Shown here: piece by piece, positions 1 through 64,000 of the stretch
Numbering within the stretch: position 1 is the first letter of the stretch
How the letters are laid out: every line of letters starts with the position of its first letter
Source of the DNA: an uncultured Sphingomonas sp.
GTDB lineage: Bacteria > Pseudomonadota > Alphaproteobacteria > Sphingomonadales > Sphingomonadaceae
Reading direction: 5' to 3'
Assembly: GCF_937871615.1 (NCBI RefSeq)
Contig: NZ_CALMPA010000020.1
Location: 62,001 to 126,000, forward strand
Length of the DNA: 64,000 bases
Position numbers and translations under genes: made by a program
The notes under the pieces: generated by a model
What the model was told of the DNA's origin: nothing
Databases searched by the model: none
Seen by the model: only the letters and a program-made list of their open reading frames with translations

Positions 1-22
1 AGGGGATGCGGAAGGGAAGGGG

Positions 23-499
23 TCAATGCGACCCCGCCTCCTCTTTGCCCGCTTTGGCGGCGGCATTGCCGGCGGATGCGGCGGCCTTGACCAGCCCGTC
101 GAGCAGCGACTTCGCCTGGCTGCGCGCGGCTTCCTTGTTGATCCCGAGCGAATCGAGTTCGCTCTTGCCCGCGCTCTTGGCGGCGGCGATCGCCGAGGCC
201 GCGGTGGCGCCGACCCGCTTGCCGATCGGCGCGAGCAATTCCTTCTCGCGTTTGCCGCGCGGGATGACCGCCGCGACCAGCGCGCCGAGCGCCAGCCCGC
301 CGACGATCACGCCGATGGGATTGGCCTCAACCGTTTCGGCGGTGCGCTGTGCGGCGCTGCGGGCGCGATCGCGCGACGTTTCCACGGCGCCGCTGGCGCG
401 GGTACGGGCGTTTTCCAGCGCCGATGAGGCTTTTCCGCGCGCGGAATCGAGCCCATCGCGCAACTTGCCGTGAGCGGTTTCGGTGGGGGCGTCGGTCAT
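23..499 (-). CDS. Ala/Lys-rich single-pass membrane protein, function unknown
   Basis: A 158-residue protein that begins with a charged, Ala/Arg-rich helical region (about 1-58), then one membrane segment at about 61-80 (Gly/Ala/Val-rich with a GxxxG-like pattern), then an Ala-rich helical tail. This layout resembles the DUF883/YqjD class of inner-membrane proteins, but I cannot assign the family firmly. Its ATG overlaps the stop of the next upstream gene by ATGA, so it is the last cistron of a four-gene minus-strand unit with the DUF3618-like, holin-like and DUF883-like genes. The role is inferred only from context: envelope or stress physiology. Confidence 0.8.
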   Translation of the reverse strand: MTDAPTETAHGKLRDGLDSARGKASSALENARTRASGAVETSRDRARSAAQRTAETVEANPIGVIVGGLALGALVAAVIPRGKREKELLAPIGKRVGATAASAIAAAKSAGKSELDSLGINKEAARSQAKSLLDGLVKAAASAGNAAAKAGKEEAGSH

Positions 500-858
500 C
501 TCTCTGTCCTTTCCGCGCGAGGCGGGTGTTTGGCTGGTTCAACGCGCGCCGCGGGTGCCGGTTTCTCGCGGTCGCGACGGGATTTTCGGGCCGTGTCGAT
601 CAGCATGGCGATGTGGCGACGGCCAAGGAAGGCGGCAAGGAGCGCGATGCCGCCAGCGATCTTTCCGGGATGGCGCTTCGCCGCCACCACGCCGGCGTCG
701 AGCGCGCGCGCGCCGGTATCGTTGATGCGCCCGATCGCCTCCTGCGCGACATTGCGCGGGGCAAGCCGCGTCTGGAGCGCGCCAAGCGTCGCGGTCATCC
801 GTGCGCGCGCATCGGCGGCGCGGGCCTCGGCGCGATCGAGGGCGGTCGGCTCGCTCAT
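496..858 (-). CDS. DUF3618-like small membrane protein
   Basis: A 120-residue protein. An N-terminal Ala/Arg-rich amphipathic region (1-45), a helix containing the turn KRHPGK, a short hydrophobic segment (about 66-80) and a basic, Pro-rich tail match the general plan of DUF3618 proteins. The ATG at 858 was chosen because it overlaps the preceding stop by ATGA; longer upstream extensions read into that gene. It sits third in the four-gene cluster. The biochemical function of the family is unknown. Confidence in the gene is high, in the family name moderate. Confidence 0.8.
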   Translation of the reverse strand: MSEPTALDRAEARAADARARMTATLGALQTRLAPRNVAQEAIGRINDTGARALDAGVVAAKRHPGKIAGGIALLAAFLGRRHIAMLIDTARKSRRDREKPAPAARVEPAKHPPRAERTER

Positions 859-1199
859 GGCCGGGACATCCGCCGGGCGAGCCTGCTTTTTCCGAGGAGC
901 GCAAGCATCGCCGCGATCAGCAACGCCGCGCCGCAAACGATCGCGGTGGCTAGCCCGGTGCCGGTATAGGGGGCGATCGTGCCGATCAGCCCGACGAGCA
1001 GCGCGATCAGCGCGGCGAGCGCGAGCACCGCAGCCGCCGCGAACAGGATCGCGGCATCGCGAAAGCGCGCGATGCTGGTGGTGACGCGCGCTTTCATCAG
1101 GCCGATTTCGGCGCTGGCCACTTCCCGCGCATCGCCGGCAAGCTGGCCCACGAGGTCAGCGATCCCGGCGTCGACAGTCGGGCGATCCCCCTCCGCCAC
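855..1199 (-). CDS. Phage-holin-like superfamily membrane protein
   Basis: A 114-residue protein with an N-terminal soluble helix (about 1-45) that contains an acidic/basic motif around EVASAEIGLMKAR, followed by two membrane segments (about 47-72 and 78-102) and a short basic tail. This is the architecture of the putative Actinobacterial Holin-X / phage holin family, which in most bacteria is a chromosomal housekeeping gene rather than a phage lysis gene. No phage genes are nearby. It lies 3 bases after the DUF883-like gene and overlaps the DUF3618-like gene by ATGA, so co-translation is likely. Confidence 0.82.
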   Translation of the reverse strand: MAEGDRPTVDAGIADLVGQLAGDAREVASAEIGLMKARVTTSIARFRDAAILFAAAAVLALAALIALLVGLIGTIAPYTGTGLATAIVCGAALLIAAMLALLGKSRLARRMSRP

Positions 1200-1202
1200 G
1201 CG

Positions 1203-1691
1203 TCAGGCCCGATCGCGCTGGTCCAGCCCGGCGGTTAGCAGGCGGGCGACAACGAAGCCGACCGCCGCCGCCGCGCCGATCGCGACGCCGGGGCTTTTGC
1301 GCACCAGTTCGCGTGCGCTGTCGATCAGTTCGTCCACGCTCCTGTCGTTGAGTTGCGACGAAATGTCCTGCACCTTTCCCGCGGCGCTTCGGGCATAGTC
1401 GCCATATTGCTCGCCCAGCTTTTCGTCGACTTGCCCGGCGGCATCCGACAGCAGTTGCGAAAACTGGCCAAGCGCGCTGGATGCGCGCGCCTTGCCATCC
1501 TCCGCCATCCCACGCGCCTTATCGCCGGCCTGTTCGCGGAATTTGGCGGTATTGTCCGTCAGTGCCTGTTTCGCGCCGGAAAAGCGGCTGCCATCGCCGT
1601 TCTTGAGCGAATCGACCGCTTGCGCCGCGGCCTCGCCGGACGCGGGCGCCGCGTCTTGGTCGGTCATGGGCTTGAGCGGGGTATCGGCCAT
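1203..1691 (-). CDS. DUF883/YqjD-like membrane-anchored protein
   Basis: A 162-residue protein with a long charged, coiled helical region (about 20-135) and a C-terminal hydrophobic anchor (about 137-156) followed by a short basic end. This is the plan of the YqjD/ElaB (DUF883) family, whose characterised E. coli members are tail-anchored and bind ribosomes in stationary phase. That activity is not demonstrated by this sequence. The ATG at 1691 has an AAGGA-type ribosome site about 10 bases upstream. It is the first gene of the minus-strand cluster and diverges from eno. Confidence 0.8.
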   Translation of the reverse strand: MADTPLKPMTDQDAAPASGEAAAQAVDSLKNGDGSRFSGAKQALTDNTAKFREQAGDKARGMAEDGKARASSALGQFSQLLSDAAGQVDEKLGEQYGDYARSAAGKVQDISSQLNDRSVDELIDSARELVRKSPGVAIGAAAAVGFVVARLLTAGLDQRDRA

Positions 1692-1754
1692 CTTTGAAAT
1701 CCTTCCTTGGTCACCATGACAACCCCGTCCCATGCGCGGAGGTTCCATCGTGAA

Positions 1755-1783
1755 TTGCGGCCCGGCGGCGGCACGGTTAGAGG
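1755..1783 (+). promoter_or_regulatory. Candidate promoter of eno
   Basis: A -35-like TTGCGG (1755-1760) is separated by exactly 17 bases from a -10-like TAGAGG (1778-1783). The predicted start lies about 35 bases before the GTG start codon of eno, leaving room for the AGAAGG ribosome site at 1813-1818. This is pattern recognition only. Confidence 0.4.
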
Positions 1784-1813
1784 CAGCGCGAACCGCAATT
1801 CTCTCCATCGTAG

Positions 1814-3106
<1,293 letters not shown>

Positions 3107-3149
3107 AACAACTTGAATAACGGCCGGTTCCGCGCGACAAAGCTCGTTA

Positions 3150-3464
3150 ATGCGTCGCCGGCCGTCAACCTTTCTCGTCACACTGAAGCGCGCGGCCCTT
3201 CCGGCCGCCGCGCTCACGGTCATGGCGTTCTTCGGCATCTATGCCGTGGCGGGGCCGAATGGCGTGCTCGCGCTCGGCGATTACAAGCGGCAACTGGTAA
3301 AGCGCGAGCGCGATTATGCGCAACTCGATCAGCGCCGGCAGATGCTGCGCAATCGTGTCGCGTTGCTCGATCCGCGCCACGCCAATCCCGATATGGTTGA
3401 TGAACTGGTGCGTCGCGAACTGAACGTCGCACATCCTGACGAAGTGATCGTCCCGCTCCACTAA
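3150..3464 (+). CDS. ftsB: Septum formation initiator, FtsB/DivIC family
   Basis: A 104-residue bitopic division protein: basic N-terminus, one membrane helix (about 17-35), then a periplasmic coiled coil (about 43-70) and a short C-terminal tail with the NPD-VDELVRRELN pattern typical of alphaproteobacterial FtsB-like proteins. FtsB bridges FtsL and FtsQ in the divisome. Its position directly downstream of eno is the common alphaproteobacterial arrangement. FtsL and FtsQ are not in the window. Confidence 0.88.
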   Translation: MRRRPSTFLVTLKRAALPAAALTVMAFFGIYAVAGPNGVLALGDYKRQLVKRERDYAQLDQRRQMLRNRVALLDPRHANPDMVDELVRRELNVAHPDEVIVPLH

Positions 3465-3475
3465 GCGGTGTCGGC

Positions 3476-4873
3476 TCAATAACGGGTCTGGCGCAACGTC
3501 GGGATTTCGTCCCGTGTTTCGGCGAGCGATGGATTGCGGATCGAAGGGCGCAGCCGCGCGACGCTGCACAGCCCGGCAACCAGCGCGAGACCGGCGGAGA
3601 TCAGCGGCGGCACGTTGCCCGAACCGACGCCATAAGCGAGCAGTGCTGCAACCAGCGTCGCCCCCGTCGTCTGGCCGGTCAGGCGCACGGTGGAGACGAG
3701 CCCGCCAGCGGCGGCGGCGCGCTCGCGCGGGGCGGAGCCGATAATCAGCCGCGCATTGGGTGGCAGATAAAGCCCGAACCCCGAACCGCACAGCGCCATG
3801 CGCCACGCGATGTCGAAATAGCTCGGATGCACCGGCATGAACGCGATCAGCGTCAACGCCGTGATCGAAATCGCCATGCCGATCCCGCCGAGGATTCCGG
3901 CAGGAATACGATCGGACAGATAGCCCGCCAGCGGCGAGACGATCATATTGGTCATCGGCCAGGGCGCGATCGCCGCCCCGATCGCGGCTGCCGAAAAGCC
4001 CAGCGCCTGAAGGCGGAACGGGGTGGAGACCAGCAGCGTCATCGAGGCGGTGAAGGCGAGGAACCCGCCGAGCGCGCTCAACCCCAGCACCGGGCGCGCC
4101 AGCAGGTCGATCGGCAGGATCGGCTTTGCCGCGCTACGCTCGCGCCGGATGAAATATACGCCCACCGCGACGCCGGTGAGCGCGATCGCGGCGGACACCA
4201 CCGGGCTGTCGCCATGGACGCCGCTTTCCAGCCCGCCGATAATCAGCCCGAACATCGCCGCGCACATCACCGCGCCGGGAACGTCGAACGTCGCATGGCT
4301 TGGCCTGGGATCGGGAATCGCGCGGCCCAGCGCGAGGCTGAGCAACGCAAAGGGAATCGCGCTGGCAAACACCCACGGCCATGGCGCGAATGCCAGCACC
4401 AGGCCGCCGATGGTGGGCGCGGCGGCGGCTGAACTCGTCACCACCACCGAATTGATCGCCAGCCCGCGCCCAAGCTGATTGGCGGGATAGATTTGCCGGA
4501 TCAGCGCGGAGGCTACGCTCAGCACCGCCGCCGCGCCCGTCGCCTGCACCGCGCGCACGATCAGCAGGAAGGGCAGGCTTTTGGCGAAGAAACACAAGAG
4601 CGTCGCGACCGTGAAGATCAGTTGCCCGGCCTGATAGGTGCGTTTCAGCCCGATCCGCTCACCCAGCCCGGAAAAGGGCAGCATCAGCATCACCAGCATC
4701 ACCTGATAGACGGTGACGACCGATACGACCGAGCTTTGCGCTACCCCCAGATCGCGCGCGATCGTCGGCAGCGCGACATTGGCGACACCGCCGTCGATCA
4801 CGACCAGCGCCGAGCCGAACGACATGGCGGCGATCGCGAGATAACGCCGCGGATAGGGAAGGCCGTCGTGCAT
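3476..4873 (-). CDS. MFS drug/proton antiporter (EmrB/QacA type)
   Basis: A 465-residue integral membrane transporter. Motif C-like GSALVVIDGGVANVALPTI lies in the first helix, and the region around residues 85-95 reads LGERIGLKRT, an MFS motif A variant. About 12-14 membrane segments can be counted. By family it should export toxic organic compounds in exchange for protons, with unknown substrate. I chose the ATG at 4873 because the family homology begins just after it; an in-frame ATG at 4903 is possible. Its end lies 11 bases from the end of ftsB (convergent). It diverges from the WYL-like gene. Confidence 0.9.
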   Translation of the reverse strand: MHDGLPYPRRYLAIAAMSFGSALVVIDGGVANVALPTIARDLGVAQSSVVSVVTVYQVMLVMLMLPFSGLGERIGLKRTYQAGQLIFTVATLLCFFAKSLPFLLIVRAVQATGAAAVLSVASALIRQIYPANQLGRGLAINSVVVTSSAAAAPTIGGLVLAFAPWPWVFASAIPFALLSLALGRAIPDPRPSHATFDVPGAVMCAAMFGLIIGGLESGVHGDSPVVSAAIALTGVAVGVYFIRRERSAAKPILPIDLLARPVLGLSALGGFLAFTASMTLLVSTPFRLQALGFSAAAIGAAIAPWPMTNMIVSPLAGYLSDRIPAGILGGIGMAISITALTLIAFMPVHPSYFDIAWRMALCGSGFGLYLPPNARLIIGSAPRERAAAAGGLVSTVRLTGQTTGATLVAALLAYGVGSGNVPPLISAGLALVAGLCSVARLRPSIRNPSLAETRDEIPTLRQTRY

Positions 4874-5065
4874 GTGAACACCGATAGCGCCGATCGCGAT
4901 CATCGCAATCGCTCGGCGCGCCGCTTTTTTTTGGGAGAGGCGTATCGCCGATGCACCGTCTTGGCCCGGCTTACCGCATCGGGCAGCCGGTTGCGGGCGC
5001 TGCAAATGGTCTATTTGAGCCAGCGGCTTATTGGGCGAGCAACAAAATTAGCTGGCAAAGGTTAT

Positions 5066-5080
5066 TGCTGCATCGCAGCA
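5066..5080. promoter_or_regulatory. PhaR-type palindrome (CTGC-N3-GCAG)
   Basis: Perfect inverted repeat TGCTGC-ATC-GCAGCA. It contains CTGC-N3-GCAG, the form bound by PhaR, the regulator of polyhydroxybutyrate and phasin genes known in alphaproteobacteria such as Paracoccus. It lies 48 bases before the GTG of the 105-residue gene at 5128, in an AT-rich patch of an otherwise GC-rich spacer. That PhaR binds here is inference. Confidence 0.45.
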
Positions 5081-5127
5081 GGGCAATTAATATGACCGGC
5101 ATGAAGCTCAATTCCGAGGAGGATCGC

Positions 5128-5445
5128 GTGGCATCCGCCCCCCCGGCGGGTATGCCGGTCGTGTTCGAGGCTATCGTCAAGCGCCAGGCGCTGGCGGCGA
5201 CCTACAATCGCGGTGCGATCACTATCGCGCCGCATGTCGTTTATACCAAGCATGGCGAATTATATGTCGATGCGATCACGCTCGATCGCGACGGCAAGCC
5301 GCCGCGCGAGGAGAAGATCGGCGCGTTCAAGATCGCCGGGCTTGGCGGCTTGCGGATGACCCCGCGCCGCTTCGAGGCATCCGCGTTGTTCGATCCGTCC
5401 GAGGCGCGTTACGCCGGCGTGACGTTGCTCGCGATCGAGCGGTGA
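5128..5445 (+). CDS. Small orphan WYL-like domain protein
   Basis: A 105-residue protein, no signal peptide or membrane segment. The pattern FEAIVKRQALAATY, APHVVYTKHGELYVDAI and a later F resembles the core of a stand-alone WYL domain, a fold that binds ligands or nucleic acid in regulators. No helix-turn-helix is present. This family call is tentative. I prefer the GTG at 5128 because GAGGAGG sits 5 bases upstream; ATG codons at 5092 and 5101 are in frame but lack a good site. A PhaR-type palindrome lies upstream. Confidence 0.7.
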   Translation: MASAPPAGMPVVFEAIVKRQALAATYNRGAITIAPHVVYTKHGELYVDAITLDRDGKPPREEKIGAFKIAGLGGLRMTPRRFEASALFDPSEARYAGVTLLAIER

Positions 5446-5498
5446 GCGTTTCGCCGCTGCCCTGAAGACGCGGCGATATCCTTGCTGAAACGGGGCGC

Positions 5499-5532
5499 GG
5501 CCCCGGATGCCGCCAATGCCGCATCCGGGGCC
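5499..5532. terminator. Bidirectional hairpin between convergent genes
   Basis: A perfect 12-bp inverted repeat (5499-5510 with 5521-5532, 10-base loop) sits between the ends of the WYL-like gene and the glycine-zipper gene. The U-tract is weak on both strands, but the convergent position suits a shared terminator. Confidence 0.6.
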
Positions 5533-5540
5533 TTGTGCGT

Positions 5541-6074
5541 TTACTGGCAGCGGAGCGACGAGTTCTTCTGGTCGATCGACTTGCCCGCGAGCGCGCCCGC
5601 CGCGCCGCCCAGCAGCGTGCCGACGATGCGGCTGCGCCCGCCGTCAATCACATTGCCCAGGATGCCGCCCAGCGCGCCGCCGACCACCAGCCCGGTGGTG
5701 CCGTCGCTGCGCTTGCAATAATAGCGACCGTCGTTGCCGGAATAGACGCGCTCGTCCGCGCCCATCGCGCGTTCGCGATATTGCGCGCCCCCGCGATAGT
5801 AACGCGTGGGATCATAGCCGTTCTCGTCGCGCCACCCGTCATTGGGATTATAACCGTTGTCGACGCGCGGCGGCGGGGGTGGATAACCGCCCGGATTGCG
5901 CCGCGAAATCTGGATGTAGCGATCATATTCCTGACGAAACAGGTCAAGCTCGCGCCCGAAACGATCCTGCGCCGCGCGAAACCGTGCTTCATCGGCGGAG
6001 GATTGCGCCAGCGCGGGCATCGCGGCGGTGACGCTGGCGGCGACAAGCGCCGCGCCTAAAATCCGGGTAAGCAT
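5541..6074 (-). CDS. Glycine-zipper 2TM domain secreted protein
   Basis: A 177-residue exported protein. A signal peptide (about 1-23, ending AALAQ-like MPALAQ) is followed by a charged helix, a Pro/Tyr/Asn/Arg-rich linker with several GYxP-like repeats, and a C-terminal glycine-zipper region (about 127-165) with repeated GGxxG motifs such as GGALGGILG and GGAAGALAG. Proteins of the glycine-zipper 2TM/SlyB-like type sit in the outer membrane and are often stress induced. The ATG at 6074 has AGGGAGG about 9 bases upstream. Confidence 0.85.
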   Translation of the reverse strand: MLTRILGAALVAASVTAAMPALAQSSADEARFRAAQDRFGRELDLFRQEYDRYIQISRRNPGGYPPPPPRVDNGYNPNDGWRDENGYDPTRYYRGGAQYRERAMGADERVYSGNDGRYYCKRSDGTTGLVVGGALGGILGNVIDGGRSRIVGTLLGGAAGALAGKSIDQKNSSLRCQ

Positions 6075-6163
6075 TCTCGAAGACCTCCCTTGCCCAGGAT
6101 CGGGCGAAAGCAAATTATTGCGCGCCGAACGTATCTTTCCTGAACGGCGCGGAAAAAGGAAAA

Positions 6164-8479
6164 TCACGCGCTGGTGGTGACGAAACTGTCCATCACGCGC
6201 TTGCGCCCGGCGTGTTCGAATTCGATCTCCAGCTTGTTGCCTTCGATCTCGACGATCTCGCCGGGGCCGAATTTCTGATGAAACACCCTCATCCCGACAG
6301 ACAGATCGCTGCGCCCCTTGTTGCCGAGGCTCACCGATGGCGAACGACTTTCCACCACGCGGGTCGGCTCGCGCGTGAAGGTGCGGCTTTTCCATTCGCC
6401 GCCGGGCTTCGTTCCCAGATTGCCCGCCGCGCGCTGCCAGCCGGGGCCGCGCCCGGTGCCGCGCGAAACCTCGGCGAAGGGATCGCCCCGTTCGGACCAG
6501 TTGGCGCGCCACAGGCTCGCGCCGCCCGACATGGTGGTTTCCTGCTCGATATGATCGCCGGGCAGTTCCTCCACGAAGCGCGACGGGATCGAGGAGGTCC
6601 ACTGGCCGTAGATACGGCGATTGGCGGCATGAAGGATCGTTGCACGGCGGCGCGCGCGCGTGATCGCGACATAGGCGAGCCGGCGCTCCTCCTCCAAGCT
6701 GCGCACGCCGCCCTCGTCCAGCGCGCGCTGCGAGGGGAAGATGCCTTCCTCCCACCCGGCGAGGAACACCGTGTCGAATTCCAGCCCCTTGGCGGCGTGG
6801 ATCGTCATGATCGTCACCTTCGCCTCCGCGCGCGCGCCCTCATTATCCATGACGAGGCTGACATGTTCGAGGAATGCGCCAAGGCTTTCATATTCCTCCA
6901 TGGCGCGGGTGAGTTCGTTGAGGTTTTCCAGCCGCCCCGCCGCCTCGGTCGATTTCTCGGCCTGCCACATCGCGGTATAGCCGCTCTCGTCGAGAATCTG
7001 CCGCGCGAGATCGGGGTGGGAGAGATCGCACGCCATCTCGCGCCAGCGCGCGATATCGCCCACGAAGCTGCCCAGCGCGCGGCGTGCCTGCGGGGTCAGT
7101 TCGTCGGTGTCGAGGATGCGCGCGGCAGCGGCGCTCAGTGGTATCCCGTCGGCGCGGGCCAGTTGATGGAGCCGCGCGAGCGCCTTGTCGCCCAGCCCGC
7201 GCTTGGGCGTGTTGACGATCCGCTCGAACGCGAGATCGTCCGCCGGCTGGTTGACGACGCGCAGATAGGCGAGCGCGTCGCGGATTTCGGCGCGCTCGTA
7301 AAAGCGGAAACCGCCGACGATGCGATAGGGCAGGCCGATCGCGATGAAGCGATCCTCGAACTCGCGTGTCTGATGCTGCGCGCGGACGAGGATCGCCATG
7401 TCGTCCAGGCTCTTGCCGCCGCGCTGCGCCACCTCGATCTCGTCGCTGACGCGGCGCGCCTCCTCCGGCCCGTCCCACACGCCGATAACGCGGACCTTCT
7501 CGCCCGCGTCGATATCGGTCCACAAGGTCTTGCCGAGCCGCCCGCTGTTATTGGCGATCACGCCCCCGGCGGCGCCCAGGATATGCGGGGTGGAGCGATA
7601 ATTCTGCTCCAGCCGGATCACCTTCGCGCCGGGAAAATCGCGTTCGAACCGCAGGATATTCTCCACCTGCGCGCCGCGCCACGAATAGATCGACTGATCG
7701 TCATCGCCAACGCAGCAGATATTGCGCCGCTCCTGCGCCAGCAGCCGCAGCCAGAGATACTGGACGCTGTTGGTATCCTGATATTCGTCTACCATGATGT
7801 AGCGGAAGCGCTGCTGATAATGCGCCAGCACGTCGCGATTGGTCCTGAGGATGGTCAGCGCGTGGAGCAGCAGATCGCCGAAATCGCAGGCGTTCACCGC
7901 CCTCAGCCGATCCTGATATTGCTGATAAAGCTCGCCGCCGCGGCCGTTGCCGTAACGCTCGCTCTCCCCGGCGTCGATGTCGCGCGGGGTGAGGCCCTTG
8001 TTCTTCCATTCGTCGATCAGCCCGGCGGCTTGCTTCGCGGGGAAACGCTTCTCGTCAATCCCGGCGGCGGCGATGAGCTGTTTCAGCAGCCGCAACTGAT
8101 CGTCGGTGTCGAGGATCGTGAAGTTTGATTGCAGCCCGATCAGCTCGGCATGGCGGCGCAGCATCTTCGCCCCGATCGCATGGAACGTGCCGAGCCACGG
8201 CATCCCCTCCACCGCATCGCCCACCAGCCGCCCGACGCGTTCCTTCATTTCCCGCGCCGCCTTGTTGGTGAAGGTGACGGCGAGGATTTCGGAAGGATAG
8301 GCCCGGCGCGTCCACAACAGATGCGCGAGCCGCGCGGTCAGCGCCGCCGTCTTGCCCGTGCCCGCGCCGGCGAGGACGAGGACGGGGCCGTCGGTGGTCA
8401 ACACCGCATCACGCTGCGGCGCGTTAAGCCCGGTGAGATAGGGCGGTTCGTCTGGGGGCGATACTGGTACGGTCACCAT
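6164..8479 (-). CDS. uvrD: UvrD/PcrA-type superfamily 1 DNA helicase
   Basis: A 771-residue 3'-5' helicase for nucleotide excision and mismatch repair and for removing recombinase filaments. Seen: Q-motif region LNAPQRDAV, Walker A GAGTGKT (38-44), DEYQDTN Walker B/motif II, QNYRSTP motif IV region, TIHAAKGLEFD motif V and VAITRARRR motif VI. The C-terminal Tudor-like segment VGMRVFHQKFGPGEIVEIEG is typical of PcrA/UvrD. The ATG at 8479 directly precedes GTG; which is used is uncertain because the predicted transcription start is very close. A perfect SOS box overlaps the promoter. Confidence 0.95.
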   Translation of the reverse strand: MVTVPVSPPDEPPYLTGLNAPQRDAVLTTDGPVLVLAGAGTGKTAALTARLAHLLWTRRAYPSEILAVTFTNKAAREMKERVGRLVGDAVEGMPWLGTFHAIGAKMLRRHAELIGLQSNFTILDTDDQLRLLKQLIAAAGIDEKRFPAKQAAGLIDEWKNKGLTPRDIDAGESERYGNGRGGELYQQYQDRLRAVNACDFGDLLLHALTILRTNRDVLAHYQQRFRYIMVDEYQDTNSVQYLWLRLLAQERRNICCVGDDDQSIYSWRGAQVENILRFERDFPGAKVIRLEQNYRSTPHILGAAGGVIANNSGRLGKTLWTDIDAGEKVRVIGVWDGPEEARRVSDEIEVAQRGGKSLDDMAILVRAQHQTREFEDRFIAIGLPYRIVGGFRFYERAEIRDALAYLRVVNQPADDLAFERIVNTPKRGLGDKALARLHQLARADGIPLSAAAARILDTDELTPQARRALGSFVGDIARWREMACDLSHPDLARQILDESGYTAMWQAEKSTEAAGRLENLNELTRAMEEYESLGAFLEHVSLVMDNEGARAEAKVTIMTIHAAKGLEFDTVFLAGWEEGIFPSQRALDEGGVRSLEEERRLAYVAITRARRRATILHAANRRIYGQWTSSIPSRFVEELPGDHIEQETTMSGGASLWRANWSERGDPFAEVSRGTGRGPGWQRAAGNLGTKPGGEWKSRTFTREPTRVVESRSPSVSLGNKGRSDLSVGMRVFHQKFGPGEIVEIEGNKLEIEFEHAGRKRVMDSFVTTSA

Positions 8480-8480
8480 C

Positions 8481-8495
8481 GAACAGGTAGGGAAC
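8481..8495 (-). promoter_or_regulatory. LexA (SOS) box of the uvrD-type gene
   Basis: On the minus strand this reads GTTC-CCTACCT-GTTC, a perfect match to GTTC-N7-GTTC, the LexA operator established in alphaproteobacteria such as Caulobacter and Rhodobacter. It overlaps the inferred -10 hexamer, where a repressor would block RNA polymerase. uvrD-type helicases are SOS genes in other bacteria. Confidence 0.75.
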
Positions 8496-8512
8496 GAAGC
8501 CTCGCGGAGCAA
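8484..8512 (-). promoter_or_regulatory. Candidate promoter of the uvrD-type gene
   Basis: Minus-strand -35 TTGCTC (8512-8507), 17-base spacer, -10 TACCTG (8489-8484). The -10 is only 4 bases from the ATG, so the transcript would start at or within the first codons, implying a leaderless message (possibly from the GTG second codon) or a slightly different start. Confidence 0.45.
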
Positions 8513-8604
8513 GCGCGCTTTGGGCGAGGGCGCGCGATCAAAGGGGCTTGCGGCGCGACGCGGTTCGTGAGAACAAAATAAAAACACTGGCAGGAGAGAA
8601 TCGC

Positions 8605-9006
8605 ATGTCGATCACGGGCAAATGCCATTGCGGCGCGGTGACCTGGCGCGCCGAGGGCGAGCCGAAGCATCATGCCTTGTGCCATTGCGACGATTGCCGC
8701 CGCTGGTCCGGCGCGCCGATGGTCGGCTGGATCGCGTTTGACGATGATGCGGTGGTGATCGCGGGCGAGACGCGGGCCTATCACTCGTCGGAGAATGCGA
8801 CGCGTGAGTTTTGCGCGGCGTGCGGCACCGGGCTGTTCTACCGTAACCCGGTTGCGCTGCCGGGGATCGTCGATATCCAGTCCGGCACGATGGACGATCC
8901 CGAGGCGTTTCCGCCGGGGGCGCAGATCATGGTCCGGCATCGGCTGGGCTGGATGAAAGGCATGGGCGACCTGCCCGAATTCGCCACCTATCCGGGGATG
9001 GAGTGA
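8605..9006 (+). CDS. GFA / CENP-V domain zinc protein
   Basis: A 133-residue protein of the glutathione-dependent formaldehyde-activating (GFA) family. The zinc ligands are visible: CHCGAV near the N-terminus, CHCDDC at about 27-32 and CAACGTG in the middle. Only some members act on S-hydroxymethyl-glutathione, so the substrate is unknown. The ATG at 8605 has AGGAGAG 6 bases upstream. The next gene begins at its stop (TGATG), so the pair is probably one operon. Confidence 0.9.
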   Translation: MSITGKCHCGAVTWRAEGEPKHHALCHCDDCRRWSGAPMVGWIAFDDDAVVIAGETRAYHSSENATREFCAACGTGLFYRNPVALPGIVDIQSGTMDDPEAFPPGAQIMVRHRLGWMKGMGDLPEFATYPGME

Positions 9007-9392
9007 TGGCGGCGCCCGATCCGATCGCGGGCTGGCATGATTATATGCGCGCGCCATCGGCGGAGCGGCTGGCCGCGTTGCTCCATGAGGATTGCGTGTT
9101 TCAAAGCCCGGCGGTCCACACGCCGCAAAAGGGCAAGGCGCTGACGATGAAATATCTCCTCGCCGCCGCCGAGGTGCTGGGCGGCAAGGAATTTCGCTAT
9201 GTCGGCGAATGGCGCGGCGAGCGGTCCGCAGTGCTGGAATTCGAATGCGCCGTGGACGGCAAATACGTCAACGGCGTCGATATCATCGCGTGGGATGCGG
9301 ATGGCCGGTTCACCGGGTTCAAGGTGATGATCCGCCCGATCAAGGCATTCGAGGCGGTGGTGCCAAGGATGGCGGCGGCGCTGGCGGGGTGA
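9006..9392 (+). CDS. SnoaL/NTF2-like cone-fold protein
   Basis: A 128-residue protein whose plan (N-terminal helices with WHDYMRAPSAERLAALL, EDCVFQSP-, then curved strands with VLEFECAVDGKYVNGVDIIAWDADGRF-like pattern) is that of SnoaL-like/NTF2-fold proteins, which include isomerases, cyclases and steroid-binding proteins. No catalytic assignment is possible. Translation begins at the ATG whose A is the last base of the upstream TGA; GTG at 9003 is an alternative. Confidence 0.85.
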   Translation: MAAPDPIAGWHDYMRAPSAERLAALLHEDCVFQSPAVHTPQKGKALTMKYLLAAAEVLGGKEFRYVGEWRGERSAVLEFECAVDGKYVNGVDIIAWDADGRFTGFKVMIRPIKAFEAVVPRMAAALAG

Positions 9393-9504
9393 TGGCGGTT
9401 TGGTTGGAAGGGGGAGGGGGTGGTATTGGGTGGATTTGCGACCGTCAGCTTCACGGGTGCGAAAGCCGATAGCTGCTGCTTGCCAGCCACGGTATGCACT
9501 TGCC

Positions 9505-10029
9505 ATGAGCAATCAACCGCCGAAGATTGTCACGTGCTATTGCGCATCTCTGCCGGCGCTCGCTGTCGTGCCAATGGGTGGGGACGGATTGGATGAGCGC
9601 ATATTCGCCTCCCTCGACCGAGTTCAGGAGCACGGGGGCAATCAGTGGTGGCTTTATGTGTCTGCCTGCAACAAGTGCGGGCAGAACTGGCTGATCGCGC
9701 AGGATGAGCGCATCTACGATAACTTCTACCTCCGCCGGCTTGAACCGGCGACGGTGAGCGAAATCCAGGAACATGGGAAGTGGCCCGACGAGTTCCTCAC
9801 TTATGAGCGGGTTCTGCTGTTCGGTAGGACAATGGGCGATCAATGGACATTTCTCGATCCGTTTTCACCAGCGTTGGTATGGACAGCGGAGGATTTGCGG
9901 CGCGAACGACCGAACATATCCGTTGAAGAAATTAGCTATTTGCTCGCTATTCCGGTGCCAGATGCGAGGCGCCTACTCCGCAAGCCTACCGTGATTGACC
10001 GGTTTCGAGCTTGGGCGTTGCATCGCTGA
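9505..10029 (+). CDS. Conserved-type hypothetical protein with CxxC pair, likely acquired
   Basis: A 174-residue protein I do not recognise. Seen: an N-terminal CYCAS, a CNKCGQNW motif (two Cys with CxxC spacing) that could be a metal or redox site, aromatic-rich middle part, and a C-terminal helix with EEISYLLAIPVPDARRLL that resembles a small helical repeat or helix-turn-helix-like element. No signal peptide. Base composition differs from neighbours, with more A/T at third codon positions, suggesting acquisition. No partner toxin or mobile gene is visible. The ATG at 9505 lacks a good ribosome site. Confidence 0.7.
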   Translation: MSNQPPKIVTCYCASLPALAVVPMGGDGLDERIFASLDRVQEHGGNQWWLYVSACNKCGQNWLIAQDERIYDNFYLRRLEPATVSEIQEHGKWPDEFLTYERVLLFGRTMGDQWTFLDPFSPALVWTAEDLRRERPNISVEEISYLLAIPVPDARRLLRKPTVIDRFRAWALHR

Positions 10030-10083
10030 ACGCGCACAACTGCGACGCAAGCCGACGTTTCCGCGCGCCAAACAGCCGACCGC

Positions 10084-10671
10084 CTATTTCCCCGGTCGCT
10101 TGCGCTGCCATGCCGCCTCCAGCGCTGCGGGCGATCCGCTGCGCGATGTAAGCGTGAGGCCGGTGAGCACCAGCTTGCGGCCGCGCAGGAAGCGGCCTTC
10201 GGTGCGCCACAGCACGTCGTAGAGCGCGGTCTCGGTGCGGCTTGTGTCGCCGTCCCACCAGCTTGCGGCGATCAGCACGGGGAGGCGCCCGGTGCGGGCC
10301 TCGCTGCCGTCGGTGGCCTTGAGCAGGGCGTCCGCGAACCAGTCGCTCGCGATCCGCGGGCCGGGGAGCGCATCCTGCGGCGAAACGCCCAGCGCCTTGG
10401 GGAAGGAGACGGTCGCCGCGCTGAAATTGCGGTCGCCGTCAGCCAGCGTCAGCGTGCGGCCACCGTCCGCGACCTTGCCAATCAGCGTGACGATGCCATG
10501 CGCGCGATCGGTGCTGGCCGTCTGCGCGGCGCGTGCCGCATCGTCGGCGCGGCGACCGGACCAGTTGAGATAGAGCGTGCCCGCGCCGATCAGCATCCCC
10601 GCCACCGCGACCAGCTCGGCAAGCGTGATCCAGCGACGGCGCGTCGCGGCCTGATCGGCGGTTTCGCTCAT
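10084..10671 (-). CDS. Membrane-anchored hypothetical protein
   Basis: A 195-residue protein with a short cytosolic N-terminus, one membrane helix (about 14-37) and a likely periplasmic domain that contains strands with LADGDRNFSAATVSFPKALG and a WWDGD turn. I do not recognise the domain. The ATG at 10671 has GGGGGGAAG upstream and overlaps the stop of the YjbR gene by ATGA, so it is translated with it downstream of purN. Confidence 0.75.
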   Translation of the reverse strand: MSETADQAATRRRWITLAELVAVAGMLIGAGTLYLNWSGRRADDAARAAQTASTDRAHGIVTLIGKVADGGRTLTLADGDRNFSAATVSFPKALGVSPQDALPGPRIASDWFADALLKATDGSEARTGRLPVLIAASWWDGDTSRTETALYDVLWRTEGRFLRGRKLVLTGLTLTSRSGSPAALEAAWQRKRPGK

Positions 10672-11051
10672 CTTCCCCCCATTTCCAGCAAGCGGCGTGG
10701 CGCGATCAGTTCCCAGCTTCGCGCGATGCGATCCCCGATGCGATCCCAATCGGTATCCGCGCGATCCAGCCGCATCGCCACCCAGCCATAGGGGCCGAGA
10801 TAGGCGGGGCGGAAATAGCAATCGGGGTCCATCTCGATCAGCATCGCCTGTTCCTCGCGATCGGAGGTCTTGACGATCACCACGGTTTCACCGTCGCCGT
10901 GATGATTATGCCAGAAATAGGCGAAGAATTTGCCCTTTTCGATATGGAATCCGGGCGCGCCGTGGCTTGCCCGTTCCGCCGACGCGGGTAGCGCCAGCGC
11001 GATTTCGCGTACACGAGCCAGCAAAGGCTCGATATTCACCTCGTCAGCCAT
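10668..11051 (-). CDS. MmcQ/YjbR family DNA-binding-like protein
   Basis: A 127-residue protein of the MmcQ/YjbR family (CyaY-like/YjbR fold). Typical landmarks: LPASAERASHGAPGFHIEKGKFFAYFWHNHHG-type core, EEQAMLIEMDPDCYFRPAYLGPYGWVAMRLD, and the C-terminal DRIARSWELIAP. Molecular function is not firmly known. The start overlaps the 3' end of purN by 16 bases. A second family member lies at 40954-41295. Confidence 0.88.
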   Translation of the reverse strand: MADEVNIEPLLARVREIALALPASAERASHGAPGFHIEKGKFFAYFWHNHHGDGETVVIVKTSDREEQAMLIEMDPDCYFRPAYLGPYGWVAMRLDRADTDWDRIGDRIARSWELIAPRRLLEMGGR

Positions 11052-11599
11052 TCCGTCAGGACGCGCGGATAGAGCCGATGTTCCTCCGCCAGCACGCGCG
11101 CGGCGAGCGCCTCCGCATCGTCGCCGGGAAGGATCGGCACGCGCGCCTGCCCAAGCACTGCGCCGCCATCGAGTTCCTCGGTGACGATATGGACCGAACA
11201 GCCCGCCTCGGCATCCCCCGCCGCGATCGCGCGGCCATGGGTATCCAGCCCCTTGTATTTGGGCAGGAGCGAAGGATGGATGTTGACGATCCGCCCGCGC
11301 CACCCCGCCACGAACTGATCCGAGAGCAGCCGCATATAGCCGGCAAGCGCGATATATTCGGCCCCCGCCGCTTTCAGCGCGCCATCCAGCGCCGCTTCAT
11401 AGGCCGCCTTGCCGATGCCCTTGGGGGCGAGCGCGAACGTGGGGACGCCGTGTTCGCGCGCCCAGCCAAGCCCGGCGGCATCCGGCCGATCCGAGGCGAC
11501 GATGACAACCTGATAGGCATCCCCCGCCGCCTTCACCAGCGACTGCATGTTCGATCCGCGCCCGGAGACAAGGATCGCGACTTTCGCGGGGGTGCTCAT
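11036..11599 (-). CDS. purN: Phosphoribosylglycinamide formyltransferase
   Basis: Third step of purine synthesis: transfers a formyl group from 10-formyl-THF to GAR. The 187-residue protein shows the phosphate loop VSGRGSNMQSL near residue 10, LAGYMRLLS and the catalytic NIHPSLLP with Asn and His, followed by a DGG-containing loop. Length is slightly short but complete. It lies 10 bases after purM on the same strand, the usual purM-purN pair. Confidence 0.97.
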   Translation of the reverse strand: MSTPAKVAILVSGRGSNMQSLVKAAGDAYQVVIVASDRPDAAGLGWAREHGVPTFALAPKGIGKAAYEAALDGALKAAGAEYIALAGYMRLLSDQFVAGWRGRIVNIHPSLLPKYKGLDTHGRAIAAGDAEAGCSVHIVTEELDGGAVLGQARVPILPGDDAEALAARVLAEEHRLYPRVLTEWLTR

Positions 11600-11609
11600 G
11601 CCCGGCAGC

Positions 11610-12713
11610 TCATGCGTGATGCGTCGCCGTCCAGGCGGCGCGCGCGCTCCATGTTTCGGCGCTCCCGCGCACGGTGCATCCGCGTTCCCCGGCTTCGACG
11701 GCGCCGATGCGCAAGACGGTTTCGCCCGCTGCCTCCAACTCGGTTGTGATCGCATCCGCCGCATCGGCGGCGACGATCGCCACCATGCCGATGCCGCAGT
11801 TGAAGGTGCGCGCCATTTCCTCCGGCTCGATCGCGCCCTGCGCCTGGAGGAACGCCATCAGCATCGGCTGCGGCCAGGCATCGGCGTCGACCGCCGCATG
11901 GCAGCCGGCGGGGAGAACGCGCGGGATATTTTCCAGCAAGCCGCCGCCGGTGATATGCGCGAGCCCCTTGATCCGTTGCGCGCGGAGCAAGGGGAGCAGG
12001 CTTTTCACATAGATACGGGTGGGCGCCATCAACGTGTCGATCAGCAAGCGATCCTGATCGAACAGCGCCGGGCGATCGAGTCGCCAGCCCTTGTCCGCCG
12101 CCAGCCGCCGCACGAGCGAGAAGCCGTTCGAATGAACCCCGGACGAAGCGAGGCCGAGCATCACGTCGCCCGGCGCGATCGCTGTGCCGGTCAATACCGC
12201 CGCGCGCTCCACCGCCCCGACGCAGAAGCCGGCGAGATCATAATCCCCCTCGACATACATGCCCGGCATTTCCGCCGTTTCGCCGCCGATCAGCGCGCAT
12301 CCGGCGATCCGGCACCCTTCCGCGATCGAGGCGACGACACGTTCGGCCACGGCATTGTTCAGCCGGCCGGTCGCGTAATAATCGAGGAAGAACAACGGCT
12401 CCGCGCCCTGCACGATCAGATCGTTGGCGCACATCGCGACAAGATCAATGCCCACGCCCTCATGCCGATCATGCTCGATCGCTAGCTTCAGCTTGGTGCC
12501 GACGCCATCATTGGCCGCGACGAGCAACGGATCCTGGAACCCGGCGGCGCGCAGATCGAAAAATCCGCCAAAGCCGCCCAGATCCGCATCCGCCCCCGGT
12601 CGGCGCGTCGCGCGGGCGAGGGGCGCGATGGCGCGAACCAGCGCGTTTCCGCCGGCGATGGAAACGCCCGCGTCGGCGTAGGTATAGGGCGCACTGCCAC
12701 GATCTTGGGTCAT
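11610..12713 (-). CDS. purM: Phosphoribosylformylglycinamidine cyclo-ligase
   Basis: Fifth step of purine synthesis: ATP-dependent closure of FGAM to AIR in the cytosol. The 367-residue length is normal. Seen: [13 protein letters not shown] near the start, [55 protein letters not shown] and [19 protein letters not shown]. The ATG at 12713 gives the normal N-terminus; longer in-frame extensions have no family match. It diverges from the DUF2066 gene. Confidence 0.97.
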
Positions 12714-12777
12714 GTCGAGCGCGACTAAACATATCTCGCTTGGATTTCCACGCCTGCTTCGCCAAAAGGCGAGCAAG

Positions 12778-14010
12778 ATGCGTCTTCGTCCGTTTTTCAT
12801 CGCCTCAGCCATCGGTGTGCTGCTTCTCGGTGCCGGCATCGGCATCGCGCAGATCGAAGGGGGCGATCGCGGCGTCGCGCCGATCGACAGTTCATCCGAT
12901 TTCGAAGTGAGCGGGGTGCACGTCGATGTCTCCGCCAAGGATGCGGACAGTGCGCGCTACGGCGGCTGGCGGCTGGCGCAGCGCAAGGCATGGGTGCAGC
13001 TTTCGCAGCGGCTTGGCGCCGGTGGCGGGCTGGTTTCGGATAGCGCGCTCGATTCGGTCGTCTCCGGCATCGTCATCGGGAACGAACAGATCGGGCCGAA
13101 CCGTTATATCGCGCGGCTGGGCGTGTTGTTCGATCGGGCGCGGGCCAGCGCGATGCTGGGCGTCAGCAATTATGTCAGCCGGTCAGCACCGATGGTGGTG
13201 ATTCCGGTGATCTGGTCAGGCGGCGTGGCGACCGTTTTCGAACAGCGCACGCCCTGGCAGGAGGCGTGGGCGCGTTATCGCACGGGCGGGAGCACGGTGG
13301 ATTATATCCGCCCGGTCGGCACGGGGCCGGATGCGTTGCTGCTCAATTACGGCCAGACGCAGCGCCCCGGACGCGGCTGGTGGCGCTCGGTGCTCAATCA
13401 ATATGGCGGCAGCAATGTGCTGATCCCCACCGTCCGGCTTTACCGTCAATGGCCCGGCGGCCCGATCGTCGGCGTGTTTCAGGCGCGCGGCGGGCCGGAT
13501 AATCGCCTGTTCGGCCAGTTCGCGTTGCGCGTCAGCGGGCCGGGCGGGCTGGCGCAATTGCTGGATGCGGGCGTGAAGCGGCTCGACGATCTGTATCAGG
13601 CCGCGTCGCGCAACGGCTTGCTGCGCAGCGATCCGGGCCTGTCCTATGTTCCGCCGGCGGCGGCGGCGACAGATGTGGTGACGCCTGACGATTCGCTGCC
13701 GGTGGAGGGCGTGACGGTCGCGACCACGGCGATCTCGGTGCAATTCGATTCGCCGGGCGCAGGGGCGGTGAACAGCACCGAAGCCGCGATGCGCGCGGTT
13801 CCGGGCGTCGCCTCCGCTGCCACCTCAAGCCTCGCGCTGGGGGGCGTTTCGGTGATGAACGTGTCTTATGGCGGCACGCCCGACGCGTTCCGCGCGGCAC
13901 TGCAAGCGCGCGGCTGGCAGGTATTCGGATCAGGCACCACGATCCGCATCCGCCGCGCGCCGCAATTGCTCCCGCCCGATGTCGCGGCGGACAACGTGAC
14001 CGCCGGATGA
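12778..14010 (+). CDS. DUF2066-type exported protein
   Basis: A 410-residue protein with an N-terminal signal or anchor (about 1-25), a DUF2066-like region with [21 protein letters not shown] and the following [18 protein letters not shown] pattern, and a C-terminal domain (about 320-400) whose repeated strands around [20 protein letters not shown] look like a small alpha-beta fold. The role is unknown. Its stop overlaps the start of hdaA by ATGA, a neighbourhood seen in sphingomonads; DUF2066 genes also sit near hda and purM in gammaproteobacteria. Confidence 0.85.
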
Positions 14011-14630
14011 GCCAGATCGCGTTGCCGCTGGAGTGGCCCGCCGATCCGCGCGACGAGGAGTTTCTGGTGACGCCCTCGAACGCGCGCGCCGCGCATACGC
14101 TGGAACATTGGGGGGCGTGGCCGGTGATGACCGCGCTGCTGACCGGCCCGCGCAAATCGGGGCGCAGCCTGCTCGCGCGAATCTTCGCTTCGAAAAGCGG
14201 TGGGGCGATCATCGACGATGCGGAAATGCGATCGGAGACGGAGCTGTTCCACGCGTGGAACCGGGCGCAGGCGGATCGCCGGCCGCTGCTGATCGTGGCG
14301 GATGCCGCGCCGCCGGAGTGGCGCATCAAGCTGCCCGATCTCAATTCCCGCCTTGGCGCCTCGCCGATCGCGGCGATCGGCGCGCCCGATGACGAATTGA
14401 TGCGGGCGCTGCTGGAACGACAATTCCTGCGGCGCGGGCTGGATGCGCGCGCCGATCTGATCGACTGGCTCGTCGCGCGGATCGAGCGTAGTCATATTGC
14501 GGTCATGCGAACGGTCGATGCGCTGGATCAGGAGGTGCTGGAGCGCCGCAAGCGGCTGTCGATCCCGCTCGCGCGCACCACGCTTGCCGCCGCCGCGTTG
14601 ATCCCGCCCCCGTCGATGGAAATCGAATGA
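14007..14630 (+). CDS. hdaA: HdaA, DnaA-related regulator of replication initiation
   Basis: A 207-residue DnaA-homologous protein without the DNA-binding domain. The N-terminal QIALPLEW is the beta-clamp-binding motif of Hda proteins, which stimulate ATP hydrolysis by DnaA after loading of the clamp. A Walker A-like loop is [10 protein letters not shown] (about 48-57), then DDAEM Walker B-like, and a sensor-2-like LARTTLAAA near the C-terminus. Start overlaps the DUF2066 stop by ATGA and its stop overlaps the ppk1 start by ATGA. Confidence 0.9.
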
Positions 14631-16804
14631 CCCGCCCAGCCCATATCGCCGCCAGTATCAAGGATGACGATGATCCGTTCGAGCCGAGCGCGTCGGGCCG
14701 CTATTTCAATCGCGAGATTTCGTGGCTCGCGTTCAACCGGCGCGTGCTGGAGGAGGCGTGCAATCCGGCGCATCCGCTGCTGGAGCGGCTGCGCTTCCTG
14801 TCGATATCGGGATCGAACCTCGACGAATTCTTCATGGTCCGCGTCGCAGGGCTCAAGGGGCAGCAACTGCTTGAGGTGGAGGCGCGCTCCGCCGACGGGC
14901 TGACGCCAACGCAACAGCTCACGGCGATCACGGATGCGGCGGACAAGCTGCTGATGGATCAGGAGAATGTGTGGCGCGATATCCGCCATGCGCTCGCCGA
15001 TACGGGAATTCAGGTGCTCGGTTCGAGCAGGGTGGACGCGGCACTTTCGGCTGATGAGATCGGCTGGCTCGAAACCCATTTCCGCGAGCAACTGCTGCCC
15101 GTGCTCACCCCACAGGCGCTCGATCCCGCACATCCGTTTCCGTTCATGCCCAACAAGGGGCTGGCGGTGATGTTCGATCTCATGCGCCTTTCGGATGACG
15201 AGCCGATCCGCGAACTGGTGATGTTGCCCGCGTCGATGCGCCGCTTCGTCCGGCTGCCGGGAGAGAAGGCACGCTATGTCGCGATCGAATCGATCGTGAA
15301 GCGTTTTTCCCCGGTGTTGTTTCCGGGTTATCGCGTGCTGGGCGCGGCGGAATTCCGCGTGCTGCGCGACAGCGATATCGAGATCGAGGAGGAGGCGGAG
15401 GATCTCGTCCGTTATTTCGCCAACGCGATAAAGCGGCGGCGGCGCGGGCGCGTGATCCGGCTCGAACTGGAAACCGGGATGCCCGCCGCGCTCGAAACGG
15501 TGCTACGCGGCGAATTGGGCGGCGGCGGCGCGCTGGTTACCGAAAGCGGCTCGTTCCTCGGCATCGGCGATCTCGATCAATTATATGAGGAGGATCGCCC
15601 CGATCTGAAATTCCCGCCGTTCACCCCGCGCTTTCCCGAGCGTATCCGGGAATATGGCGGAGACTGTTTCGCGGCGATCCGCTCCAAGGATATCATCGTC
15701 CACCACCCGTATGAGACGTTCGACGTGGTGCTGGCTTTCCTCAAACAGGCCGCAGCCGATCCGGACGTGGTGGCGATCAAGCAGACGCTTTATCGCGCGG
15801 GCAAGCAATCGGCGGTCATCAACGCGCTGATCGCGGCGGCGGAGGCGGGCAAATCGGTCACCGCGGTGGTCGAGCTGAAGGCGCGGTTCGATGAGGAGCA
15901 GAATCTCATGTGGGCCAACGCGCTGGAGCGCGCGGGCGTACAGGTGGTCTATGGCTTCATCGACTGGAAGACCCACGCCAAGATTTCGGTGGTGGTGCGG
16001 CGCGAGGGCGGGCAATTCCGCACCTACTGCCATTTCGGCACCGGCAATTATCATCCGATCACCGCGCGTATCTATACCGATCTCAGTTTCTTCACTGCCG
16101 ATCCGCGCATCGGGCGCGATGCGGCGCAGGTGTTCAACTACATCACCGGCTATGTCGAGCCGCATGACATGGAACTGCTGGTCATCTCGCCGCGCGGCCT
16201 GCGTGACCGGCTGATCGAACTGATCGACCGCGAGATCGCTCATGCCCGCGCCGGGCGACCCGCGGCGATCTGGGCGAAGATGAACAGCGTCGTCGATCCC
16301 GCGATCATCGAAAAGCTCTATGAAGCGAGCGGCGCCGGCGTGGAGATTGATCTGGTCGTCCGCGGGATTTGCTGCCTGAGGCCCAAGGTGCCCGGCATGT
16401 CCGACAATATCCGCGTGAAATCGGTGGTCGGCCGGTTTCTGGAACACAGCCGGATCGCCTGTTTCGGGAATGGCGCGGCATTGCCGAACGATGGCGCGCA
16501 TGTGCTGATTTCCTCGGCGGACTGGATGCCGCGCAACTTCGATCGACGCGTTGAATATATGCTCCCGCTCACCAACGAGACGGTGCACGATCAGGTGCTC
16601 GATCAGGTGATGGTGGCTAATCTGATTGATGACGAGCAAAGCTGGGAACTGGAATCGGATGGCAGCTATGTGCGGCCTGAACCGGGTGACAAGCCTTTCA
16701 ACCTGCATCGTTATTTCATGACAAATCCGTCGCTGTCGGGGCGGGGCGCCGCGCTTGCGGAAGGCGGCGAAGTGCCGACCTTGTCGCTGCGCCGGCAACG
16801 CTGA
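14627..16804 (+). CDS. ppk1: Polyphosphate kinase 1
   Basis: Reversible transfer of the ATP gamma-phosphate to polyphosphate, membrane-associated in many bacteria. The 725-residue enzyme has the N-domain with [18 protein letters not shown], the head domain, and the two C-terminal phospholipase-D-like domains. The phosphorylated His is His450 in THAK and the second catalytic His is His469 in [10 protein letters not shown], 19 residues apart as in E. coli H435/H454. First of a ppk1-ppx unit translated after hdaA with ATGA overlap. Confidence 0.97.
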
Positions 16805-16817
16805 AAGGGGCGCCGCG

Positions 16818-18269
16818 ATGGCTGCGCCGCGCACGGCGATCATCGACATCGGGTCCAATTCGATCCGTCTGGTCGTCTATCAGGGGCCGGCCCGGCTGCC
16901 GGCGATCCTGTTCAACGAAAAGGTGCTTGCCGGGCTGGGGCGAAGCCTTGTCCAGACCGGGGCGATCGACGCTGAGGCGATGGCGGCGGCGGAAACCGCG
17001 CTCCATCGCTTCGCGGCGCTGGCGCGCGAGATGCGTTGCGACACCGTGCGCACCGTCGCCACCGCCGCCGCGCGTGATGCCGCGAACGGCGCCGAATTGC
17101 TGGCGATCGCCGAGCGTGCGGGGCTGGCGGTTGAATTGCTTTCCGGTACGCTCGAAGCGCGCGCGGCCGGCCTTGGCGTGCTTTCCGCGATCCCGCAGGC
17201 TGATGGCATCGTCGGCGATCTCGGCGGCGGCAGCCTGGAACTGGTGCGGGTGAAGGGCGGCGAGATCAGGCAGCACGCTTCCTTCCCGTTGGGCGTGCTC
17301 AGGATCGCGACGCTGCGAGACAAGGGCGGTCTCGATCGCAAGGTGGGGCGGCTGCTCCGCGAGGCGGGCTGGGGTGGCGCGGGAAAAGGGCTGCCCCTTT
17401 ATCTCGTCGGCGGATCCTGGCGCGCGCTGGCGCGGCTGGACATGGACCGCACCCATTATCCGCTACCGATCATCCATGAATATGCCATGTCGGCGGAGAC
17501 GATCGCGCGACTGGGACGAACGATCTCGCATCTTCCCAAGGGGCGGCTGAAAGCGGTGCCCGGCCTTTCTTCCGGGCGTGCGCCGACGCTGGGCGATGCC
17601 GCGGCGGTGCTCGCATCTTTGCTCAAGCACCTGAAAAGCTGGGGAACGATCGTTTCGGCCTATGGTCTGCGCGAAGGGCTGCTCTACAGCGCGCTGGACG
17701 AACGGACGCGCGCGCAGGACCCGCTCGTAGTCGCCACCCGCGATGAAGGGCGGCGTGCGGGGCGTTTCCCGGAACATGGCGATCTGCTGCACGATTGGGT
17801 CGCCCCGCTTTTCGCGAACGAGGTGCCCGCCGATGTCCGGCTGCGCCACGCGGCATGTCAGCTTGCCGATGTCGGCTGGCGCGCCAATCCGGAGTTTCGC
17901 GCCGAGCGCGGCATGGAGGTTGCGCTCCACGGCAATTGGGTGGGCGTTGATGCGCGCGGTCGCGCAATGATGGCGCAGGCACTGTGGACCGGGCTTGGCG
18001 GCAGCATCGCCAGCCCGTCGCCATTGCCCGCGCTGGCGAGCGACGAGGATTTGCGCCGTGCGCTGGGCTGGGGGCTGGCGATGCGGCTGGGGCAGCGTCT
18101 TTCCGGCGGGTTGGCCGGCCCATTGCAGCGTTCGCGCCTGTCGATCGACGCGGGCGCGGTGACGCTTGCGCTCGATCCGGCGGATCGCGGCCTTTATGGC
18201 GAAGCCGTGGTGAAACGGCACAATGCGCTGGCGGCGGCGCTTGGCCGCGCGCCAATCGTCACCGGCTGA
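16818..18269 (+). CDS. ppx: Exopolyphosphatase / Ppx-GppA family phosphatase
   Basis: Hydrolyses terminal phosphates of polyphosphate, or pppGpp in related enzymes; acts in the cytosol. The 483-residue protein has the actin-like phosphate-1 motif DIGSNSIRLVVY (about 10-21), phosphate-2 motif VGDLGGGSLELV, and a C-terminal HD-like helical domain. The ATG at 16818 is 13 bases after ppk1 and is the best site of three. Gene order ppk1-ppx indicates balanced polyphosphate turnover. Confidence 0.95.
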   Translation: MAAPRTAIIDIGSNSIRLVVYQGPARLPAILFNEKVLAGLGRSLVQTGAIDAEAMAAAETALHRFAALAREMRCDTVRTVATAAARDAANGAELLAIAERAGLAVELLSGTLEARAAGLGVLSAIPQADGIVGDLGGGSLELVRVKGGEIRQHASFPLGVLRIATLRDKGGLDRKVGRLLREAGWGGAGKGLPLYLVGGSWRALARLDMDRTHYPLPIIHEYAMSAETIARLGRTISHLPKGRLKAVPGLSSGRAPTLGDAAAVLASLLKHLKSWGTIVSAYGLREGLLYSALDERTRAQDPLVVATRDEGRRAGRFPEHGDLLHDWVAPLFANEVPADVRLRHAACQLADVGWRANPEFRAERGMEVALHGNWVGVDARGRAMMAQALWTGLGGSIASPSPLPALASDEDLRRALGWGLAMRLGQRLSGGLAGPLQRSRLSIDAGAVTLALDPADRGLYGEAVVKRHNALAAALGRAPIVTG

Positions 18270-18275
18270 GCCGGC

Positions 18276-18563
18276 TCAGCCGCAGTTGACGCTCGCGATC
18301 CTGTTACGTTCGTCGAGCATGATGTTGAGCCGATCGCCCCGATAATCCATCGTCGCGGGCTGACCGGGGCGGAGCGCACGCACATTGCGCGCTCCGGCGG
18401 CGCGCTGAACCTGCCGCGAAAGGCGGGGGGTGAAAGCCCTGCCGATGAAGCGTTGCGCCGGCCCCGCCCGGCATTCGCGCGCAGGCCCCGGCATGGCGGG
18501 GCGGTCATCGACACAGCCGACGAGCGCGATCAGCGGCAGCGCGGCGAACATGGCCTTGTTCAT
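18276..18563 (-). CDS. Peptidase inhibitor I78 family lipoprotein
   Basis: A 95-residue exported protein: signal ending in the lipobox LVGC, so the Cys at residue 17 is lipidated. The mature part has the I78 pattern: Cys, RFIGRAF, a short Pro-rich loop, NVRALRPGQPATMDYRGDRLNI and a terminal CG, predicting an inhibitor-like beta fold with one disulfide. Targets are unknown; exported serine proteases are the usual guess. Its start overlaps the stop of rnd by ATGA. Confidence 0.85.
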   Translation of the reverse strand: MNKAMFAALPLIALVGCVDDRPAMPGPARECRAGPAQRFIGRAFTPRLSRQVQRAAGARNVRALRPGQPATMDYRGDRLNIMLDERNRIASVNCG

Positions 18564-19738
18564 GCGGCATTTCCCTCGGTTCGTGTCATCTTGAGCTTTC
18601 CGCCCTGAACCGCGAAGCCCAGCCGCCCCTCAACCAGATCAAGCGCGTCATGCCCGAACTGGTCATAGCGCCAACCGGCGAGAATCGCGAGGCCGTCACG
18701 TTGCCCGGCGGCAAGCGCCTCCAGTTCCTCACCGCGCGCGAGCAGCCGGGGGGCAACGTCGATATCGCGGGCACGGATTTTGAGCAGCAGCTTCAACAGA
18801 TCGGCGACCAGCGAGCCTTCCTTGCCCAGCCCCGGCTTGCGATCGTCGCGCGGCGGCATTTCACTTGCGGACATCGGCTCGGCTTCCGCGATCGCCATCA
18901 TCAGCCGCTTGCCGATATCGTTCGACGCCCAGGTGGAGGACAGGCCGCGGACTTTGGCGAGATCGGCCTGCTTCTTCGGCGGATGCCCGGCGAGATCGGC
19001 GAGCGTTTCATCCTTCACGATGCGGCCGCGCGGCAGATCCTTGCCGCGCGCCTCAAGCTCGCGCCAGCGCGCGATCGCCTTGAGCCGCCCGAGCACCTCC
19101 GGCTTGCGCCCGGAAATGCGGACGCGTTTCCACGCGAGATCGGGATCATTGGCATAATTCGCCGGATCGGCGAGCCGTTCCATTTCCTGATCGAGCCACG
19201 CGCCCCGCCCGGTCTTGCGCAGCCGTTCGAGCATTTTGGGAAAGATATTCGACAGATGCGTCACATCGCCGATCGCATAATCGACCTGCCGCTGATCGAG
19301 CGGACGGCGTGACCAGTCAGTAAAGCGTGCCCCCTTGTCGATCTGGATGCCGAGCCAGCTATCGACCAGATTCGAATAACCGATCTGCTCCCCCTGGCCG
19401 AGCGCCATCGCGGCGACCTGCGTGTCGAACAGTGGATAAGGCGTTTTGCCGGTGAGATTGTAGATGATCTCGATATCCTGCCCGCCGGCGTGAAACACCT
19501 TCAGCACTTCATCATTTTCGACCAGCAGTTCGAGCAGCGGCGCCATATCGAGCCCCGGCGTCTTGGGGTCGATCGCGGCGGCTTCCTCGGTATCGGCGAT
19601 CTGGATCAGGCACAGCTCGGGCCAATAGGTGCTTTCTCGCATGAATTCGGTGTCGACGCAGATGAAGGGGGCATCGGCGAGGCGCGCGCAAAGGTTCGCG
19701 AGCGTCGCACTGTCGGTTATCAGCGGATGAACATGCAT
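18560..19738 (-). CDS. rnd: Ribonuclease D
   Basis: A 392-residue 3'-5' exoribonuclease of the DEDDy family, used in tRNA and small RNA trimming. Catalytic residues: Asp29 and Glu31 in VDTEF, Asp88 in AGGQDIE, and Tyr154-x3-Asp158 in YAIGD. The HRDC domain follows at about 205-290 with the DETLADLAGHPPKKQADLAKV segment. The ATG at 19738 starts MHVHPLITDS, matching the family; no ribosome site is visible. A promoter 9 bases upstream suggests a nearly leaderless message. Confidence 0.95.
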   Translation of the reverse strand: MHVHPLITDSATLANLCARLADAPFICVDTEFMRESTYWPELCLIQIADTEEAAAIDPKTPGLDMAPLLELLVENDEVLKVFHAGGQDIEIIYNLTGKTPYPLFDTQVAAMALGQGEQIGYSNLVDSWLGIQIDKGARFTDWSRRPLDQRQVDYAIGDVTHLSNIFPKMLERLRKTGRGAWLDQEMERLADPANYANDPDLAWKRVRISGRKPEVLGRLKAIARWRELEARGKDLPRGRIVKDETLADLAGHPPKKQADLAKVRGLSSTWASNDIGKRLMMAIAEAEPMSASEMPPRDDRKPGLGKEGSLVADLLKLLLKIRARDIDVAPRLLARGEELEALAAGQRDGLAILAGWRYDQFGHDALDLVEGRLGFAVQGGKLKMTRTEGNAA

Positions 19739-19747
19739 AAGTCGCGC

Positions 19748-19776
19748 CCCATAGCCCTGTGCGAGCGCCTTGACAA
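19748..19776 (-). promoter_or_regulatory. Candidate promoter of rnd
   Basis: Minus-strand -35 TTGTCA (19776-19771), 17-base spacer, -10 TATGGG (19753-19748). The predicted start is within about 3 bases of the rnd ATG, so the transcript would lack a ribosome site. Confidence 0.45.
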
Positions 19777-19877
19777 AGCGGGGATGTAAGGGGAGGGCGC
19801 GGACTTCCGCGCGACCGGCAGAAGGGAAGGGCAACAAAGCCCGCCCACGCTAAGGTCAGGAACCGAGACAAGAGAAT

Positions 19878-21680
19878 ATGCACGCCTATCGCACGCACAC
19901 CTGCGCTCAGCTTACCGCCGCCAACGTCGGGGAAACCGTTCGTCTTTCCGGCTGGGTCCACCGCAAGCGCGATCACGGCGGCGTGCTGTTCGTCGACCTG
20001 CGCGACCATTACGGCATCACCCAGATCGTGGCGGACAGCGATTCGCCCGCGCTCGGCCTGCTCGAGTCGCTGCGCGTCGAATCCGTCGTCACGATCGACG
20101 GCGCGGTGAAGAAGCGTTCGGACGCGACGATCAACCCCAATCTCGCGACCGGCGAGATCGAGGTGTTCGCCACCGCCGCGACCGTGCAGAGCCATGCGCA
20201 GGAACTGCCGATGCCGGTGGCGGGCGAGGCGGAATATCCGGAGGAAATCCGGCTGCGCTATCGCTTCCTCGATCTGCGCCGCGAAACGCTGCACGCCAAT
20301 ATCATGCTGCGCTCCTCGGTGATCGCATCAATCCGCAAGCGGATGATCGACCAGGGCTTCACCGAATTCCAGACGCCGATCCTCACCGCCTCCAGCCCCG
20401 AAGGCGCGCGCGACTATCTCGTCCCCAGCCGCGTCCATCCGGGCAAATTCTACGCGCTGCCGCAGGCGCCGCAGATGTTCAAGCAACTGATGATGGTCGC
20501 TGGCTTCGATCGCTATTTCCAGATCGCGCCGTGTTTCCGCGATGAGGATGCGCGCGCCGATCGTTCGCCGGGTGAATTCTACCAGCTCGATTTCGAGATG
20601 AGCTACGTCACGCAGGAAGACGTGTTCGCCGCGATCGAGCCGGTGCTGCACGGCGTGTTCGAGGAATTCGCGAACTGGCAGGGCAAGGGCCGCACCGTCA
20701 GCCCGCTCCCGTTCAAGCGCATCCCATATCGCGAATCGATGCTGAAATACGGCAACGACAAGCCCGATCTGCGCAACCCGATTTTGATTTCGGATGTGTC
20801 GGATCATTTCGTCGGCTCGGGCTTCGGTCGGTTCGCCTCGATCGTCGAGGCGGGGGACGTGGTGCGCGCGATTCCCGCGCCCAAGACCGCGGAAAAGAGC
20901 CGCAAGTTCTTCGACGACATGAATGGCTGGGCGCAATCCGAAGGGTTCGCCGGGCTTGGCTATGCCACCCGCAAGCAGGGCGAATGGGGCGGCCCGATCG
21001 CCAAGAACCATGGCGAGGACAAGATGTCCGCGCTGGCGGACGCGCTTGGCCTCGGCCCGGATGACGGCATTTTCTTCGCCGCCGGCAAGGAAGCGCAGGC
21101 GGCCAAGCTCGCTGGCCTCGCCCGCACCCGCGTCGCCGAGCAACTCGATCTCATCGACCAGAGCCGCTTCGAATTCTGCTGGATCGTCGATTTCCCGATG
21201 TTCGAATATGACGAGGACGCGAAGAAGGTCGATTTCAGCCACAACCCGTTCAGTATGCCGCAGGGCGAACTGGCGGCGCTGGAAACGATGAACCCGCTCG
21301 ATATCCTTGCTTACCAGTATGATATCGTCTGCAACGGCGTAGAGCTTTCCTCGGGCGCCATCCGCAACCATCGCCCGGAAATCATGTACAAGGCGTTCGA
21401 GATCGCGGGCTACAGCCAGCAGGACGTCGATACGAACTTCGCGGGCATGATTAACGCGTTCAAATTCGGCGCGCCGCCGCATGGTGGCTCCGCGCCGGGC
21501 ATCGACCGCATCGTGATGCTGCTCGCCGATCAGCCGAATATCCGCGAGGTGATCGTCTTCCCGATGACGCAAAAGGCCGAAGACCTGATGATGGGGGCGC
21601 CGAGCTTCGTTTCGGCAAAGCAGCTTCGTGAACTGAACCTGCGCTCCACCGCGGACATACCGACGCCAGCGGCGGGCTGA
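19878..21680 (+). CDS. aspS: Aspartyl-tRNA synthetase
   Basis: A 600-residue class IIb synthetase charging tRNA-Asp, possibly also tRNA-Asn in organisms using GatCAB. Domains: N-terminal OB-fold (about 1-105), catalytic domain with motif 2 [22 protein letters not shown], bacterial GAD insertion (about 290-420), and motif 3 in [14 protein letters not shown]. Whether it discriminates between the tRNAs cannot be decided from the sequence alone. Diverges from rnd. Confidence 0.97.
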
Positions 21681-21702
21681 GCGCACCGGCGTTTTCGGCA
21701 AC

Positions 21703-21744
21703 AATCGCGCGCGCTTTACGACAGGATATTGAGCGCGCGCGATT
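21703..21744 (+). terminator. Hairpin after aspS
   Basis: Perfect 13-bp inverted repeat (21703-21715 with 21732-21744, 16-base loop) composed mainly of GC alternation, starting 22 bases after the aspS stop. It is followed by TTTCC-like bases only, so a true intrinsic terminator is likely but the U-tract is poor. It precedes the PPK2 start by about 20 bases. Confidence 0.5.
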
Positions 21745-21763
21745 TCCCCGTCATTCTGGCGCG

Positions 21764-22534
21764 ATGATCGATCTCGCGGATTATGAGCGGGGAAAGCCCC
21801 ATAAGGGGGATTATCGCCGCGACCTGGGCCGCTTGCAGAAGCGGCTGGACCGGATTCTCGTCGCGCATATCGTGCACCGGCGAGCGGCGGTGGTGATGCT
21901 GGAAGGATGGGACGCCGCCGGGAAGGGCGGGATCATCCAGCGGCTCGTTTCCACATGGGATCCGCGCCATTTCAAGGTCTATCCGATCGCGGCGCCAACG
22001 GCGGAGGAAAAGGCGCGCCCGTTCCTGTGGCGCTTCCGCACCCGATTGCCCACGCCGGGAAACATCACGGTGTTCGATCGCAGTTGGTATGGCCGCGTGC
22101 TGGTGGAGCGGGTGGAGGGCTTTGCGACTCGGGCCGAGTGGAAGCGCAGCTATGGCCAGATCAACGAATTCGAGACGCGGCTGATCGAATCGGGCACCAC
22201 GCTGGTGAAGCTGTTCGTCCATGTCGGGCAGAAGGAGCAGGACAGGCGTTTGCAGGAACGGGTCGATGATCCGTGGAAACGCTGGAAGACCGGGCTTGAG
22301 GATTATCGCAACCGCGCGAAACGCGTCGCCTATCTGGAAGCGATGCACGAGATGTTCGAGCGCACCGATACGGGCGTCGCCCCGTGGCATGTGATCGACG
22401 GCAACGACAAGAAATCGGCGCGGATCGCGGCGCTTGGTGTGGTGGCGGATACGCTGGGGGGCAATGTGCCGATGGACCCGCCGCCGCTCGATCCCGAAGT
22501 GGCGCGTATCGCGCATGAGGCGCTGGCCGGTTGA
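21764..22534 (+). CDS. ppk2: Polyphosphate kinase 2 family protein
   Basis: A 256-residue soluble kinase that uses polyphosphate to phosphorylate nucleoside mono- or diphosphates. Seen: Walker A GWDAAGKGG (48-56), then lid region with FLWRFRTRLP, Walker B DRSWYGRVLVERVE (105-118), and late REDQ-like KEQDRRLQERVDDPWKRWK region. Single-domain class. With ppk1 and ppx at 14627-18269, the genome carries two different polyphosphate kinases close together. Confidence 0.93.
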   Translation: MIDLADYERGKPHKGDYRRDLGRLQKRLDRILVAHIVHRRAAVVMLEGWDAAGKGGIIQRLVSTWDPRHFKVYPIAAPTAEEKARPFLWRFRTRLPTPGNITVFDRSWYGRVLVERVEGFATRAEWKRSYGQINEFETRLIESGTTLVKLFVHVGQKEQDRRLQERVDDPWKRWKTGLEDYRNRAKRVAYLEAMHEMFERTDTGVAPWHVIDGNDKKSARIAALGVVADTLGGNVPMDPPPLDPEVARIAHEALAG

Positions 22535-22541
22535 CCCGCCT

Positions 22542-22577
22542 TTGCCCGTCCGCACGGATTTGAGCGCGGACGGGCAA
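22542..22577. terminator. Bidirectional hairpin between ppk2 and carbonic anhydrase
   Basis: Perfect 12-bp inverted repeat (22542-22553 with 22566-22577, 12-base loop) in the 60-base convergent gap. The arms carry A/T ends on both strands, but no strong U-tract follows. Confidence 0.6.
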
Positions 22578-22594
22578 GAGCGGGGCGGGACCGG

Positions 22595-23227
22595 TCAGGC
22601 GGCGGGGGCGAACTCTCCGTTCTCGCCCATCACCCACAGCACGCCGCCGCGGATCGAGAACCACGCGCCGCGCAGCGTGAGCCGCCCCTCGGCCTCCGCC
22701 GTGCGCACGCACGGGAAGGTGCGCAGATTGGTGAGGCTGACGCGCACCGTTTCCAGTTCGAGCTGGTGCGCGGCCTCCTCGCCCTCGCCATATTTGGCGA
22801 CGACGCGATCGCGCGCTTCATCCAGCATGTCGATCCAGCGCGCGATGAAGCCGCCTTCGCCGGGCCGGGCATGATCGAAGCATCGCGTGAGCGAGGCATG
22901 GACGCCGCCGCACATGCCATGGCCCATCACCACGATTTCGCTGACCTTCAATTGCGTCACCGCGAATTCGAGCGCGGCGGAAACGCCGTGCCGCGCCTCG
23001 TCGATTTCCAGCGGGGGCACGAGATTGGAGACGTTGCGAACGACGAAAATCTCGCCCGGTGACACATCGAACACCGTGGCCGGATCGGTGCGGCTGTCGG
23101 AACAGGCGATCACCATCACCTTGGGGCTTTGCCCCTCCGACAGTTCGGCCCATCGTTCGTGCTGCTCGACCCAACCATGTTCACGAAAACGCCGGTATCC
23201 GGCGACGAGATCTGTAAAGTCGGCCAT
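22595..23227 (-). CDS. Beta-class carbonic anhydrase
   Basis: A 210-residue cytosolic zinc enzyme that interconverts CO2 and bicarbonate, supplying bicarbonate for biotin carboxylases such as acetyl-CoA carboxylase. Zinc ligands: Cys42 in ACSDSR with Asp44 and Arg46 of the dyad, His103 and Cys106 in GHGMCGG. The length is standard for this class. It diverges from lipA. Confidence 0.95.
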
Positions 23228-23245
23228 GGCGCGGCTCTTAGCGCG

Positions 23246-23274
23246 TTGTTTCGCGCGATGTCAGTCGCTATTTG
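23246..23274 (+). promoter_or_regulatory. Candidate promoter of lipA
   Basis: -35 TTGTTT (23246-23251), spacer of exactly 17, -10 TATTTG (23269-23274). Only 7 bases separate the -10 from the ATG at 23282, so the message would begin at the start codon. Confidence 0.5.
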
Positions 23275-23281
23275 CGCTCGC

Positions 23282-24199
23282 ATGAACGAAATCTCCACCG
23301 TCGCCGCGCCGCGCCAGCGCAAGCCTGACTGGATTCGCGTGAAGGCGCCGACCTCTACCGGCTTCGCCGAGACGAAGGGCCTCATGCGCCGCCTGAACCT
23401 CGCCACCGTGTGCGAGGAAGCGGCCTGCCCGAACATCGGCGAATGCTGGACGAAGAAGCACGCCACGGTGATGATCCTGGGCGATACCTGCACGCGGGCC
23501 TGCGCCTTCTGCAACGTGAAGACGGGGATGCCGCGCGCGGTCGACCAGCAGGAGCCGGAGCATGTCGCGGTGGCCGCTGCGGAACTGGGGCTTGAGCATA
23601 TCGTCATCACCTCGGTCGATCGCGATGATCTGCCCGATGGCGGCGCCTCGCATTTCGTGAAGGTGATCCAGGCGCTGCGCCGCAACACACCGAACACGAC
23701 GATCGAGATCCTGACGCCCGATTTCCGCAACAAGGCGCAGGCCGCGGTCGAATCGATCGTCGAGGCGCGGCCGGACGTTTACAACCACAATCTCGAAACC
23801 GTCCCGCGCCTCTATCCGACGATCCGGCCCGGCGCGCGTTATTATGCCTCGCTGCGCCTGCTGGAGAGCGTGAAGCGGCACGATCCGTCGATCTTCACCA
23901 AATCCGGCGTGATGCTCGGGCTAGGCGAGGAGCGGCTTGAGGTGCATCAGGTGATGGACGACATGCGCTCCGCCGACATAGATTTCCTGACGATGGGGCA
24001 ATATCTCCAGCCCACGCCGCGCCACGCCAAGGTGGCGGATTTCGTTACCCCCAAGGCGTTCGATGCCTATGCCGCGATCGCGCGGGCCAAGGGCTTCCTG
24101 CTGGTCGCGAGTTCGCCGCTGACCCGATCGAGCTATCACGCCGGCGACGATTTCGCGAAGATGAAGGCGGCGCGCGAGGCGCAGCTTGCCAAAGCATAA
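23282..24199 (+). CDS. lipA: Lipoyl synthase
   Basis: A 305-residue radical SAM enzyme that inserts two sulfurs into protein-bound octanoyl groups. Auxiliary cluster Cys44, Cys49, Cys55 (CX4CX5C), radical SAM Cys70, Cys74, Cys77 (CX3CX2C) and the C-terminal RSSYHAG with the cluster-binding Ser are all present. The ATG at 23282 fits the family start and a leaderless promoter; no ribosome site is seen. Its 3' end overlaps the next gene by 14 bases. Confidence 0.97.
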
Positions 24200-24677
24200 G
24201 GAAACCCGCCGGCTGCCCTATTCGGCGGAGCAGATGTTCGATCTGGTCGCCGATGTGCAGCATTACGCCGATTTTCTGCCGTGGGTGATCGCGATGCGCG
24301 TGCGCAGCGATACGCCGGAGGAAACGGTTGCGGACATGATCGTCGGCTTCAAGGGGCTGCGCGAAACCTTCACCTCGCGCGTGGTGAAGGAACGGCCCCA
24401 GGCGGTGCACGTCGATTATGTCGACGGGCCGCTCAAATTCCTCCACAATCATTGGGGTTTCCGCCCCGATGGCGATGGCTGCCTCGTCGATTTCTCGGTC
24501 GACTTCGCGTTCAAGAACCGCGTGTTCGAGATGATGGCCGGGCAGGTGTTCGCCGCCGCGCTGCGCCGGATGATCGGCGCGTTCGAGGAGCGCGCGAAGG
24601 TGCTCTACGGTGCGAGCGGCGCTTCAGGTTCGGGCGTGGACGGCATCAGCAGATCGAGCGCGCACAGCGCCGCCTGA
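24186..24677 (+). CDS. COQ10/RatA-like START-domain protein
   Basis: A 163-residue ubiquinone-binding, START-fold protein. Typical start [27 protein letters not shown]-like pattern and later [38 protein letters not shown]. Mitochondrial COQ10 and E. coli RatA belong here; the name toxin applies only to RatA. Translation begins at TTG 24186 inside the end of lipA, a common genomic coupling. Its 3' end overlaps convergent cinA by 73 bases. Confidence 0.88.
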
Positions 24678-25141
24678 AGCCGGACGCCGCCGCGCCCGAT
24701 ATCGCCGAACTGATGCTTGTCGGCCACCACGTCCGACGGATCGCCGCCACGCTCCGCACGGGCGAAAACAACGGTGCCGACCGGCTTCTTATCCGATCCG
24801 CCGCCCGGCCCCGCGACGCCGGTGATCGCCACCGCGACATCGGCGCGAGTCGCCTCCAGCGCGCCCTGCGCCATGCTCCACGCCACCGCTATCGACACCG
24901 CGCCGAAGGTTTCGATCACGTCATTGCTGACGTTGAGCAGCGAAAGCTTGGCATCGTTGGAATAGGTGACGAGGCTCGCCTCCAGCACGTCGGACGAGCC
25001 GGGGATTTCGGTGAGCGCGGCGGCGACGAGGCCGCCGGTGCAGCTTTCCGCCACAGCGACCCTGCGGCCGATGGCACGATTCGCATCGACCACGCGGGTG
25101 GCGGCGGCGACAAGCTCGGGGGGAAGTACGCTATCGGTCAT
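24605..25141 (-). CDS. cinA: CinA-family nicotinamide-nucleotide amidohydrolase (PncC)
   Basis: A 178-residue cytosolic enzyme converting NMN to NaMN. AESCTGGL (31-38) contains the nucleophilic Ser and VAGPGGGS is the second signature. It is the stand-alone C-terminal (PncC) domain, without the N-terminal MoCF domain of full CinA. Start overlaps the upstream secreted-protein stop by ATGA. The last 73 bases overlap the COQ10-like gene. Confidence 0.92.
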   Translation of the reverse strand: MTDSVLPPELVAAATRVVDANRAIGRRVAVAESCTGGLVAAALTEIPGSSDVLEASLVTYSNDAKLSLLNVSNDVIETFGAVSIAVAWSMAQGALEATRADVAVAITGVAGPGGGSDKKPVGTVVFARAERGGDPSDVVADKHQFGDIGRGGVRLQAALCALDLLMPSTPEPEAPLAP

Positions 25142-25662
25142 TGGGATACCGCCGCACATACCGGAAGGTCGGGAACGACGGCAACCTGCTTCCCGCGTGC
25201 CTTGCGTGCTTTCAGATATTGCAGCGTCGCAACGATGATCCCGGCGGTGTTGCGCGCGGGCAGCGGCTCCAGCAGCGTGACCAGGCGGTCGATCGTCGGG
25301 CAATCGGCGGGCTGGACGCGCCCGACGATCTGTGGCGCGAAGATCGAGGTGAGCAGCGGTCGCGCATAATCCGACTGGAGCAGCAGATCGACCGCGGGAT
25401 CGCTGAGCTTGACGATGGCGGCGCGCGCGGCGGGCCAGGCCGAATCGGCGGCGGCGTCGTAGCGCGCGAGGAACGCGCTGCTCGGGCGCCGCACGAGGCT
25501 CGACGGCGGCAGGGCGGTGCAGATCCGCCCGGTCTCGCGGATAATGTCCGGCATCGCGACGAGCGCGATCGCCTCCGCGTCGCTGGCGGTGAGACATGGC
25601 GTTTGCGCCCTCGCAGCCGTGGGCATGGCGACGAGCGCGAGTAGCGCGGCCAGACGCTTCAC
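25138..25662 (-). CDS. Exported hypothetical protein
   Basis: A 174-residue protein with a clear signal peptide (about 1-19, AARA cleavage) and a mature helical domain with four Cys: near the start, CTA and near the C-terminus DCPT and VCAA, suggesting two disulfides. I do not recognise it. The start is the GTG that overlaps the ispDF stop (GTGA), and its stop overlaps cinA start, so all three are co-translated. Confidence 0.75.
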   Translation of the reverse strand: MKRLAALLALVAMPTAARAQTPCLTASDAEAIALVAMPDIIRETGRICTALPPSSLVRRPSSAFLARYDAAADSAWPAARAAIVKLSDPAVDLLLQSDYARPLLTSIFAPQIVGRVQPADCPTIDRLVTLLEPLPARNTAGIIVATLQYLKARKARGKQVAVVPDLPVCAAVSQ

Positions 25663-26783
25663 AGCACCGCTCCGGGCAATGTCGCGGTGACGATCGCCTG
25701 CGCCGCTATGCCTTCTCCGCGCCCGGTGAAGCCGAGTCGTTCGGTGGTCGTCGCTTTTACGCTGACACGATCGGGCGACAGGCCGAGAAGTTCCGCGATA
25801 CGCGCGCGGATCGCTTCGCGATGCGGCCCGATTTTGGGCGCTTCGCAGATCAGCGTGAGATCGACGAAGGTGACGCGCCCGCCACGCGCATCGAGCAGCG
25901 ATAGCGCGTGGCGCAGGAACTGCCCCGATTCCGCGCCGCGCCATTGCGGGTCGCTCGGCGGAAAGTGCATCCCGATATCCCCGGCGGCGATCGTGCCGAG
26001 CATTGCATCGGTGATGGCGTGCAGCGCCACATCCGCATCGCTATGCCCCGACAGGCCCTGATGATGCGGGATCAGCACGCCGCCCAGCCACAATTGCTCG
26101 CCATCGACGAGGCGGTGAACGTCGAAGCCGAGCGCCGAACGTGTCTCCACGCCCAGCCGCGCTTCGGCGGTGGCGATGTCGCCCGGCCAGGTGATCTTTT
26201 CCAGCATCGGATCGCCCTGCACCAGCGCCACCGATCCGCCAAGCGCGCGGACCATCTGCGCATCGTCGGTCGCCTCGCCGCCCGCCCAGACGCGATGCGC
26301 CGCGACGAGCGAATCGAAGCGGAACGCCTGTGGCGTCTGAACGCGGTGGAGCGCCTCGCGCGGCACGGTCACGCCGTCTTCGCGCACCAATGTGTCGATC
26401 ACAGGAAGCACGGGCACCGCGCCTTCATGCGCATCGAGCGCCGCGATCAGCCGGTCGATCACCGCGGCGGGCAGGAAAGGACGCGCGGCATCATGCACCA
26501 GCACACGATTCGCGCCGGAAAGCGCCGCCAGACCGGCGGCGACCGACTCGCGACGGGTAGGGCCGCCCAGAACGTAACGCGCGCCGGGCAGGGCATGTTC
26601 GAACAACGCCTCCTGCCCTTCGCCGATCACCACCAGCACCTCGTCGATCATCGGATGACGGCGAAGTGCCGCATGGCTCCACGCGAGCATCGCGCGACCG
26701 GCGATGACGGCATATTGCTTTGGCAGGGCGGCGCCGGCGCGCTCCCCCCTGCCTGCGGCGACGATCAACGCGGCGGTGCTCAT
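25659..26783 (-). CDS. ispDF: Bifunctional IspD/IspF isoprenoid enzyme
   Basis: A 374-residue fusion of two non-consecutive steps of the methylerythritol phosphate pathway: MEP cytidylyltransferase and MECDP synthase. IspD part: AAGRGERAGAALPKQY at the N-terminus, VHDAARPF in the middle. IspF part begins near residue 220 with GFDVHRL and GHSDADVALHAITDAMLG, including the metal Asp/His. IspE is not visible here; dxr and uppS are at 56607-59280. Such fusions occur in many alphaproteobacteria. Confidence 0.96.
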   Translation of the reverse strand: MSTAALIVAAGRGERAGAALPKQYAVIAGRAMLAWSHAALRRHPMIDEVLVVIGEGQEALFEHALPGARYVLGGPTRRESVAAGLAALSGANRVLVHDAARPFLPAAVIDRLIAALDAHEGAVPVLPVIDTLVREDGVTVPREALHRVQTPQAFRFDSLVAAHRVWAGGEATDDAQMVRALGGSVALVQGDPMLEKITWPGDIATAEARLGVETRSALGFDVHRLVDGEQLWLGGVLIPHHQGLSGHSDADVALHAITDAMLGTIAAGDIGMHFPPSDPQWRGAESGQFLRHALSLLDARGGRVTFVDLTLICEAPKIGPHREAIRARIAELLGLSPDRVSVKATTTERLGFTGRGEGIAAQAIVTATLPGAVL

Positions 26784-26846
26784 GGCGCGCGCCCTTAGGC
26801 CGCCTGCGCGCGGCGGGCAATGGATTGACGATGGCGGAGAAAATCC

Positions 26847-26878
26847 GGGGCGGCCAGACAGGGGGGGAAGGCCGCCCC
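26847..26878. repeat. Hairpin 1 of a three-hairpin intergenic region
   Basis: Perfect 9-bp stem GGGGCGGCC/GGCCGCCCC with a 14-base purine-rich loop (26847-26855, 26870-26878), in the 271-base space between ispDF and the MHS transporter. Confidence 0.6.
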
Positions 26879-26892
26879 GTAGTTCAGGGAAC

Positions 26893-26919
26893 GGCCGGGA
26901 CAAAAGGGAGAACCCGGCC
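26893..26919. repeat. Hairpin 2 of a three-hairpin intergenic region
   Basis: Perfect 7-bp stem GGCCGGG/CCCGGCC (26893-26899, 26913-26919) with a 13-base A/G-rich loop, about 15 bases after hairpin 1. Loops of both hairpins are purine rich on the plus strand, which hints at a structured plus-strand leader or small RNA. Confidence 0.6.
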
Positions 26920-26921
26920 AG

Positions 26922-26947
26922 GTCGACGTCGAGGGGACGTCGTCGAC
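26922..26947. repeat. Hairpin 3, bulged
   Basis: Stem GACGTC/GACGTC (26925-26930, 26936-26941) with outer GTC/GAC pairs and a 3-base bulge, 5-base loop. About 8 bases later a 10-bp palindrome GGCTATAGCC (26956-26965) follows. Confidence 0.5.
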
Positions 26948-27054
26948 GGCTTGCTGGCTATAGCCACGATGTTGCGGAAATGTGTCGGGCGCGGGCAATC
27001 GTGTTTCCGTCGCGAAATGTTGACGCTTTGGCGATCAGCGGGGATGGAAGGCGG

Positions 27055-28344
27055 ATGAAATCAGCCGCATCGACCCGCCGCATCCTGATCGCCAGCCTCG
27101 TTGGCACCACGGTGGAATTCTACGATTTCTATATCTACGCGACGGCGGCGGCGCTGGTGTTCGGCCCGCTGTTCTTCCCGGCGGAAAGCGCCTCGGTGCA
27201 GTTGCTTTCTTCCTATGCGAGCCTTGCCGTGGCGTTCGTCGCGCGCCCGGTGGGGGCATGGGTCTTCGGCCATTACGGCGATCGGATCGGGCGGAAATCG
27301 ACGCTGGTCGCCTCGCTGATGCTGATGGGCGGCTCCACGCTCGCGATCGCATTCCTGCCGGCCTATGCGACGATCGGCTGGTGGGCGCCGCTGCTGCTAT
27401 GTGTGTTGCGCTTCGGCCAGGGCTTCGGGCTTGGCGGCGAATGGGGCGGGGCGGCGCTGCTCGCGGTGGAGAATGCGCCGCCGGGATGGCGCGGGCGATA
27501 CGGCATGGTGCCGCAGCTTGGCGCGCCGCTGGGCTTTATCGCGGCGAACGGGCTGTTCCTCGTGCTCGGCCTGACGATGACACCGGCCGATTTCATGGCA
27601 TGGGGCTGGCGCGTGCCGTTCCTGCTCTCGATCGTGCTGGTCGGGCTTGGCCTGTGGGTGCGGCTGCGCATCGCCGAGACGCCGGCTTTTTCGCGGATGC
27701 TTGAGGAGGGGCCGCCGCCCGCGGTGCCGATGGGCGAATTGTTGCGCGATCACTGGCGCATGGCGCTGGGCGGCACGTTTGGCGCGATCGCCTGTTTCGC
27801 GGTCTATTATATCGCGACCGCCTTCGCGCTTGGTTACGCCACGACGACGCTGGGGATCGACCGGCAGACGTTTCTGGCGCTTCAGCTCGGCGCAATCCTG
27901 TTCATGGCGCTGGGCATCGTTCTGTCGGGTATCTGGGCGGATCGGACAACGCCCGCGAACGTGCTGACATGGGGCTGCGTGGGCGCGATCCTCGCCGGTT
28001 TCCTGCTGGTGCCGGGCCTTGGTTCGGGCGCGCTTGGGGCGATCTTCGCCGCGCTCGCCTTCGCCTTGCTGGTGATGGGGTTCGTCTATGGGCCGCTCGG
28101 CGCGTGGCTGCCGGGGCTGTTCCCGGCGCGGGTGCGCTATACGGGCGTCAGCCTTGCGTTCAACATGGCCGGGATCATCGGCGGCGGGCTTACCCCGGTC
28201 GCGGCGCAATGGCTGTCGCAGCGTGGCGGCGGGCTCGCTTCGGTCGGCATGTATCTCGCCGTCGCCTCGCTGATGAGCCTTGTCGCGCTGATCGCGCTGC
28301 GCCCGCGACGCGGGGTGGCGCCGATGGTGGTCGAAGGCCCTTAA
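27055..28344 (+). CDS. MHS-type MFS transporter
   Basis: A 429-residue major facilitator of the metabolite:proton symporter (MHS) family. Seen: TTVEFYDFYIYATAAALVFGPLFFP in the first helix, the family motif GHYGDRIGRK in loop 2-3, and FGLGGEWGGAAL, with about 12 membrane helices. MHS transporters take up organic acids, osmolytes or sugars; the substrate is unknown here. Start ATG at 27055 with GGAAGG upstream. It is convergent with rsmD, overlapping by 4 bases. Confidence 0.93.
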   Translation: MKSAASTRRILIASLVGTTVEFYDFYIYATAAALVFGPLFFPAESASVQLLSSYASLAVAFVARPVGAWVFGHYGDRIGRKSTLVASLMLMGGSTLAIAFLPAYATIGWWAPLLLCVLRFGQGFGLGGEWGGAALLAVENAPPGWRGRYGMVPQLGAPLGFIAANGLFLVLGLTMTPADFMAWGWRVPFLLSIVLVGLGLWVRLRIAETPAFSRMLEEGPPPAVPMGELLRDHWRMALGGTFGAIACFAVYYIATAFALGYATTTLGIDRQTFLALQLGAILFMALGIVLSGIWADRTTPANVLTWGCVGAILAGFLLVPGLGSGALGAIFAALAFALLVMGFVYGPLGAWLPGLFPARVRYTGVSLAFNMAGIIGGGLTPVAAQWLSQRGGGLASVGMYLAVASLMSLVALIALRPRRGVAPMVVEGP

Positions 28345-28880
28345 GCCGGGCGGAGCAGCGTCAGCCGCGCGCGGCCATGCACGCGATCCGCGTCGATCGT
28401 GAAGCCGGTGACGTCCACCGGCTCGTTATACGCCGTCTCGATGCTGATCCACGTACCCGCGCCGACCCAGCCGAGCCGCGCCAGCCGATCGAGCGCCACA
28501 TTCCCCGCGCCGGTGCCATAGGGCGGGTCCATCAGGATCAGATCGAGCGGGGCGGTGGCCGGGCCGAGCCCGATCGCGGAGGCCGCGCGGACATCGGCGT
28601 TGGTGGCGCCCAGTTTGGCGATATTCGCCCGCAGCGCATCGAGCGCGGGCTTATCCTGCTCCACGAACAGGCACCGTGCCGCCCCGCGCGACAGCGCCTC
28701 CAGCCCGAGCGCCCCCGATCCGGCGAACAGATCGGCGACCGCCAGCCCCTCGAAACTGCCGATCCGGCTGGTGAGCATCGAGAACAGCGCCTCGCGCGTG
28801 CGATCGGCAGTGGGGCGGGTGGCGTCTCCCTTGGGCGCGACGAGCGGGCGCCCGCGCCATTGGCCGGCGATGATCCTCAT
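28341..28880 (-). CDS. rsmD: 16S rRNA (guanine-966 N2)-methyltransferase
   Basis: A 179-residue SAM-dependent methyltransferase. SAM loop VADLFAGSGALGLEALSRG (about 48-66), catalytic-type motif MDPPYG, N-terminal MRIIAGQWRGR start pattern. It acts on assembled 30S particles. Start overlaps the stop of the pseudouridine synthase gene by ATGA, forming a two-gene unit for RNA modification. Confidence 0.95.
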   Translation of the reverse strand: MRIIAGQWRGRPLVAPKGDATRPTADRTREALFSMLTSRIGSFEGLAVADLFAGSGALGLEALSRGAARCLFVEQDKPALDALRANIAKLGATNADVRAASAIGLGPATAPLDLILMDPPYGTGAGNVALDRLARLGWVGAGTWISIETAYNEPVDVTGFTIDADRVHGRARLTLLRPA

Positions 28881-29866
28881 TTGCGTGGCCTTTTCGGGCC
28901 GGTGGGCGGCTTGGGTCTGGCCCAGCCCGCCTTGCGCTGCGGCGGGCGCGCGGGCCGCCCGGCTGGGGCGACCGCGGTTTCCTCGGGCGCCTTCGCAGCG
29001 ACGGGCGCTGTAGCCGGTCGGGGCGCGCGGGGAGCGCCGGCAACCGGCGCGCGGTGTAGCCGGCTCCGCGCCGCCGCTGACACGGACGAGACCGCGATCG
29101 CGCCAAGCTGTGCGCCCTTATGGTCCAGCGAATGGCGGAATGCGGCAAGATCACTCGCGCGCACCTCGCCGATGCTACCGACCGGCATCTCCCCGAGGAC
29201 GAACGGGCCGTAGCGGATGCGGATCAGCCGGCTGACCTCCAGCCCGAGATGTTCGAGCACGCGGCGCACTTCGCGATTCTTGCCTTCGGTGAGGATCAGT
29301 TCGATCCACACGTTTGCGCCGGTGCGCCGTTCGATATTGGCGTCGATCGAGCCGTAGCGGATACCCTCGATCTCCACGCCCTCGATCAGCGATTCGAGTT
29401 GTGGCTGGGAAACCTGGCCGTAGGCGCGGGCGCGATAGGCGCGTTGCACCCCGGTCGCGGGAAGCTCAAGCTGCCGTTTCAGCTCGCCGTCATTGGTCAT
29501 CAGCAGCAGCCCTTCGGTGCTGAAATCGAGCCGCCCGACCGGCATCAGTCGCGGCAGCCCCGGCGGCATCCGATCATAGATCGTCGGGCGGCCACGCGGA
29601 TCGCGCTCCGTGGTGAGCACGCCCGCCGGCTTGTGGAAGATGAACAGCCGCGCAGGCGGCGGTGCGGCTTCCACCGGCTGACCGTCGACTGTCACCCCGT
29701 CGAGCGATGCGAGCAGGGTCGCGGGGGTTTCGATGACCACGCCATCCTTCGCGATGCGCCGTTCCTCGATCATCCGCTCGATCTCGCGGCGGGATGCGAC
29801 GCCGGCGCGGGCGAGGAGCTTGGCGATGCGATGGGTGGCGCGCTGATCGGGCGAATGGCTTGGCAT
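28877..29866 (-). CDS. rluB: RluB-type 23S rRNA pseudouridine synthase
   Basis: A 329-residue enzyme. S4 RNA-binding domain (about 9-70) with IAKLLARAGVASRREIERMI, then the RsuA-class catalytic part with GRLDFSTEGLLLMTNDG, including the catalytic Asp, and LTEGKNREVRRVLEHLG. A C-terminal low-complexity Pro/Ala/Lys tail of about 60 residues may bind RNA. RluB versus RluF or RsuA cannot be settled, so the symbol is by similarity of architecture. Stop overlaps rsmD start. Confidence 0.9.
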   Translation of the reverse strand: MPSHSPDQRATHRIAKLLARAGVASRREIERMIEERRIAKDGVVIETPATLLASLDGVTVDGQPVEAAPPPARLFIFHKPAGVLTTERDPRGRPTIYDRMPPGLPRLMPVGRLDFSTEGLLLMTNDGELKRQLELPATGVQRAYRARAYGQVSQPQLESLIEGVEIEGIRYGSIDANIERRTGANVWIELILTEGKNREVRRVLEHLGLEVSRLIRIRYGPFVLGEMPVGSIGEVRASDLAAFRHSLDHKGAQLGAIAVSSVSAAARSRLHRAPVAGAPRAPRPATAPVAAKAPEETAVAPAGRPARPPQRKAGWARPKPPTGPKRPRK

Positions 29867-29963
29867 GACGCGGCTGATACATCGCTTGCGCCGCGCGCGC
29901 GAAAAAATTTGCGTCGAAAGTGTGAACCTCGCGTTAAGGAGCCACGGCGTAGCGTTTGTGGTC

Positions 29964-30449
29964 ATGAGGCTGTCGATGGTGTTCGGGCGAAAAGATCGAC
30001 GGATCACGCGCCTCTTGCTGGTGGAAGACGAGCCGCTGGTGGCGTTCGAGGTCGAGCATCTGCTGATCCACGAAAATTATCAGATCGTCGCCACGGTCGA
30101 TCGGGTGGCGCAGGCGGTGGCGATCATCCGCGAGACGCAGGATATTGATCTGGTGCTCGTCGATGTCGAACTCGCCGACGGCAGCGGGGTGGAAGTCGCC
30201 CGAGTCGCGACCGAGCATGGCATCCCGGTGTTGTTCGTCACGGGCAATTTCCCGAGCCATGCGGAGCCATTGGCGAGCGGGCACCTCGCCAAGCCCTTTG
30301 CGCAGCGCGATCTTCTCGGCGCGATCAGCGCGATTGATGCCGCGCTGGCGGGCAGAGCACCGCGCCGGTTGCCGAACGGATTCCGCCTGTTCGCGCAGAC
30401 GGGGGCATCAGGCGAGGATCGGTCGCCCCTCGTCCGCGAAGGCCGCTGA
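29964..30449 (+). CDS. Single-domain response regulator
   Basis: A 161-residue receiver-domain protein with no output domain. Acid pocket Glu21/Asp22, phospho-acceptor Asp67 in LVDVEL, Thr in VTGNF, and Lys110 in LAKPF are all in place, so phosphorylation is expected. The short basic N-terminus starts MRLSMVFGRK. No histidine kinase is adjacent; the partner is elsewhere. The last 42 bases overlap the convergent DUF6628-type gene. Confidence 0.9.
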   Translation: MRLSMVFGRKDRRITRLLLVEDEPLVAFEVEHLLIHENYQIVATVDRVAQAVAIIRETQDIDLVLVDVELADGSGVEVARVATEHGIPVLFVTGNFPSHAEPLASGHLAKPFAQRDLLGAISAIDAALAGRAPRRLPNGFRLFAQTGASGEDRSPLVREGR

Positions 30450-30842
30450 AACCGCGGCGACGCTTGCCAGCACGCCATCGGCACGGCGTATTCCAAGCAG
30501 ATCGCCCAGCAGCAGGGCCGCGGCGTCCGGCGCGGATTCGACGCGCGCGACGATCGTTAACAAGCCTGCCTCGGCAATCGTGATCCGCCCGCAACAGCAT
30601 GGCGCGATCGCGATCGGCATCGCGGCATTGCCGGCAAGATCCGCCATCAACGTGCGCACCAGCATCAATGGCCGGCGGAATCCTTCACGAAACAGCGTGA
30701 AGATCGCGTGCGCCGCGCGCGCGTCGGCCAGCCCATGCGCGCCCATCCGCCGCATCGCGAACAGCAGCACGCGCGCATTGGGGCAGGCTGGCAGCGGATA
30801 GGGGAGTGCGGCGGCGGTGGTGGCGGGGGCGGGCAAGGTCAT
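30408..30842 (-). CDS. Conserved small protein, DUF6628-like
   Basis: A 144-residue protein without signal peptide. The features LLFAMRRMGAHGLADARAAHAIF, RRPLMLVRTLMADLAG and a Cys triplet APCCCGRIT resemble a sphingomonad family I recall as DUF6628; the call is tentative. The CCC cluster could bind metal. Its 3' end overlaps the response regulator gene by 42 bases in opposite orientation. Confidence 0.7.
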   Translation of the reverse strand: MTLPAPATTAAALPYPLPACPNARVLLFAMRRMGAHGLADARAAHAIFTLFREGFRRPLMLVRTLMADLAGNAAMPIAIAPCCCGRITIAEAGLLTIVARVESAPDAAALLLGDLLGIRRADGVLASVAAVSAAFADEGRPILA

Positions 30843-30907
30843 GCGGACTTCCTCTCGCCCGCGATCTTCCAATTTCAGCTATTGCAAGTCAATCGCAATT
30901 AAATCGG

Positions 30908-32257
30908 TCAGGCGGGTAGCTCGTCGTTCGCCGCGAGCACCTCCCCGGCGATGTATAGCGAGCCGGCCACAAGCACGGATTCGCCGAACCCGGATTGGGC
31001 GAGCAGATCGAAAGCGCCGCCGACATCACGCGCGGTGTCTGTCGCCGTCGCCCCATATTCCCGCGCCAGCGCCGCGAGCGATTCGGGGACGTGGCAGGCG
31101 TGATTGGGGACGGGCACCGCGATGACACGGCAATCGGCGCGATCGCCGATCAGATGGCGCAGCACGCCATGCGCGTCCTTGTTCGCGAGCATACCGATCA
31201 CGATCGTGGTGGGCGCGCCTTCGCCCCATGAACCGGCGATCGCGGCGGCGGCGGATTCGTTGTGCGCGCCATCGAGCCATATGCCGAAGCGGCGTTGCTC
31301 CGGGCGCAGGCGGCGGACAAGCGGGCCGTCGCCCAGCCGCTGCATCCGGGCGGGCCAGCGCGCGGCGCGGATGCCGCTGGCGATCGCTGCCGTGTCGATG
31401 TGAACGGCTTGCTGATGACGCAGCATCGCGACGGCCAGCCCGGCGTTCTCGATCTGATATGGCCCGGCAAGTGCCGGGGCGGGGAGAATGAATTCGCCGC
31501 CCTCGTCACGATAGCGCAGCGTGTCGCCGGTCGCGGCAATATCCCAGTGCGTGCCGCGCGCGAGGACGGGGGCACCGCGTTCGGCAGCGACGGCGACGAC
31601 GCTGGCCGCCACCGACGGCGGATAATGTTGCGTGACGAGCGGGACGCCGCGCCTGGCGATGCCGGCCTTTTCGAAACCGATGCGATCGAGTGGCGCGTCG
31701 GGCGTGCCGGCCTCGGCTGCGAGCAGGAACGCCTCATGGTCGATCCCGAGTGCGGCGATGCCGCACACCGCGGGCGCGGGAATCACATTGGTGGCGTCCA
31801 GCCGGCCACCAAGCCCGACCTCGATCACACAGGCGTCGGCGGGCGTGCGCGCGAAGGCGAGGAAGGCGGCAGCCGTCGTCACCTCGAAGAAGCTCGCGCG
31901 GATATCGCCGGCGATATCGAGCACCTCCGCCAGCAATGGCGCCAGCGTCGCATCGTCGATCAGCCTGCCCGCCAGCCGGATACGCTCATTGAATCGGATG
32001 AGGTGCGGGCTGGAATAAGCGTGGACGGTGAGGCCCGCTGCCTCCAGCGCCGCGCGCAGGAAGGCGCAGGTCGATCCCTTGCCGTTGGTGCCCGCGACAT
32101 GAAAAACCGGCGGCAGGCGCAGATGCGGATTGCCGAGGCGCTCCAGCAATTGCGTGATCCGCCCCAGCCCCAGCACGTCCGCGCCGGGGGAGAGCGACCA
32201 CAAGCGATCGAGTTGCGCCTGCACCGCCGGATCGGCCGAGATCGCGTGGTCAGCCAT
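30908..32257 (-). CDS. folC: Bifunctional dihydrofolate / folylpolyglutamate synthase
   Basis: A 449-residue Mur-ligase-like enzyme that adds glutamates to dihydropteroate and folates. Seen: GTNGKGSTCAFLRAAL (P-loop), YSSPHLIRFNERIRL, VIEVGLGGRLDATNV and a DGAHNESAA motif. The last gene of the accD-folC minus unit, 23 bases downstream of accD, which is the common accD-folC order. Confidence 0.96.
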   Translation of the reverse strand: MADHAISADPAVQAQLDRLWSLSPGADVLGLGRITQLLERLGNPHLRLPPVFHVAGTNGKGSTCAFLRAALEAAGLTVHAYSSPHLIRFNERIRLAGRLIDDATLAPLLAEVLDIAGDIRASFFEVTTAAAFLAFARTPADACVIEVGLGGRLDATNVIPAPAVCGIAALGIDHEAFLLAAEAGTPDAPLDRIGFEKAGIARRGVPLVTQHYPPSVAASVVAVAAERGAPVLARGTHWDIAATGDTLRYRDEGGEFILPAPALAGPYQIENAGLAVAMLRHQQAVHIDTAAIASGIRAARWPARMQRLGDGPLVRRLRPEQRRFGIWLDGAHNESAAAAIAGSWGEGAPTTIVIGMLANKDAHGVLRHLIGDRADCRVIAVPVPNHACHVPESLAALAREYGATATDTARDVGGAFDLLAQSGFGESVLVAGSLYIAGEVLAANDELPA

Positions 32258-32280
32258 GATGGCGCTCCCGCGTGATCGGG

Positions 32281-33138
32281 TCAGGCCGCCGCGCGCTGGT
32301 GGCAGAGGTAGGAAATCACCGTCGCCAGTTGCTGGCGCAGATCCTTGCGGTGGACGATCATGTCGAGCATCCCGTGCTCGAACAGATATTCCGACGTCTG
32401 GAAATCATCGGGCAATTTCTCGCGGATCGTATTCTCGATCACGCGCCGCCCGGTGAAGGCGAGCAATGCCTTGGGTTCAGCGATATGCACGTCGCCCAGC
32501 ATTGCGTATGCGGCCATCACCCCGCCCGATGTCGGATCGGTCAGCACGACGATATAGGGCAGGCCCGCGTCGTGAAGCATCTGGATCGCGACGGTGGAGC
32601 GCGGCATCTGCATCAGGCTCAATATGCCTTCCTGCATCCGCGCGCCGCCCGATGCGGTGAAGACGATATACGGCGCCTTGTCCGCGATCGCGGCTTCGAC
32701 GCCCTGGATGAACGCCTCGCCCACGGCCTGACCCATCGAGCCGCCCATGAAGGCGAAATCCTGCACGCCGATCACCGCGCGATGGCCGTCGATCGTGCCG
32801 CGCGCGTTGATGAACGCATCGCTCTCGCCGGTGCTGGCGCGGGCGGATTTCAGGCGTTCGACATAGCGTTTCGAATCGCGGAACCGGAGCGGGTCTTCCG
32901 GCGTGCGCGGCGCGGGCAGCTCGACGCAGCTTCCCGCGTCCAGCAACTGCGCGAAGCGATCCTTCGGCCCGATCCGTTCATGATAATCGCACTTCGGGCA
33001 GACGCTGAGATTTTCCTCCAACTCGCGCGTGAAGATCATCTGCCCGCAGCCCTTGCACTTGTGCCACAGGTTGTCGGGGGTGTCCTTCTTCGTGATGACG
33101 GAGGATAGTGCGTTGCGGACGCTCGAAAGCCAGCTCAT
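32281..33138 (-). CDS. accD: Acetyl-CoA carboxylase carboxyltransferase subunit beta
   Basis: A 285-residue subunit of the enzyme that makes malonyl-CoA. Zinc ribbon Cys28, Cys31, Cys47, Cys50 (CKGC... CPKC) and the crotonase-like core with [15 protein letters not shown] and [15 protein letters not shown]. The partner accA is not in the window. Its start overlaps the trpA stop by ATGA, so it is translated after trpA. Confidence 0.97.
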
Positions 33139-33947
33139 TTCTGTTCCTTGCGGGCGGCGCGGATCGCGTCGCTCAACGTGCGTATATAGGCGGTTACGGC
33201 GGCGGGCGCATCCGCGCCGTGCCGCCCGATCAGTTCGACCGTCGCGGAGCCGACCACCACGCCATCGGCGATGCGACCGATCGCGGCGGCCTGCTCCGGC
33301 GTGCGGATGCCGAAGCCGACCGATACCGGCAGGTCCGTCGCCGCCTTCAGCCGGGCCACCGCTTCCTCGATCGAGGATTGCGCGGCCTGTTGCAGCCCGG
33401 TGATCCCGGCGACCGAAACGTAATAGAGGAAGCCGCCCGCGCCCGCCAGCACCGCGGGCAGCCGCGCGGCATCGGTCGTCGGCGTGGCGAGCCGGACGAG
33501 ATCGACACCCGCCGCACGCAGCGCGGGGCCGATCGCGTCATCCTCCTCCGACGGGACATCGACGCAGATCACGCCGTCTATCCCCGCATCGCGCGTGGCG
33601 GCGGCGAACCATTCCGCCCCGCGCCGCAGCATCGGATTGGCATAGCCCATCAGCACCAGCGGCACGCCGGGGTGACGCGCGCGAAAATCGCGTGCGATGT
33701 TCAGGATATCGGCGGTCTTCGTGCCGGCGGCCAGGCTGCGCAGGTTCGCCGCCTGGATCGCGGGGCCATCGGCCATCGGATCGGTGAAGGGCATCCCCAG
33801 TTCGATCACATCGGCCCCGCCGGCGACCAATGCGTCGAGGATCGCGCCCATCGCGCCCGGCGTGGGATCGCCCGCGGTGACGAAGCAGACCAATGCCGCG
33901 CGATTGGCGGCGGCGGCGGCGGCGAAGGTTTCGGCAAGCCGGCTCAC
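33135..33947 (-). CDS. trpA: Tryptophan synthase alpha chain
   Basis: A 270-residue TIM barrel that cleaves indole-3-glycerol phosphate; the indole goes to TrpB through a tunnel. Catalytic Glu49 in [15 protein letters not shown] and Asp60, with the phosphate-binding GFGI-like [10 protein letters not shown]. Overlaps trpB stop by ATGA and accD start by ATGA. Confidence 0.97.
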
Positions 33948-35155
33948 AGCTTCACCCCCAGCGCATCGGCGACGGTGAAGATATCCTTGTCCCCCCGGCC
34001 GGAGACGTTGACGAGGATCATCGCATCCTTGCCGTAATCCCTCGCCACCTTGGGCAAGGCGGCGAGCGCATGGGCGCTTTCGAGCGCCGGGATGATCCCT
34101 TCCGCGCGGCAGCAGAGCTGGAATGCGTCCAGCGCCTCGGTGTCGGTGATCGGCAGATAGCGGACGCGGCCAATCTCGTGCAGCCAGCTATGCTCCGGGC
34201 CGATGCCCGGATAATCGAGCCCGGCGCTGATCGAATGCGCCTCGGCGATCTGGCCGTCCTCATCCTGAAGCAGATAGGTCTTGTTGCCGTGGAGGATGCC
34301 GGGCGAGCCGCCGGTGAGGCTCGCGGCGTGCTGGCCGGAGGCTATGCCGTGGCCCGCCGCCTCCACGCCGATCATCGCCACATCGGCATCGTCGAGGAAC
34401 GGGTGGAACAGCCCGATCGCATTCGATCCGCCGCCCACCGCCGCGATCAGCAGATCGGGCAGCCGCCCGGTGCGCGCCAGCATCTGCGCGCGCGCTTCCT
34501 TGCCGATCACGCTCTGGAAATCGCGCACCAACTCGGGATAGGGATGCGGGCCGGCGGCGGTGCCGATGATGTAGAAGGTGTCGTGGACGTTCGCGACCCA
34601 ATCGCGCATCGCCTCGTTCATCGCGTCCTTCAGCGTCATCGCGCCGGAGGTGACGGGCACCACCTCCGCGCCGAGCAGCTTCATGCGGAACACATTGGGC
34701 TGCTGCCGTTCCACATCCTTCGCGCCCATGTAGATCACGCAAGGCAGGCCGAAGCGCGCGCAGACGGTGGCGGTGGCGACGCCGTGCTGGCCCGCCCCGG
34801 TCTCGGCGATGATCCGCGTTTTGCCCATGCGGATCGCGAGCAGGATCTGCCCGATGCAATTGTTGATCTTGTGCGCGCCGGTGTGATTCAGCTCCTCGCG
34901 CTTGAGCCAGATTTGCGCGCCGCCGAATTCCTCGGTCAGCCGGGGCGCGAAATAGAGCGGGCTGGGGCGGCCGACATAATGTTCGAGCAGATCGTCGAAT
35001 TCGGCCTGAAACGCGGGGTCCGCCTTCGCGGCGCGATATTCGCGCTCCAGATCAAGGATCAGCGGCATCAGCGTTTCGGCGACATAGCGACCGCCGAACT
35101 GGCCGAAATGCCCACGTTCATCGGGCTGGGCGCGGAAGGAATTTGGGGTGGTCAT
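33944..35155 (-). CDS. trpB: Tryptophan synthase beta chain
   Basis: A 403-residue PLP enzyme that condenses indole with serine. PLP Lys96 in [10 protein letters not shown], phosphate loop GGGSNAIG, and the early motif [13 protein letters not shown]. Adjacent to trpF and trpA with ATGA overlaps, so equal expression of the alpha-beta complex is likely. Confidence 0.98.
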
Positions 35156-35787
35156 TGCGCGACGGCCTTAAGGAATGCCGTGATCTTGTCCACATCCTTC
35201 ACGCCGGGCGCGGTCTCCACGCCGGAGCAGACATCGACGATTCTGGCGCCGGTGCGAGCGATCGCCTCCGCCACATTGCCGGCATCCAGCCCGCCGGAGA
35301 GCGCCCAGGGCAAAGGATGGCGGAAACCGTCGAGCAGCGACCAGTCGAAACGCAATCCCATCCCCGCCGGGAGCGCGGCGTCGTCAGGCGTCTTGGCGTC
35401 ATAGAGGATGAATTGCGCCGCACCGGCATAGTCGCGCGCACGATCGAGATCGGCGCGGGTCTTGACCGCGATCACCGCCCAGCTTTCGAGGCCGGTGCGG
35501 CGCGCAAGGTCCGCGATGCGCGCGGGCGCGGTCTTGTGGAGTTGCAGCGTATCGAGCCGCCCTGCGGCGATCGCCATGTCGATCAGCGCGTCATCGGGAT
35601 CGACGAACACGCCGACGCGGCGGACGTGATCGGGCATCCGCGCCGACAGCGCCCGCGCGCGATCAGGATCGAGATGACGCGGGGAGGGGGGGAAGAAGTT
35701 GAAGCCGATATGGCTCGCGCCGCCGATGATCGCGGCGTCGAGCGTCTCGGGCGTGGTCAGGCCGCAGATCTTGGCGGTAGTGGGCAT
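35152..35787 (-). CDS. trpF: Phosphoribosylanthranilate isomerase
   Basis: A 211-residue TIM-barrel enzyme of tryptophan synthesis. Catalytic Cys in KICGLTTPE near residue 7 and the Asp in [10 protein letters not shown] near residue 125. Phosphate-binding end [11 protein letters not shown]. Stop overlaps trpB start by ATGA. It follows pyrF after a 96-base space that holds a repeat-like sequence. Confidence 0.96.
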
Positions 35788-35832
35788 GATGTGTCCGTGA
35801 GCAGATGGAATCTGTCCGTTCGCGGCGAGTGC

Positions 35833-35880
35833 GTCGAAAGGGGTGCTCAGGGCTTCGACAGCCTCGACCCGAACGGGCGG
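35833..35880. repeat. REP-like intergenic sequence between pyrF and trpF
   Basis: Read on the minus strand it begins CCGCCCGTTCGGGTCGAGGC and continues with TGTCGAAGCCCTGAGCACCC. It resembles the dispersed CCGTTCGTGCTGAGC...GTCGAAGCAC family seen between genes in sphingomonads, but one arm appears degenerate. The comparison is from memory, not a search. Confidence 0.4.
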
Positions 35881-35883
35881 ATG

Positions 35884-36558
35884 CTAAAGCGTCGCGCCGA
35901 TCGCCCGCGCGGCGGCGTCGGGATCGTCGGCCTGGGTGATCGGGCGGCCCACCACCAGGATCGACGCGCCATTGTCCAGCGCCTCGCGCGGGGTGACGAC
36001 GCGCTTCTGATCCCCGACCACACCGTCCGCCGGGCGAACGCCGGGAACGACGAAAAAGCCCTTCGGCCACATCTCATGCGCGGCTTTCACCTCCGCGCCC
36101 GAACAGACGATGCCGTCCACGCCGGCGCGCATCGCCAGTTCGGTCAGGCGGAGCACCTGATCGTGCGGCGCGCCGGTGACGCCGATGGTGTGGAGATCGC
36201 GCTGATCGAGGCTGGTGAGCATCGTCACCGCGACCACTTTCGTGCCGGCGGGGGCGGCGGCCTTGGCATCCTCCAGCATCGCCCGGCCACCGGCGGCGTG
36301 AACCGTGAGGATCGCGGGCTCCAGCCCGCGCAGCGCCTGCACCGCCTTCGCCACCGTGTTCGGGATATCGTGCAGCTTGAGATCGAGGAAGATAGGCAGC
36401 CCGAGATCGGCCATCTCGCGCACGCCGCTGCGCCCGTTGGCGGCGAAAAATTCCAGCCCGAGCTTGATCCCGCCGACATGACGGCGGACGCGCTCCGCCA
36501 TCTCCTTCGCGCGGGCGATATCCGGTGTGTCGAGGGCGACGTAGATGCGGTTGCTCAC
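35884..36558 (-). CDS. pyrF: Orotidine 5'-phosphate decarboxylase
   Basis: A 224-residue TIM barrel making UMP. Catalytic DLKLHDIPNTV: Asp59, Lys61 and Asp64. Phosphate grip near the C-terminus VVGRPITQADDP. Follows the LapA-type gene after 2 bases and precedes trpF. Confidence 0.97.
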   Translation of the reverse strand: MSNRIYVALDTPDIARAKEMAERVRRHVGGIKLGLEFFAANGRSGVREMADLGLPIFLDLKLHDIPNTVAKAVQALRGLEPAILTVHAAGGRAMLEDAKAAAPAGTKVVAVTMLTSLDQRDLHTIGVTGAPHDQVLRLTELAMRAGVDGIVCSGAEVKAAHEMWPKGFFVVPGVRPADGVVGDQKRVVTPREALDNGASILVVGRPITQADDPDAAARAIGATL

Positions 36559-36560
36559 GT

Positions 36561-36884
36561 TCAGGCGTCTCCGGGCGGGGCGATGGTGGCGGGGGCGGTT
36601 GCGGCACTCTCGGCCAATGGCGTGCCGATCGGGGCGGCGCGCAGGTCAGCGAGCGCGCGTTCGGCATTGTTCAGCCGCAGCCGCAGCCGCCAGCGCATCG
36701 CGCGCTGATAGATCAGCGTCGGCACGAAGCCGATCGCGAACGTGACGAGCAGCAGGAACGGCAGGTTCACCTCAGCCACCAGATTGCCGAACAACTGGAT
36801 CGTCACCCACTTCCAGTTGCCGAAGGTGAAAACCGCCGCGATGAAGGCGATCAGGCACCAGAAAAGGATTTTCAAGAACTGCAT
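36561..36884 (-). CDS. LapA-domain (DUF1049) membrane protein
   Basis: A 107-residue protein with two membrane helices (about 3-22 and 42-62) and a basic cytosolic coiled segment, the plan of LapA/LapB-neighbour proteins involved in LPS assembly control in E. coli. A C-terminal Ala/Pro/Thr-rich tail is variable. First gene of the lapA-pyrF-trpFBA-accD-folC unit. The start has GGGAG 8 bases upstream. Confidence 0.85.
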   Translation of the reverse strand: MQFLKILFWCLIAFIAAVFTFGNWKWVTIQLFGNLVAEVNLPFLLLVTFAIGFVPTLIYQRAMRWRLRLRLNNAERALADLRAAPIGTPLAESAATAPATIAPPGDA

Positions 36885-36937
36885 CGGTGATCTCCCGCAA
36901 CGACGGGACTAGACGCGCTTGCGCGGTTTTTCCAGCC

Positions 36938-39235
36938 TCAGCCGATTTCGCGGCGCAGCGATTCGATCAGCGCGGTGGCGGTGTGCAGGCGCGGGGCCTC
37001 CTCATCGAGAATCGCGATGAAGGCGGCGCGCTTGATCGCCGCCACTTGCCCAGGCCGCAAACGCGCATCGCCGGCAAGCGCGGAAACCGCGATGTCGATC
37101 ATCCGCTCGGCGCCGTGCAGCCGGCCCCAGAGATAATCGTTCTCGCGATAGGAGCGGCTGAAAAATGCGCCGAAGCTATTGAATTGAATGCCTTTCAATG
37201 TCGCTTCCGCGCCGCCGCCACGGATTGATCGCGCATCATCCGGCGCGATACGATCGACCTGGATCGGATCATATTCGTCCATCCCCTCGCCCTGCAGCAG
37301 GGGCAGGGTGGCAACGTCGAAATAGGGAAAGCCGAGGTAGCGCAGCAGCAGATCATGGCGCAGATCGCGCGGCAATGCGCCCAGCGCCTCGGCCAGCCGC
37401 AGATCCGTTTCCGCATCGAGGCGCGGCAGGTCCATCGAATCGGCCAGCCGATCGAGCAACGCGCCCGCATCCACGCGCATCGCGCGAACCTCGCCACGAA
37501 GCGCATGGTACGAACGCGGGTTCTGGCAATCGAGATAGGCCGAAAGCGATTCGTAGATCGCGTCGCGGACCGGGCGGATCGTTTCACTGGCGATGCCGCC
37601 TTCGAGTTCGCTCAGGCGCCGCGACATCAATCGCAGGCGACGAATGCGAAAACCAAGATCGAACGTGCGCAGGAAGTCAATCGTCGCCGCGCTGCCCGCG
37701 ACATCGGGTGACGCCGCGTCATAGCCGCGATCGGCCAGCGCGGCCTCGATCAGGCGATGGATGCGTTGCCAGTGCTGCGCCCCCGGCTCGCCACCGATGC
37801 CATGCAGCAACGCGGAGATCGTCTCGACCACGCCGGTCAGCTTCAGATGGGCGTAGCTGGCGTAGCTGTATCCGGCATGTTCCACCGCGGCCACCTGCGC
37901 GCGCCGCCGCCATGCGACGATGCGGGCTGCCGTGGGGCGATCCAGAAAGAAGGTGCGGCCGAACAACGCCTCCACCTTCGCTTCCACCTCTGGGCGGACG
38001 GCATTCATGATCGCGCTCATCCGCTCGATCCGTGCGGATCGCTTGGCGATTGCCTCAAGATTGTCGCGGATCGGCTGCTGACGCGGCAATTCGCTGATCG
38101 CGCCGAGGATCGTCTGGAAAAAGCCTGGCACGCCGTCATTCTGGCCGGACAGGCGGAATTTCGTGCCGGGCGACGGGTCTATATAAACGAAGCGCCGATC
38201 GACCTGACGCCGCGCCGGGCGCCGGCGCAACGCGTCCAGCGCCGGGCGGAACGGCGCGTTTGCCAGCACCGATCCGTCGATCAACACGGCCTTCTCCGCC
38301 GCATTCGCCGCCGACTGGCGGGGCAGGACACGGTGAAGGAAGGCGCCGCGCGTCGGCCAATCAGCGGCGCGCTCGTTCAGAACACCGTCGATTTCGCCCA
38401 CAGTGAATGGCGGGAAGGCGCCCGGAAAGCTCGATGTCGCGCGCGCGGCGAAGGCCAGTTCGGGGGCAGGCGCAAGGGTATCGCGTTCCTCGCCATAATC
38501 GCTGAAGGGGAAAACGAGCCGGTGCTCGGTTTCCACCACCTCGGGTGGCGAATGGAGTTGCAGCCGTTCCGGATGGCCGGTGAAATCGGTGACCGTGACG
38601 AACAGATCGAGTGGCTGGCCGGGCGGCAACAGGCGCGGCCCGCGCGGCGCGGCGGCCATCGCGTCGAACGCGTCGAGCAGCATTCCGGTGAAGCCCGGCC
38701 CGCTGAACGGCGGCTCGAACCAGCGCGAGCGGACGAAATGCGAGAGCTTGGCGCGCACCTCCTCGCGGGTGTTCTCGTCGATCGCCTCCAGCTTGTCGGC
38801 GCTGCGCCCCGCCGCCATCCACGCGAGCGGCAGCGCCCAGGCCTTGGAAAAGCGCGAGGCGGGCGCGGCGGCGGCGTCGAGCAGCGCCTCCACATCGCCG
38901 CGCTCCAACCACATGTCGGTCAGCGGATCGAGTGACTGGCCGGACGAGATCGCCTGAGCGAGAAAGATGGCGTTGATCCCACCCGCGCTGGCGCCCGCGA
39001 GGATATCGGGCAGGATGCGTAGTTGAAGCGCGCCCTGCTCCGCAATCTCGCCGAGCAGGGCGGCATAGATGCCGGCGGTGCCCTCCAGCTTCTCTCCATC
39101 GCGGTTCGCCCGGCTGGCGCGGGCGAGGTGCCACACCTCCTTGGTGATGCCGTGCATATACACCGCCAGGCTGATCCCGCCGTAGCAGACCAGCGCCAGC
39201 CGCAATTCCTTCTCGCGAATACGGGCGGGGTTCAT
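36938..39235 (-). CDS. Patatin-like lipase domain protein, large
   Basis: A 765-residue protein with an N-terminal patatin domain: oxyanion hole ALVCYGGISLAVYMHG (about 14-29), nucleophile elbow GASAGG (Ser83), and the catalytic Asp in LIDGSVLANAPF at about 310. The long C-terminal region (about 400-765) is mostly helical with no recognised domain, a layout seen in DUF3376-containing patatins. Substrate likely an acyl lipid; location unclear, no signal peptide. Starts at the ATG overlapping the upstream EEP gene. Confidence 0.88.
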   Translation of the reverse strand: MNPARIREKELRLALVCYGGISLAVYMHGITKEVWHLARASRANRDGEKLEGTAGIYAALLGEIAEQGALQLRILPDILAGASAGGINAIFLAQAISSGQSLDPLTDMWLERGDVEALLDAAAAPASRFSKAWALPLAWMAAGRSADKLEAIDENTREEVRAKLSHFVRSRWFEPPFSGPGFTGMLLDAFDAMAAAPRGPRLLPPGQPLDLFVTVTDFTGHPERLQLHSPPEVVETEHRLVFPFSDYGEERDTLAPAPELAFAARATSSFPGAFPPFTVGEIDGVLNERAADWPTRGAFLHRVLPRQSAANAAEKAVLIDGSVLANAPFRPALDALRRRPARRQVDRRFVYIDPSPGTKFRLSGQNDGVPGFFQTILGAISELPRQQPIRDNLEAIAKRSARIERMSAIMNAVRPEVEAKVEALFGRTFFLDRPTAARIVAWRRRAQVAAVEHAGYSYASYAHLKLTGVVETISALLHGIGGEPGAQHWQRIHRLIEAALADRGYDAASPDVAGSAATIDFLRTFDLGFRIRRLRLMSRRLSELEGGIASETIRPVRDAIYESLSAYLDCQNPRSYHALRGEVRAMRVDAGALLDRLADSMDLPRLDAETDLRLAEALGALPRDLRHDLLLRYLGFPYFDVATLPLLQGEGMDEYDPIQVDRIAPDDARSIRGGGAEATLKGIQFNSFGAFFSRSYRENDYLWGRLHGAERMIDIAVSALAGDARLRPGQVAAIKRAAFIAILDEEAPRLHTATALIESLRREIG

Positions 39236-39927
39236 GCGGCGGCGATATCCGCCCAGATCGGCAGGTGGTCGCTCGCCTTGCGCGCCGCGTGGGAGCCGTG
39301 CACGCCGCAATCCACCACCTTCAGCCCCTTCGACACCATGATCCGGTCGAGCCGCCCGACGGGGCGCCGCGCGTGGAAGCTCGGGCCGGTATCGGCGATC
39401 GAGAAATCTCGATCGAAATCGCGCAGGCAACCCGCGGCGCGGGTCCATTCGTTGAGATCGCCCATCATCACCGTGGGGTGCTGGCGCAGGCTTGCCGCGA
39501 TATGGGTGAGGATCGCATGGGCCTGTCTTCGCCGCCACAGGCCGGAGAGGTCAAGGTGCATCCCGACGATGCGGATCGGCTGGCCGTTGACCCGCAGATC
39601 GGCCATCACCGCGCCGCGCGGCTCCAGCGAGGGCAGATGGATCACCTCGCAATCGAGGATGTCGGCCGATTTCGGCACCAGCAGCGCATTGCCGTGCCAG
39701 CCCATGGAGGCGGCGCGGGCGCCGAAATCCACCGGCTTCCACGCGCTATGCTCGTCGATCAGATGCGCCGGGATAACCGCCGAGCGCGCACCGAACCGGC
39801 GATCAGCCTCCTGTAGCGCGATCACATCGGCGTCGATCTCTCGCAGCACTTCGAGCGTACGATCGGGATTGCGGCGCCGGTCTGTGCCGATGCCCTTGCG
39901 CATATTGTAGCTGGCGACGCGGATCAT
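39232..39927 (-). CDS. Endonuclease/exonuclease/phosphatase (EEP) family enzyme
   Basis: A 231-residue metal-dependent phosphoesterase: MRKGIG, ALQEAD (metal Glu), GMHLDLSG, GDLNEW (catalytic Asp/Asn) and SDHLPI (catalytic Asp/His) are all present. The class includes DNA repair enzymes and phosphoinositide or sphingolipid phosphatases, so the substrate cannot be told. Overlaps the patatin start by ATGA, so the two may act on the same lipid or phospholipid. Confidence 0.9.
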   Translation of the reverse strand: MIRVASYNMRKGIGTDRRRNPDRTLEVLREIDADVIALQEADRRFGARSAVIPAHLIDEHSAWKPVDFGARAASMGWHGNALLVPKSADILDCEVIHLPSLEPRGAVMADLRVNGQPIRIVGMHLDLSGLWRRRQAHAILTHIAASLRQHPTVMMGDLNEWTRAAGCLRDFDRDFSIADTGPSFHARRPVGRLDRIMVSKGLKVVDCGVHGSHAARKASDHLPIWADIAAA

Positions 39928-39985
39928 CTGGGTTACCCAACGTCCATGATGCGCGTCCGGTTGCCGATCGCGCAACCGAAAACAA

Positions 39986-40061
<76 letters not shown>

Positions 40062-40082
40062 CCGTGGGGCATTGCCCCGATC

Positions 40083-40112
40083 ATTATCACGACTGCTCGC
40101 GTCCATGCGTCA
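40083..40112 (-). promoter_or_regulatory. Candidate promoter of tRNA-Thr
   Basis: Minus-strand -35-like TGACGC (40112-40107), 18-base spacer, -10 GATAAT (40088-40083). The predicted start lies about 15 bases before the mature tRNA 5' end. It overlaps the end of the RNase H-like gene. Confidence 0.35.
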
Positions 40113-40979
40113 GCTAACGCCGAAGGTCCAGCCCTCGGTTTGCGCAATTTTGGGCGTCATGCGGGTCGGTTGCCACAGATCGGCGCGCGCGGCGGCGCGG
40201 CGGAGCCATGCGGCGGCGAGGATCGCATCGGTCGAATGATCGTCATAGCGGGAGAGGGGGGCGTGCAATTTCGATCCGGTCGCCACCAGCGCCTCATCCA
40301 GCGCGGCGGCGGTTCTGAGCTTGCTCACCCCCTTGCGCAAGCCTGCGCCGCGCGCGGCGATCGCGGTATAGATCTCCACGACGGCCGCGCCATGCGGTGG
40401 CACCGGATCGAAGGGCCAGATCGCGATGCGTGGCGCCAGATGGTGGAGCAGACGCATTCCGGCGAAGCTCGCCTTTGCCACCTGCGCCGCGCCGATCGCA
40501 TCATAAACGGTGGAGGGCTTGGTAGATTGGCCGTCCAGCGATTCGCAGATACGCGAATGGAGGAAATCCCGCTTCGCGCCATCCGCCGCGCCAAGATAGA
40601 AATGGCGCCCGCGCCGCGCCTCGATGAAGCGCGCCGCGCCGAGATCCTCGTCGTCACTATGCTGATCGACATAGCGCCACAGCGCACGGGCGTCGCGCGT
40701 GTCGGTCTCGCCCGGCAGGTGCGCCCCGCGCGTGACGAACGGGGCGGAGAAGCTGAAATCGAAGCCGATCAACAGCGGTTCGCTCGCCCGCGCGAGGAGC
40801 CAGCGCAGCACCTCCGTCCGCGACCAGATGCCGCCGGGTGGCGCGATCAGCGTGGGGGCATCGTCGCCCGCCACGCATTCCGCCACCGCGATCCCGCGAT
40901 GCCGCTTTCCCTTCGCCCCCGACCAGTCGATCGCGACGAAACGGCGGAACCGTTCAGGGGCGATCGCCGAACGCGGCAC
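40110..40979 (-). CDS. RNase H-fold hypothetical protein (DUF429-like)
   Basis: A 289-residue protein. RFVAIDWSGAKG at the N-terminus with AIDWS and the later GFDFSFSAPF resemble RNase H-fold proteins of the DUF429 type, nucleic-acid processing being a guess. The GTG at 40979 was chosen because AGAAGG lies 7 bases upstream; it overlaps the end of the YjbR gene by 26 bases. No partner enzyme is obvious. Confidence 0.75.
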   Translation of the reverse strand: MPRSAIAPERFRRFVAIDWSGAKGKRHRGIAVAECVAGDDAPTLIAPPGGIWSRTEVLRWLLARASEPLLIGFDFSFSAPFVTRGAHLPGETDTRDARALWRYVDQHSDDEDLGAARFIEARRGRHFYLGAADGAKRDFLHSRICESLDGQSTKPSTVYDAIGAAQVAKASFAGMRLLHHLAPRIAIWPFDPVPPHGAAVVEIYTAIAARGAGLRKGVSKLRTAAALDEALVATGSKLHAPLSRYDDHSTDAILAAAWLRRAAARADLWQPTRMTPKIAQTEGWTFGVS

Positions 40980-41295
40980 GCTGCGCCTTCTTCGCCCGAT
41001 CCCACCACGCGCGGCGGATGACGTTGCGGACGCGCTCCTCATCCGCCGCGCCATATCGCACCAGAAGACCCGGCCAGCCTTCATAATGCCGGGTTTGCCA
41101 GAATGCCTCGGGATCGGTTTCGAGCAGCATCGCCTTTTCCTCGTGCGACGCCATGACGTGGAAACTATCCGCCTCCTGGCCGGGGGAGACGAACGCCTTG
41201 CCGTTAACCTTGGGGCAGGGGGTGCCATAGAAGGATGCCATCTCCACATCGGGGAGAGAGCAGGCAAAGGCCACCACGTCCGCCCAGTCCTTCAT
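40954..41295 (-). CDS. MmcQ/YjbR family protein, second copy
   Basis: A 113-residue member: SLPDVEMASFYGTPCPKVNGKAF, EEKAMLLETDPEAFWQTRHYEGWPGLLVRYG, then VRNVIRRAWWDRAKK. Like the copy at 10668-11051 it has the two-strand TDPE-type turn and a final helix. Stop lies inside the RNase H-like gene start. Start overlaps the serine hydrolase stop by ATGA. Confidence 0.85.
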   Translation of the reverse strand: MKDWADVVAFACSLPDVEMASFYGTPCPKVNGKAFVSPGQEADSFHVMASHEEKAMLLETDPEAFWQTRHYEGWPGLLVRYGAADEERVRNVIRRAWWDRAKKAQRAAFGDRP

Positions 41296-42662
41296 GGTGT
41301 GGCGGCGATCACGTCGGCGGAAAAGCGCGCGATATCGAAGCGCGCCGCGCCGGGATCCTCGCCGCGACGGACGATCACCAGCCCATGCTGCGGGATCACC
41401 ATCACCGATTGGCCGCGATTGCCCTGCGCGGCATAGCTGCCGGCGGGCAACCCCTGTTTCGGTCCGAACAGCCACATCGTCGCGCCATAGCCGGGGCCAT
41501 CCACGGGCTGCGGGCCGGCGGGGGTCGTCAGATAGCGCATCCAGCCGGCGGGAAGCAGGCGGCGGCCTTGCCATACGCCGTCCTGAAGCCAGAACTGGCC
41601 GAGCCGCGCGAGATCGCGCGCGGTTGTCCACACCTGGCTCGAAAGGATGTAATTGCCCTGCCAGTCGGTGCCGATGGTGGTGTGGCCCATCCCGAGCGGG
41701 CGGAGCAATTTCCCCTCCGGCAGATCGGCGTAGCGCGCCTCGCCCAGCGTCGCGCGCAGGCTTCGCGCGGCGAGCATGATGTCGTTATTCGCGTAGCGGA
41801 AGCGCGTGCCGGGGGCGGCCTCCAGCGGCCAGCCGGTCGCCTGTTCGGTAACGCTGGTGCCGCCGAAATAGATCGCATCGGTGCGGTTGCCCGCGCTGTC
41901 GCTGTGCAGGCCGCTCGCCATCCGCATCAGATTATCGAGCGTGATCGTCGCGCGCGGATCGCCGGGGCGGCGCCATTCGGGGATCGTCGCGGGCTTGTGC
42001 GGATCGATCGCCGCGCCCGTCGATGCGAGGCCGACCAGGGTTCCCGCGATGCTCTTGGCGACGGACCAGGTGCGGTTGGGCACCATCGGCCCGAAGCCCG
42101 GCGCATATTGCTCGGCGACGATGCGCCCGCCCTTCAGGATCACTACCCCGGTCGTCACGCTGTCCGCGCCGAAGCTCGCGCGATCGAAGGCGCGGGCGAC
42201 CAGCCCGGCAAGCGCGGCGGAGGGGTGCGGCGCGATATTGGCGTCACCCATCGGCCAGGGGCGCGGATCGGCGGGCAGCGGCGTCGGCGTTGCCGCGGCG
42301 GCGTTGGCGCGGGCGACGGGCGTGCCGATCGGGGAGAGATAGCAGCCGTAAACCGGCCGCCACATCGCGCGGCGCGGCGCGAGCTTCGCATCGAAGGGCA
42401 CCGTCACCACGCGCGTCTGGCGGTCGATCGTGGCGGGCAAAGCGGCAACGATCGCTTCAAATTCGGGATAGATGCCGCGCAGTTCGACCGAGGCGATCTG
42501 CGCTTCGCTGCGCCCGGCGTCGAACACGCCCTCGCACAGCGTGAGCGCCTTGTAACCGGCGGCGATCGCCTGATTATATGGCTGAGGCGACGTGGGGTGG
42601 ATCTGCTGCGCGGAAACCGGGGTGGCGAGCGCGACCAGCGCGAGACTAAGGGTTCTTTTCAC
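41292..42662 (-). CDS. Exported beta-lactamase-fold serine hydrolase
   Basis: A 456-residue protein with signal peptide (cleavage near TPVSAQ) and a catalytic core: SVAKS (SxxK), YAND (YxN), and late HGLVIV in place of the KTG region. Class C beta-lactamase/esterase family, likely a periplasmic esterase or peptidase, not a proven beta-lactamase. Begins at GTG 42662 inside the rarA end; ATG at 42710 would extend the signal peptide by 16 residues. Confidence 0.85.
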   Translation of the reverse strand: MKRTLSLALVALATPVSAQQIHPTSPQPYNQAIAAGYKALTLCEGVFDAGRSEAQIASVELRGIYPEFEAIVAALPATIDRQTRVVTVPFDAKLAPRRAMWRPVYGCYLSPIGTPVARANAAAATPTPLPADPRPWPMGDANIAPHPSAALAGLVARAFDRASFGADSVTTGVVILKGGRIVAEQYAPGFGPMVPNRTWSVAKSIAGTLVGLASTGAAIDPHKPATIPEWRRPGDPRATITLDNLMRMASGLHSDSAGNRTDAIYFGGTSVTEQATGWPLEAAPGTRFRYANNDIMLAARSLRATLGEARYADLPEGKLLRPLGMGHTTIGTDWQGNYILSSQVWTTARDLARLGQFWLQDGVWQGRRLLPAGWMRYLTTPAGPQPVDGPGYGATMWLFGPKQGLPAGSYAAQGNRGQSVMVIPQHGLVIVRRGEDPGAARFDIARFSADVIAATP

Positions 42663-43968
42663 GCCGTCGTTCGTCCCACCAGGCAAGCCGTTCGGCAACC
42701 CTTTTTTCATAGCCGCGCCCGCTGGGCTGATAGAAATGCTGCGGCGCCATTTCCGCCGGCCAGTAATTCGCGCCGGAAAAGGCATCCGCCGCGTCATGAT
42801 CGTATTCATAGCCCTTGCCGTAGCCGGCATCTTTCATCAGCTTGGTCGGCGCGTTCAGGATATTGGCCGGCGGCATCAGCGATCCGGTTTCGCGCGCGGC
42901 CTGCCACGCAGCTTTCATCGCGGCATAAGCGGCATTCGATTTGGGCGCGGTGGCGAGATAGAGGCACGCCTGCACGATCGCGAGTTCGCCCTCCGGCGAG
43001 CCGAGCAGTTCATAGGCCTGCCTGGCGGCGATGCACTGCGTCAGCGCCTGCGGATCGGCCATGCCGATATCCTCCACCGCCATGCGCGTGAGCCGGCGCA
43101 GCGCATAGAGCGGCTCCTCACCCGCCGTCAGCATCCGCGCGAGATAGTAAAGGGCGGCCTGCGGATCCGATCCGCGCACCGATTTATGCAGCGCGGAGAT
43201 GATGTTGTAATGCCCCTCGCGATCCTTGTCGTACACCGCGACGCGGCGTTGGAGGAATGAAGACAGGCCAGCCGGATCGAGCGGCGCCTCGATCGCGACG
43301 GAAAACAGCGTTTCGGCCTGATTGAGCAGGAAGCGCCCGTCGCCGTCGGCGCTCGCCACCAGCGCATCGCGTGCTTCGGGCGTGAGGGGCAGGGCGCGCG
43401 CCATCTCCGCTTCCGCACGGCCCAGCAATTTATCCAGCGCGGCGCGATCGAGCCGCTGGAGGATCAGCACCTGCGCGCGGCTGAGCAACGCGGCGTTCAG
43501 TTCGAACGATGGATTCTCGGTCGTCGCGCCAACCAGCGTGACGGTGCCGTTCTCGACATAGGGAAGGAAGCCATCCTGCTGCGCACGATTGAAACGGTGG
43601 ATCTCGTCCACGAACAGCAAGGTGCGCTTGCCGGCGCGTGCGTGGTCGCGCGCTTCGGCAAAGGCTTTCTTGAGATCGGCGACGCCCGAGAACACCGCCG
43701 AGATCGGCGCGAACCGCAACCCCACCGCATCCGCCAGCAGCCGTGCGATCGTCGTCTTGCCGGTGCCGGGTGGCCCCCACAGGATCATCGAGGACAGCCG
43801 CCCCGCGGAGACCATCCGCCCGATCGCCCCTTGCGGCCCGGTAAGATGTTCCTGCCCGACCACCTCGTCGAGCCGGTGCGGGCGCAGGCGATCGGCCAGC
43901 GGCGCATCGGGGGCGAGCGGATCGTCTTGGGGAGTGGCGGGTTCAAATCCCGCGAACAGGTCGGCCAT
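42646..43968 (-). CDS. rarA: Replication-associated recombination protein RarA (MgsA)
   Basis: A 440-residue AAA+ ATPase acting at stalled forks, related to clamp loader subunits and RuvB. Walker A GPPGTGKT (65-72), Walker B DEIHRFN, sensor GATTENPSFELN, and C-terminal MgsA helical domain. Its C-terminal codons overlap the serine hydrolase start. Upstream is the divergent PadR gene with its operator. Confidence 0.95.
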   Translation of the reverse strand: MADLFAGFEPATPQDDPLAPDAPLADRLRPHRLDEVVGQEHLTGPQGAIGRMVSAGRLSSMILWGPPGTGKTTIARLLADAVGLRFAPISAVFSGVADLKKAFAEARDHARAGKRTLLFVDEIHRFNRAQQDGFLPYVENGTVTLVGATTENPSFELNAALLSRAQVLILQRLDRAALDKLLGRAEAEMARALPLTPEARDALVASADGDGRFLLNQAETLFSVAIEAPLDPAGLSSFLQRRVAVYDKDREGHYNIISALHKSVRGSDPQAALYYLARMLTAGEEPLYALRRLTRMAVEDIGMADPQALTQCIAARQAYELLGSPEGELAIVQACLYLATAPKSNAAYAAMKAAWQAARETGSLMPPANILNAPTKLMKDAGYGKGYEYDHDAADAFSGANYWPAEMAPQHFYQPSGRGYEKRVAERLAWWDERRREKNP

Positions 43969-44025
43969 CGTGCCAGGATAGAGCGCGCGAGAAATTTTTA
44001 CAGCCGGGGGTTGTGGTGTTCGTTT

Positions 44026-44039
44026 TAAGATATATCTTA
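44026..44039. promoter_or_regulatory. Perfect 14-bp palindrome, PadR operator candidate
   Basis: TAAGATATATCTTA, an AT-rich perfect dyad in a GC-rich spacer, 29 bases before the PadR ATG. A -35-like TTGTGG (44011-44016) and -10-like TATCTT (44033-44038) with 16-base spacing would put the dyad on the core promoter. PadR-type repressors are usually autoregulated. Confidence 0.65.
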
Positions 44040-44068
44040 GTGCCATCGTGATATGGAAGGAACATGCG

Positions 44069-44656
44069 ATGTTTCATGGTATGCATGGCGGGAGAGGCCG
44101 CCACTGCGGATCGCGCGGCGATTGGTCGCGCGGGCCGTTCAGCGTTCACTGGGACTTCGGCGGCGATGCGCGCGGCGGTGGGCGCGGGCGTGGCCGGCGG
44201 ATGTTCGACGGCGGCGAGCTTCGCCTCGTTCTCTTGAAGCTGATCGCGGATGAGCCGCGCCACGGCTACGAACTGATCCGCTCGATCGAGGAATTGACCG
44301 GCGGCGATTACGCGCCGAGCCCCGGCGTGGTTTATCCGACGCTTACCTTGCTCGATGAAATGGGCTTCATCGAGGAGCAGGCTACCGACGAAAAGCGCAA
44401 ACGCTATGCCGCGACCGACGCCGGGCGTGCGCATATCGAGGAGAATAAGGAGCAGGTGGACGCGCTGATCGAGCGGCTCGCCCATGTCGGCGAACGCCGC
44501 CAGCGCACCGATGGCGCGCCGATCCGCCGCGCGATGGGCAATTTGCGCGTCGCGCTGGAGCACAGGCTGACGAAAGGCGATTTTTCGCAGGATACGCTGC
44601 ACGATGTAGCCGCGCTGATCGACGAGGTGGCGCAGAAGATCGAGCGGCTGCGGTGA
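44069..44656 (+). CDS. PadR-family transcriptional regulator
   Basis: A 195-residue regulator. An unusual His/Gly/Arg-rich N-terminal extension (about 1-50) precedes the winged helix-turn-helix with ELRLVLLKLIADEPRHGYELI and SPGVVYPTLTLLDEMGFIEE; a C-terminal helical dimer arm follows. PadR proteins repress their own operon or stress genes. Start has AGGAAC 6 bases upstream. The stop overlaps DUF2218 by GTGA, indicating co-regulation. Confidence 0.92.
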   Translation: MFHGMHGGRGRHCGSRGDWSRGPFSVHWDFGGDARGGGRGRGRRMFDGGELRLVLLKLIADEPRHGYELIRSIEELTGGDYAPSPGVVYPTLTLLDEMGFIEEQATDEKRKRYAATDAGRAHIEENKEQVDALIERLAHVGERRQRTDGAPIRRAMGNLRVALEHRLTKGDFSQDTLHDVAALIDEVAQKIERLR

Positions 44657-44943
44657 GCGTCTCCATCGCCCGCGTGCCGACCGCGTCGGCCAGCCGCTAT
44701 CTCCAGCAACTTGCCAAGCACTGGAGCCACAAGATGGTCGTCACCTTCTCCGCGGAGGAGGGAAGGATCGAATTTCCCAACGGCAGCCGGCTGGACATGC
44801 GCGCGAACAGCGAAACGCTCGACGTGGCGCTGACGGTGCCGGACGGCGAGGATGCCGAGCGGATGCGCGGCGTCGTCGCGAGCCACCTCGATCGCTTCGC
44901 CTTCCGCGAAGCGCCGCTGACGTTCGATTGGAAGGGCGTTTAG
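44653..44943 (+). CDS. DUF2218 domain protein
   Basis: A 96-residue protein: TASASRYLQQLAKHWSHK, EGRIEFPNG, and DVALTVPDGEDAERMRGVVASHLDRFAFRE are typical for the DUF2218 fold, often seen beside iron or siderophore genes. Function unknown. Starts at GTG overlapping the PadR stop. Ends 4 bases into the convergent glycosyltransferase gene. Confidence 0.85.
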   Translation: MSVSIARVPTASASRYLQQLAKHWSHKMVVTFSAEEGRIEFPNGSRLDMRANSETLDVALTVPDGEDAERMRGVVASHLDRFAFREAPLTFDWKGV

Positions 44944-46079
44944 GGCCGCAAGCCGAGATAGGCGTTCAGCACCGCCCGGTTGGCGGTATCCCAGCGATAG
45001 CCGGCTGCCTTGTGGTGGCCGGCTTCGCCCATGGATTGGCGCAGCGCCGGGTCTGCCACGATTCGCCCGATCGCGTCGGCATAAGCGTTTACGTCGCGCG
45101 GCGGCACGAGGAATCCGTTCACGCCATCCTCGACGAGATCGACCGCGCCGGTCGCGCGCGCCGCCACCACCGGCACCGCGCTCGCCATCGCCTCCGTGGT
45201 GACGTTGCCGAACGTCTCGGTCACGCTCGGGTTGAAGAATACGTCCATCGAGGCGACCGCGCGGCCAAGCGCGTCACCGGACTGGAAGCCGGTGAACACC
45301 GCATCGGGCACTTTTTCCGCGAACCAGTCGCGCGCCGGGCCTTCGCCCACCACCAGCACCTTGTGCGCCACGCCGCGTCGCTTCAGCTCGGTCGAAACCT
45401 CGGCGAAGATGTCCAGCCCCTTTTCCTTCACCAGCCGCCCGAGAAAGCCGACGGCCATCTCGTCATCACCGATCCCCAGCGACCGGCGCCACGCCAGATC
45501 GCGCCGATCGGGGCGGAAGCGATCGTGGTTGATCCCGCGCGACCAGATGCCCATCGGCGCCGTCACGCCCCAATCGGCGAGCAGCGCCGTCATGCTGTTG
45601 CTCGGCACCAGCACCCGATCGAAGCGGTTGTAGAAACGCGTCATCAGATGCTTGACCAGCGGCTCCAGGAAACCGAGCCCGTAATAGCTGCAATACGTCT
45701 CGAACCGGGTGTGGAACGAGGCGACGGCGGGGATGTTGTTGGCCCTTGCCCAGCGCACCGCCGCATGGCCGAGAAATTCCGGCGCGGAGACGTGAACCAC
45801 ATTTGGCGCGAACGCCTCCAGATCGGCGCGCGGCCTAGCGGGAAGCCCGCGCGCGAGCTTGTATTCGCCGCGCCCCGCGATCATCGGAATGGAGGGCACG
45901 TCGACCAGATCGCCGACCGCCGGAAACGCGGGCGCGGATACGGTGGGTGAATAGACGCGCACCTTCACCCCCTGTTCGAGCAGATAGCCGACGAGCAGGT
46001 TGAGCGACTGGTTGGCGCCGTCGCGCACGTAATTGTAATTGCCGCTGAACAGGGCGACGCGGAGATCAGACGGCTGCAT
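44940..46079 (-). CDS. GT4-family glycosyltransferase
   Basis: A 379-residue GT-B glycosyltransferase. Seen: GRLVKEKGLD, VVGEGP, VTETFGNVTTEAMASAVPVVA with the EX7E-like catalytic/donor motif, and Arg/His in SFHTRFE. The pattern is like sphingomonad glycolipid or MgtA-type enzymes. The acceptor is unknown; a membrane glycolipid is plausible. No sugar operon is near. Confidence 0.9.
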   Translation of the reverse strand: MQPSDLRVALFSGNYNYVRDGANQSLNLLVGYLLEQGVKVRVYSPTVSAPAFPAVGDLVDVPSIPMIAGRGEYKLARGLPARPRADLEAFAPNVVHVSAPEFLGHAAVRWARANNIPAVASFHTRFETYCSYYGLGFLEPLVKHLMTRFYNRFDRVLVPSNSMTALLADWGVTAPMGIWSRGINHDRFRPDRRDLAWRRSLGIGDDEMAVGFLGRLVKEKGLDIFAEVSTELKRRGVAHKVLVVGEGPARDWFAEKVPDAVFTGFQSGDALGRAVASMDVFFNPSVTETFGNVTTEAMASAVPVVAARATGAVDLVEDGVNGFLVPPRDVNAYADAIGRIVADPALRQSMGEAGHHKAAGYRWDTANRAVLNAYLGLRP

Positions 46080-46153
46080 GACGCGGGCGTTAACCGCCGA
46101 TCATGGCGAAAACTAGGTTCTGACGGACGAAAAACCGCGTCCCGGCGGCGTTT

Positions 46154-47932
46154 TCATTCGTCCGTTGCCAGTTCGCTCTTGCGGCGGATGCGGCGGATGC
46201 GCGGTTCGCGGGTGAGCGCCGCCTCGCGCCGGATCGTCTCGCGCATCTCGTCACGCTTTTCATGGATCGACGCGATCACCGGCCCCATCGCGACGCCGAG
46301 ATCGACCAGCACGGCTTCCGACAATTGCAGCGAGCTTTCCAGTGTTTCCGGCACGGCATCGGTGGCGCCGGCGCGATACAATTCGGCGGCGTGGCGCATG
46401 TCGCGGGCGCGGGCGATGATCGGCAGATCGGGGAAAAGCGCCCTGATGCGCCGCACCAGCCGCACCGTCAGGACCGGATCGTCCATCGTCAGGATCAGCG
46501 CGCGCGCCGCCGGCAGGTTGAGGCGATCGACCAGGCCCCCGCGCGAAACATCGCCGAATACCACCGGATGCCCGGCGTGCCGGGCCGCCTTTACCGTGTC
46601 GATATCGGCCTCGACCGCGACATAGGGTTGATCGTGCCGGGTCAGCATATCCGATACCAGCCGCCCGACGCGACCGAACCCGATCACCACCGTCCGCCCT
46701 TCCTCGCCCACCTCGGGCACGGCCCGATGATCGGAGGTGTCGAGCCGCCGCGAGATCGCCGTCCCCACCTGTGCGAGCAGGGGCGTGATCGTCAGCCCGA
46801 TCGCGGTGACGGTTTGCCAGAAGGCGGCGGTGGAAGGCTGGATCAGCTTCGCTTGCGCCGCTGCCGCCAGCACGATCAGCGTGGTTTCGGAAGGACTGCC
46901 CATCAGCAGCCCGGTTTCGGCGGCCACGCCATGCCGCGCGTTGGCGACACGCAACAGCAGATAGGTGACGAGCGCCTTGATCGCGACCACGCCCACCACC
47001 GCGAGCGCGAGGGAAGACCAGTTCTCCACCACCGAATGCAGATTTACACCCATCCCGACGGTGATGAGGAACACGCCGAGCGCCAGCCCGCGGAACGGCG
47101 CGGTCATCACCTCCACCTCGGTGTGATATTCGGTCTCGGCGATCAGCAATCCGGCCAGCAGCGCGCCGACGATGGGAGACAGGCCCGCCGCGGTGGTGGC
47201 GACGCTGGCGACGATCACCACCAGCAAGGATGCCGCGAGGAACAACTCCGGGCTCTTGGTGCGCGCAGCTTGTGCGAACAGCCGGGGCAGCACGAGCCGC
47301 CCGCCGATATAGATCGCCACAACCGTCAATCCGCCGCTCAACGCCACCCCGGCCAGGCCCTGCCAGCCTTCCGCCGAAGCGGTTGGCGCCATGGCGCCGA
47401 GCGCGAAGATGATCGGCACCAGCGCGATATCCTCGAACAGCAGCATGGCGAATGCACCGCGACCCACCGCCCCCGTCGTGCCGACGAGCGGCAGCACCAA
47501 CGCGGTGGACGACAGCGCCAGCGCGAACCCCAGGCCGATCGCCCCGGCCCAGCTTTGCCCCAGAAGATGCAGCCCGGCCCCGATCAGCAGCCCCGAGGCG
47601 ATCAATTCTGCCGCGCCCGTGCCGAACACCAACCGCCGCATCGACCACAAACGCCGGAACGACAGCTCCAGCCCGATCGAGAACAGCAGCAGCGTGATGC
47701 CGAATTCGGCGAGCGGCTCGATCGCGTGGGGATCGGTGATCGTGAAATAATAGAGCCATGGCGCCTCGTCGACGAGCGCGCCTAGCCCCGCCGGGCCGAC
47801 CAGCATCCCGACCAGAATGAAGCCGATCACCGGGCTGATCTTGAAACGGGCGAACGCGGGGATCACCATGCCTGCCGCGCCCAGAATTACGAGCGTGTCG
47901 CTGAATCCGTGATTTTCAAGTCCGATTGCCAT
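46154..47932 (-). CDS. KefB/YbaL-type cation:proton antiporter (CPA2)
   Basis: A 592-residue protein with about 12-13 membrane helices (1-400) and a cytoplasmic RCK_N domain (from about residue 415) whose Rossmann loop is GFGRVGRLVSDML. These proteins exchange K+ or Na+ for H+ and bind NAD(H) or glutathione adducts. A C-terminal charged helical tail follows. The 46-base gap to the FAD gene is divergent. Confidence 0.92.
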   Translation of the reverse strand: MAIGLENHGFSDTLVILGAAGMVIPAFARFKISPVIGFILVGMLVGPAGLGALVDEAPWLYYFTITDPHAIEPLAEFGITLLLFSIGLELSFRRLWSMRRLVFGTGAAELIASGLLIGAGLHLLGQSWAGAIGLGFALALSSTALVLPLVGTTGAVGRGAFAMLLFEDIALVPIIFALGAMAPTASAEGWQGLAGVALSGGLTVVAIYIGGRLVLPRLFAQAARTKSPELFLAASLLVVIVASVATTAAGLSPIVGALLAGLLIAETEYHTEVEVMTAPFRGLALGVFLITVGMGVNLHSVVENWSSLALAVVGVVAIKALVTYLLLRVANARHGVAAETGLLMGSPSETTLIVLAAAAQAKLIQPSTAAFWQTVTAIGLTITPLLAQVGTAISRRLDTSDHRAVPEVGEEGRTVVIGFGRVGRLVSDMLTRHDQPYVAVEADIDTVKAARHAGHPVVFGDVSRGGLVDRLNLPAARALILTMDDPVLTVRLVRRIRALFPDLPIIARARDMRHAAELYRAGATDAVPETLESSLQLSEAVLVDLGVAMGPVIASIHEKRDEMRETIRREAALTREPRIRRIRRKSELATDE

Positions 47933-47978
47933 CGCATTACCTTAATCAGACGAAACCACCGCTGTCAGGACCGTAGCA

Positions 47979-49190
47979 ATGGAAAAACACGATATTGTCG
48001 TGGTCGGCGGCGGCCCGGCGGGGATGATGGCGGGATTGCTGTTCGCGCGCGCCGGGCTGCGCGTCACGGTGCTTGAGAAACACGGCGATTTCCTGCGCGA
48101 TTTTCGCGGCGATACCGTCCATCCCTCCACGCTCGATCTGTTCGACGAACTCGGGTTGCTCGATGCGCTGCTGGCCGAGCCGCATGATAAGGTGACGGAA
48201 ATCGGCGCGGTTATCGGCGGGCGGAGCTATCGCATCGCCGATTTCACGCATCTGCCGGGGCGGGGGCGTTTCGTGGCGATGATGCCGCAATGGCATTTCC
48301 TCGATTTCGTAGCGCGTGTGGCGCGGCGCCTGGCCGGTTTCGATCTGCGAATGGAGAGAGAAGCGGTCGCGCTGATCGAGGAGGGGGGCAGGGTCGCCGG
48401 GGTCCGCACAAGCATGGGGGAGGAGCTACGCGCGCGGCTCGTGATCCTCGCCGACGGGCGAACCTCGGCGCTGCGTGACGCGGCCGGCCTGCCGCGCCTC
48501 GATCTCGGGGTGCCGATCGACGTTTTCTGGTTTCGCGTGCCGAAGGCGCGCGGCGCGGCGAACGAGACCGCGGGCTATATCGCGCAGGGGCAGATCGTGG
48601 TCGGGATCGACCGTGGCGACTATTTCCAATGCGCCCGCGTGATCCGCAAGGGCAGCGCCGCCGAGGTGCAGGCGCGTGGGCTTGCCACCTTCCGCGAGGA
48701 GGTCGCCCGCGCCGCGCCGGTGCTGGCGCCGGGCATCGGCGCGGTGGGCGGCTGGGACGAAGTGAAACTGCTTTCCGTCTCGCTCGACCGGCTGACGCGC
48801 TGGCACCGCCCCGGTCTGCTGGCGATCGGCGACGCGGCGCACGCCATGTCGCCGGTTGGCGGCGTGGGCATCAATCTTGCCATTCAGGATGCGGTGGCGG
48901 CGGCCAACATCCTTGCCGCGCGGATGATGCGCGGCGGCGATCCTGATCCGTTGCTCGCGAAAGTGCAGGCGCGGCGCATGTTCCCGGTGCGCGTGGTGCA
49001 GGCGATCCAGCGCGCGGCGCACCGCAATGTGCTGGAAAAGGCGCTGGCCGGCGAAATCGCGCGCGCGCCGCTCGCGCTGCGGGTGCTGAACAAGGCGGCG
49101 CTGCTTCGCCGCATCCCGGCGCGCGTGCTGGGGCTGGGGGTGCGGCGTGAGCATATCCGATCGCCGGCAGCCATTAAGTCTGTTCCTTGA
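47979..49190 (+). CDS. FAD-dependent monooxygenase, UbiH-like
   Basis: A 403-residue flavoprotein: GGGPAGMMAGLLFARAGL dinucleotide motif, a DG motif in ILADGRTS, and GDAAHAMSPVGGVGINLAIQDA FAD-binding motif. Aromatic or ubiquinone-type hydroxylases share this plan. Substrate unknown. ATG at 47979 is used; GTAG bases precede it with only a weak ribosome site. Confidence 0.92.
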   Translation: MEKHDIVVVGGGPAGMMAGLLFARAGLRVTVLEKHGDFLRDFRGDTVHPSTLDLFDELGLLDALLAEPHDKVTEIGAVIGGRSYRIADFTHLPGRGRFVAMMPQWHFLDFVARVARRLAGFDLRMEREAVALIEEGGRVAGVRTSMGEELRARLVILADGRTSALRDAAGLPRLDLGVPIDVFWFRVPKARGAANETAGYIAQGQIVVGIDRGDYFQCARVIRKGSAAEVQARGLATFREEVARAAPVLAPGIGAVGGWDEVKLLSVSLDRLTRWHRPGLLAIGDAAHAMSPVGGVGINLAIQDAVAAANILAARMMRGGDPDPLLAKVQARRMFPVRVVQAIQRAAHRNVLEKALAGEIARAPLALRVLNKAALLRRIPARVLGLGVRREHIRSPAAIKSVP

Positions 49191-49254
49191 CGTAATCGGA
49201 ACGCGCTGCTTCGCACGGTGCGCGCGGATATTCGCGGGGAGAGAGAGGGGTTCG

Positions 49255-49737
49255 ATGATCGCATTGTTGCTTGCTCAGGCTGGCGTGCCGCTGGCGCCGC
49301 CCGCGCCGCCGATGATAATCACCACCGCTCCGCGTTTGCCCGGCGAGCAGGCAAACACGCGCCCGCGTTTCCGCGTTGTCGTTTCCGTTCGCGCGCCGGA
49401 AGGGCTGTTGTGGAGCGGGGCCTTGTGGGTGTCGCCGCGCGGCCCGGCGAGTTGGCGACAGAATATGATGGAGGCGCCGGCCGATGAATGCGTGCCGCAA
49501 AACGCATTCCGGAGCACCACCTCGAACGAACTGAATGTGCAATTGAATGTCCTGCCATCGGCTGATCCTGCCGGCGACGGGCGAATATCGGTGAGCGTGC
49601 GATGGAGCCGGCCGGGTTCGTCGCCATGCGGCGGAATCCGCACGGTCGAGTTGCAGGAGCAGGCCCGGCTCGATCGGCGTGGGCCGACGATCCTGAAAGG
49701 GGATGGCGGCCTAGTGGTGGAATTGCGCCGGGATTGA
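49255..49737 (+). CDS. Small exported hypothetical protein
   Basis: A 160-residue protein with an N-terminal hydrophobic stretch (MIALLLAQAGVPLAP), a Pro-rich linker and a domain with two or three Cys (DECVPQ, PCGGI). I do not recognise it. A GAGAGAGG-like ribosome site precedes the ATG. It may share the terminator with icd. Confidence 0.65.
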   Translation: MIALLLAQAGVPLAPPAPPMIITTAPRLPGEQANTRPRFRVVVSVRAPEGLLWSGALWVSPRGPASWRQNMMEAPADECVPQNAFRSTTSNELNVQLNVLPSADPAGDGRISVSVRWSRPGSSPCGGIRTVELQEQARLDRRGPTILKGDGGLVVELRRD

Positions 49738-49754
49738 TCCGGCGGGCCTCAACG

Positions 49755-49789
49755 AAAAAGCCGGCGCCCACGATCGTGTGAGCACCGGC
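49755..49789 (-). terminator. Rho-independent terminator of icd
   Basis: On the minus strand GCCGGTGCTCAC pairs over 12 positions (two G-U wobbles) with GTGGGCGCCGGC across a 6-base loop, and TTTTT follows. On the plus strand it ends in TTTT too, so it may also serve the convergent 49255 gene. Confidence 0.85.
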
Positions 49790-49818
49790 CTTTTCCTGAT
49801 TTATCATGTGGTTGGCGA

Positions 49819-51039
49819 TCAGGCCCAGCTGGCCATCTTCGCTTCGAGATTCTGGCGAACCTTCTCGAAGAACTGCTCGGTGGTCATCCACTTCTGATCC
49901 GGGCCGATCAGGATCGCGAGATCCTTGGTCATGTCGCCCGCCTCGACCGTCTCGACGCAGACCTTTTCCAGCGTCTCCGCGAAGCGCGTCACATCCGGCG
50001 TGTTGTCGAACTTGCCGCGATACTTGAGGCCGCCGGTCCAGGCAAAGATCGACGCGATCGGGTTGGTCGAGGTCGCCTTGCCCTGCTGATGCTGGCGATA
50101 GTGGCGCGTGACGGTGCCGTGCGCCGCTTCCGCCTCGATCGTCTTGCCGTCCGGCGACATCAGCACCGAGGTCATCAGGCCGAGGCTGCCGAAGCCCTGC
50201 GCGACCTGATCCGACTGCACATCGCCATCGTAATTCTTGCATGCCCAGACGAACTCGCCGTTCCACTTCAGCGCGCTGGCGACCATGTCGTCGATCAGGC
50301 GATGTTCGTAAACGATGCCAAGTTCCTTGAACTGATCCTTGAATTCATTTTCGAAAACGTCGGCGAAGATATCCTTGAAGCGCCCGTCATAGGCCTTGAG
50401 GATGGTGTTCTTGGTCGACAGATATACCGGCCACTTGCGGTTGATGCCGTAGTTCATCGAGGCGCGGGCGAAATCGCGGATCGATTCGTCGAGGTTGTAC
50501 ATGCCCATCGCGACGCCGGCGCCGGGGAAATCGAAGACTTCCTCCTCGATCACGTCGCCGTTCTCGCCTTCCCACTTCATCGTGAGCTTGCCCTTGCCGG
50601 GCACGAGGAAATCGGTGGCCTTGTACTGATCGCCGAATGCGTGGCGACCGACGACGATCGGGTGGGTCCAGCCGGGGATCAGGCGGGGCACGTTGCGCAT
50701 CACGATCGGCTCGCGGAACACCACGCCGCCCAGGATGTTGCGGATCGTGCCGTTGGGCGATTTCCACATCTTCTTGAGGCCGAATTCCTCGACGCGGGCT
50801 TCGTCCGGCGTGATCGTGGCGCACTTCACGCCGACGCCATATTTCTGGATCGCCTTGGCGCTGTCGATCGTCACCTGATCGTTCGTCGCGTCGCGATGCT
50901 CCACGCCGAGATCGTAATAATCGAGATCGATATCGAGATATGGCTTGATAAGGCGCTCACGGATCCATTCCCAGATGATCCGCGTCATTTCGTCGCCGTC
51001 GATCTCCACGACGGGGGTTTTCACCTTGATCTTCGCCAT
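49819..51039 (-). CDS. icd: NADP-dependent isocitrate dehydrogenase, eukaryote-type
   Basis: A 406-residue TCA enzyme producing 2-oxoglutarate. [22 protein letters not shown], the metal site and [19 protein letters not shown] match the eukaryote-like subfamily 2 of IDH, common in alphaproteobacteria, rather than the E. coli type. ATG at 51039 has AAGGAAC upstream. Confidence 0.97.
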
Positions 51040-51072
51040 GCCCAGTTCCTTGTAAGGGGAGGTTTGGCGAGC

Positions 51073-51101
51073 GCGATAGGGGGAAGGGCGCGGGGGATCA
51101 A
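51073..51101 (-). promoter_or_regulatory. Candidate promoter of icd
   Basis: -35 TTGATC (51101-51096), spacer 17, -10 TATCGC (51078-51073). The predicted leader is about 27 bases and holds AAGGAAC. Confidence 0.5.
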
Positions 51102-51145
51102 CCACCGCGCGCCGCGATCGGCCATGCAAAATGCGCACGTCTGCG

Positions 51146-51174
51146 TTGTGCGCGACGACTCGCGCGGCTACATC
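51146..51174 (+). promoter_or_regulatory. Candidate promoter of psd
   Basis: -35 TTGTGC (51146-51151), spacer 17, -10 TACATC (51169-51174). Only 6 bases lie between the -10 and the psd ATG, so the message would be leaderless. Confidence 0.5.
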
Positions 51175-51180
51175 GCGGCA

Positions 51181-51915
51181 ATGCCATCACTAGATAAACC
51201 GGAAGGCCAGGGCCTTCCCGTCACCACCACCGTCAAATGGCGCTTTCCTGCCGTTCATCCCGAGGGGCAGAAATTCGTCGCGATCGCGTTCGCGCTCACG
51301 CTGTTGCTGACGATCCTTTCCAATATCTTTTTCTGGCCGATGCTTGGGCTCACTGTGTGGGTCGCGGCATTCTTCCGCGATCCGGTGCGTACCACGCCGC
51401 GCGGCGACGATCTGGTCGTCGCCCCCGCCGACGGGCTGATAACGATGATCCAGCGCGTGCCGGTGCCGCGTGAACTGGTTGGCGAGCTTGGCACCGATCC
51501 GATGGTGCGGGTGTCGATCTTCATGTCGGTGTTCGACGTGCATATCAATCGCGCCCCGATCGCCGGAACGATCAGGCAGGTCGTCTATATTTCGGGCAAA
51601 TTCCTCAACGCGGATCTCGACAAGGCGTCTGAAGACAATGAGCGCCAGCATTTCGTGGTCGAGGGGCATGACGGCCGCCGCGTCGGCTTCACGCAGATCG
51701 CCGGGCTGGTTGCGCGCCGTATCGTCGGTTTCGCCAAGGTGGGCGATATCGTCACCGTGGGGCAGCGTGTCGGGCTGATTCGCTTCGGCAGCCGCGTCGA
51801 TGTCTTCCTGCCCGACGGGTGCGAGCCGCAGGTCGCGCTCGGCCAGCGCTCGGTTGCCGGGGAGACGGTGATCGGCCGCTATGGCGTTTCGGCTGTTACC
51901 GGGATCGCGCAATGA
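51181..51915 (+). CDS. psd: Phosphatidylserine decarboxylase proenzyme, short type
   Basis: A 244-residue inner-membrane enzyme forming phosphatidylethanolamine. N-terminal hydrophobic anchor (about 28-52), then [24 protein letters not shown] and the self-cleavage site GS in RFGSRVD with Ser204 becoming the pyruvoyl group. This is the short Psd class found in alphaproteobacteria and archaea. It is followed after 37 bases by pssA. Confidence 0.94.
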
Positions 51916-51952
51916 CGTTTCTTGCCCCGGCCTCCTGGCGAGGCGCCTTCGG

Positions 51953-52744
51953 ATGAGCTTGCCGCCTCGCCGGTTGCGCGGTTTGCCGCTGCGCGCGGTA
52001 TTGCCCAATGCGGTGACCGCGCTCGGGCTTTGCGCTGGCCTTTCGGGCATCAGGTTCGCCATTTCCGGCTGGTGGGAACTCGCGGTGGCGATGATCCTGC
52101 TGGCGGGCGTGCTCGACGGGCTCGATGGCCGCATCGCCCGCATGGTGCGTGGGCAAAGCCGGTTCGGTGCGGAACTGGATTCGCTGGCGGACGCGATTTC
52201 GTTCGGCGTTTCGCCCGCACTCATCCTCTATCTCTGGTCGCTCTCCGCGTTGCCGCGTTTCGGCTGGACGGCGGCGTTGATGCTGGCGGTGTTCTGCGCG
52301 CTCCGCCTCGCGCGCTTCAACGCGAATATTGATGTGGCGGAACAACCCCATAAGTCGGCGGGCTTCCTCACCGGGGTGCCCGCGCCGGCTGGCGCGGGGT
52401 TGGCCCTGCTGCCGATGTTCCTGTGGTTCTGGACCGGGGAGCCGCTGCTGCGCTCCCCTTATATCGTCGCGCCATGGACCGCGCTGGTGGCGGTGTTGAT
52501 GGTTTCGAGTCTGGCGACTTACTCTTGGGGGTCGTTGCGTTTGCGCCGGAACATCCGGTTCGAGGCGCTGGCCGTGGTGGTGATCTTCGGCGCGGCGGCG
52601 ATTTCCGCGCCGTGGCACGCCCTTACCGCCTTGTGCGGCGCCTATCTGCTAGCGATCCCGTTCAGCATGGCGAGCTACGCGCGCGTCAGGCGGCTGCGCG
52701 CCACGATGCCGCCGATCGATCCCGAGGTGTCGCCTGAGGTCTGA
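51953..52744 (+). CDS. pssA: Phosphatidylserine synthase (CDP-alcohol transferase)
   Basis: A 263-residue membrane protein. CDP-alcohol motif DGLDGRIARMVRGQSRFGAE with the later LDSLAD, Asp55 to Asp80, in the pattern D-G-x2-A-R-x8-G-x3-D-x3-D. Several hydrophobic helices follow. With psd and cdsA it makes the PE branch. Its 3' end overlaps the convergent SOS-linked gene by 59 bases. Confidence 0.94.
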   Translation: MSLPPRRLRGLPLRAVLPNAVTALGLCAGLSGIRFAISGWWELAVAMILLAGVLDGLDGRIARMVRGQSRFGAELDSLADAISFGVSPALILYLWSLSALPRFGWTAALMLAVFCALRLARFNANIDVAEQPHKSAGFLTGVPAPAGAGLALLPMFLWFWTGEPLLRSPYIVAPWTALVAVLMVSSLATYSWGSLRLRRNIRFEALAVVVIFGAAAISAPWHALTALCGAYLLAIPFSMASYARVRRLRATMPPIDPEVSPEV

Positions 52745-52919
52745 CCCGGATGCGGCGCTCTCCTCGCGCCATTTCGGGGGCGGGGACGAACGGCATCGGC
52801 GACTGCCCGATCAGGGCGAGCCGGATCCTGTGCAGGTTCGGCCCGACCGTTTCGGCGATGGCATAGGCCGAAATGCCCAGCGCGGCGCCAAACGTCGCGA
52901 TTGCGAGCAGAAACATCAT
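52686..52919 (-). CDS. Small single-pass membrane protein behind tandem SOS boxes
   Basis: A 77-residue protein: hydrophobic N-terminus (about 2-22) predicted to span the membrane, then an amphipathic stretch with RIRLALIG and a basic, Pro/Arg-rich tail (about 50-77). AGGAGG lies 5 bases before the ATG at 52919; a second ATG follows at once. Two perfect GTTC-N7-GTTC boxes lie 64-102 bases upstream. Known SOS-induced small membrane proteins such as Caulobacter SidA inhibit division; that role here is only inferred. The 3' end overlaps pssA by 59 bases. Confidence 0.75.
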   Translation of the reverse strand: MMFLLAIATFGAALGISAYAIAETVGPNLHRIRLALIGQSPMPFVPAPEMARGERRIRVRPQATPRDRSAASWRAAA

Positions 52920-52982
52920 CTTCGCCTCCTGTCCGGTCGGCGTGCCTGGCGGCGCGTGGACCCGTTCACGTGCTGGAGGGGT

Positions 52983-52997
52983 GTTCGCCCTCCGTTC
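52983..52997 (-). promoter_or_regulatory. LexA (SOS) box, downstream member of a tandem pair
   Basis: GTTC-GCCCTCC-GTTC on the plus strand, a perfect GTTC-N7-GTTC. Together with 53007-53021 it forms a tandem pair, with box starts 24 bases apart. It would cover the start of the transcript of the small membrane gene. Confidence 0.6.
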
Positions 52998-53006
52998 TCG
53001 TGATAT

Positions 53007-53021
53007 GTTCCATATATGTTC
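53007..53021 (-). promoter_or_regulatory. LexA (SOS) box, upstream member of a tandem pair
   Basis: GTTC-CATATAT-GTTC, a perfect box with an AT-rich core as in typical alphaproteobacterial operators. It lies 5 bases after a minus-strand -35 TTGACG (53032-53027). With a 17-base spacer the -10 would be AACATA (53009-53004), weak but within the operator. Confidence 0.75.
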
Positions 53022-53036
53022 CGGCGCGTCAAGCGA

Positions 53037-53065
53037 TTGCTTTTCGTCTGCGCTTGCGCTATCGG
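53037..53065 (+). promoter_or_regulatory. Candidate promoter of rpsB
   Basis: -35 TTGCTT (53037-53042), spacer 17, -10 TATCGG (53060-53065), giving a leader of about 97 bases before the rpsB ATG. It does not overlap the SOS boxes. Confidence 0.5.
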
Positions 53066-53168
53066 CGCGCCCTCAACCCCGCATGGGAAGCATCATCACC
53101 GGTGCGCAGGCTTGCAGCCCTAGCGTCATTCCCGCTTCCCAGAGGCTTAACCGGAAAGGAATTATCCT

Positions 53169-53936
53169 ATGGCGGCACCCGTCGTCACCATGCAGCAGCT
53201 CATCGAAACCGGCGCGCACTTCGGCCACCAGACTCACCGCTGGAACCCGAAGATGAAGCCCTACATCTTCGGTGACCGTAACGGCGTCCACATCATCGAC
53301 CTGTCGCAGACCGTGCCGCTGTTCGCGCGCGCGCTGGAATTCGTCTCGTCGACCGTTGCCGCTGGCGGCAAAGTTCTGTTCGTCGGCACCAAGCGCCAGG
53401 CGCAGGAGCCGATCGCCGATTGCGCGCGTCGCGCCGGCCAGCATTTCGTCAACCACCGCTGGCTGGGCGGTATGCTCACCAACTGGAAGACGATCTCGAA
53501 CTCGATCAAGCGTCTCAAGAGCCTTGAGGAGCAGCTCTCGGGCAACACCGCCGGCCTCACCAAGAAGGAAGTGCTCCAGCTCACCCGCGAGCGCGACAAG
53601 CTCGAGCTGTCGCTCGGCGGCATCCGCGACATGGGCGGCATCCCGGACGTGATGTTCGTGATCGACGCCAACAAGGAGGAGCTGGCGATCAAGGAAGCCA
53701 ATACGCTTGGCATCCCGGTCGTCGCGATCCTCGATTCGAACGTGTCGCCGGACGGCATCGCCTTCCCGGTGCCCGCGAACGACGACGCGAGCCGCGCGAT
53801 CCGCTTGTATTGCGAAGCGGTGGCGATCGCCTCCACGCGCGGCAATCAGGAGCAGCAGCGCCGTGGCGGCGCCGATATCGGCGCCATGGCGGAGCCGCCG
53901 GTCGAGCAGGCGGTGGCTGTCGAAGCTGAAGCGTAA
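53169..53936 (+). CDS. rpsB: 30S ribosomal protein S2
   Basis: A 255-residue S2. [22 protein letters not shown] start, [17 protein letters not shown], and PVVAILDSN are standard. A low-complexity acidic/Ala tail after about residue 230 is common in alphaproteobacteria. GGAAAGG precedes the ATG. First of the rpsB-tsf-pyrH-frr set. Confidence 0.98.
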
Positions 53937-53945
53937 TTGAAACAT

Positions 53946-53965
53946 GGCCGGCCTACGGGCCGGTC
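53946..53965 (+). terminator. cUACGg hairpin between rpsB and tsf
   Basis: CCGGCC-TACG-GGCCGG (53948-53963), extended by G-U and G-C pairs, followed by TTCTTCTCC. The C-UACG-G loop is an unusually stable tetraloop. It may attenuate or process the rpsB-tsf transcript; a second 7-bp hairpin lies at 54023-54044. Confidence 0.5.
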
Positions 53966-54073
53966 TTCTTCTCCGTTTAGCTGAGCTTGTCGGCGCGCCG
54001 TGCGACCCCATTTTGGGTGGAGCGCCCGTCGACCGGAACGGGCGAAACGGATTCATAAATCGAGGACACGAAC

Positions 54074-55021
54074 ATGGCCGATATCACGGCTTCGATGGTC
54101 AAGGATCTGCGCGAGAAAAGCGGCGCGGGCATGATGGATTGCAAAAAGGCGCTCGGCGAGACCGGCGGCGACATGGAGGCGGCGCTTGACTGGCTGCGCA
54201 CCAAGGGGCTCGCCGCGGCTGCCAAGAAATCCAGCCGTACCGCAGCCGAAGGGCTGGTCGGCATCGAGGTGAGCGGCACCAAAGGCGCCGCGGTCGAGGT
54301 GAATTCCGAGACCGATTTCGTCGCGAAGAACGATCAGTTCCAGACCTTCGTGCGCGATGTCACCTCGGTCGCGCTCGAACTGGGTGACGATCTGGCGACG
54401 ATCAAGGCGGCGCCGCTGGGCGGCAAGACCGTCGAGGACGTGCTGACCACTAATATCGCGACGATCGGCGAGAATCAGAACCTGCGTCGCGCGAAGCGGC
54501 TTGAGGTGTCGAAGGGCGCGGTCGTGGGTTATGTCCACAATCAGCAGTCGCCGGGCCTCGGCAAGATCGGCGTGCTCGTCGCGCTCGAGAGCGATGCGGC
54601 GGACGACGTGTTGCAGAGCCTCGGCAAGCAGCTTGCGATGCATGTCGCGGCGGCTTTCCCGAAGGCGCTGAACGAGAACGATCTCGATGAGGAGGAGATC
54701 GAGCGCGAGCGCGCGATCGCGACCGAGAAGGCGGCCGAGAGCGGCAAGCCGGCAGACATCATCGCCAAGATGGTGGAAGGCTCGATCGCCAAGTATCGCA
54801 AGGAGCACGCGCTGGTCAGCCAGCTATTCGTGATGGATGGCAAGACCAAGATCAGCGACGTTGTGGCCAAGGCCGGCAAGGATGCCGGCGCGACGATCGT
54901 GCTGAAGGATTATGTCCGCTTCCAGCTCGGCGAAGGCATCGAGAAGGAAGAGTCTGACTTCGCCGCCGAAGTGGCCGCCGCATCGGGCGTGCCGCAGAAG
55001 CAGGCCGAGCCGACCGCATAA
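54074..55021 (+). CDS. tsf: Elongation factor Ts
   Basis: A 315-residue nucleotide exchange factor for EF-Tu. TDFVAKN motif, [10 protein letters not shown] in the N-terminal UBA-like domain, and the coiled-coil domain are visible. Slightly long because of the C-terminal extension. Follows rpsB after 137 bases with a hairpin and repeats. Confidence 0.98.
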
Positions 55022-55033
55022 CTTTTGAACAAA

Positions 55034-55055
55034 GGGGAGGGCGAGGGCCTTCCCC
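55034..55055 (+). terminator. Intrinsic-type hairpin after tsf
   Basis: GGGGAGGGC pairs with GCCTTCCCC (one wobble) over a 4-base loop, followed by ATTTG. Starts 12 bases after the tsf stop. Confidence 0.55.
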
Positions 55056-55059
55056 ATTT

Positions 55060-55165
55060 GTCGCCCCGGTTTCGTGTCGGGGTTCATCGCGAAGCGAGCC
55101 CGTGGGCAGGGGATTCCTGCCGTCGCGTTCGTGGCGCGTGGACCCTGCACGATGCCGGGGTGACG
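55060..55165. repeat. Degenerate repeat-like spacer before pyrH
   Basis: The stretch GTGGACCCTGCACGATGCCG (with following GGGTGACG) resembles palindromic repeats of the type TGGACCCGG...CCGGGATGACG that sit between genes in sphingomonads. I see no open reading frame with support here. The call is from memory, not a search. Confidence 0.3.
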
Positions 55166-55219
55166 CTTGTGTGGGGGCTGCGGCCCACCCGCACATTCGA
55201 CGCCTGTGCCATTCGGCGG

Positions 55220-55248
55220 TTGCGACCGCCCCACGCCCCGCCTAAGGT
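55220..55248 (+). promoter_or_regulatory. Candidate promoter of pyrH
   Basis: -35 TTGCGA (55220-55225), spacer 17, -10 TAAGGT (55243-55248). It would give a 25-base leader before the pyrH ATG. Confidence 0.5.
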
Positions 55249-55280
55249 TCGGCGCCTTGTCTCCAGCAGCTTCGGAACGC

Positions 55281-56012
55281 ATGACCCGCCCACACTATAA
55301 ACGCATCCTCCTGAAACTTTCGGGCGAAGTCCTGATGGGAGAGGGAGGCAAGACGATAGACCCGGAAGTCACCGCGCGCGTGGCGGAGGAGATCGCGGGC
55401 GTTAAGGCTGAGGGATACGAATTGTGCGTCGTGGTCGGCGGCGGCAATATCTTTCGCGGGCTTGCCGCTGCGGCGCAGGGCTTCGAGCGCGGCACCGCGG
55501 ATTATATGGGAATGCTCGCCACGGTGATGAACGCGCTCGCCGTGCAGAACGCGCTGGAGCAGATCGGCGTCGATACGCGCGTCCAGTCCGCGATCCCGAT
55601 GCAGTCGGTGTGCGAGCCTTTCATCCGCCGCCGTGCCGAGCGACATCTGGAAAAGGGCCGGGTCGTGATCTTCGCGGCGGGCGTCGGCTCGCCGTTCTTC
55701 ACCACGGACAGCGGCGCTGCCTTGCGCGCGGCGGAATTGAATTGCGACGCCTTGTTCAAGGGCACCTCGGTCGATGGCGTCTATGATGCCGATCCCAAGA
55801 AGGTGAAAACGGCAAAGCGTTATGAAACCGTGAGTTATGACACGGTGCTTTCAAAGAATCTGAAAGTTATGGACGCAAGCGCGGTCGCGCTGTGCCGAGA
55901 CAGCAATATCCCGATCGTCGTCTTCAACATCCGCGAGCATGGCAATTTCGCCGCCGTGCTGCGCGGTGAGGGCGTGTCGACGGTCGTTCGCAACGAACAG
56001 GAGACAAAGTGA
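55281..56012 (+). CDS. pyrH: UMP kinase
   Basis: A 243-residue hexameric UMP kinase. [36 protein letters not shown] and [19 protein letters not shown] are all typical. Stop overlaps frr by TGATG. It sits between tsf and frr in the conserved order. Confidence 0.97.
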
Positions 56013-56569
56013 TGGCGGCCTATGACAAGGCGGATCTGGAACGCCGTATGCACGGCGCGGTGGAATCGCTGAAGGGTGATCTCAGCGGTCTGCGGACTGG
56101 CCGCGCCTCCGTTTCGTTGCTCGATCCGGTGACGGTTGAGGTCTATGGCGCCCATATGCCGCTCAATCAGGTGGCGACCGTTTCCGCGCCGGAACCGCGC
56201 ATGTTGTCGGTGCAGGTGTGGGACAAGTCGAACGTCGGCCCGGTCGAAAAGGCGATCCGCTCGGCGGGGCTTGGCCTCAATCCGATCAACGACGGGCAGA
56301 CGCTGCGCCTGCCGATCCCCGATCTGACCGAGGAACGCCGCAAGGAACTTGCGAAGCTTGCCGGGCAATATGCTGAAAAGGCGCGCGTTGCCGTGCGCAA
56401 CGTGCGTCGCGACGGGATGGATGCGCTCAAGACCGACGAGAAGAAGGGCGTGTTCGGCGAGGACGATCGCAAGCGCCACGAAACCGAGGTGCAGAAGCTG
56501 ACCGACAGCACGATCGCCGATATTGATGCGACGGCGGCGTCGAAGGAAAAGGAAATCCTCGGCAAGTGA
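56012..56569 (+). CDS. frr: Ribosome recycling factor
   Basis: A 185-residue factor that splits post-termination ribosomes with [23 protein letters not shown] and the C-terminal helix with [22 protein letters not shown] are standard. ATG at 56012 overlaps the pyrH stop; CAGGAG lies 8 bases upstream. Confidence 0.97.
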
Positions 56570-56606
56570 TCGTGCGTTCCGGCCCGGTTTCAATCAGGTG
56601 GTTTCG

Positions 56607-57338
56607 GTGAGCAGCGCCCCTGCTCTCGCGAGCGGCGGCGCCGTGCTGCCCCGCCATGTCGCGATCATCATGGACGGCAACGGGCGCTGGGCGAAGAAGC
56701 GTTTCCTGCCGCGCGTCGCCGGGCACCGCGCGGGCGTGGAGGCCGTGCGCGCGGTCAGCCGCGCCGCGCGCGCGATGGGGATCGAGGCGCTGACGCTTTA
56801 TGCCTTCTCCAGCGAGAACTGGCGGCGGCCGGAGGAGGAGGTGGGCGACCTCATGGGTCTGCTGCGCCTGTTCATCCGCTCCGATCTGGCGGAGCTGGTG
56901 CGCGAGAATGTCCGCCTGCGCGTGATCGGCGATTTCCGGCGCTTTCCGGGCGACGTGGTGAGCCTGATCGACGATGCGATCGGGCGCACCGCGGGGAATA
57001 CCGGCCCGTTGCTGGTGATCGCGCTCAATTATGGCGGGCAGGCGGAATTGACCGCCGTGGCGCAGCGGCTGGCCGCGCGCGCGGTCGCGGGTGAACTCGA
57101 TCCAGCGGCGATCGACGTGGGCACGATCGAGGCCGAACTGGAGACGCGCGAGCTTCCCCCGCTCGATCTGCTGATCCGCACTTCGGGCGAGCATCGTCTC
57201 TCCAATTTCCTGCTGTGGCAGGCGGCCTATGCCGAATTGCTGTTCGTCGATGCGCTATGGCCTGATTTCGGCGCAACCGAGCTTGAGGCGGCGGTGGCCG
57301 ATTTCGGGCGGCGCCAGCGGCGGTTCGGGGGCTTGTGA
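56607..57338 (+). CDS. uppS: Undecaprenyl diphosphate synthase
   Basis: A 243-residue cis-prenyltransferase making the carrier lipid for peptidoglycan and O-antigen. Catalytic Asp23 in IIMDGNGRWAKKR, GHRAGVE and the late RTSGEHRLSNFLLWQAAYAEL. GTG 56607 is taken as start because AGGTGG lies upstream and the family begins here. Confidence 0.95.
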   Translation: MSSAPALASGGAVLPRHVAIIMDGNGRWAKKRFLPRVAGHRAGVEAVRAVSRAARAMGIEALTLYAFSSENWRRPEEEVGDLMGLLRLFIRSDLAELVRENVRLRVIGDFRRFPGDVVSLIDDAIGRTAGNTGPLLVIALNYGGQAELTAVAQRLAARAVAGELDPAAIDVGTIEAELETRELPPLDLLIRTSGEHRLSNFLLWQAAYAELLFVDALWPDFGATELEAAVADFGRRQRRFGGL

Positions 57339-58126
57339 CGGCGGGCAACTCCGACCTGCCGAAGCGGGCGCTGGCCGGCGTCGTGATGATCGGTGTCGCG
57401 CTTGGCGCGCTGCTGCTTGGAGGCATCGCCTTCTGGTTGCTGGCGGTGATCGGCGCGCTGGTGATGCTGTCGGAATGGGGCGGGCTCCACGGCGCCTCGG
57501 CGCGCGAGACGCGGCTGGCGCAATTCGCGCTTTCCGTGCCGCTTGCGACCATGGCGCCGGCATCGCTGACGATCGTGCCGCATGACTTTTTCTCGCTTGG
57601 CCTGATCGGCGGCGCGGCGTTTTTCATCATCATCGTCACGCGGCGACCGCAATTGGCGACCGGCGTGATCTATTGCGGCCTCCCGGTGCTCGCGCTGGTG
57701 TTCATCCGCCACCAGCGTGAAGGGATCGTCTTCACGCTCTGGGCGCTGGCGCTGGTCTGGGCATGCGACATCGGCGCCTATTTCGCGGGGCGCGCGATCG
57801 GCGGGCCGAAGCTCGCGCCCGCGATCAGCCCGAACAAGACCTGGGCTGGCCTGATCGGTGGCGTCGTCGCCGCGAGCGCGTTGGCGATCTTCATGCACTG
57901 GCAATATGGCCTGCCCTGGCGGATGACGCTCGCCACGCCGGTGCTGGCGGTGTTGGCGCAGGGCGGCGATCTCTATGAAAGCTGGCTCAAGCGGCGCGCG
58001 GGCGTGAAGGATTCGGGCACGCTCATTCCGGGGCACGGCGGGGTAATGGATCGTCTCGACGGGCTGGTGCCGGTGGCGCCGGTCGCCGCCTTCCTCATCG
58101 CGCTGCCGCGCTTTTATCCGTCATGA
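57335..58126 (+). CDS. cdsA: Phosphatidate cytidylyltransferase
   Basis: A 263-residue membrane enzyme forming CDP-diacylglycerol, substrate of pssA. Eight or so helices; signature KRRAGVKDSGTLIPGHGGVMDRLDG near the C-terminus. Begins at GTG overlapping uppS stop; ends with ATGA overlap with dxr. Confidence 0.96.
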   Translation: MTAGNSDLPKRALAGVVMIGVALGALLLGGIAFWLLAVIGALVMLSEWGGLHGASARETRLAQFALSVPLATMAPASLTIVPHDFFSLGLIGGAAFFIIIVTRRPQLATGVIYCGLPVLALVFIRHQREGIVFTLWALALVWACDIGAYFAGRAIGGPKLAPAISPNKTWAGLIGGVVAASALAIFMHWQYGLPWRMTLATPVLAVLAQGGDLYESWLKRRAGVKDSGTLIPGHGGVMDRLDGLVPVAPVAAFLIALPRFYPS

Positions 58127-59280
58127 AAAAGGTCACGATCCTTGGCGCGACAGGCTCCGTCGGCACGTCGACGCTGGACCTGATCGAGCGAGCGCCCGAG
58201 CAGTTTCACGTCGTGGCGCTGACCGCCAATCGCGACGTGGCGAAGCTTGCCGCCGCAGCGATTCGCACCCGCGCCGAACGCGCCGTCGTCGCCGACGAAG
58301 CCTGCCTGCCCGCGCTGCGCGAGGCACTGGCCGGCACGGGGATCGTCGCGGCGGGCGGCGCGGCGGCGGTGTGCGAGGCGGCGTCGCTGGGGGCGGACGT
58401 TACGGTCGCGGCGATCGTCGGTTGCGCGGGGCTGAAACCCGTGATGGCCGCGATCCGCGCTGGCGGCACGATCGCGCTCGCCAACAAGGAAGCGCTGGTT
58501 TCCGCGGGTGACGTGATGAAGGCGGCGATCGCCGATCATGGCGCGACGCTGCTGCCGGTCGATAGCGAGCATAACGCGATTTTTCAGTGTTTCGACGCGC
58601 GGCTGGCGCACCGGGTTCGCCGCATCATCCTGACCGCGAGTGGCGGCCCGTTTCGGGACCGTTCGCTTGCCGAAATGGCCGCGATCACCCCGGCGCAGGC
58701 GGTGGCGCACCCCAATTGGTCGATGGGCGCGAAAATCTCGGTCGATTCGGCGACGATGATGAACAAGGGGCTGGAACTGATCGAGGCGTTTCACCTCTTT
58801 CCGCTCTGGCATGAGCAGATCGACATCGTGGTACATCGCCAGTCCGTGATCCACTCGATGGTGGAATATGTCGACGGGTCGACACTGGCGCAGCTCGGCA
58901 CGCCCGATATGCGCACGCCGATCGCCTATGCGCTGGCTTGGCCGGATCGGATGGCGACGCCGGGCGAACCGCTGGATCTGGCGCGGATCGGGCGGCTCGA
59001 TTTCGAAGCGCCTGATGTCGCGCGATTTCCCGCGCTCGCGCTGGCGCGCCTGGCGCTGGAGGCGGGCGGCGCACGCCCGGCGATCCTCAACGCGGCGAAC
59101 GAAGTGGCCGTTGCGGCCTTTCTCGATGGCCGTGCCGGGTTCCTCGAAATTGCCGCAATCGTTGACGATACGTTGCAACGCTTCGATCCGCCCGCGCCTG
59201 AAACGCTCGACGCGGTGCTTGATATCGACCGCGAGGCGCGGCGATTGGCGGTGGAGCGGGTGAGGGAACGCGTCGCTTGA
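58123..59280 (+). CDS. dxr: 1-deoxy-D-xylulose 5-phosphate reductoisomerase
   Basis: A 385-residue enzyme of the MEP pathway. GATGSVGTSTLDLI NADPH loop, NKEALV, and the active-site loop PNWSMGAKISVDSATMMNKGLE are present. With ispDF at 25659 and uppS nearby, precursor and carrier synthesis sit together. Stop overlaps rseP start. Confidence 0.97.
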   Translation: MKKVTILGATGSVGTSTLDLIERAPEQFHVVALTANRDVAKLAAAAIRTRAERAVVADEACLPALREALAGTGIVAAGGAAAVCEAASLGADVTVAAIVGCAGLKPVMAAIRAGGTIALANKEALVSAGDVMKAAIADHGATLLPVDSEHNAIFQCFDARLAHRVRRIILTASGGPFRDRSLAEMAAITPAQAVAHPNWSMGAKISVDSATMMNKGLELIEAFHLFPLWHEQIDIVVHRQSVIHSMVEYVDGSTLAQLGTPDMRTPIAYALAWPDRMATPGEPLDLARIGRLDFEAPDVARFPALALARLALEAGGARPAILNAANEVAVAAFLDGRAGFLEIAAIVDDTLQRFDPPAPETLDAVLDIDREARRLAVERVRERVA

Positions 59281-60410
59281 TCCAGACTCCGGGCTTCCTG
59301 CTGACGCTGCTGGCATTCGTGCTGGTGATCGGGCCGCTCGTGTTCGTGCACGAGATGGGGCATTATCTCGCGGCGCGCGTCTTCGGTGTGAAATCGGATG
59401 CGTTTTCGATCGGCTTCGGTCGGGAAATCGCCGGCTGGACCGATCGGCGTGGCACGCGCTGGAAGATCGGCTGGCTGCCGCTTGGCGGTTATGTCCGCTT
59501 CGCGGGAGACATGAGCGTGGTCAGCCAGCCCTCGGTCGAGTGGCTGGCGTTGCCGGCGGAGGAGCGTCAACGCACCTTTCAGGCCAAGCCGGTGTGGCAG
59601 CGCGCGATCATCGTCGCCGCCGGGCCGTTCGTGAATTTCCTCGCCGCGATCCTGATCCTCGCCGGATTCGCGATGGCTTATGGCGATAGCGTGACCCCGA
59701 CGACCGTGGGCGCCACGGTGCCGGGATCGGTCGCGGCGAAGGCGGGGCTGGCGCCCGGCGATCGCATCACCGCGCTGGGCGGTCGTTTCGTCGAAACCTT
59801 CGACGACATGGTCCGCTATGTGAAGATCCGCCCCGGTGAGGCGATCCGCGTCGATTTCGTTCGCGATGGCGCGGCGCGTTCCATGGCCGTGACGGTTGGC
59901 GAGTTGCATCAGCGTGATCGGTTCGGCAACGATTTTCGTGTCGGGCTGCTCGGCGTGGTGCCGACCACCCCCGTTTTCCGGCAGGTCGGCCCGCTGGAGG
60001 CGCCGCTGGTCGCTGTGCGGCAGACGCGCGATATCGTTTCGATGATGGTGGAAACGGTCGGGCAGGTCGTGTCGGGCCGCCGCTCGGTGAAGGAACTGGG
60101 TGGTCCGCTGTCGATCGCAAAGGTTTCGGGCGAGCAGATCACGCTGGGGCCGGAGGCGTTTGTTTTCCTGATCGCGCTCGTGTCGATCAATCTAGGGTTC
60201 ATCAATCTGCTGCCAGTTCCGATGCTGGATGGCGGACACCTGCTTTTCTATGCCATCGAGGCGGTGCGGCGCAGGCCGGTGGAACCGGAGGTGCAGGAAT
60301 GGGCCTATCGTGGTGGACTGGCGGCGATTCTTGCGCTGATGCTGCTGGTTACGTTCAATGATCTGGGCAATTTGGGCCTGTGGCGCAGCCTCGCCGGCTT
60401 GATCGGTTGA
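59277..60410 (+). CDS. rseP: RIP metalloprotease RseP
   Basis: A 377-residue site-2 protease in the inner membrane that releases sigma factors from anti-sigma proteins. HEMGH (25-29) zinc site, PDZ domain (about 125-200) and NLLPVPMLDGGHLLFY. Begins at TTG inside the dxr stop. Directly precedes bamA. Confidence 0.95.
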   Translation: MIQTPGFLLTLLAFVLVIGPLVFVHEMGHYLAARVFGVKSDAFSIGFGREIAGWTDRRGTRWKIGWLPLGGYVRFAGDMSVVSQPSVEWLALPAEERQRTFQAKPVWQRAIIVAAGPFVNFLAAILILAGFAMAYGDSVTPTTVGATVPGSVAAKAGLAPGDRITALGGRFVETFDDMVRYVKIRPGEAIRVDFVRDGAARSMAVTVGELHQRDRFGNDFRVGLLGVVPTTPVFRQVGPLEAPLVAVRQTRDIVSMMVETVGQVVSGRRSVKELGGPLSIAKVSGEQITLGPEAFVFLIALVSINLGFINLLPVPMLDGGHLLFYAIEAVRRRPVEPEVQEWAYRGGLAAILALMLLVTFNDLGNLGLWRSLAGLIG

Positions 60411-60459
60411 CCAAGGTGGGGCAGGGCGCGCGGCACGCGGTCGATAAGGGTGTGGATTG

Positions 60460-63207
60460 GTGACGGCTTTGACTATTACTCTGCGCCCGCAATCGGTGGC
60501 GTTGCTCCTCGCCGGGTCGATGCTCGCGGGAGTGCCGATCGCGGCGTCCGCGCAAGCCGCGTCGCCCAAAGCATCGGCGGCCAAGCCGGCGCCCGCGGCA
60601 AATGCGCCCGTCGCAGCGCCGACGGTGACGACCGCTCCCGCCGCCACGCCGCCGGTGGTACGCACGATCCGTTCGTTGCGGGTCGATGGCTCGCAGCGCA
60701 TCGAGCCCGAGACCGTGCTGAGCTATACCAAGCTTCGCATCGGTGAGCCTTATACAAACGAGACGCTCGATCAGGCGATCAAGGATCTCTACGCCAGCGA
60801 TTTGTTCGCCGACGTTACCGTGGCGGGTGCTGAGACCGGCGATATCGTGCTGCGCGTGCGCGAAAACCCGATCATCAACCGGGTGATCCTTGAAGGCAAC
60901 AAGCGCCTGAAGGAAGACAAGATCACCAAGGAGATCAAGCTCAAGCCGCGCCAGATATTCACCCGCACTGCCGTGCGGCAAGACGTGGCGCGGATCATCG
61001 AGCTTTATCGCCGTCAGGGTCGCTTCGCGGCCAGCGTCGATCCGAAGATGGTCAACCTCGACCAGAACCGCGTCGATGTCGTGTTCGAGATCAGCGAGGG
61101 GCCGAAATCCAAGGTCCGCCAGATCAACATCATCGGCAATGAGGTGTTCTCGGACGACAAGCTTCGGTCGCAGATGGTGACCAAGCAGTCGCGTTTCTTC
61201 CGCTTCATGTCGTCGAACACATCCTACGATCAGGATCGGATGGCGTATGACCAGCAGAAGCTGCGCCAGTTCTACCTGACCAACGGCTATGCCGATTTCC
61301 GCGTCACCAGCGCGGTGGCCGAACTGACGCCGGATAAGCGCGATTTCATCATCACCTATGTCATGGAAGAAGGCCCGCGCTACAAGTTTGGCGACGTGAC
61401 GGTCGACAGTGATATCCGCGATTTCGACAACAAGCGCATGGCGAGCACGCTCTCGATCAAGAAGGGCGATTGGTATGACGCGAAAAAGGTCGAGGACACG
61501 GTCGACAGCCTGAGCCAGACGGCGGGCCTGTTCGGCTATGCCTTCACCGACGTGAACCCCGAATTCCAGCGCGATCGCGACGCGCTGACCATGTCGATCA
61601 ATTTCCACATCGGCCAGGCGCAGCGCACCTATGTCGAGCGGGTGGAGATCACCGGCAATACGCAGACGCAGGACAAGGTGATCCGGCGCGAGGTTCGCCT
61701 TGCGGAGGGCGATGCGTTCAACAGCTTCCAGGTGAAGCGTTCGACGGACCGCATCAACAGCCTGGGCTATTTCCAGGACAAGTTCGAGATCAAGCAGACG
61801 CCGGGCTCCGTATCCGATCGCGTGGTGCTTGAGGCGAACGTCGAGGAAAGAGCCACCGGTCAGTTGCAGCTTTCGGCCGGTTATTCGAGCCTTGAACGGT
61901 TCATCATCCAGGCGAACATCACCCAATCGAATTTCCGCGGCAAGGCGCAGGAGCTTCGCGCGGGCGTCAATTATTCGGCTTATTCCAAATCGGTGGAGCT
62001 TGGCTTCACCGAGCCATATCTGTTCGACAAGAATATCGCGCTGGGCGTGGACCTGTTCCGGCGTGATTATAACGCGTTCAATTATCTCGGCACCAATCGC
62101 CAGACGACCTATAGCCAGACATCGACCGGCTTCCAGGTGCGCGCGGGCGTGCCGCTCACCGAATATTGGTCGCTCTCCGGGCGTTATGGCCTGTCCTACG
62201 ATCAGGTGGGGCTGGATCAGACGACCTTCTATACGAACGGCGTGTGCGATCCGCTGAAGGCGGGGCGCTATCTTTGCGATTCGCTCGGCAACCGGCTCAC
62301 GTCGTCGGTCGGCTATTCGCTGATCTACAACAGCCTCAACAGCCGCCTGCGCCCGACGGCGGGCACGCGCTTCTCGTTCAGCCAGGATTTTGCCGGGCTG
62401 GGCGGTGATGTGCGCTATATCCGCACGCGGGCGGAAGGCGCGAAATATTGGGGTGTCGGCAAGGGCTTCGTCCTGTCGGTGGTCGGCGAGGGCGGCTTCA
62501 TCAAGTCGCTGGAAAAGAGCCGTGGGCCGGGCATTGATTCGGTGCGCATCACCGATCGCTTCTATCTGGGCGAGCCGCAGTTCCGCGGCTTCGACATTCG
62601 TGGCGTCGGCCCGCGCGTGCTGCGGCAATATTATACGACCGATTCCAGCGGCAAACAGGTGCTGGTCACCGACAGGAATCAGGTCGTCGACGATGCGCTG
62701 GGCGGCAATGCTTATTATCTCGGGCGGCTTGAGCTAGAGCTTCCGCTCGGTTCCGGCGCGCGCGAACTGGGCTTGCGCCCCTCGATCTATATTCAGGCCG
62801 GCAGCCTGTGGAGCATCAAGGAGCCGCTGAAAACCGCGACCTTCCCGGTCGCGCCGGACGGCACCGTGCTGCCGCTGCCGCAGATGGACGCCAATCAACA
62901 TGCGCTCTACAGCTACACGCTGGCGAGCGGCGCCGTCGCCACCACCACCTGCGCGGCTGGCCTGCCGGGGCCGAGCGGGAAGTTCGGCGATTGCAACGGC
63001 ATCATCCCGAACAGCGCGCTGATCGCGTCGCAGCCGTTCCTGGAAACCTTTTATGGCGGGTCCGCCAAACCGCGCCTGTCGATCGGTTTCGGCGTGAACT
63101 GGACTTCGCCGTTCGGCCCGCTCCGCATTGATGTTGCCAAGGCGCTGGTTACCCAGCCCGGCGACGACAAGAAGCTCGTAACTTTCAACGTAGGGACCCA
63201 GTTCTGA
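60460..63207 (+). CDS. bamA: Outer membrane protein assembly factor BamA
   Basis: A 915-residue outer-membrane insertase. Signal peptide to about residue 33 (AASAQ), a Pro/Ala-rich stretch (about 34-68), five POTRA domains (about 68-480), and the beta-barrel with the lid motif FRGFDIRG. The start is GTG 60460; TTG 60457 is possible. Followed by ompH with a TGATG overlap. Confidence 0.96.
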   Translation: MTALTITLRPQSVALLLAGSMLAGVPIAASAQAASPKASAAKPAPAANAPVAAPTVTTAPAATPPVVRTIRSLRVDGSQRIEPETVLSYTKLRIGEPYTNETLDQAIKDLYASDLFADVTVAGAETGDIVLRVRENPIINRVILEGNKRLKEDKITKEIKLKPRQIFTRTAVRQDVARIIELYRRQGRFAASVDPKMVNLDQNRVDVVFEISEGPKSKVRQINIIGNEVFSDDKLRSQMVTKQSRFFRFMSSNTSYDQDRMAYDQQKLRQFYLTNGYADFRVTSAVAELTPDKRDFIITYVMEEGPRYKFGDVTVDSDIRDFDNKRMASTLSIKKGDWYDAKKVEDTVDSLSQTAGLFGYAFTDVNPEFQRDRDALTMSINFHIGQAQRTYVERVEITGNTQTQDKVIRREVRLAEGDAFNSFQVKRSTDRINSLGYFQDKFEIKQTPGSVSDRVVLEANVEERATGQLQLSAGYSSLERFIIQANITQSNFRGKAQELRAGVNYSAYSKSVELGFTEPYLFDKNIALGVDLFRRDYNAFNYLGTNRQTTYSQTSTGFQVRAGVPLTEYWSLSGRYGLSYDQVGLDQTTFYTNGVCDPLKAGRYLCDSLGNRLTSSVGYSLIYNSLNSRLRPTAGTRFSFSQDFAGLGGDVRYIRTRAEGAKYWGVGKGFVLSVVGEGGFIKSLEKSRGPGIDSVRITDRFYLGEPQFRGFDIRGVGPRVLRQYYTTDSSGKQVLVTDRNQVVDDALGGNAYYLGRLELELPLGSGARELGLRPSIYIQAGSLWSIKEPLKTATFPVAPDGTVLPLPQMDANQHALYSYTLASGAVATTTCAAGLPGPSGKFGDCNGIIPNSALIASQPFLETFYGGSAKPRLSIGFGVNWTSPFGPLRIDVAKALVTQPGDDKKLVTFNVGTQF

Positions 63208-63854
63208 TGAATAGCACGAAGATCATGTTGATCGCCGCGTCGCTGGTGGCGCCGGGCGCACTTCTCGCGGGCGCGGCCCAGGCACAGGTCGGCGGGGTCG
63301 CGGTTGTGGATCCCGATGGCGCGGTAGCGGGCAGCAACGCGTGGAAAACGGCTGCCGGCCAGCTCCAGACCACCTACAAGGCCACGCTGGATCAGGCCGA
63401 AGCGCGTCGTCAGGCGATCTCGAACGAGCTTCAGCCGCTGGTGACCAAGCTGCAGAACGACCAGAAGGCGAATGTGGCGCAGGCGCAGCTTCAGACGCAG
63501 GTGCAGTCGATCCAGAGCAAGGAGCAGGCGGGGAACGCCGAGCTTCAGCGGATCACCATGCCCTATGCCCGCGCGCGCGCTTATGCGATCGAACAGATTC
63601 AGCATCAGTTGAAGGCGGCGATCGACGCAGCCGCGACGCGCAAGAAGGCCAGCATCGTGCTCGCCCCGAACGATGTGGTGCATCTCGATCCGGCGGGCGA
63701 CCTGACCGCTGACGTGACGACCGAGCTTAATCGCCTTGTTCCGAGCGTGAGCATCGCGCCGCCGGCGAACTGGCAGCCGGGCCAGCAGGGCCAGGCAGCG
63801 GCACCCGCCCCGGCGCCGGCGCCCGCCAACACGAAGCAGCCGCAGGGCCGGTGA
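63207..63854 (+). CDS. OmpH/Skp family periplasmic chaperone
   Basis: A 215-residue exported protein with signal peptide (AAQAQ) and a long alpha-helical coiled-coil body (about 50-150) with [21 protein letters not shown]-like heptads, as in Skp. A C-terminal Pro/Ala/Gln-rich tail is long. Lies between bamA and fabZ as in many Proteobacteria. Confidence 0.92.
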
Positions 63855-64000
63855 GCCAGGCGGACGCAACGGGCGGGCCGATCGGCCCGCTCGATATCGG
63901 CCGGGTGATGGCGGCACTGCCGCATCGCTACCCGATGCTGCTGGTCGATCGCGTCGAGGAACTTGTCCTCGATCGGTCGATCGCGGCGATCAAGGCGGTG
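63851..64000 (+). CDS. fabZ: FabZ 3-hydroxyacyl-ACP dehydratase, cut by window edge
   Basis: The first 50 residues are present. The motif [12 protein letters not shown], which carries the catalytic His in a hotdog fold, is visible at about 24-35. Starts at GTG overlapping ompH stop. FabZ makes trans-2-enoyl-ACP in fatty acid and lipid A synthesis. Confidence 0.93.

Follow-up and report, generated by a model that had tools for sequence, protein, structure and literature searches.

What does a 77-codon frame do behind two LexA-type boxes, in the space between pssA and rpsB of a sphingomonad? We analyzed a 64,000-nucleotide stretch of DNA from an uncultured Sphingomonas sp. (the window), whose minus strand carries this frame. 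An earlier note, made from the letters alone, had proposed an SOS-induced membrane protein and a candidate SidA-like division inhibitor. The sequence bears out its description of the locus: two perfect GTTC-N7-GTTC boxes with starts 24 nt apart, TTGACG beside them on the minus strand, and a single-pass protein frame with an AGGAGG ribosome-binding site (Table 1). The leader, counted from the first box to the start codon, is 87 nt long, and the rpsB start lies 148 nt from the edge of the nearer box. We found no description of the gene in the open-access full-text literature searched.

At its 3' end the small gene runs antisense into pssA, and the sequence indicates that the two genes share constraint over this overlap. 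The small-gene codons for RAAA and the stop sit opposite pssA codons for VRRLR, in a phase kept in many relatives.

Table 1. Features of the small gene and its surroundings, in window coordinates
Feature	Position	Strand	Basis or remark
-35 element TTGACG	53027..53032	-	sequence; TTGAC placement in orthologues
Promoter-proximal LexA operator GTTCCATATATGTTC (GAACATATATGGAAC on the gene strand)	53007..53021	-	predicted; in the -35/-10 spacer
Presumed -10 region	53002..53010	-	presumed from the ATA that comes after the second GAAC half site
Second predicted LexA operator GTTCGCCCTCCGTTC	52983..52997	-	24 nt further along the gene strand than the first
Ribosome-binding site AGGAGG	52925..52930	-	sequence; 5 nt ahead of the ATG
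Gene for the 77-aa single-pass membrane protein	52686..52919	-	ATG at 52919, stop 52688-52686; protein ends in WRAAA
Overlap of the small gene 3' end with pssA	52686..52744	opposite strands	antisense to pssA (+)
pssA, convergent neighbour	51881..52744	+	longest frame; name from the earlier note
rpsB, divergent neighbour	53169..53936	+	name from the earlier note and strong conservation

Operator and promoter of the small gene

The LexA motif published for Caulobacter is GTTCN7GTTC (PMC12700426). The same box precedes lexA and recA in the genome of the window, in agreement with the claim that it is the LexA operator. On contig C46, lexA (183733-184392, minus strand) has two overlapping boxes directly upstream (184410 and 184421) and recA (132250, plus strand) has one (132107); radA (TIGR00416, above cut-off) also lies behind a box. 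By position, we take GTTC-N7-GTTC as the LexA operator of this organism. The genome holds 115 such boxes against 40 for a reversed control pattern, so perhaps a third of the plain matches are chance. Of 86 distinct boxes that we examined, 44 were flagged as lying within long frames, since chance would be expected to produce matches there; both lexA boxes received this flag as well, because of an opposite-strand frame.

LexA boxes in this genome also precede three ImuA-like genes, none of which reaches the NF033429 cut-off, and two SRAP genes (PF02586), at loci L153, L169, L190, L032 and L168. During anaerobic growth of Sphingopyxis granuli TFA, lexA, recA, radA and dinG rise together, and the same rise takes in two imuA-dnaE2 sets and SRAP genes (PMC6472365). 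Another box (L043:1501) stands 52 nt ahead of an acyl-carrier-protein-like frame and may be a chance match. A 70-aa transmembrane frame with a C-terminal hydrophobic stretch (L160:2632-2841, equal to C38:46931-47140) begins 34 nt downstream of where a consensus LexA box starts. We considered it as a rival SOS inhibitor and rejected it, having found no relative in 60 other genomes.

The earlier note had called chance boxes unlikely on account of their number and spacing. Box counts in the window are not decisive by themselves: its three boxes compare with an expectation of 1.36, and three were reached in 14 of 100 shuffles. Conservation carries the claim instead. A perfect box stood upstream in 25 of 25 orthologues of a first set, identified by protein similarity and with the upstream region available; these loci lie beside rpsB, each with one or more boxes no more than 183 nt from the start. 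The box recurred in all 28 kept loci of a second set, from a profile search, and within 260 nt of the start in 79/79 Sphingomonas-type loci of a third set with upstream sequence. Single-base shuffling of the third set left a box in a mean of 0.46 loci, and spacings from 3 to 11 other than 7 gave at most 15 of 79. Since the box is conserved in 79/79 loci against 0.46 by shuffling, chance boxes are practically excluded.

These three sets overlap and share genomes (for example, L201 is L003 and L210 is L007), and five weak loci were dropped before counting. Four of these lacked rpsB or pssA, three with internal stops or short pieces (L025, L027 and L030) and one with a longer unrelated frame (L029); the fifth (L088) was a piece of a longer frame with an internal stop. 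Contig ends cut two further loci (L014 and L266) ahead of the promoter. For the first set, tblastn led to 30 fetched loci, 26 kept and 4 dropped, plus 3 match rows without a locus. The profile search matched 53 of 298 family genomes, with 29 new loci, 28 of them kept. Six weaker profile rows were also fetched: L147 to L150 were kept, and L151 and L152 were not. L152 is a false match; L151 is a probable relative with a 170-aa frame and no perfect box. The third set came from scanning GTDB contigs with one conserved peptide (86 relatives, 80 kept, 77 of these titled Sphingomonas), and since that peptide is absent from the window protein, the set represents cousins of that protein. It takes in loci of the type strains S. 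dokdonensis DSM 21029 and S. adhaesiva DSM 7418. In the pools of 156 and 78 used below, about 20 orthologues were found through a box at rpsB, which is circular for box counts, and were left out of the 25/25, 28/28 and 79/79.

The boxes also hold a fixed place relative to a -35 element. TTGAC precedes the box by 1 to 9 nt in 79/79 loci of the third set and by 1 to 16 nt in 151 of the 156 pooled orthologues, the gap being 4, 5 or 6 nt in 140; the remaining five have their box arranged differently. An ATA follows the box in 92 of the 151 with the standard layout. In the window, the box at 53007-53021 would presumably lie between -35 and -10, and the second box about at the transcription start. 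Of the 79 loci, 27 have at least two boxes, with 24 of the spacings at 21 to 24 nt; tandem boxes are common, not universal. SOS control of the small gene is highly probable.

Three loci of one genus (L147-L149) have a degraded in-promoter operator and a LexA box of opposite orientation directly 5' of TTGAC. This looks like operator turnover with control apparently retained.

The protein and its range

We compared codons of the first 55 positions, which lie ahead of the pssA overlap, since the earlier note had made the reality of the gene hang on conservation outside it. The median dN/dS was 0.07 (range, 0.01 to 0.6; 225 overlapping pairs, none above 1), and 28 disjoint pairs gave 0.02 to 0.5; the pairs were picked at 70 to 98% identity and dS of 0.15 to 1.5, and choosing similar pairs lowers the value. 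The 77-codon frame is a real gene under purifying selection.

AlphaFold placed a helix at residues 2-36 (block pLDDT, 89-98), followed by a disordered tail (58-67). Conservation along the helix, from 50 sequences of the later pool (alignment A2; alignment A1 holds 24 of the 26 first-set orthologues), is periodic at 97 degrees per residue, with p = 0.005 for residues 3-36 and p = 0.038 for residues 3-26. Prominent conserved residues are F10, A13, A/S17, I21, T24, I32, A35 and L36. One face of the helix is constrained, as in helix packing on a partner. The tail carries on average +9.4 and -3.0 charges in 78 members, and the N terminus is nearly uncharged. By the positive-inside rule, a basic segment stays cytoplasmic, and charge alone would place the tail inside and the N terminus outside. 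Searches for known relatives gave no Pfam family for 24 members, no NCBIfam match for the window protein, and eight rows in a PDB-sequence profile search, with a best E value of 0.34.

The protein ends in Ala-Ala in 73 of 78 orthologues and in Ala in 77 (members of this pool with a GTG start were translated from the following ATG, which shortened L099). Shuffling residues 21 onward gave a mean of 3.0 and a maximum of 12 Ala-Ala ends, against the 73 observed. The last codons are antisense to a frame in pssA phase in most of 69 orthologues examined, and the Ala-Ala conservation is partly confounded by this frame. Seven members, in which the opposite frame is missing or has its end outside, are free of it (L023, L083, L085, L087, L089, L101 and L112), and they end, in that order, in AAA, EAA, FAA, IAA, RVA, EAA and AAA, that is, six in -AA and one in -VA. 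The genome's own tmRNA tag, ANDNEALAIAA, has the same Ala-Ala end as the small protein. The likeliest reading is a built-in tmRNA-like end that ClpXP or a protease like it would read.

We then mapped the gene across genomes. With tblastn, 28 of 61 genomes gave matches, all within the genus (28 of 37, the window's own included) and none in the 24 genomes of other families. By profile or position, the small gene occurs in 34 genera. Walking from rpsB in 30 family genomes (13 with a profile match and 17 without) revealed a box and short frame in 22, under a filter that required an N-terminal hydrophobic stretch in the short frame after the box. The gene was at rpsB in 12 of the 17 genomes without a profile match and absent there in 4, and a contig end cut the remaining one. 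Of the eight genomes lacking it at rpsB, three, all of one genus, keep it beside pssA with a box; in L101, box and short frame lie farther from rpsB. Part of the Sphingomonadaceae thus seems to be without the gene at rpsB.

Outside the family, none of 22 rpsB loci from other families of the order had a box (from 24 genomes queried, of which 2 gave no match; two of the 22 loci are cut short). A class-wide profile search matched 7 of 289 genomes, with no convincing member beyond the family: two matches were of the same genus, and the five others were partial and marginal (E, 0.006 to 0.009). The profile misses members within the family, with no match in G074, where the gene is present by position, so absence outside the family is unproven.

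Candidate function and its rivals

The reading that we favor, at a probability of about 0.6, is an SOS-induced, self-clearing membrane division inhibitor, like SidA in its working and not by homology. LexA on the operator between -35 and -10 would keep the promoter off. Upon DNA damage, RecA would become active and LexA would be cleaved, and the protein of about 77 residues would be made. Its N-terminal helix (residues 2-36) would insert so that the N terminus faces outward and the basic tail stays cytoplasmic, and the one conserved face would dock on a partner in the membrane, most likely the late divisome (FtsW/FtsI/FtsN), so that septum synthesis would pause. With its tmRNA-tag-like Ala-Ala end the protein would be short-lived, probably through ClpXP, and once LexA was back and the inhibitor cleared, division would resume. 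Of the earlier claim of an SOS membrane protein in sphingomonads, the conserved gene and its LexA-type operator have stood; the likeness to SidA would be one of working only.

Small membrane inhibitors of division are short and have one transmembrane helix, as does this protein. SidA, DidA and YneA are such damage-induced inhibitors; YneA and SidA act on FtsW and DidA on FtsN, and for ChiZ and SosA an FtsW contact is predicted only, at low confidence (PMC4211646 and PMC13396833). SidA of Caulobacter crescentus, which is LexA controlled, sits in the inner membrane and binds FtsW, is likewise a small membrane protein of an alphaproteobacterium behind a GTTC-N7-GTTC operator. At 29 aa (PMC4211646) it differs from the sphingomonad protein of about 77 aa with its basic tail and Ala-Ala end, and we do not claim membership in its family. 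DidA, also of Caulobacter, is likewise a small membrane protein induced by DNA damage and acts through FtsN; its description as SOS independent (same source) sets it apart from a gene with LexA operators.

YneA (Bacillus), ChiZ (Mycobacterium) and SosA (Staphylococcus) share the induction by damage and the small size, and the transmembrane helix of YneA targets FtsW (PMC13396833). YneA and ChiZ have a LysM domain, whereas the sphingomonad tail is basic, predicted to be cytoplasmic and free of recognized domains (no LysM or other Pfam match among 24 members). SulA of gammaproteobacteria would resemble it in role, as an SOS-induced, short-lived division inhibitor, if our reading is right. SulA acts on FtsZ, however, and the window protein matches no NCBIfam model, in a library that includes SulA models.

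The open-access literature that we searched holds no description of how sphingomonads stop division after DNA damage, and one conserved gene with a clear promoter makes damage arrest in this group a tractable question. If true, the inhibitor reading would add a different architecture, with a basic, probably cytoplasmic tail and an Ala-Ala end, to the damage-induced membrane inhibitors, for which convergence on septal wall synthesis is the emerging picture.

An SOS-induced membrane protein could also act elsewhere than on division, in envelope maintenance, in membrane-linked repair or as a protease adaptor. Small membrane proteins induced in the SOS response could in many cases have other roles, this one has no homology to anything of known function in the Pfam, NCBIfam and PDB profile searches, and a basic tail with Ala-Ala could deliver a partner to a protease. 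We nevertheless regard this alternative as unlikely. Screening 86 of the 115 boxes brought up no better candidate for an SOS division inhibitor, which weighs weakly against it, and the sole other short transmembrane frame noticed, the 70-aa frame at L160, had no relative in 60 genomes.

A membrane toxin of the TisB kind, whose helix would depolarize the membrane and send damaged cells into dormancy, is a distinctly unlikely account. TisB-type toxins are likewise LexA-controlled small hydrophobic proteins, and a single conserved helix face would also fit self-association. TisB is roughly 29 aa long, though, and a constrained sequence of about 77 aa that includes a long basic tail is unlike it. 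Nor did we find a conserved structured leader (fold z mean, -0.16; 40 leaders).

We give very little credence to the boxes serving rpsB, with the minus-strand frame as a bystander. They do share one intergenic region with rpsB, but the TTGAC ahead of the box points at the small gene in 151/156, and the small frame is under purifying selection. In L147-L149, L083 and L089, moreover, no rpsB was found in the fetched locus and a box still stands ahead of the small gene. Ribosomal protein S2 is not known to belong to the SOS genes. That chance boxes precede a spurious frame opposite pssA is next to impossible: three boxes in 64 kb are within chance and part of the frame overlaps pssA, but both box and frame are conserved among relatives.

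Candidate DnaA boxes in the leaders

The leaders between box and start have a median length of 146 nt (n = 153) and diverge fast. In an unbiased word count, TTATCCACA, the classical DnaA box, was enriched above all other 9-mers (gene strand of 20 leaders). Exact copies on either strand occur in 24 of 105 nonredundant leaders, against 0.03 to 0.05 by dinucleotide shuffling, and there are 26 occurrences in 12.8 kb of leader versus 3 in 333 kb of flank, all three within 170 nt 5' of a leader. The leaders that bear it are spread over 10 genera (for example, L017, L022, L082, L091 and L102, as well as L104, L113, L150 and L269). This distribution suggests that DnaA may control this SOS gene in some members of the family, which would link replication initiation directly to the damage checkpoint there.

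The window gene's own leader has no TTATCCACA, and its genome shows no excess, with 8 exact copies against 10 for a reversed control. Validation of the DnaA reading has failed so far. We hold only tentatively, as a doubtful extension of the inhibitor reading, that the gene is a family-wide, twice-gated division checkpoint in which LexA represses, DnaA boxes in the leaders of many members read replication initiation and the Ala-Ala end of a cytoplasmic tail sets a short lifetime.

Within the same genome, a 1.1-kb intergenic gap holds two exact copies of TTATCCACA 194 nt apart (L286:2464 and L286:2658). The neighbors of this gap that we tested are not the usual origin genes.

A hairpin at the ribosome-binding site (GTTCGC...GCGAAC) is attractive in some leaders. 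We rejected it as a family feature because stem sequences vary and the fold z mean is -0.16 (40 leaders, single-base shuffles); 62 of 67 leaders allow stems of at least 5 pairs, with varied sequences. Two shorter words were also enriched. TGGTTAA, presumably a CtrA half site, occurs in 13 of 105 leaders against 0.9 by shuffling; this is far less enriched than the DnaA box, and we do not claim CtrA control. The other word, GGAACCT, occurs in 19 of 105 leaders against 1.4 by shuffling.
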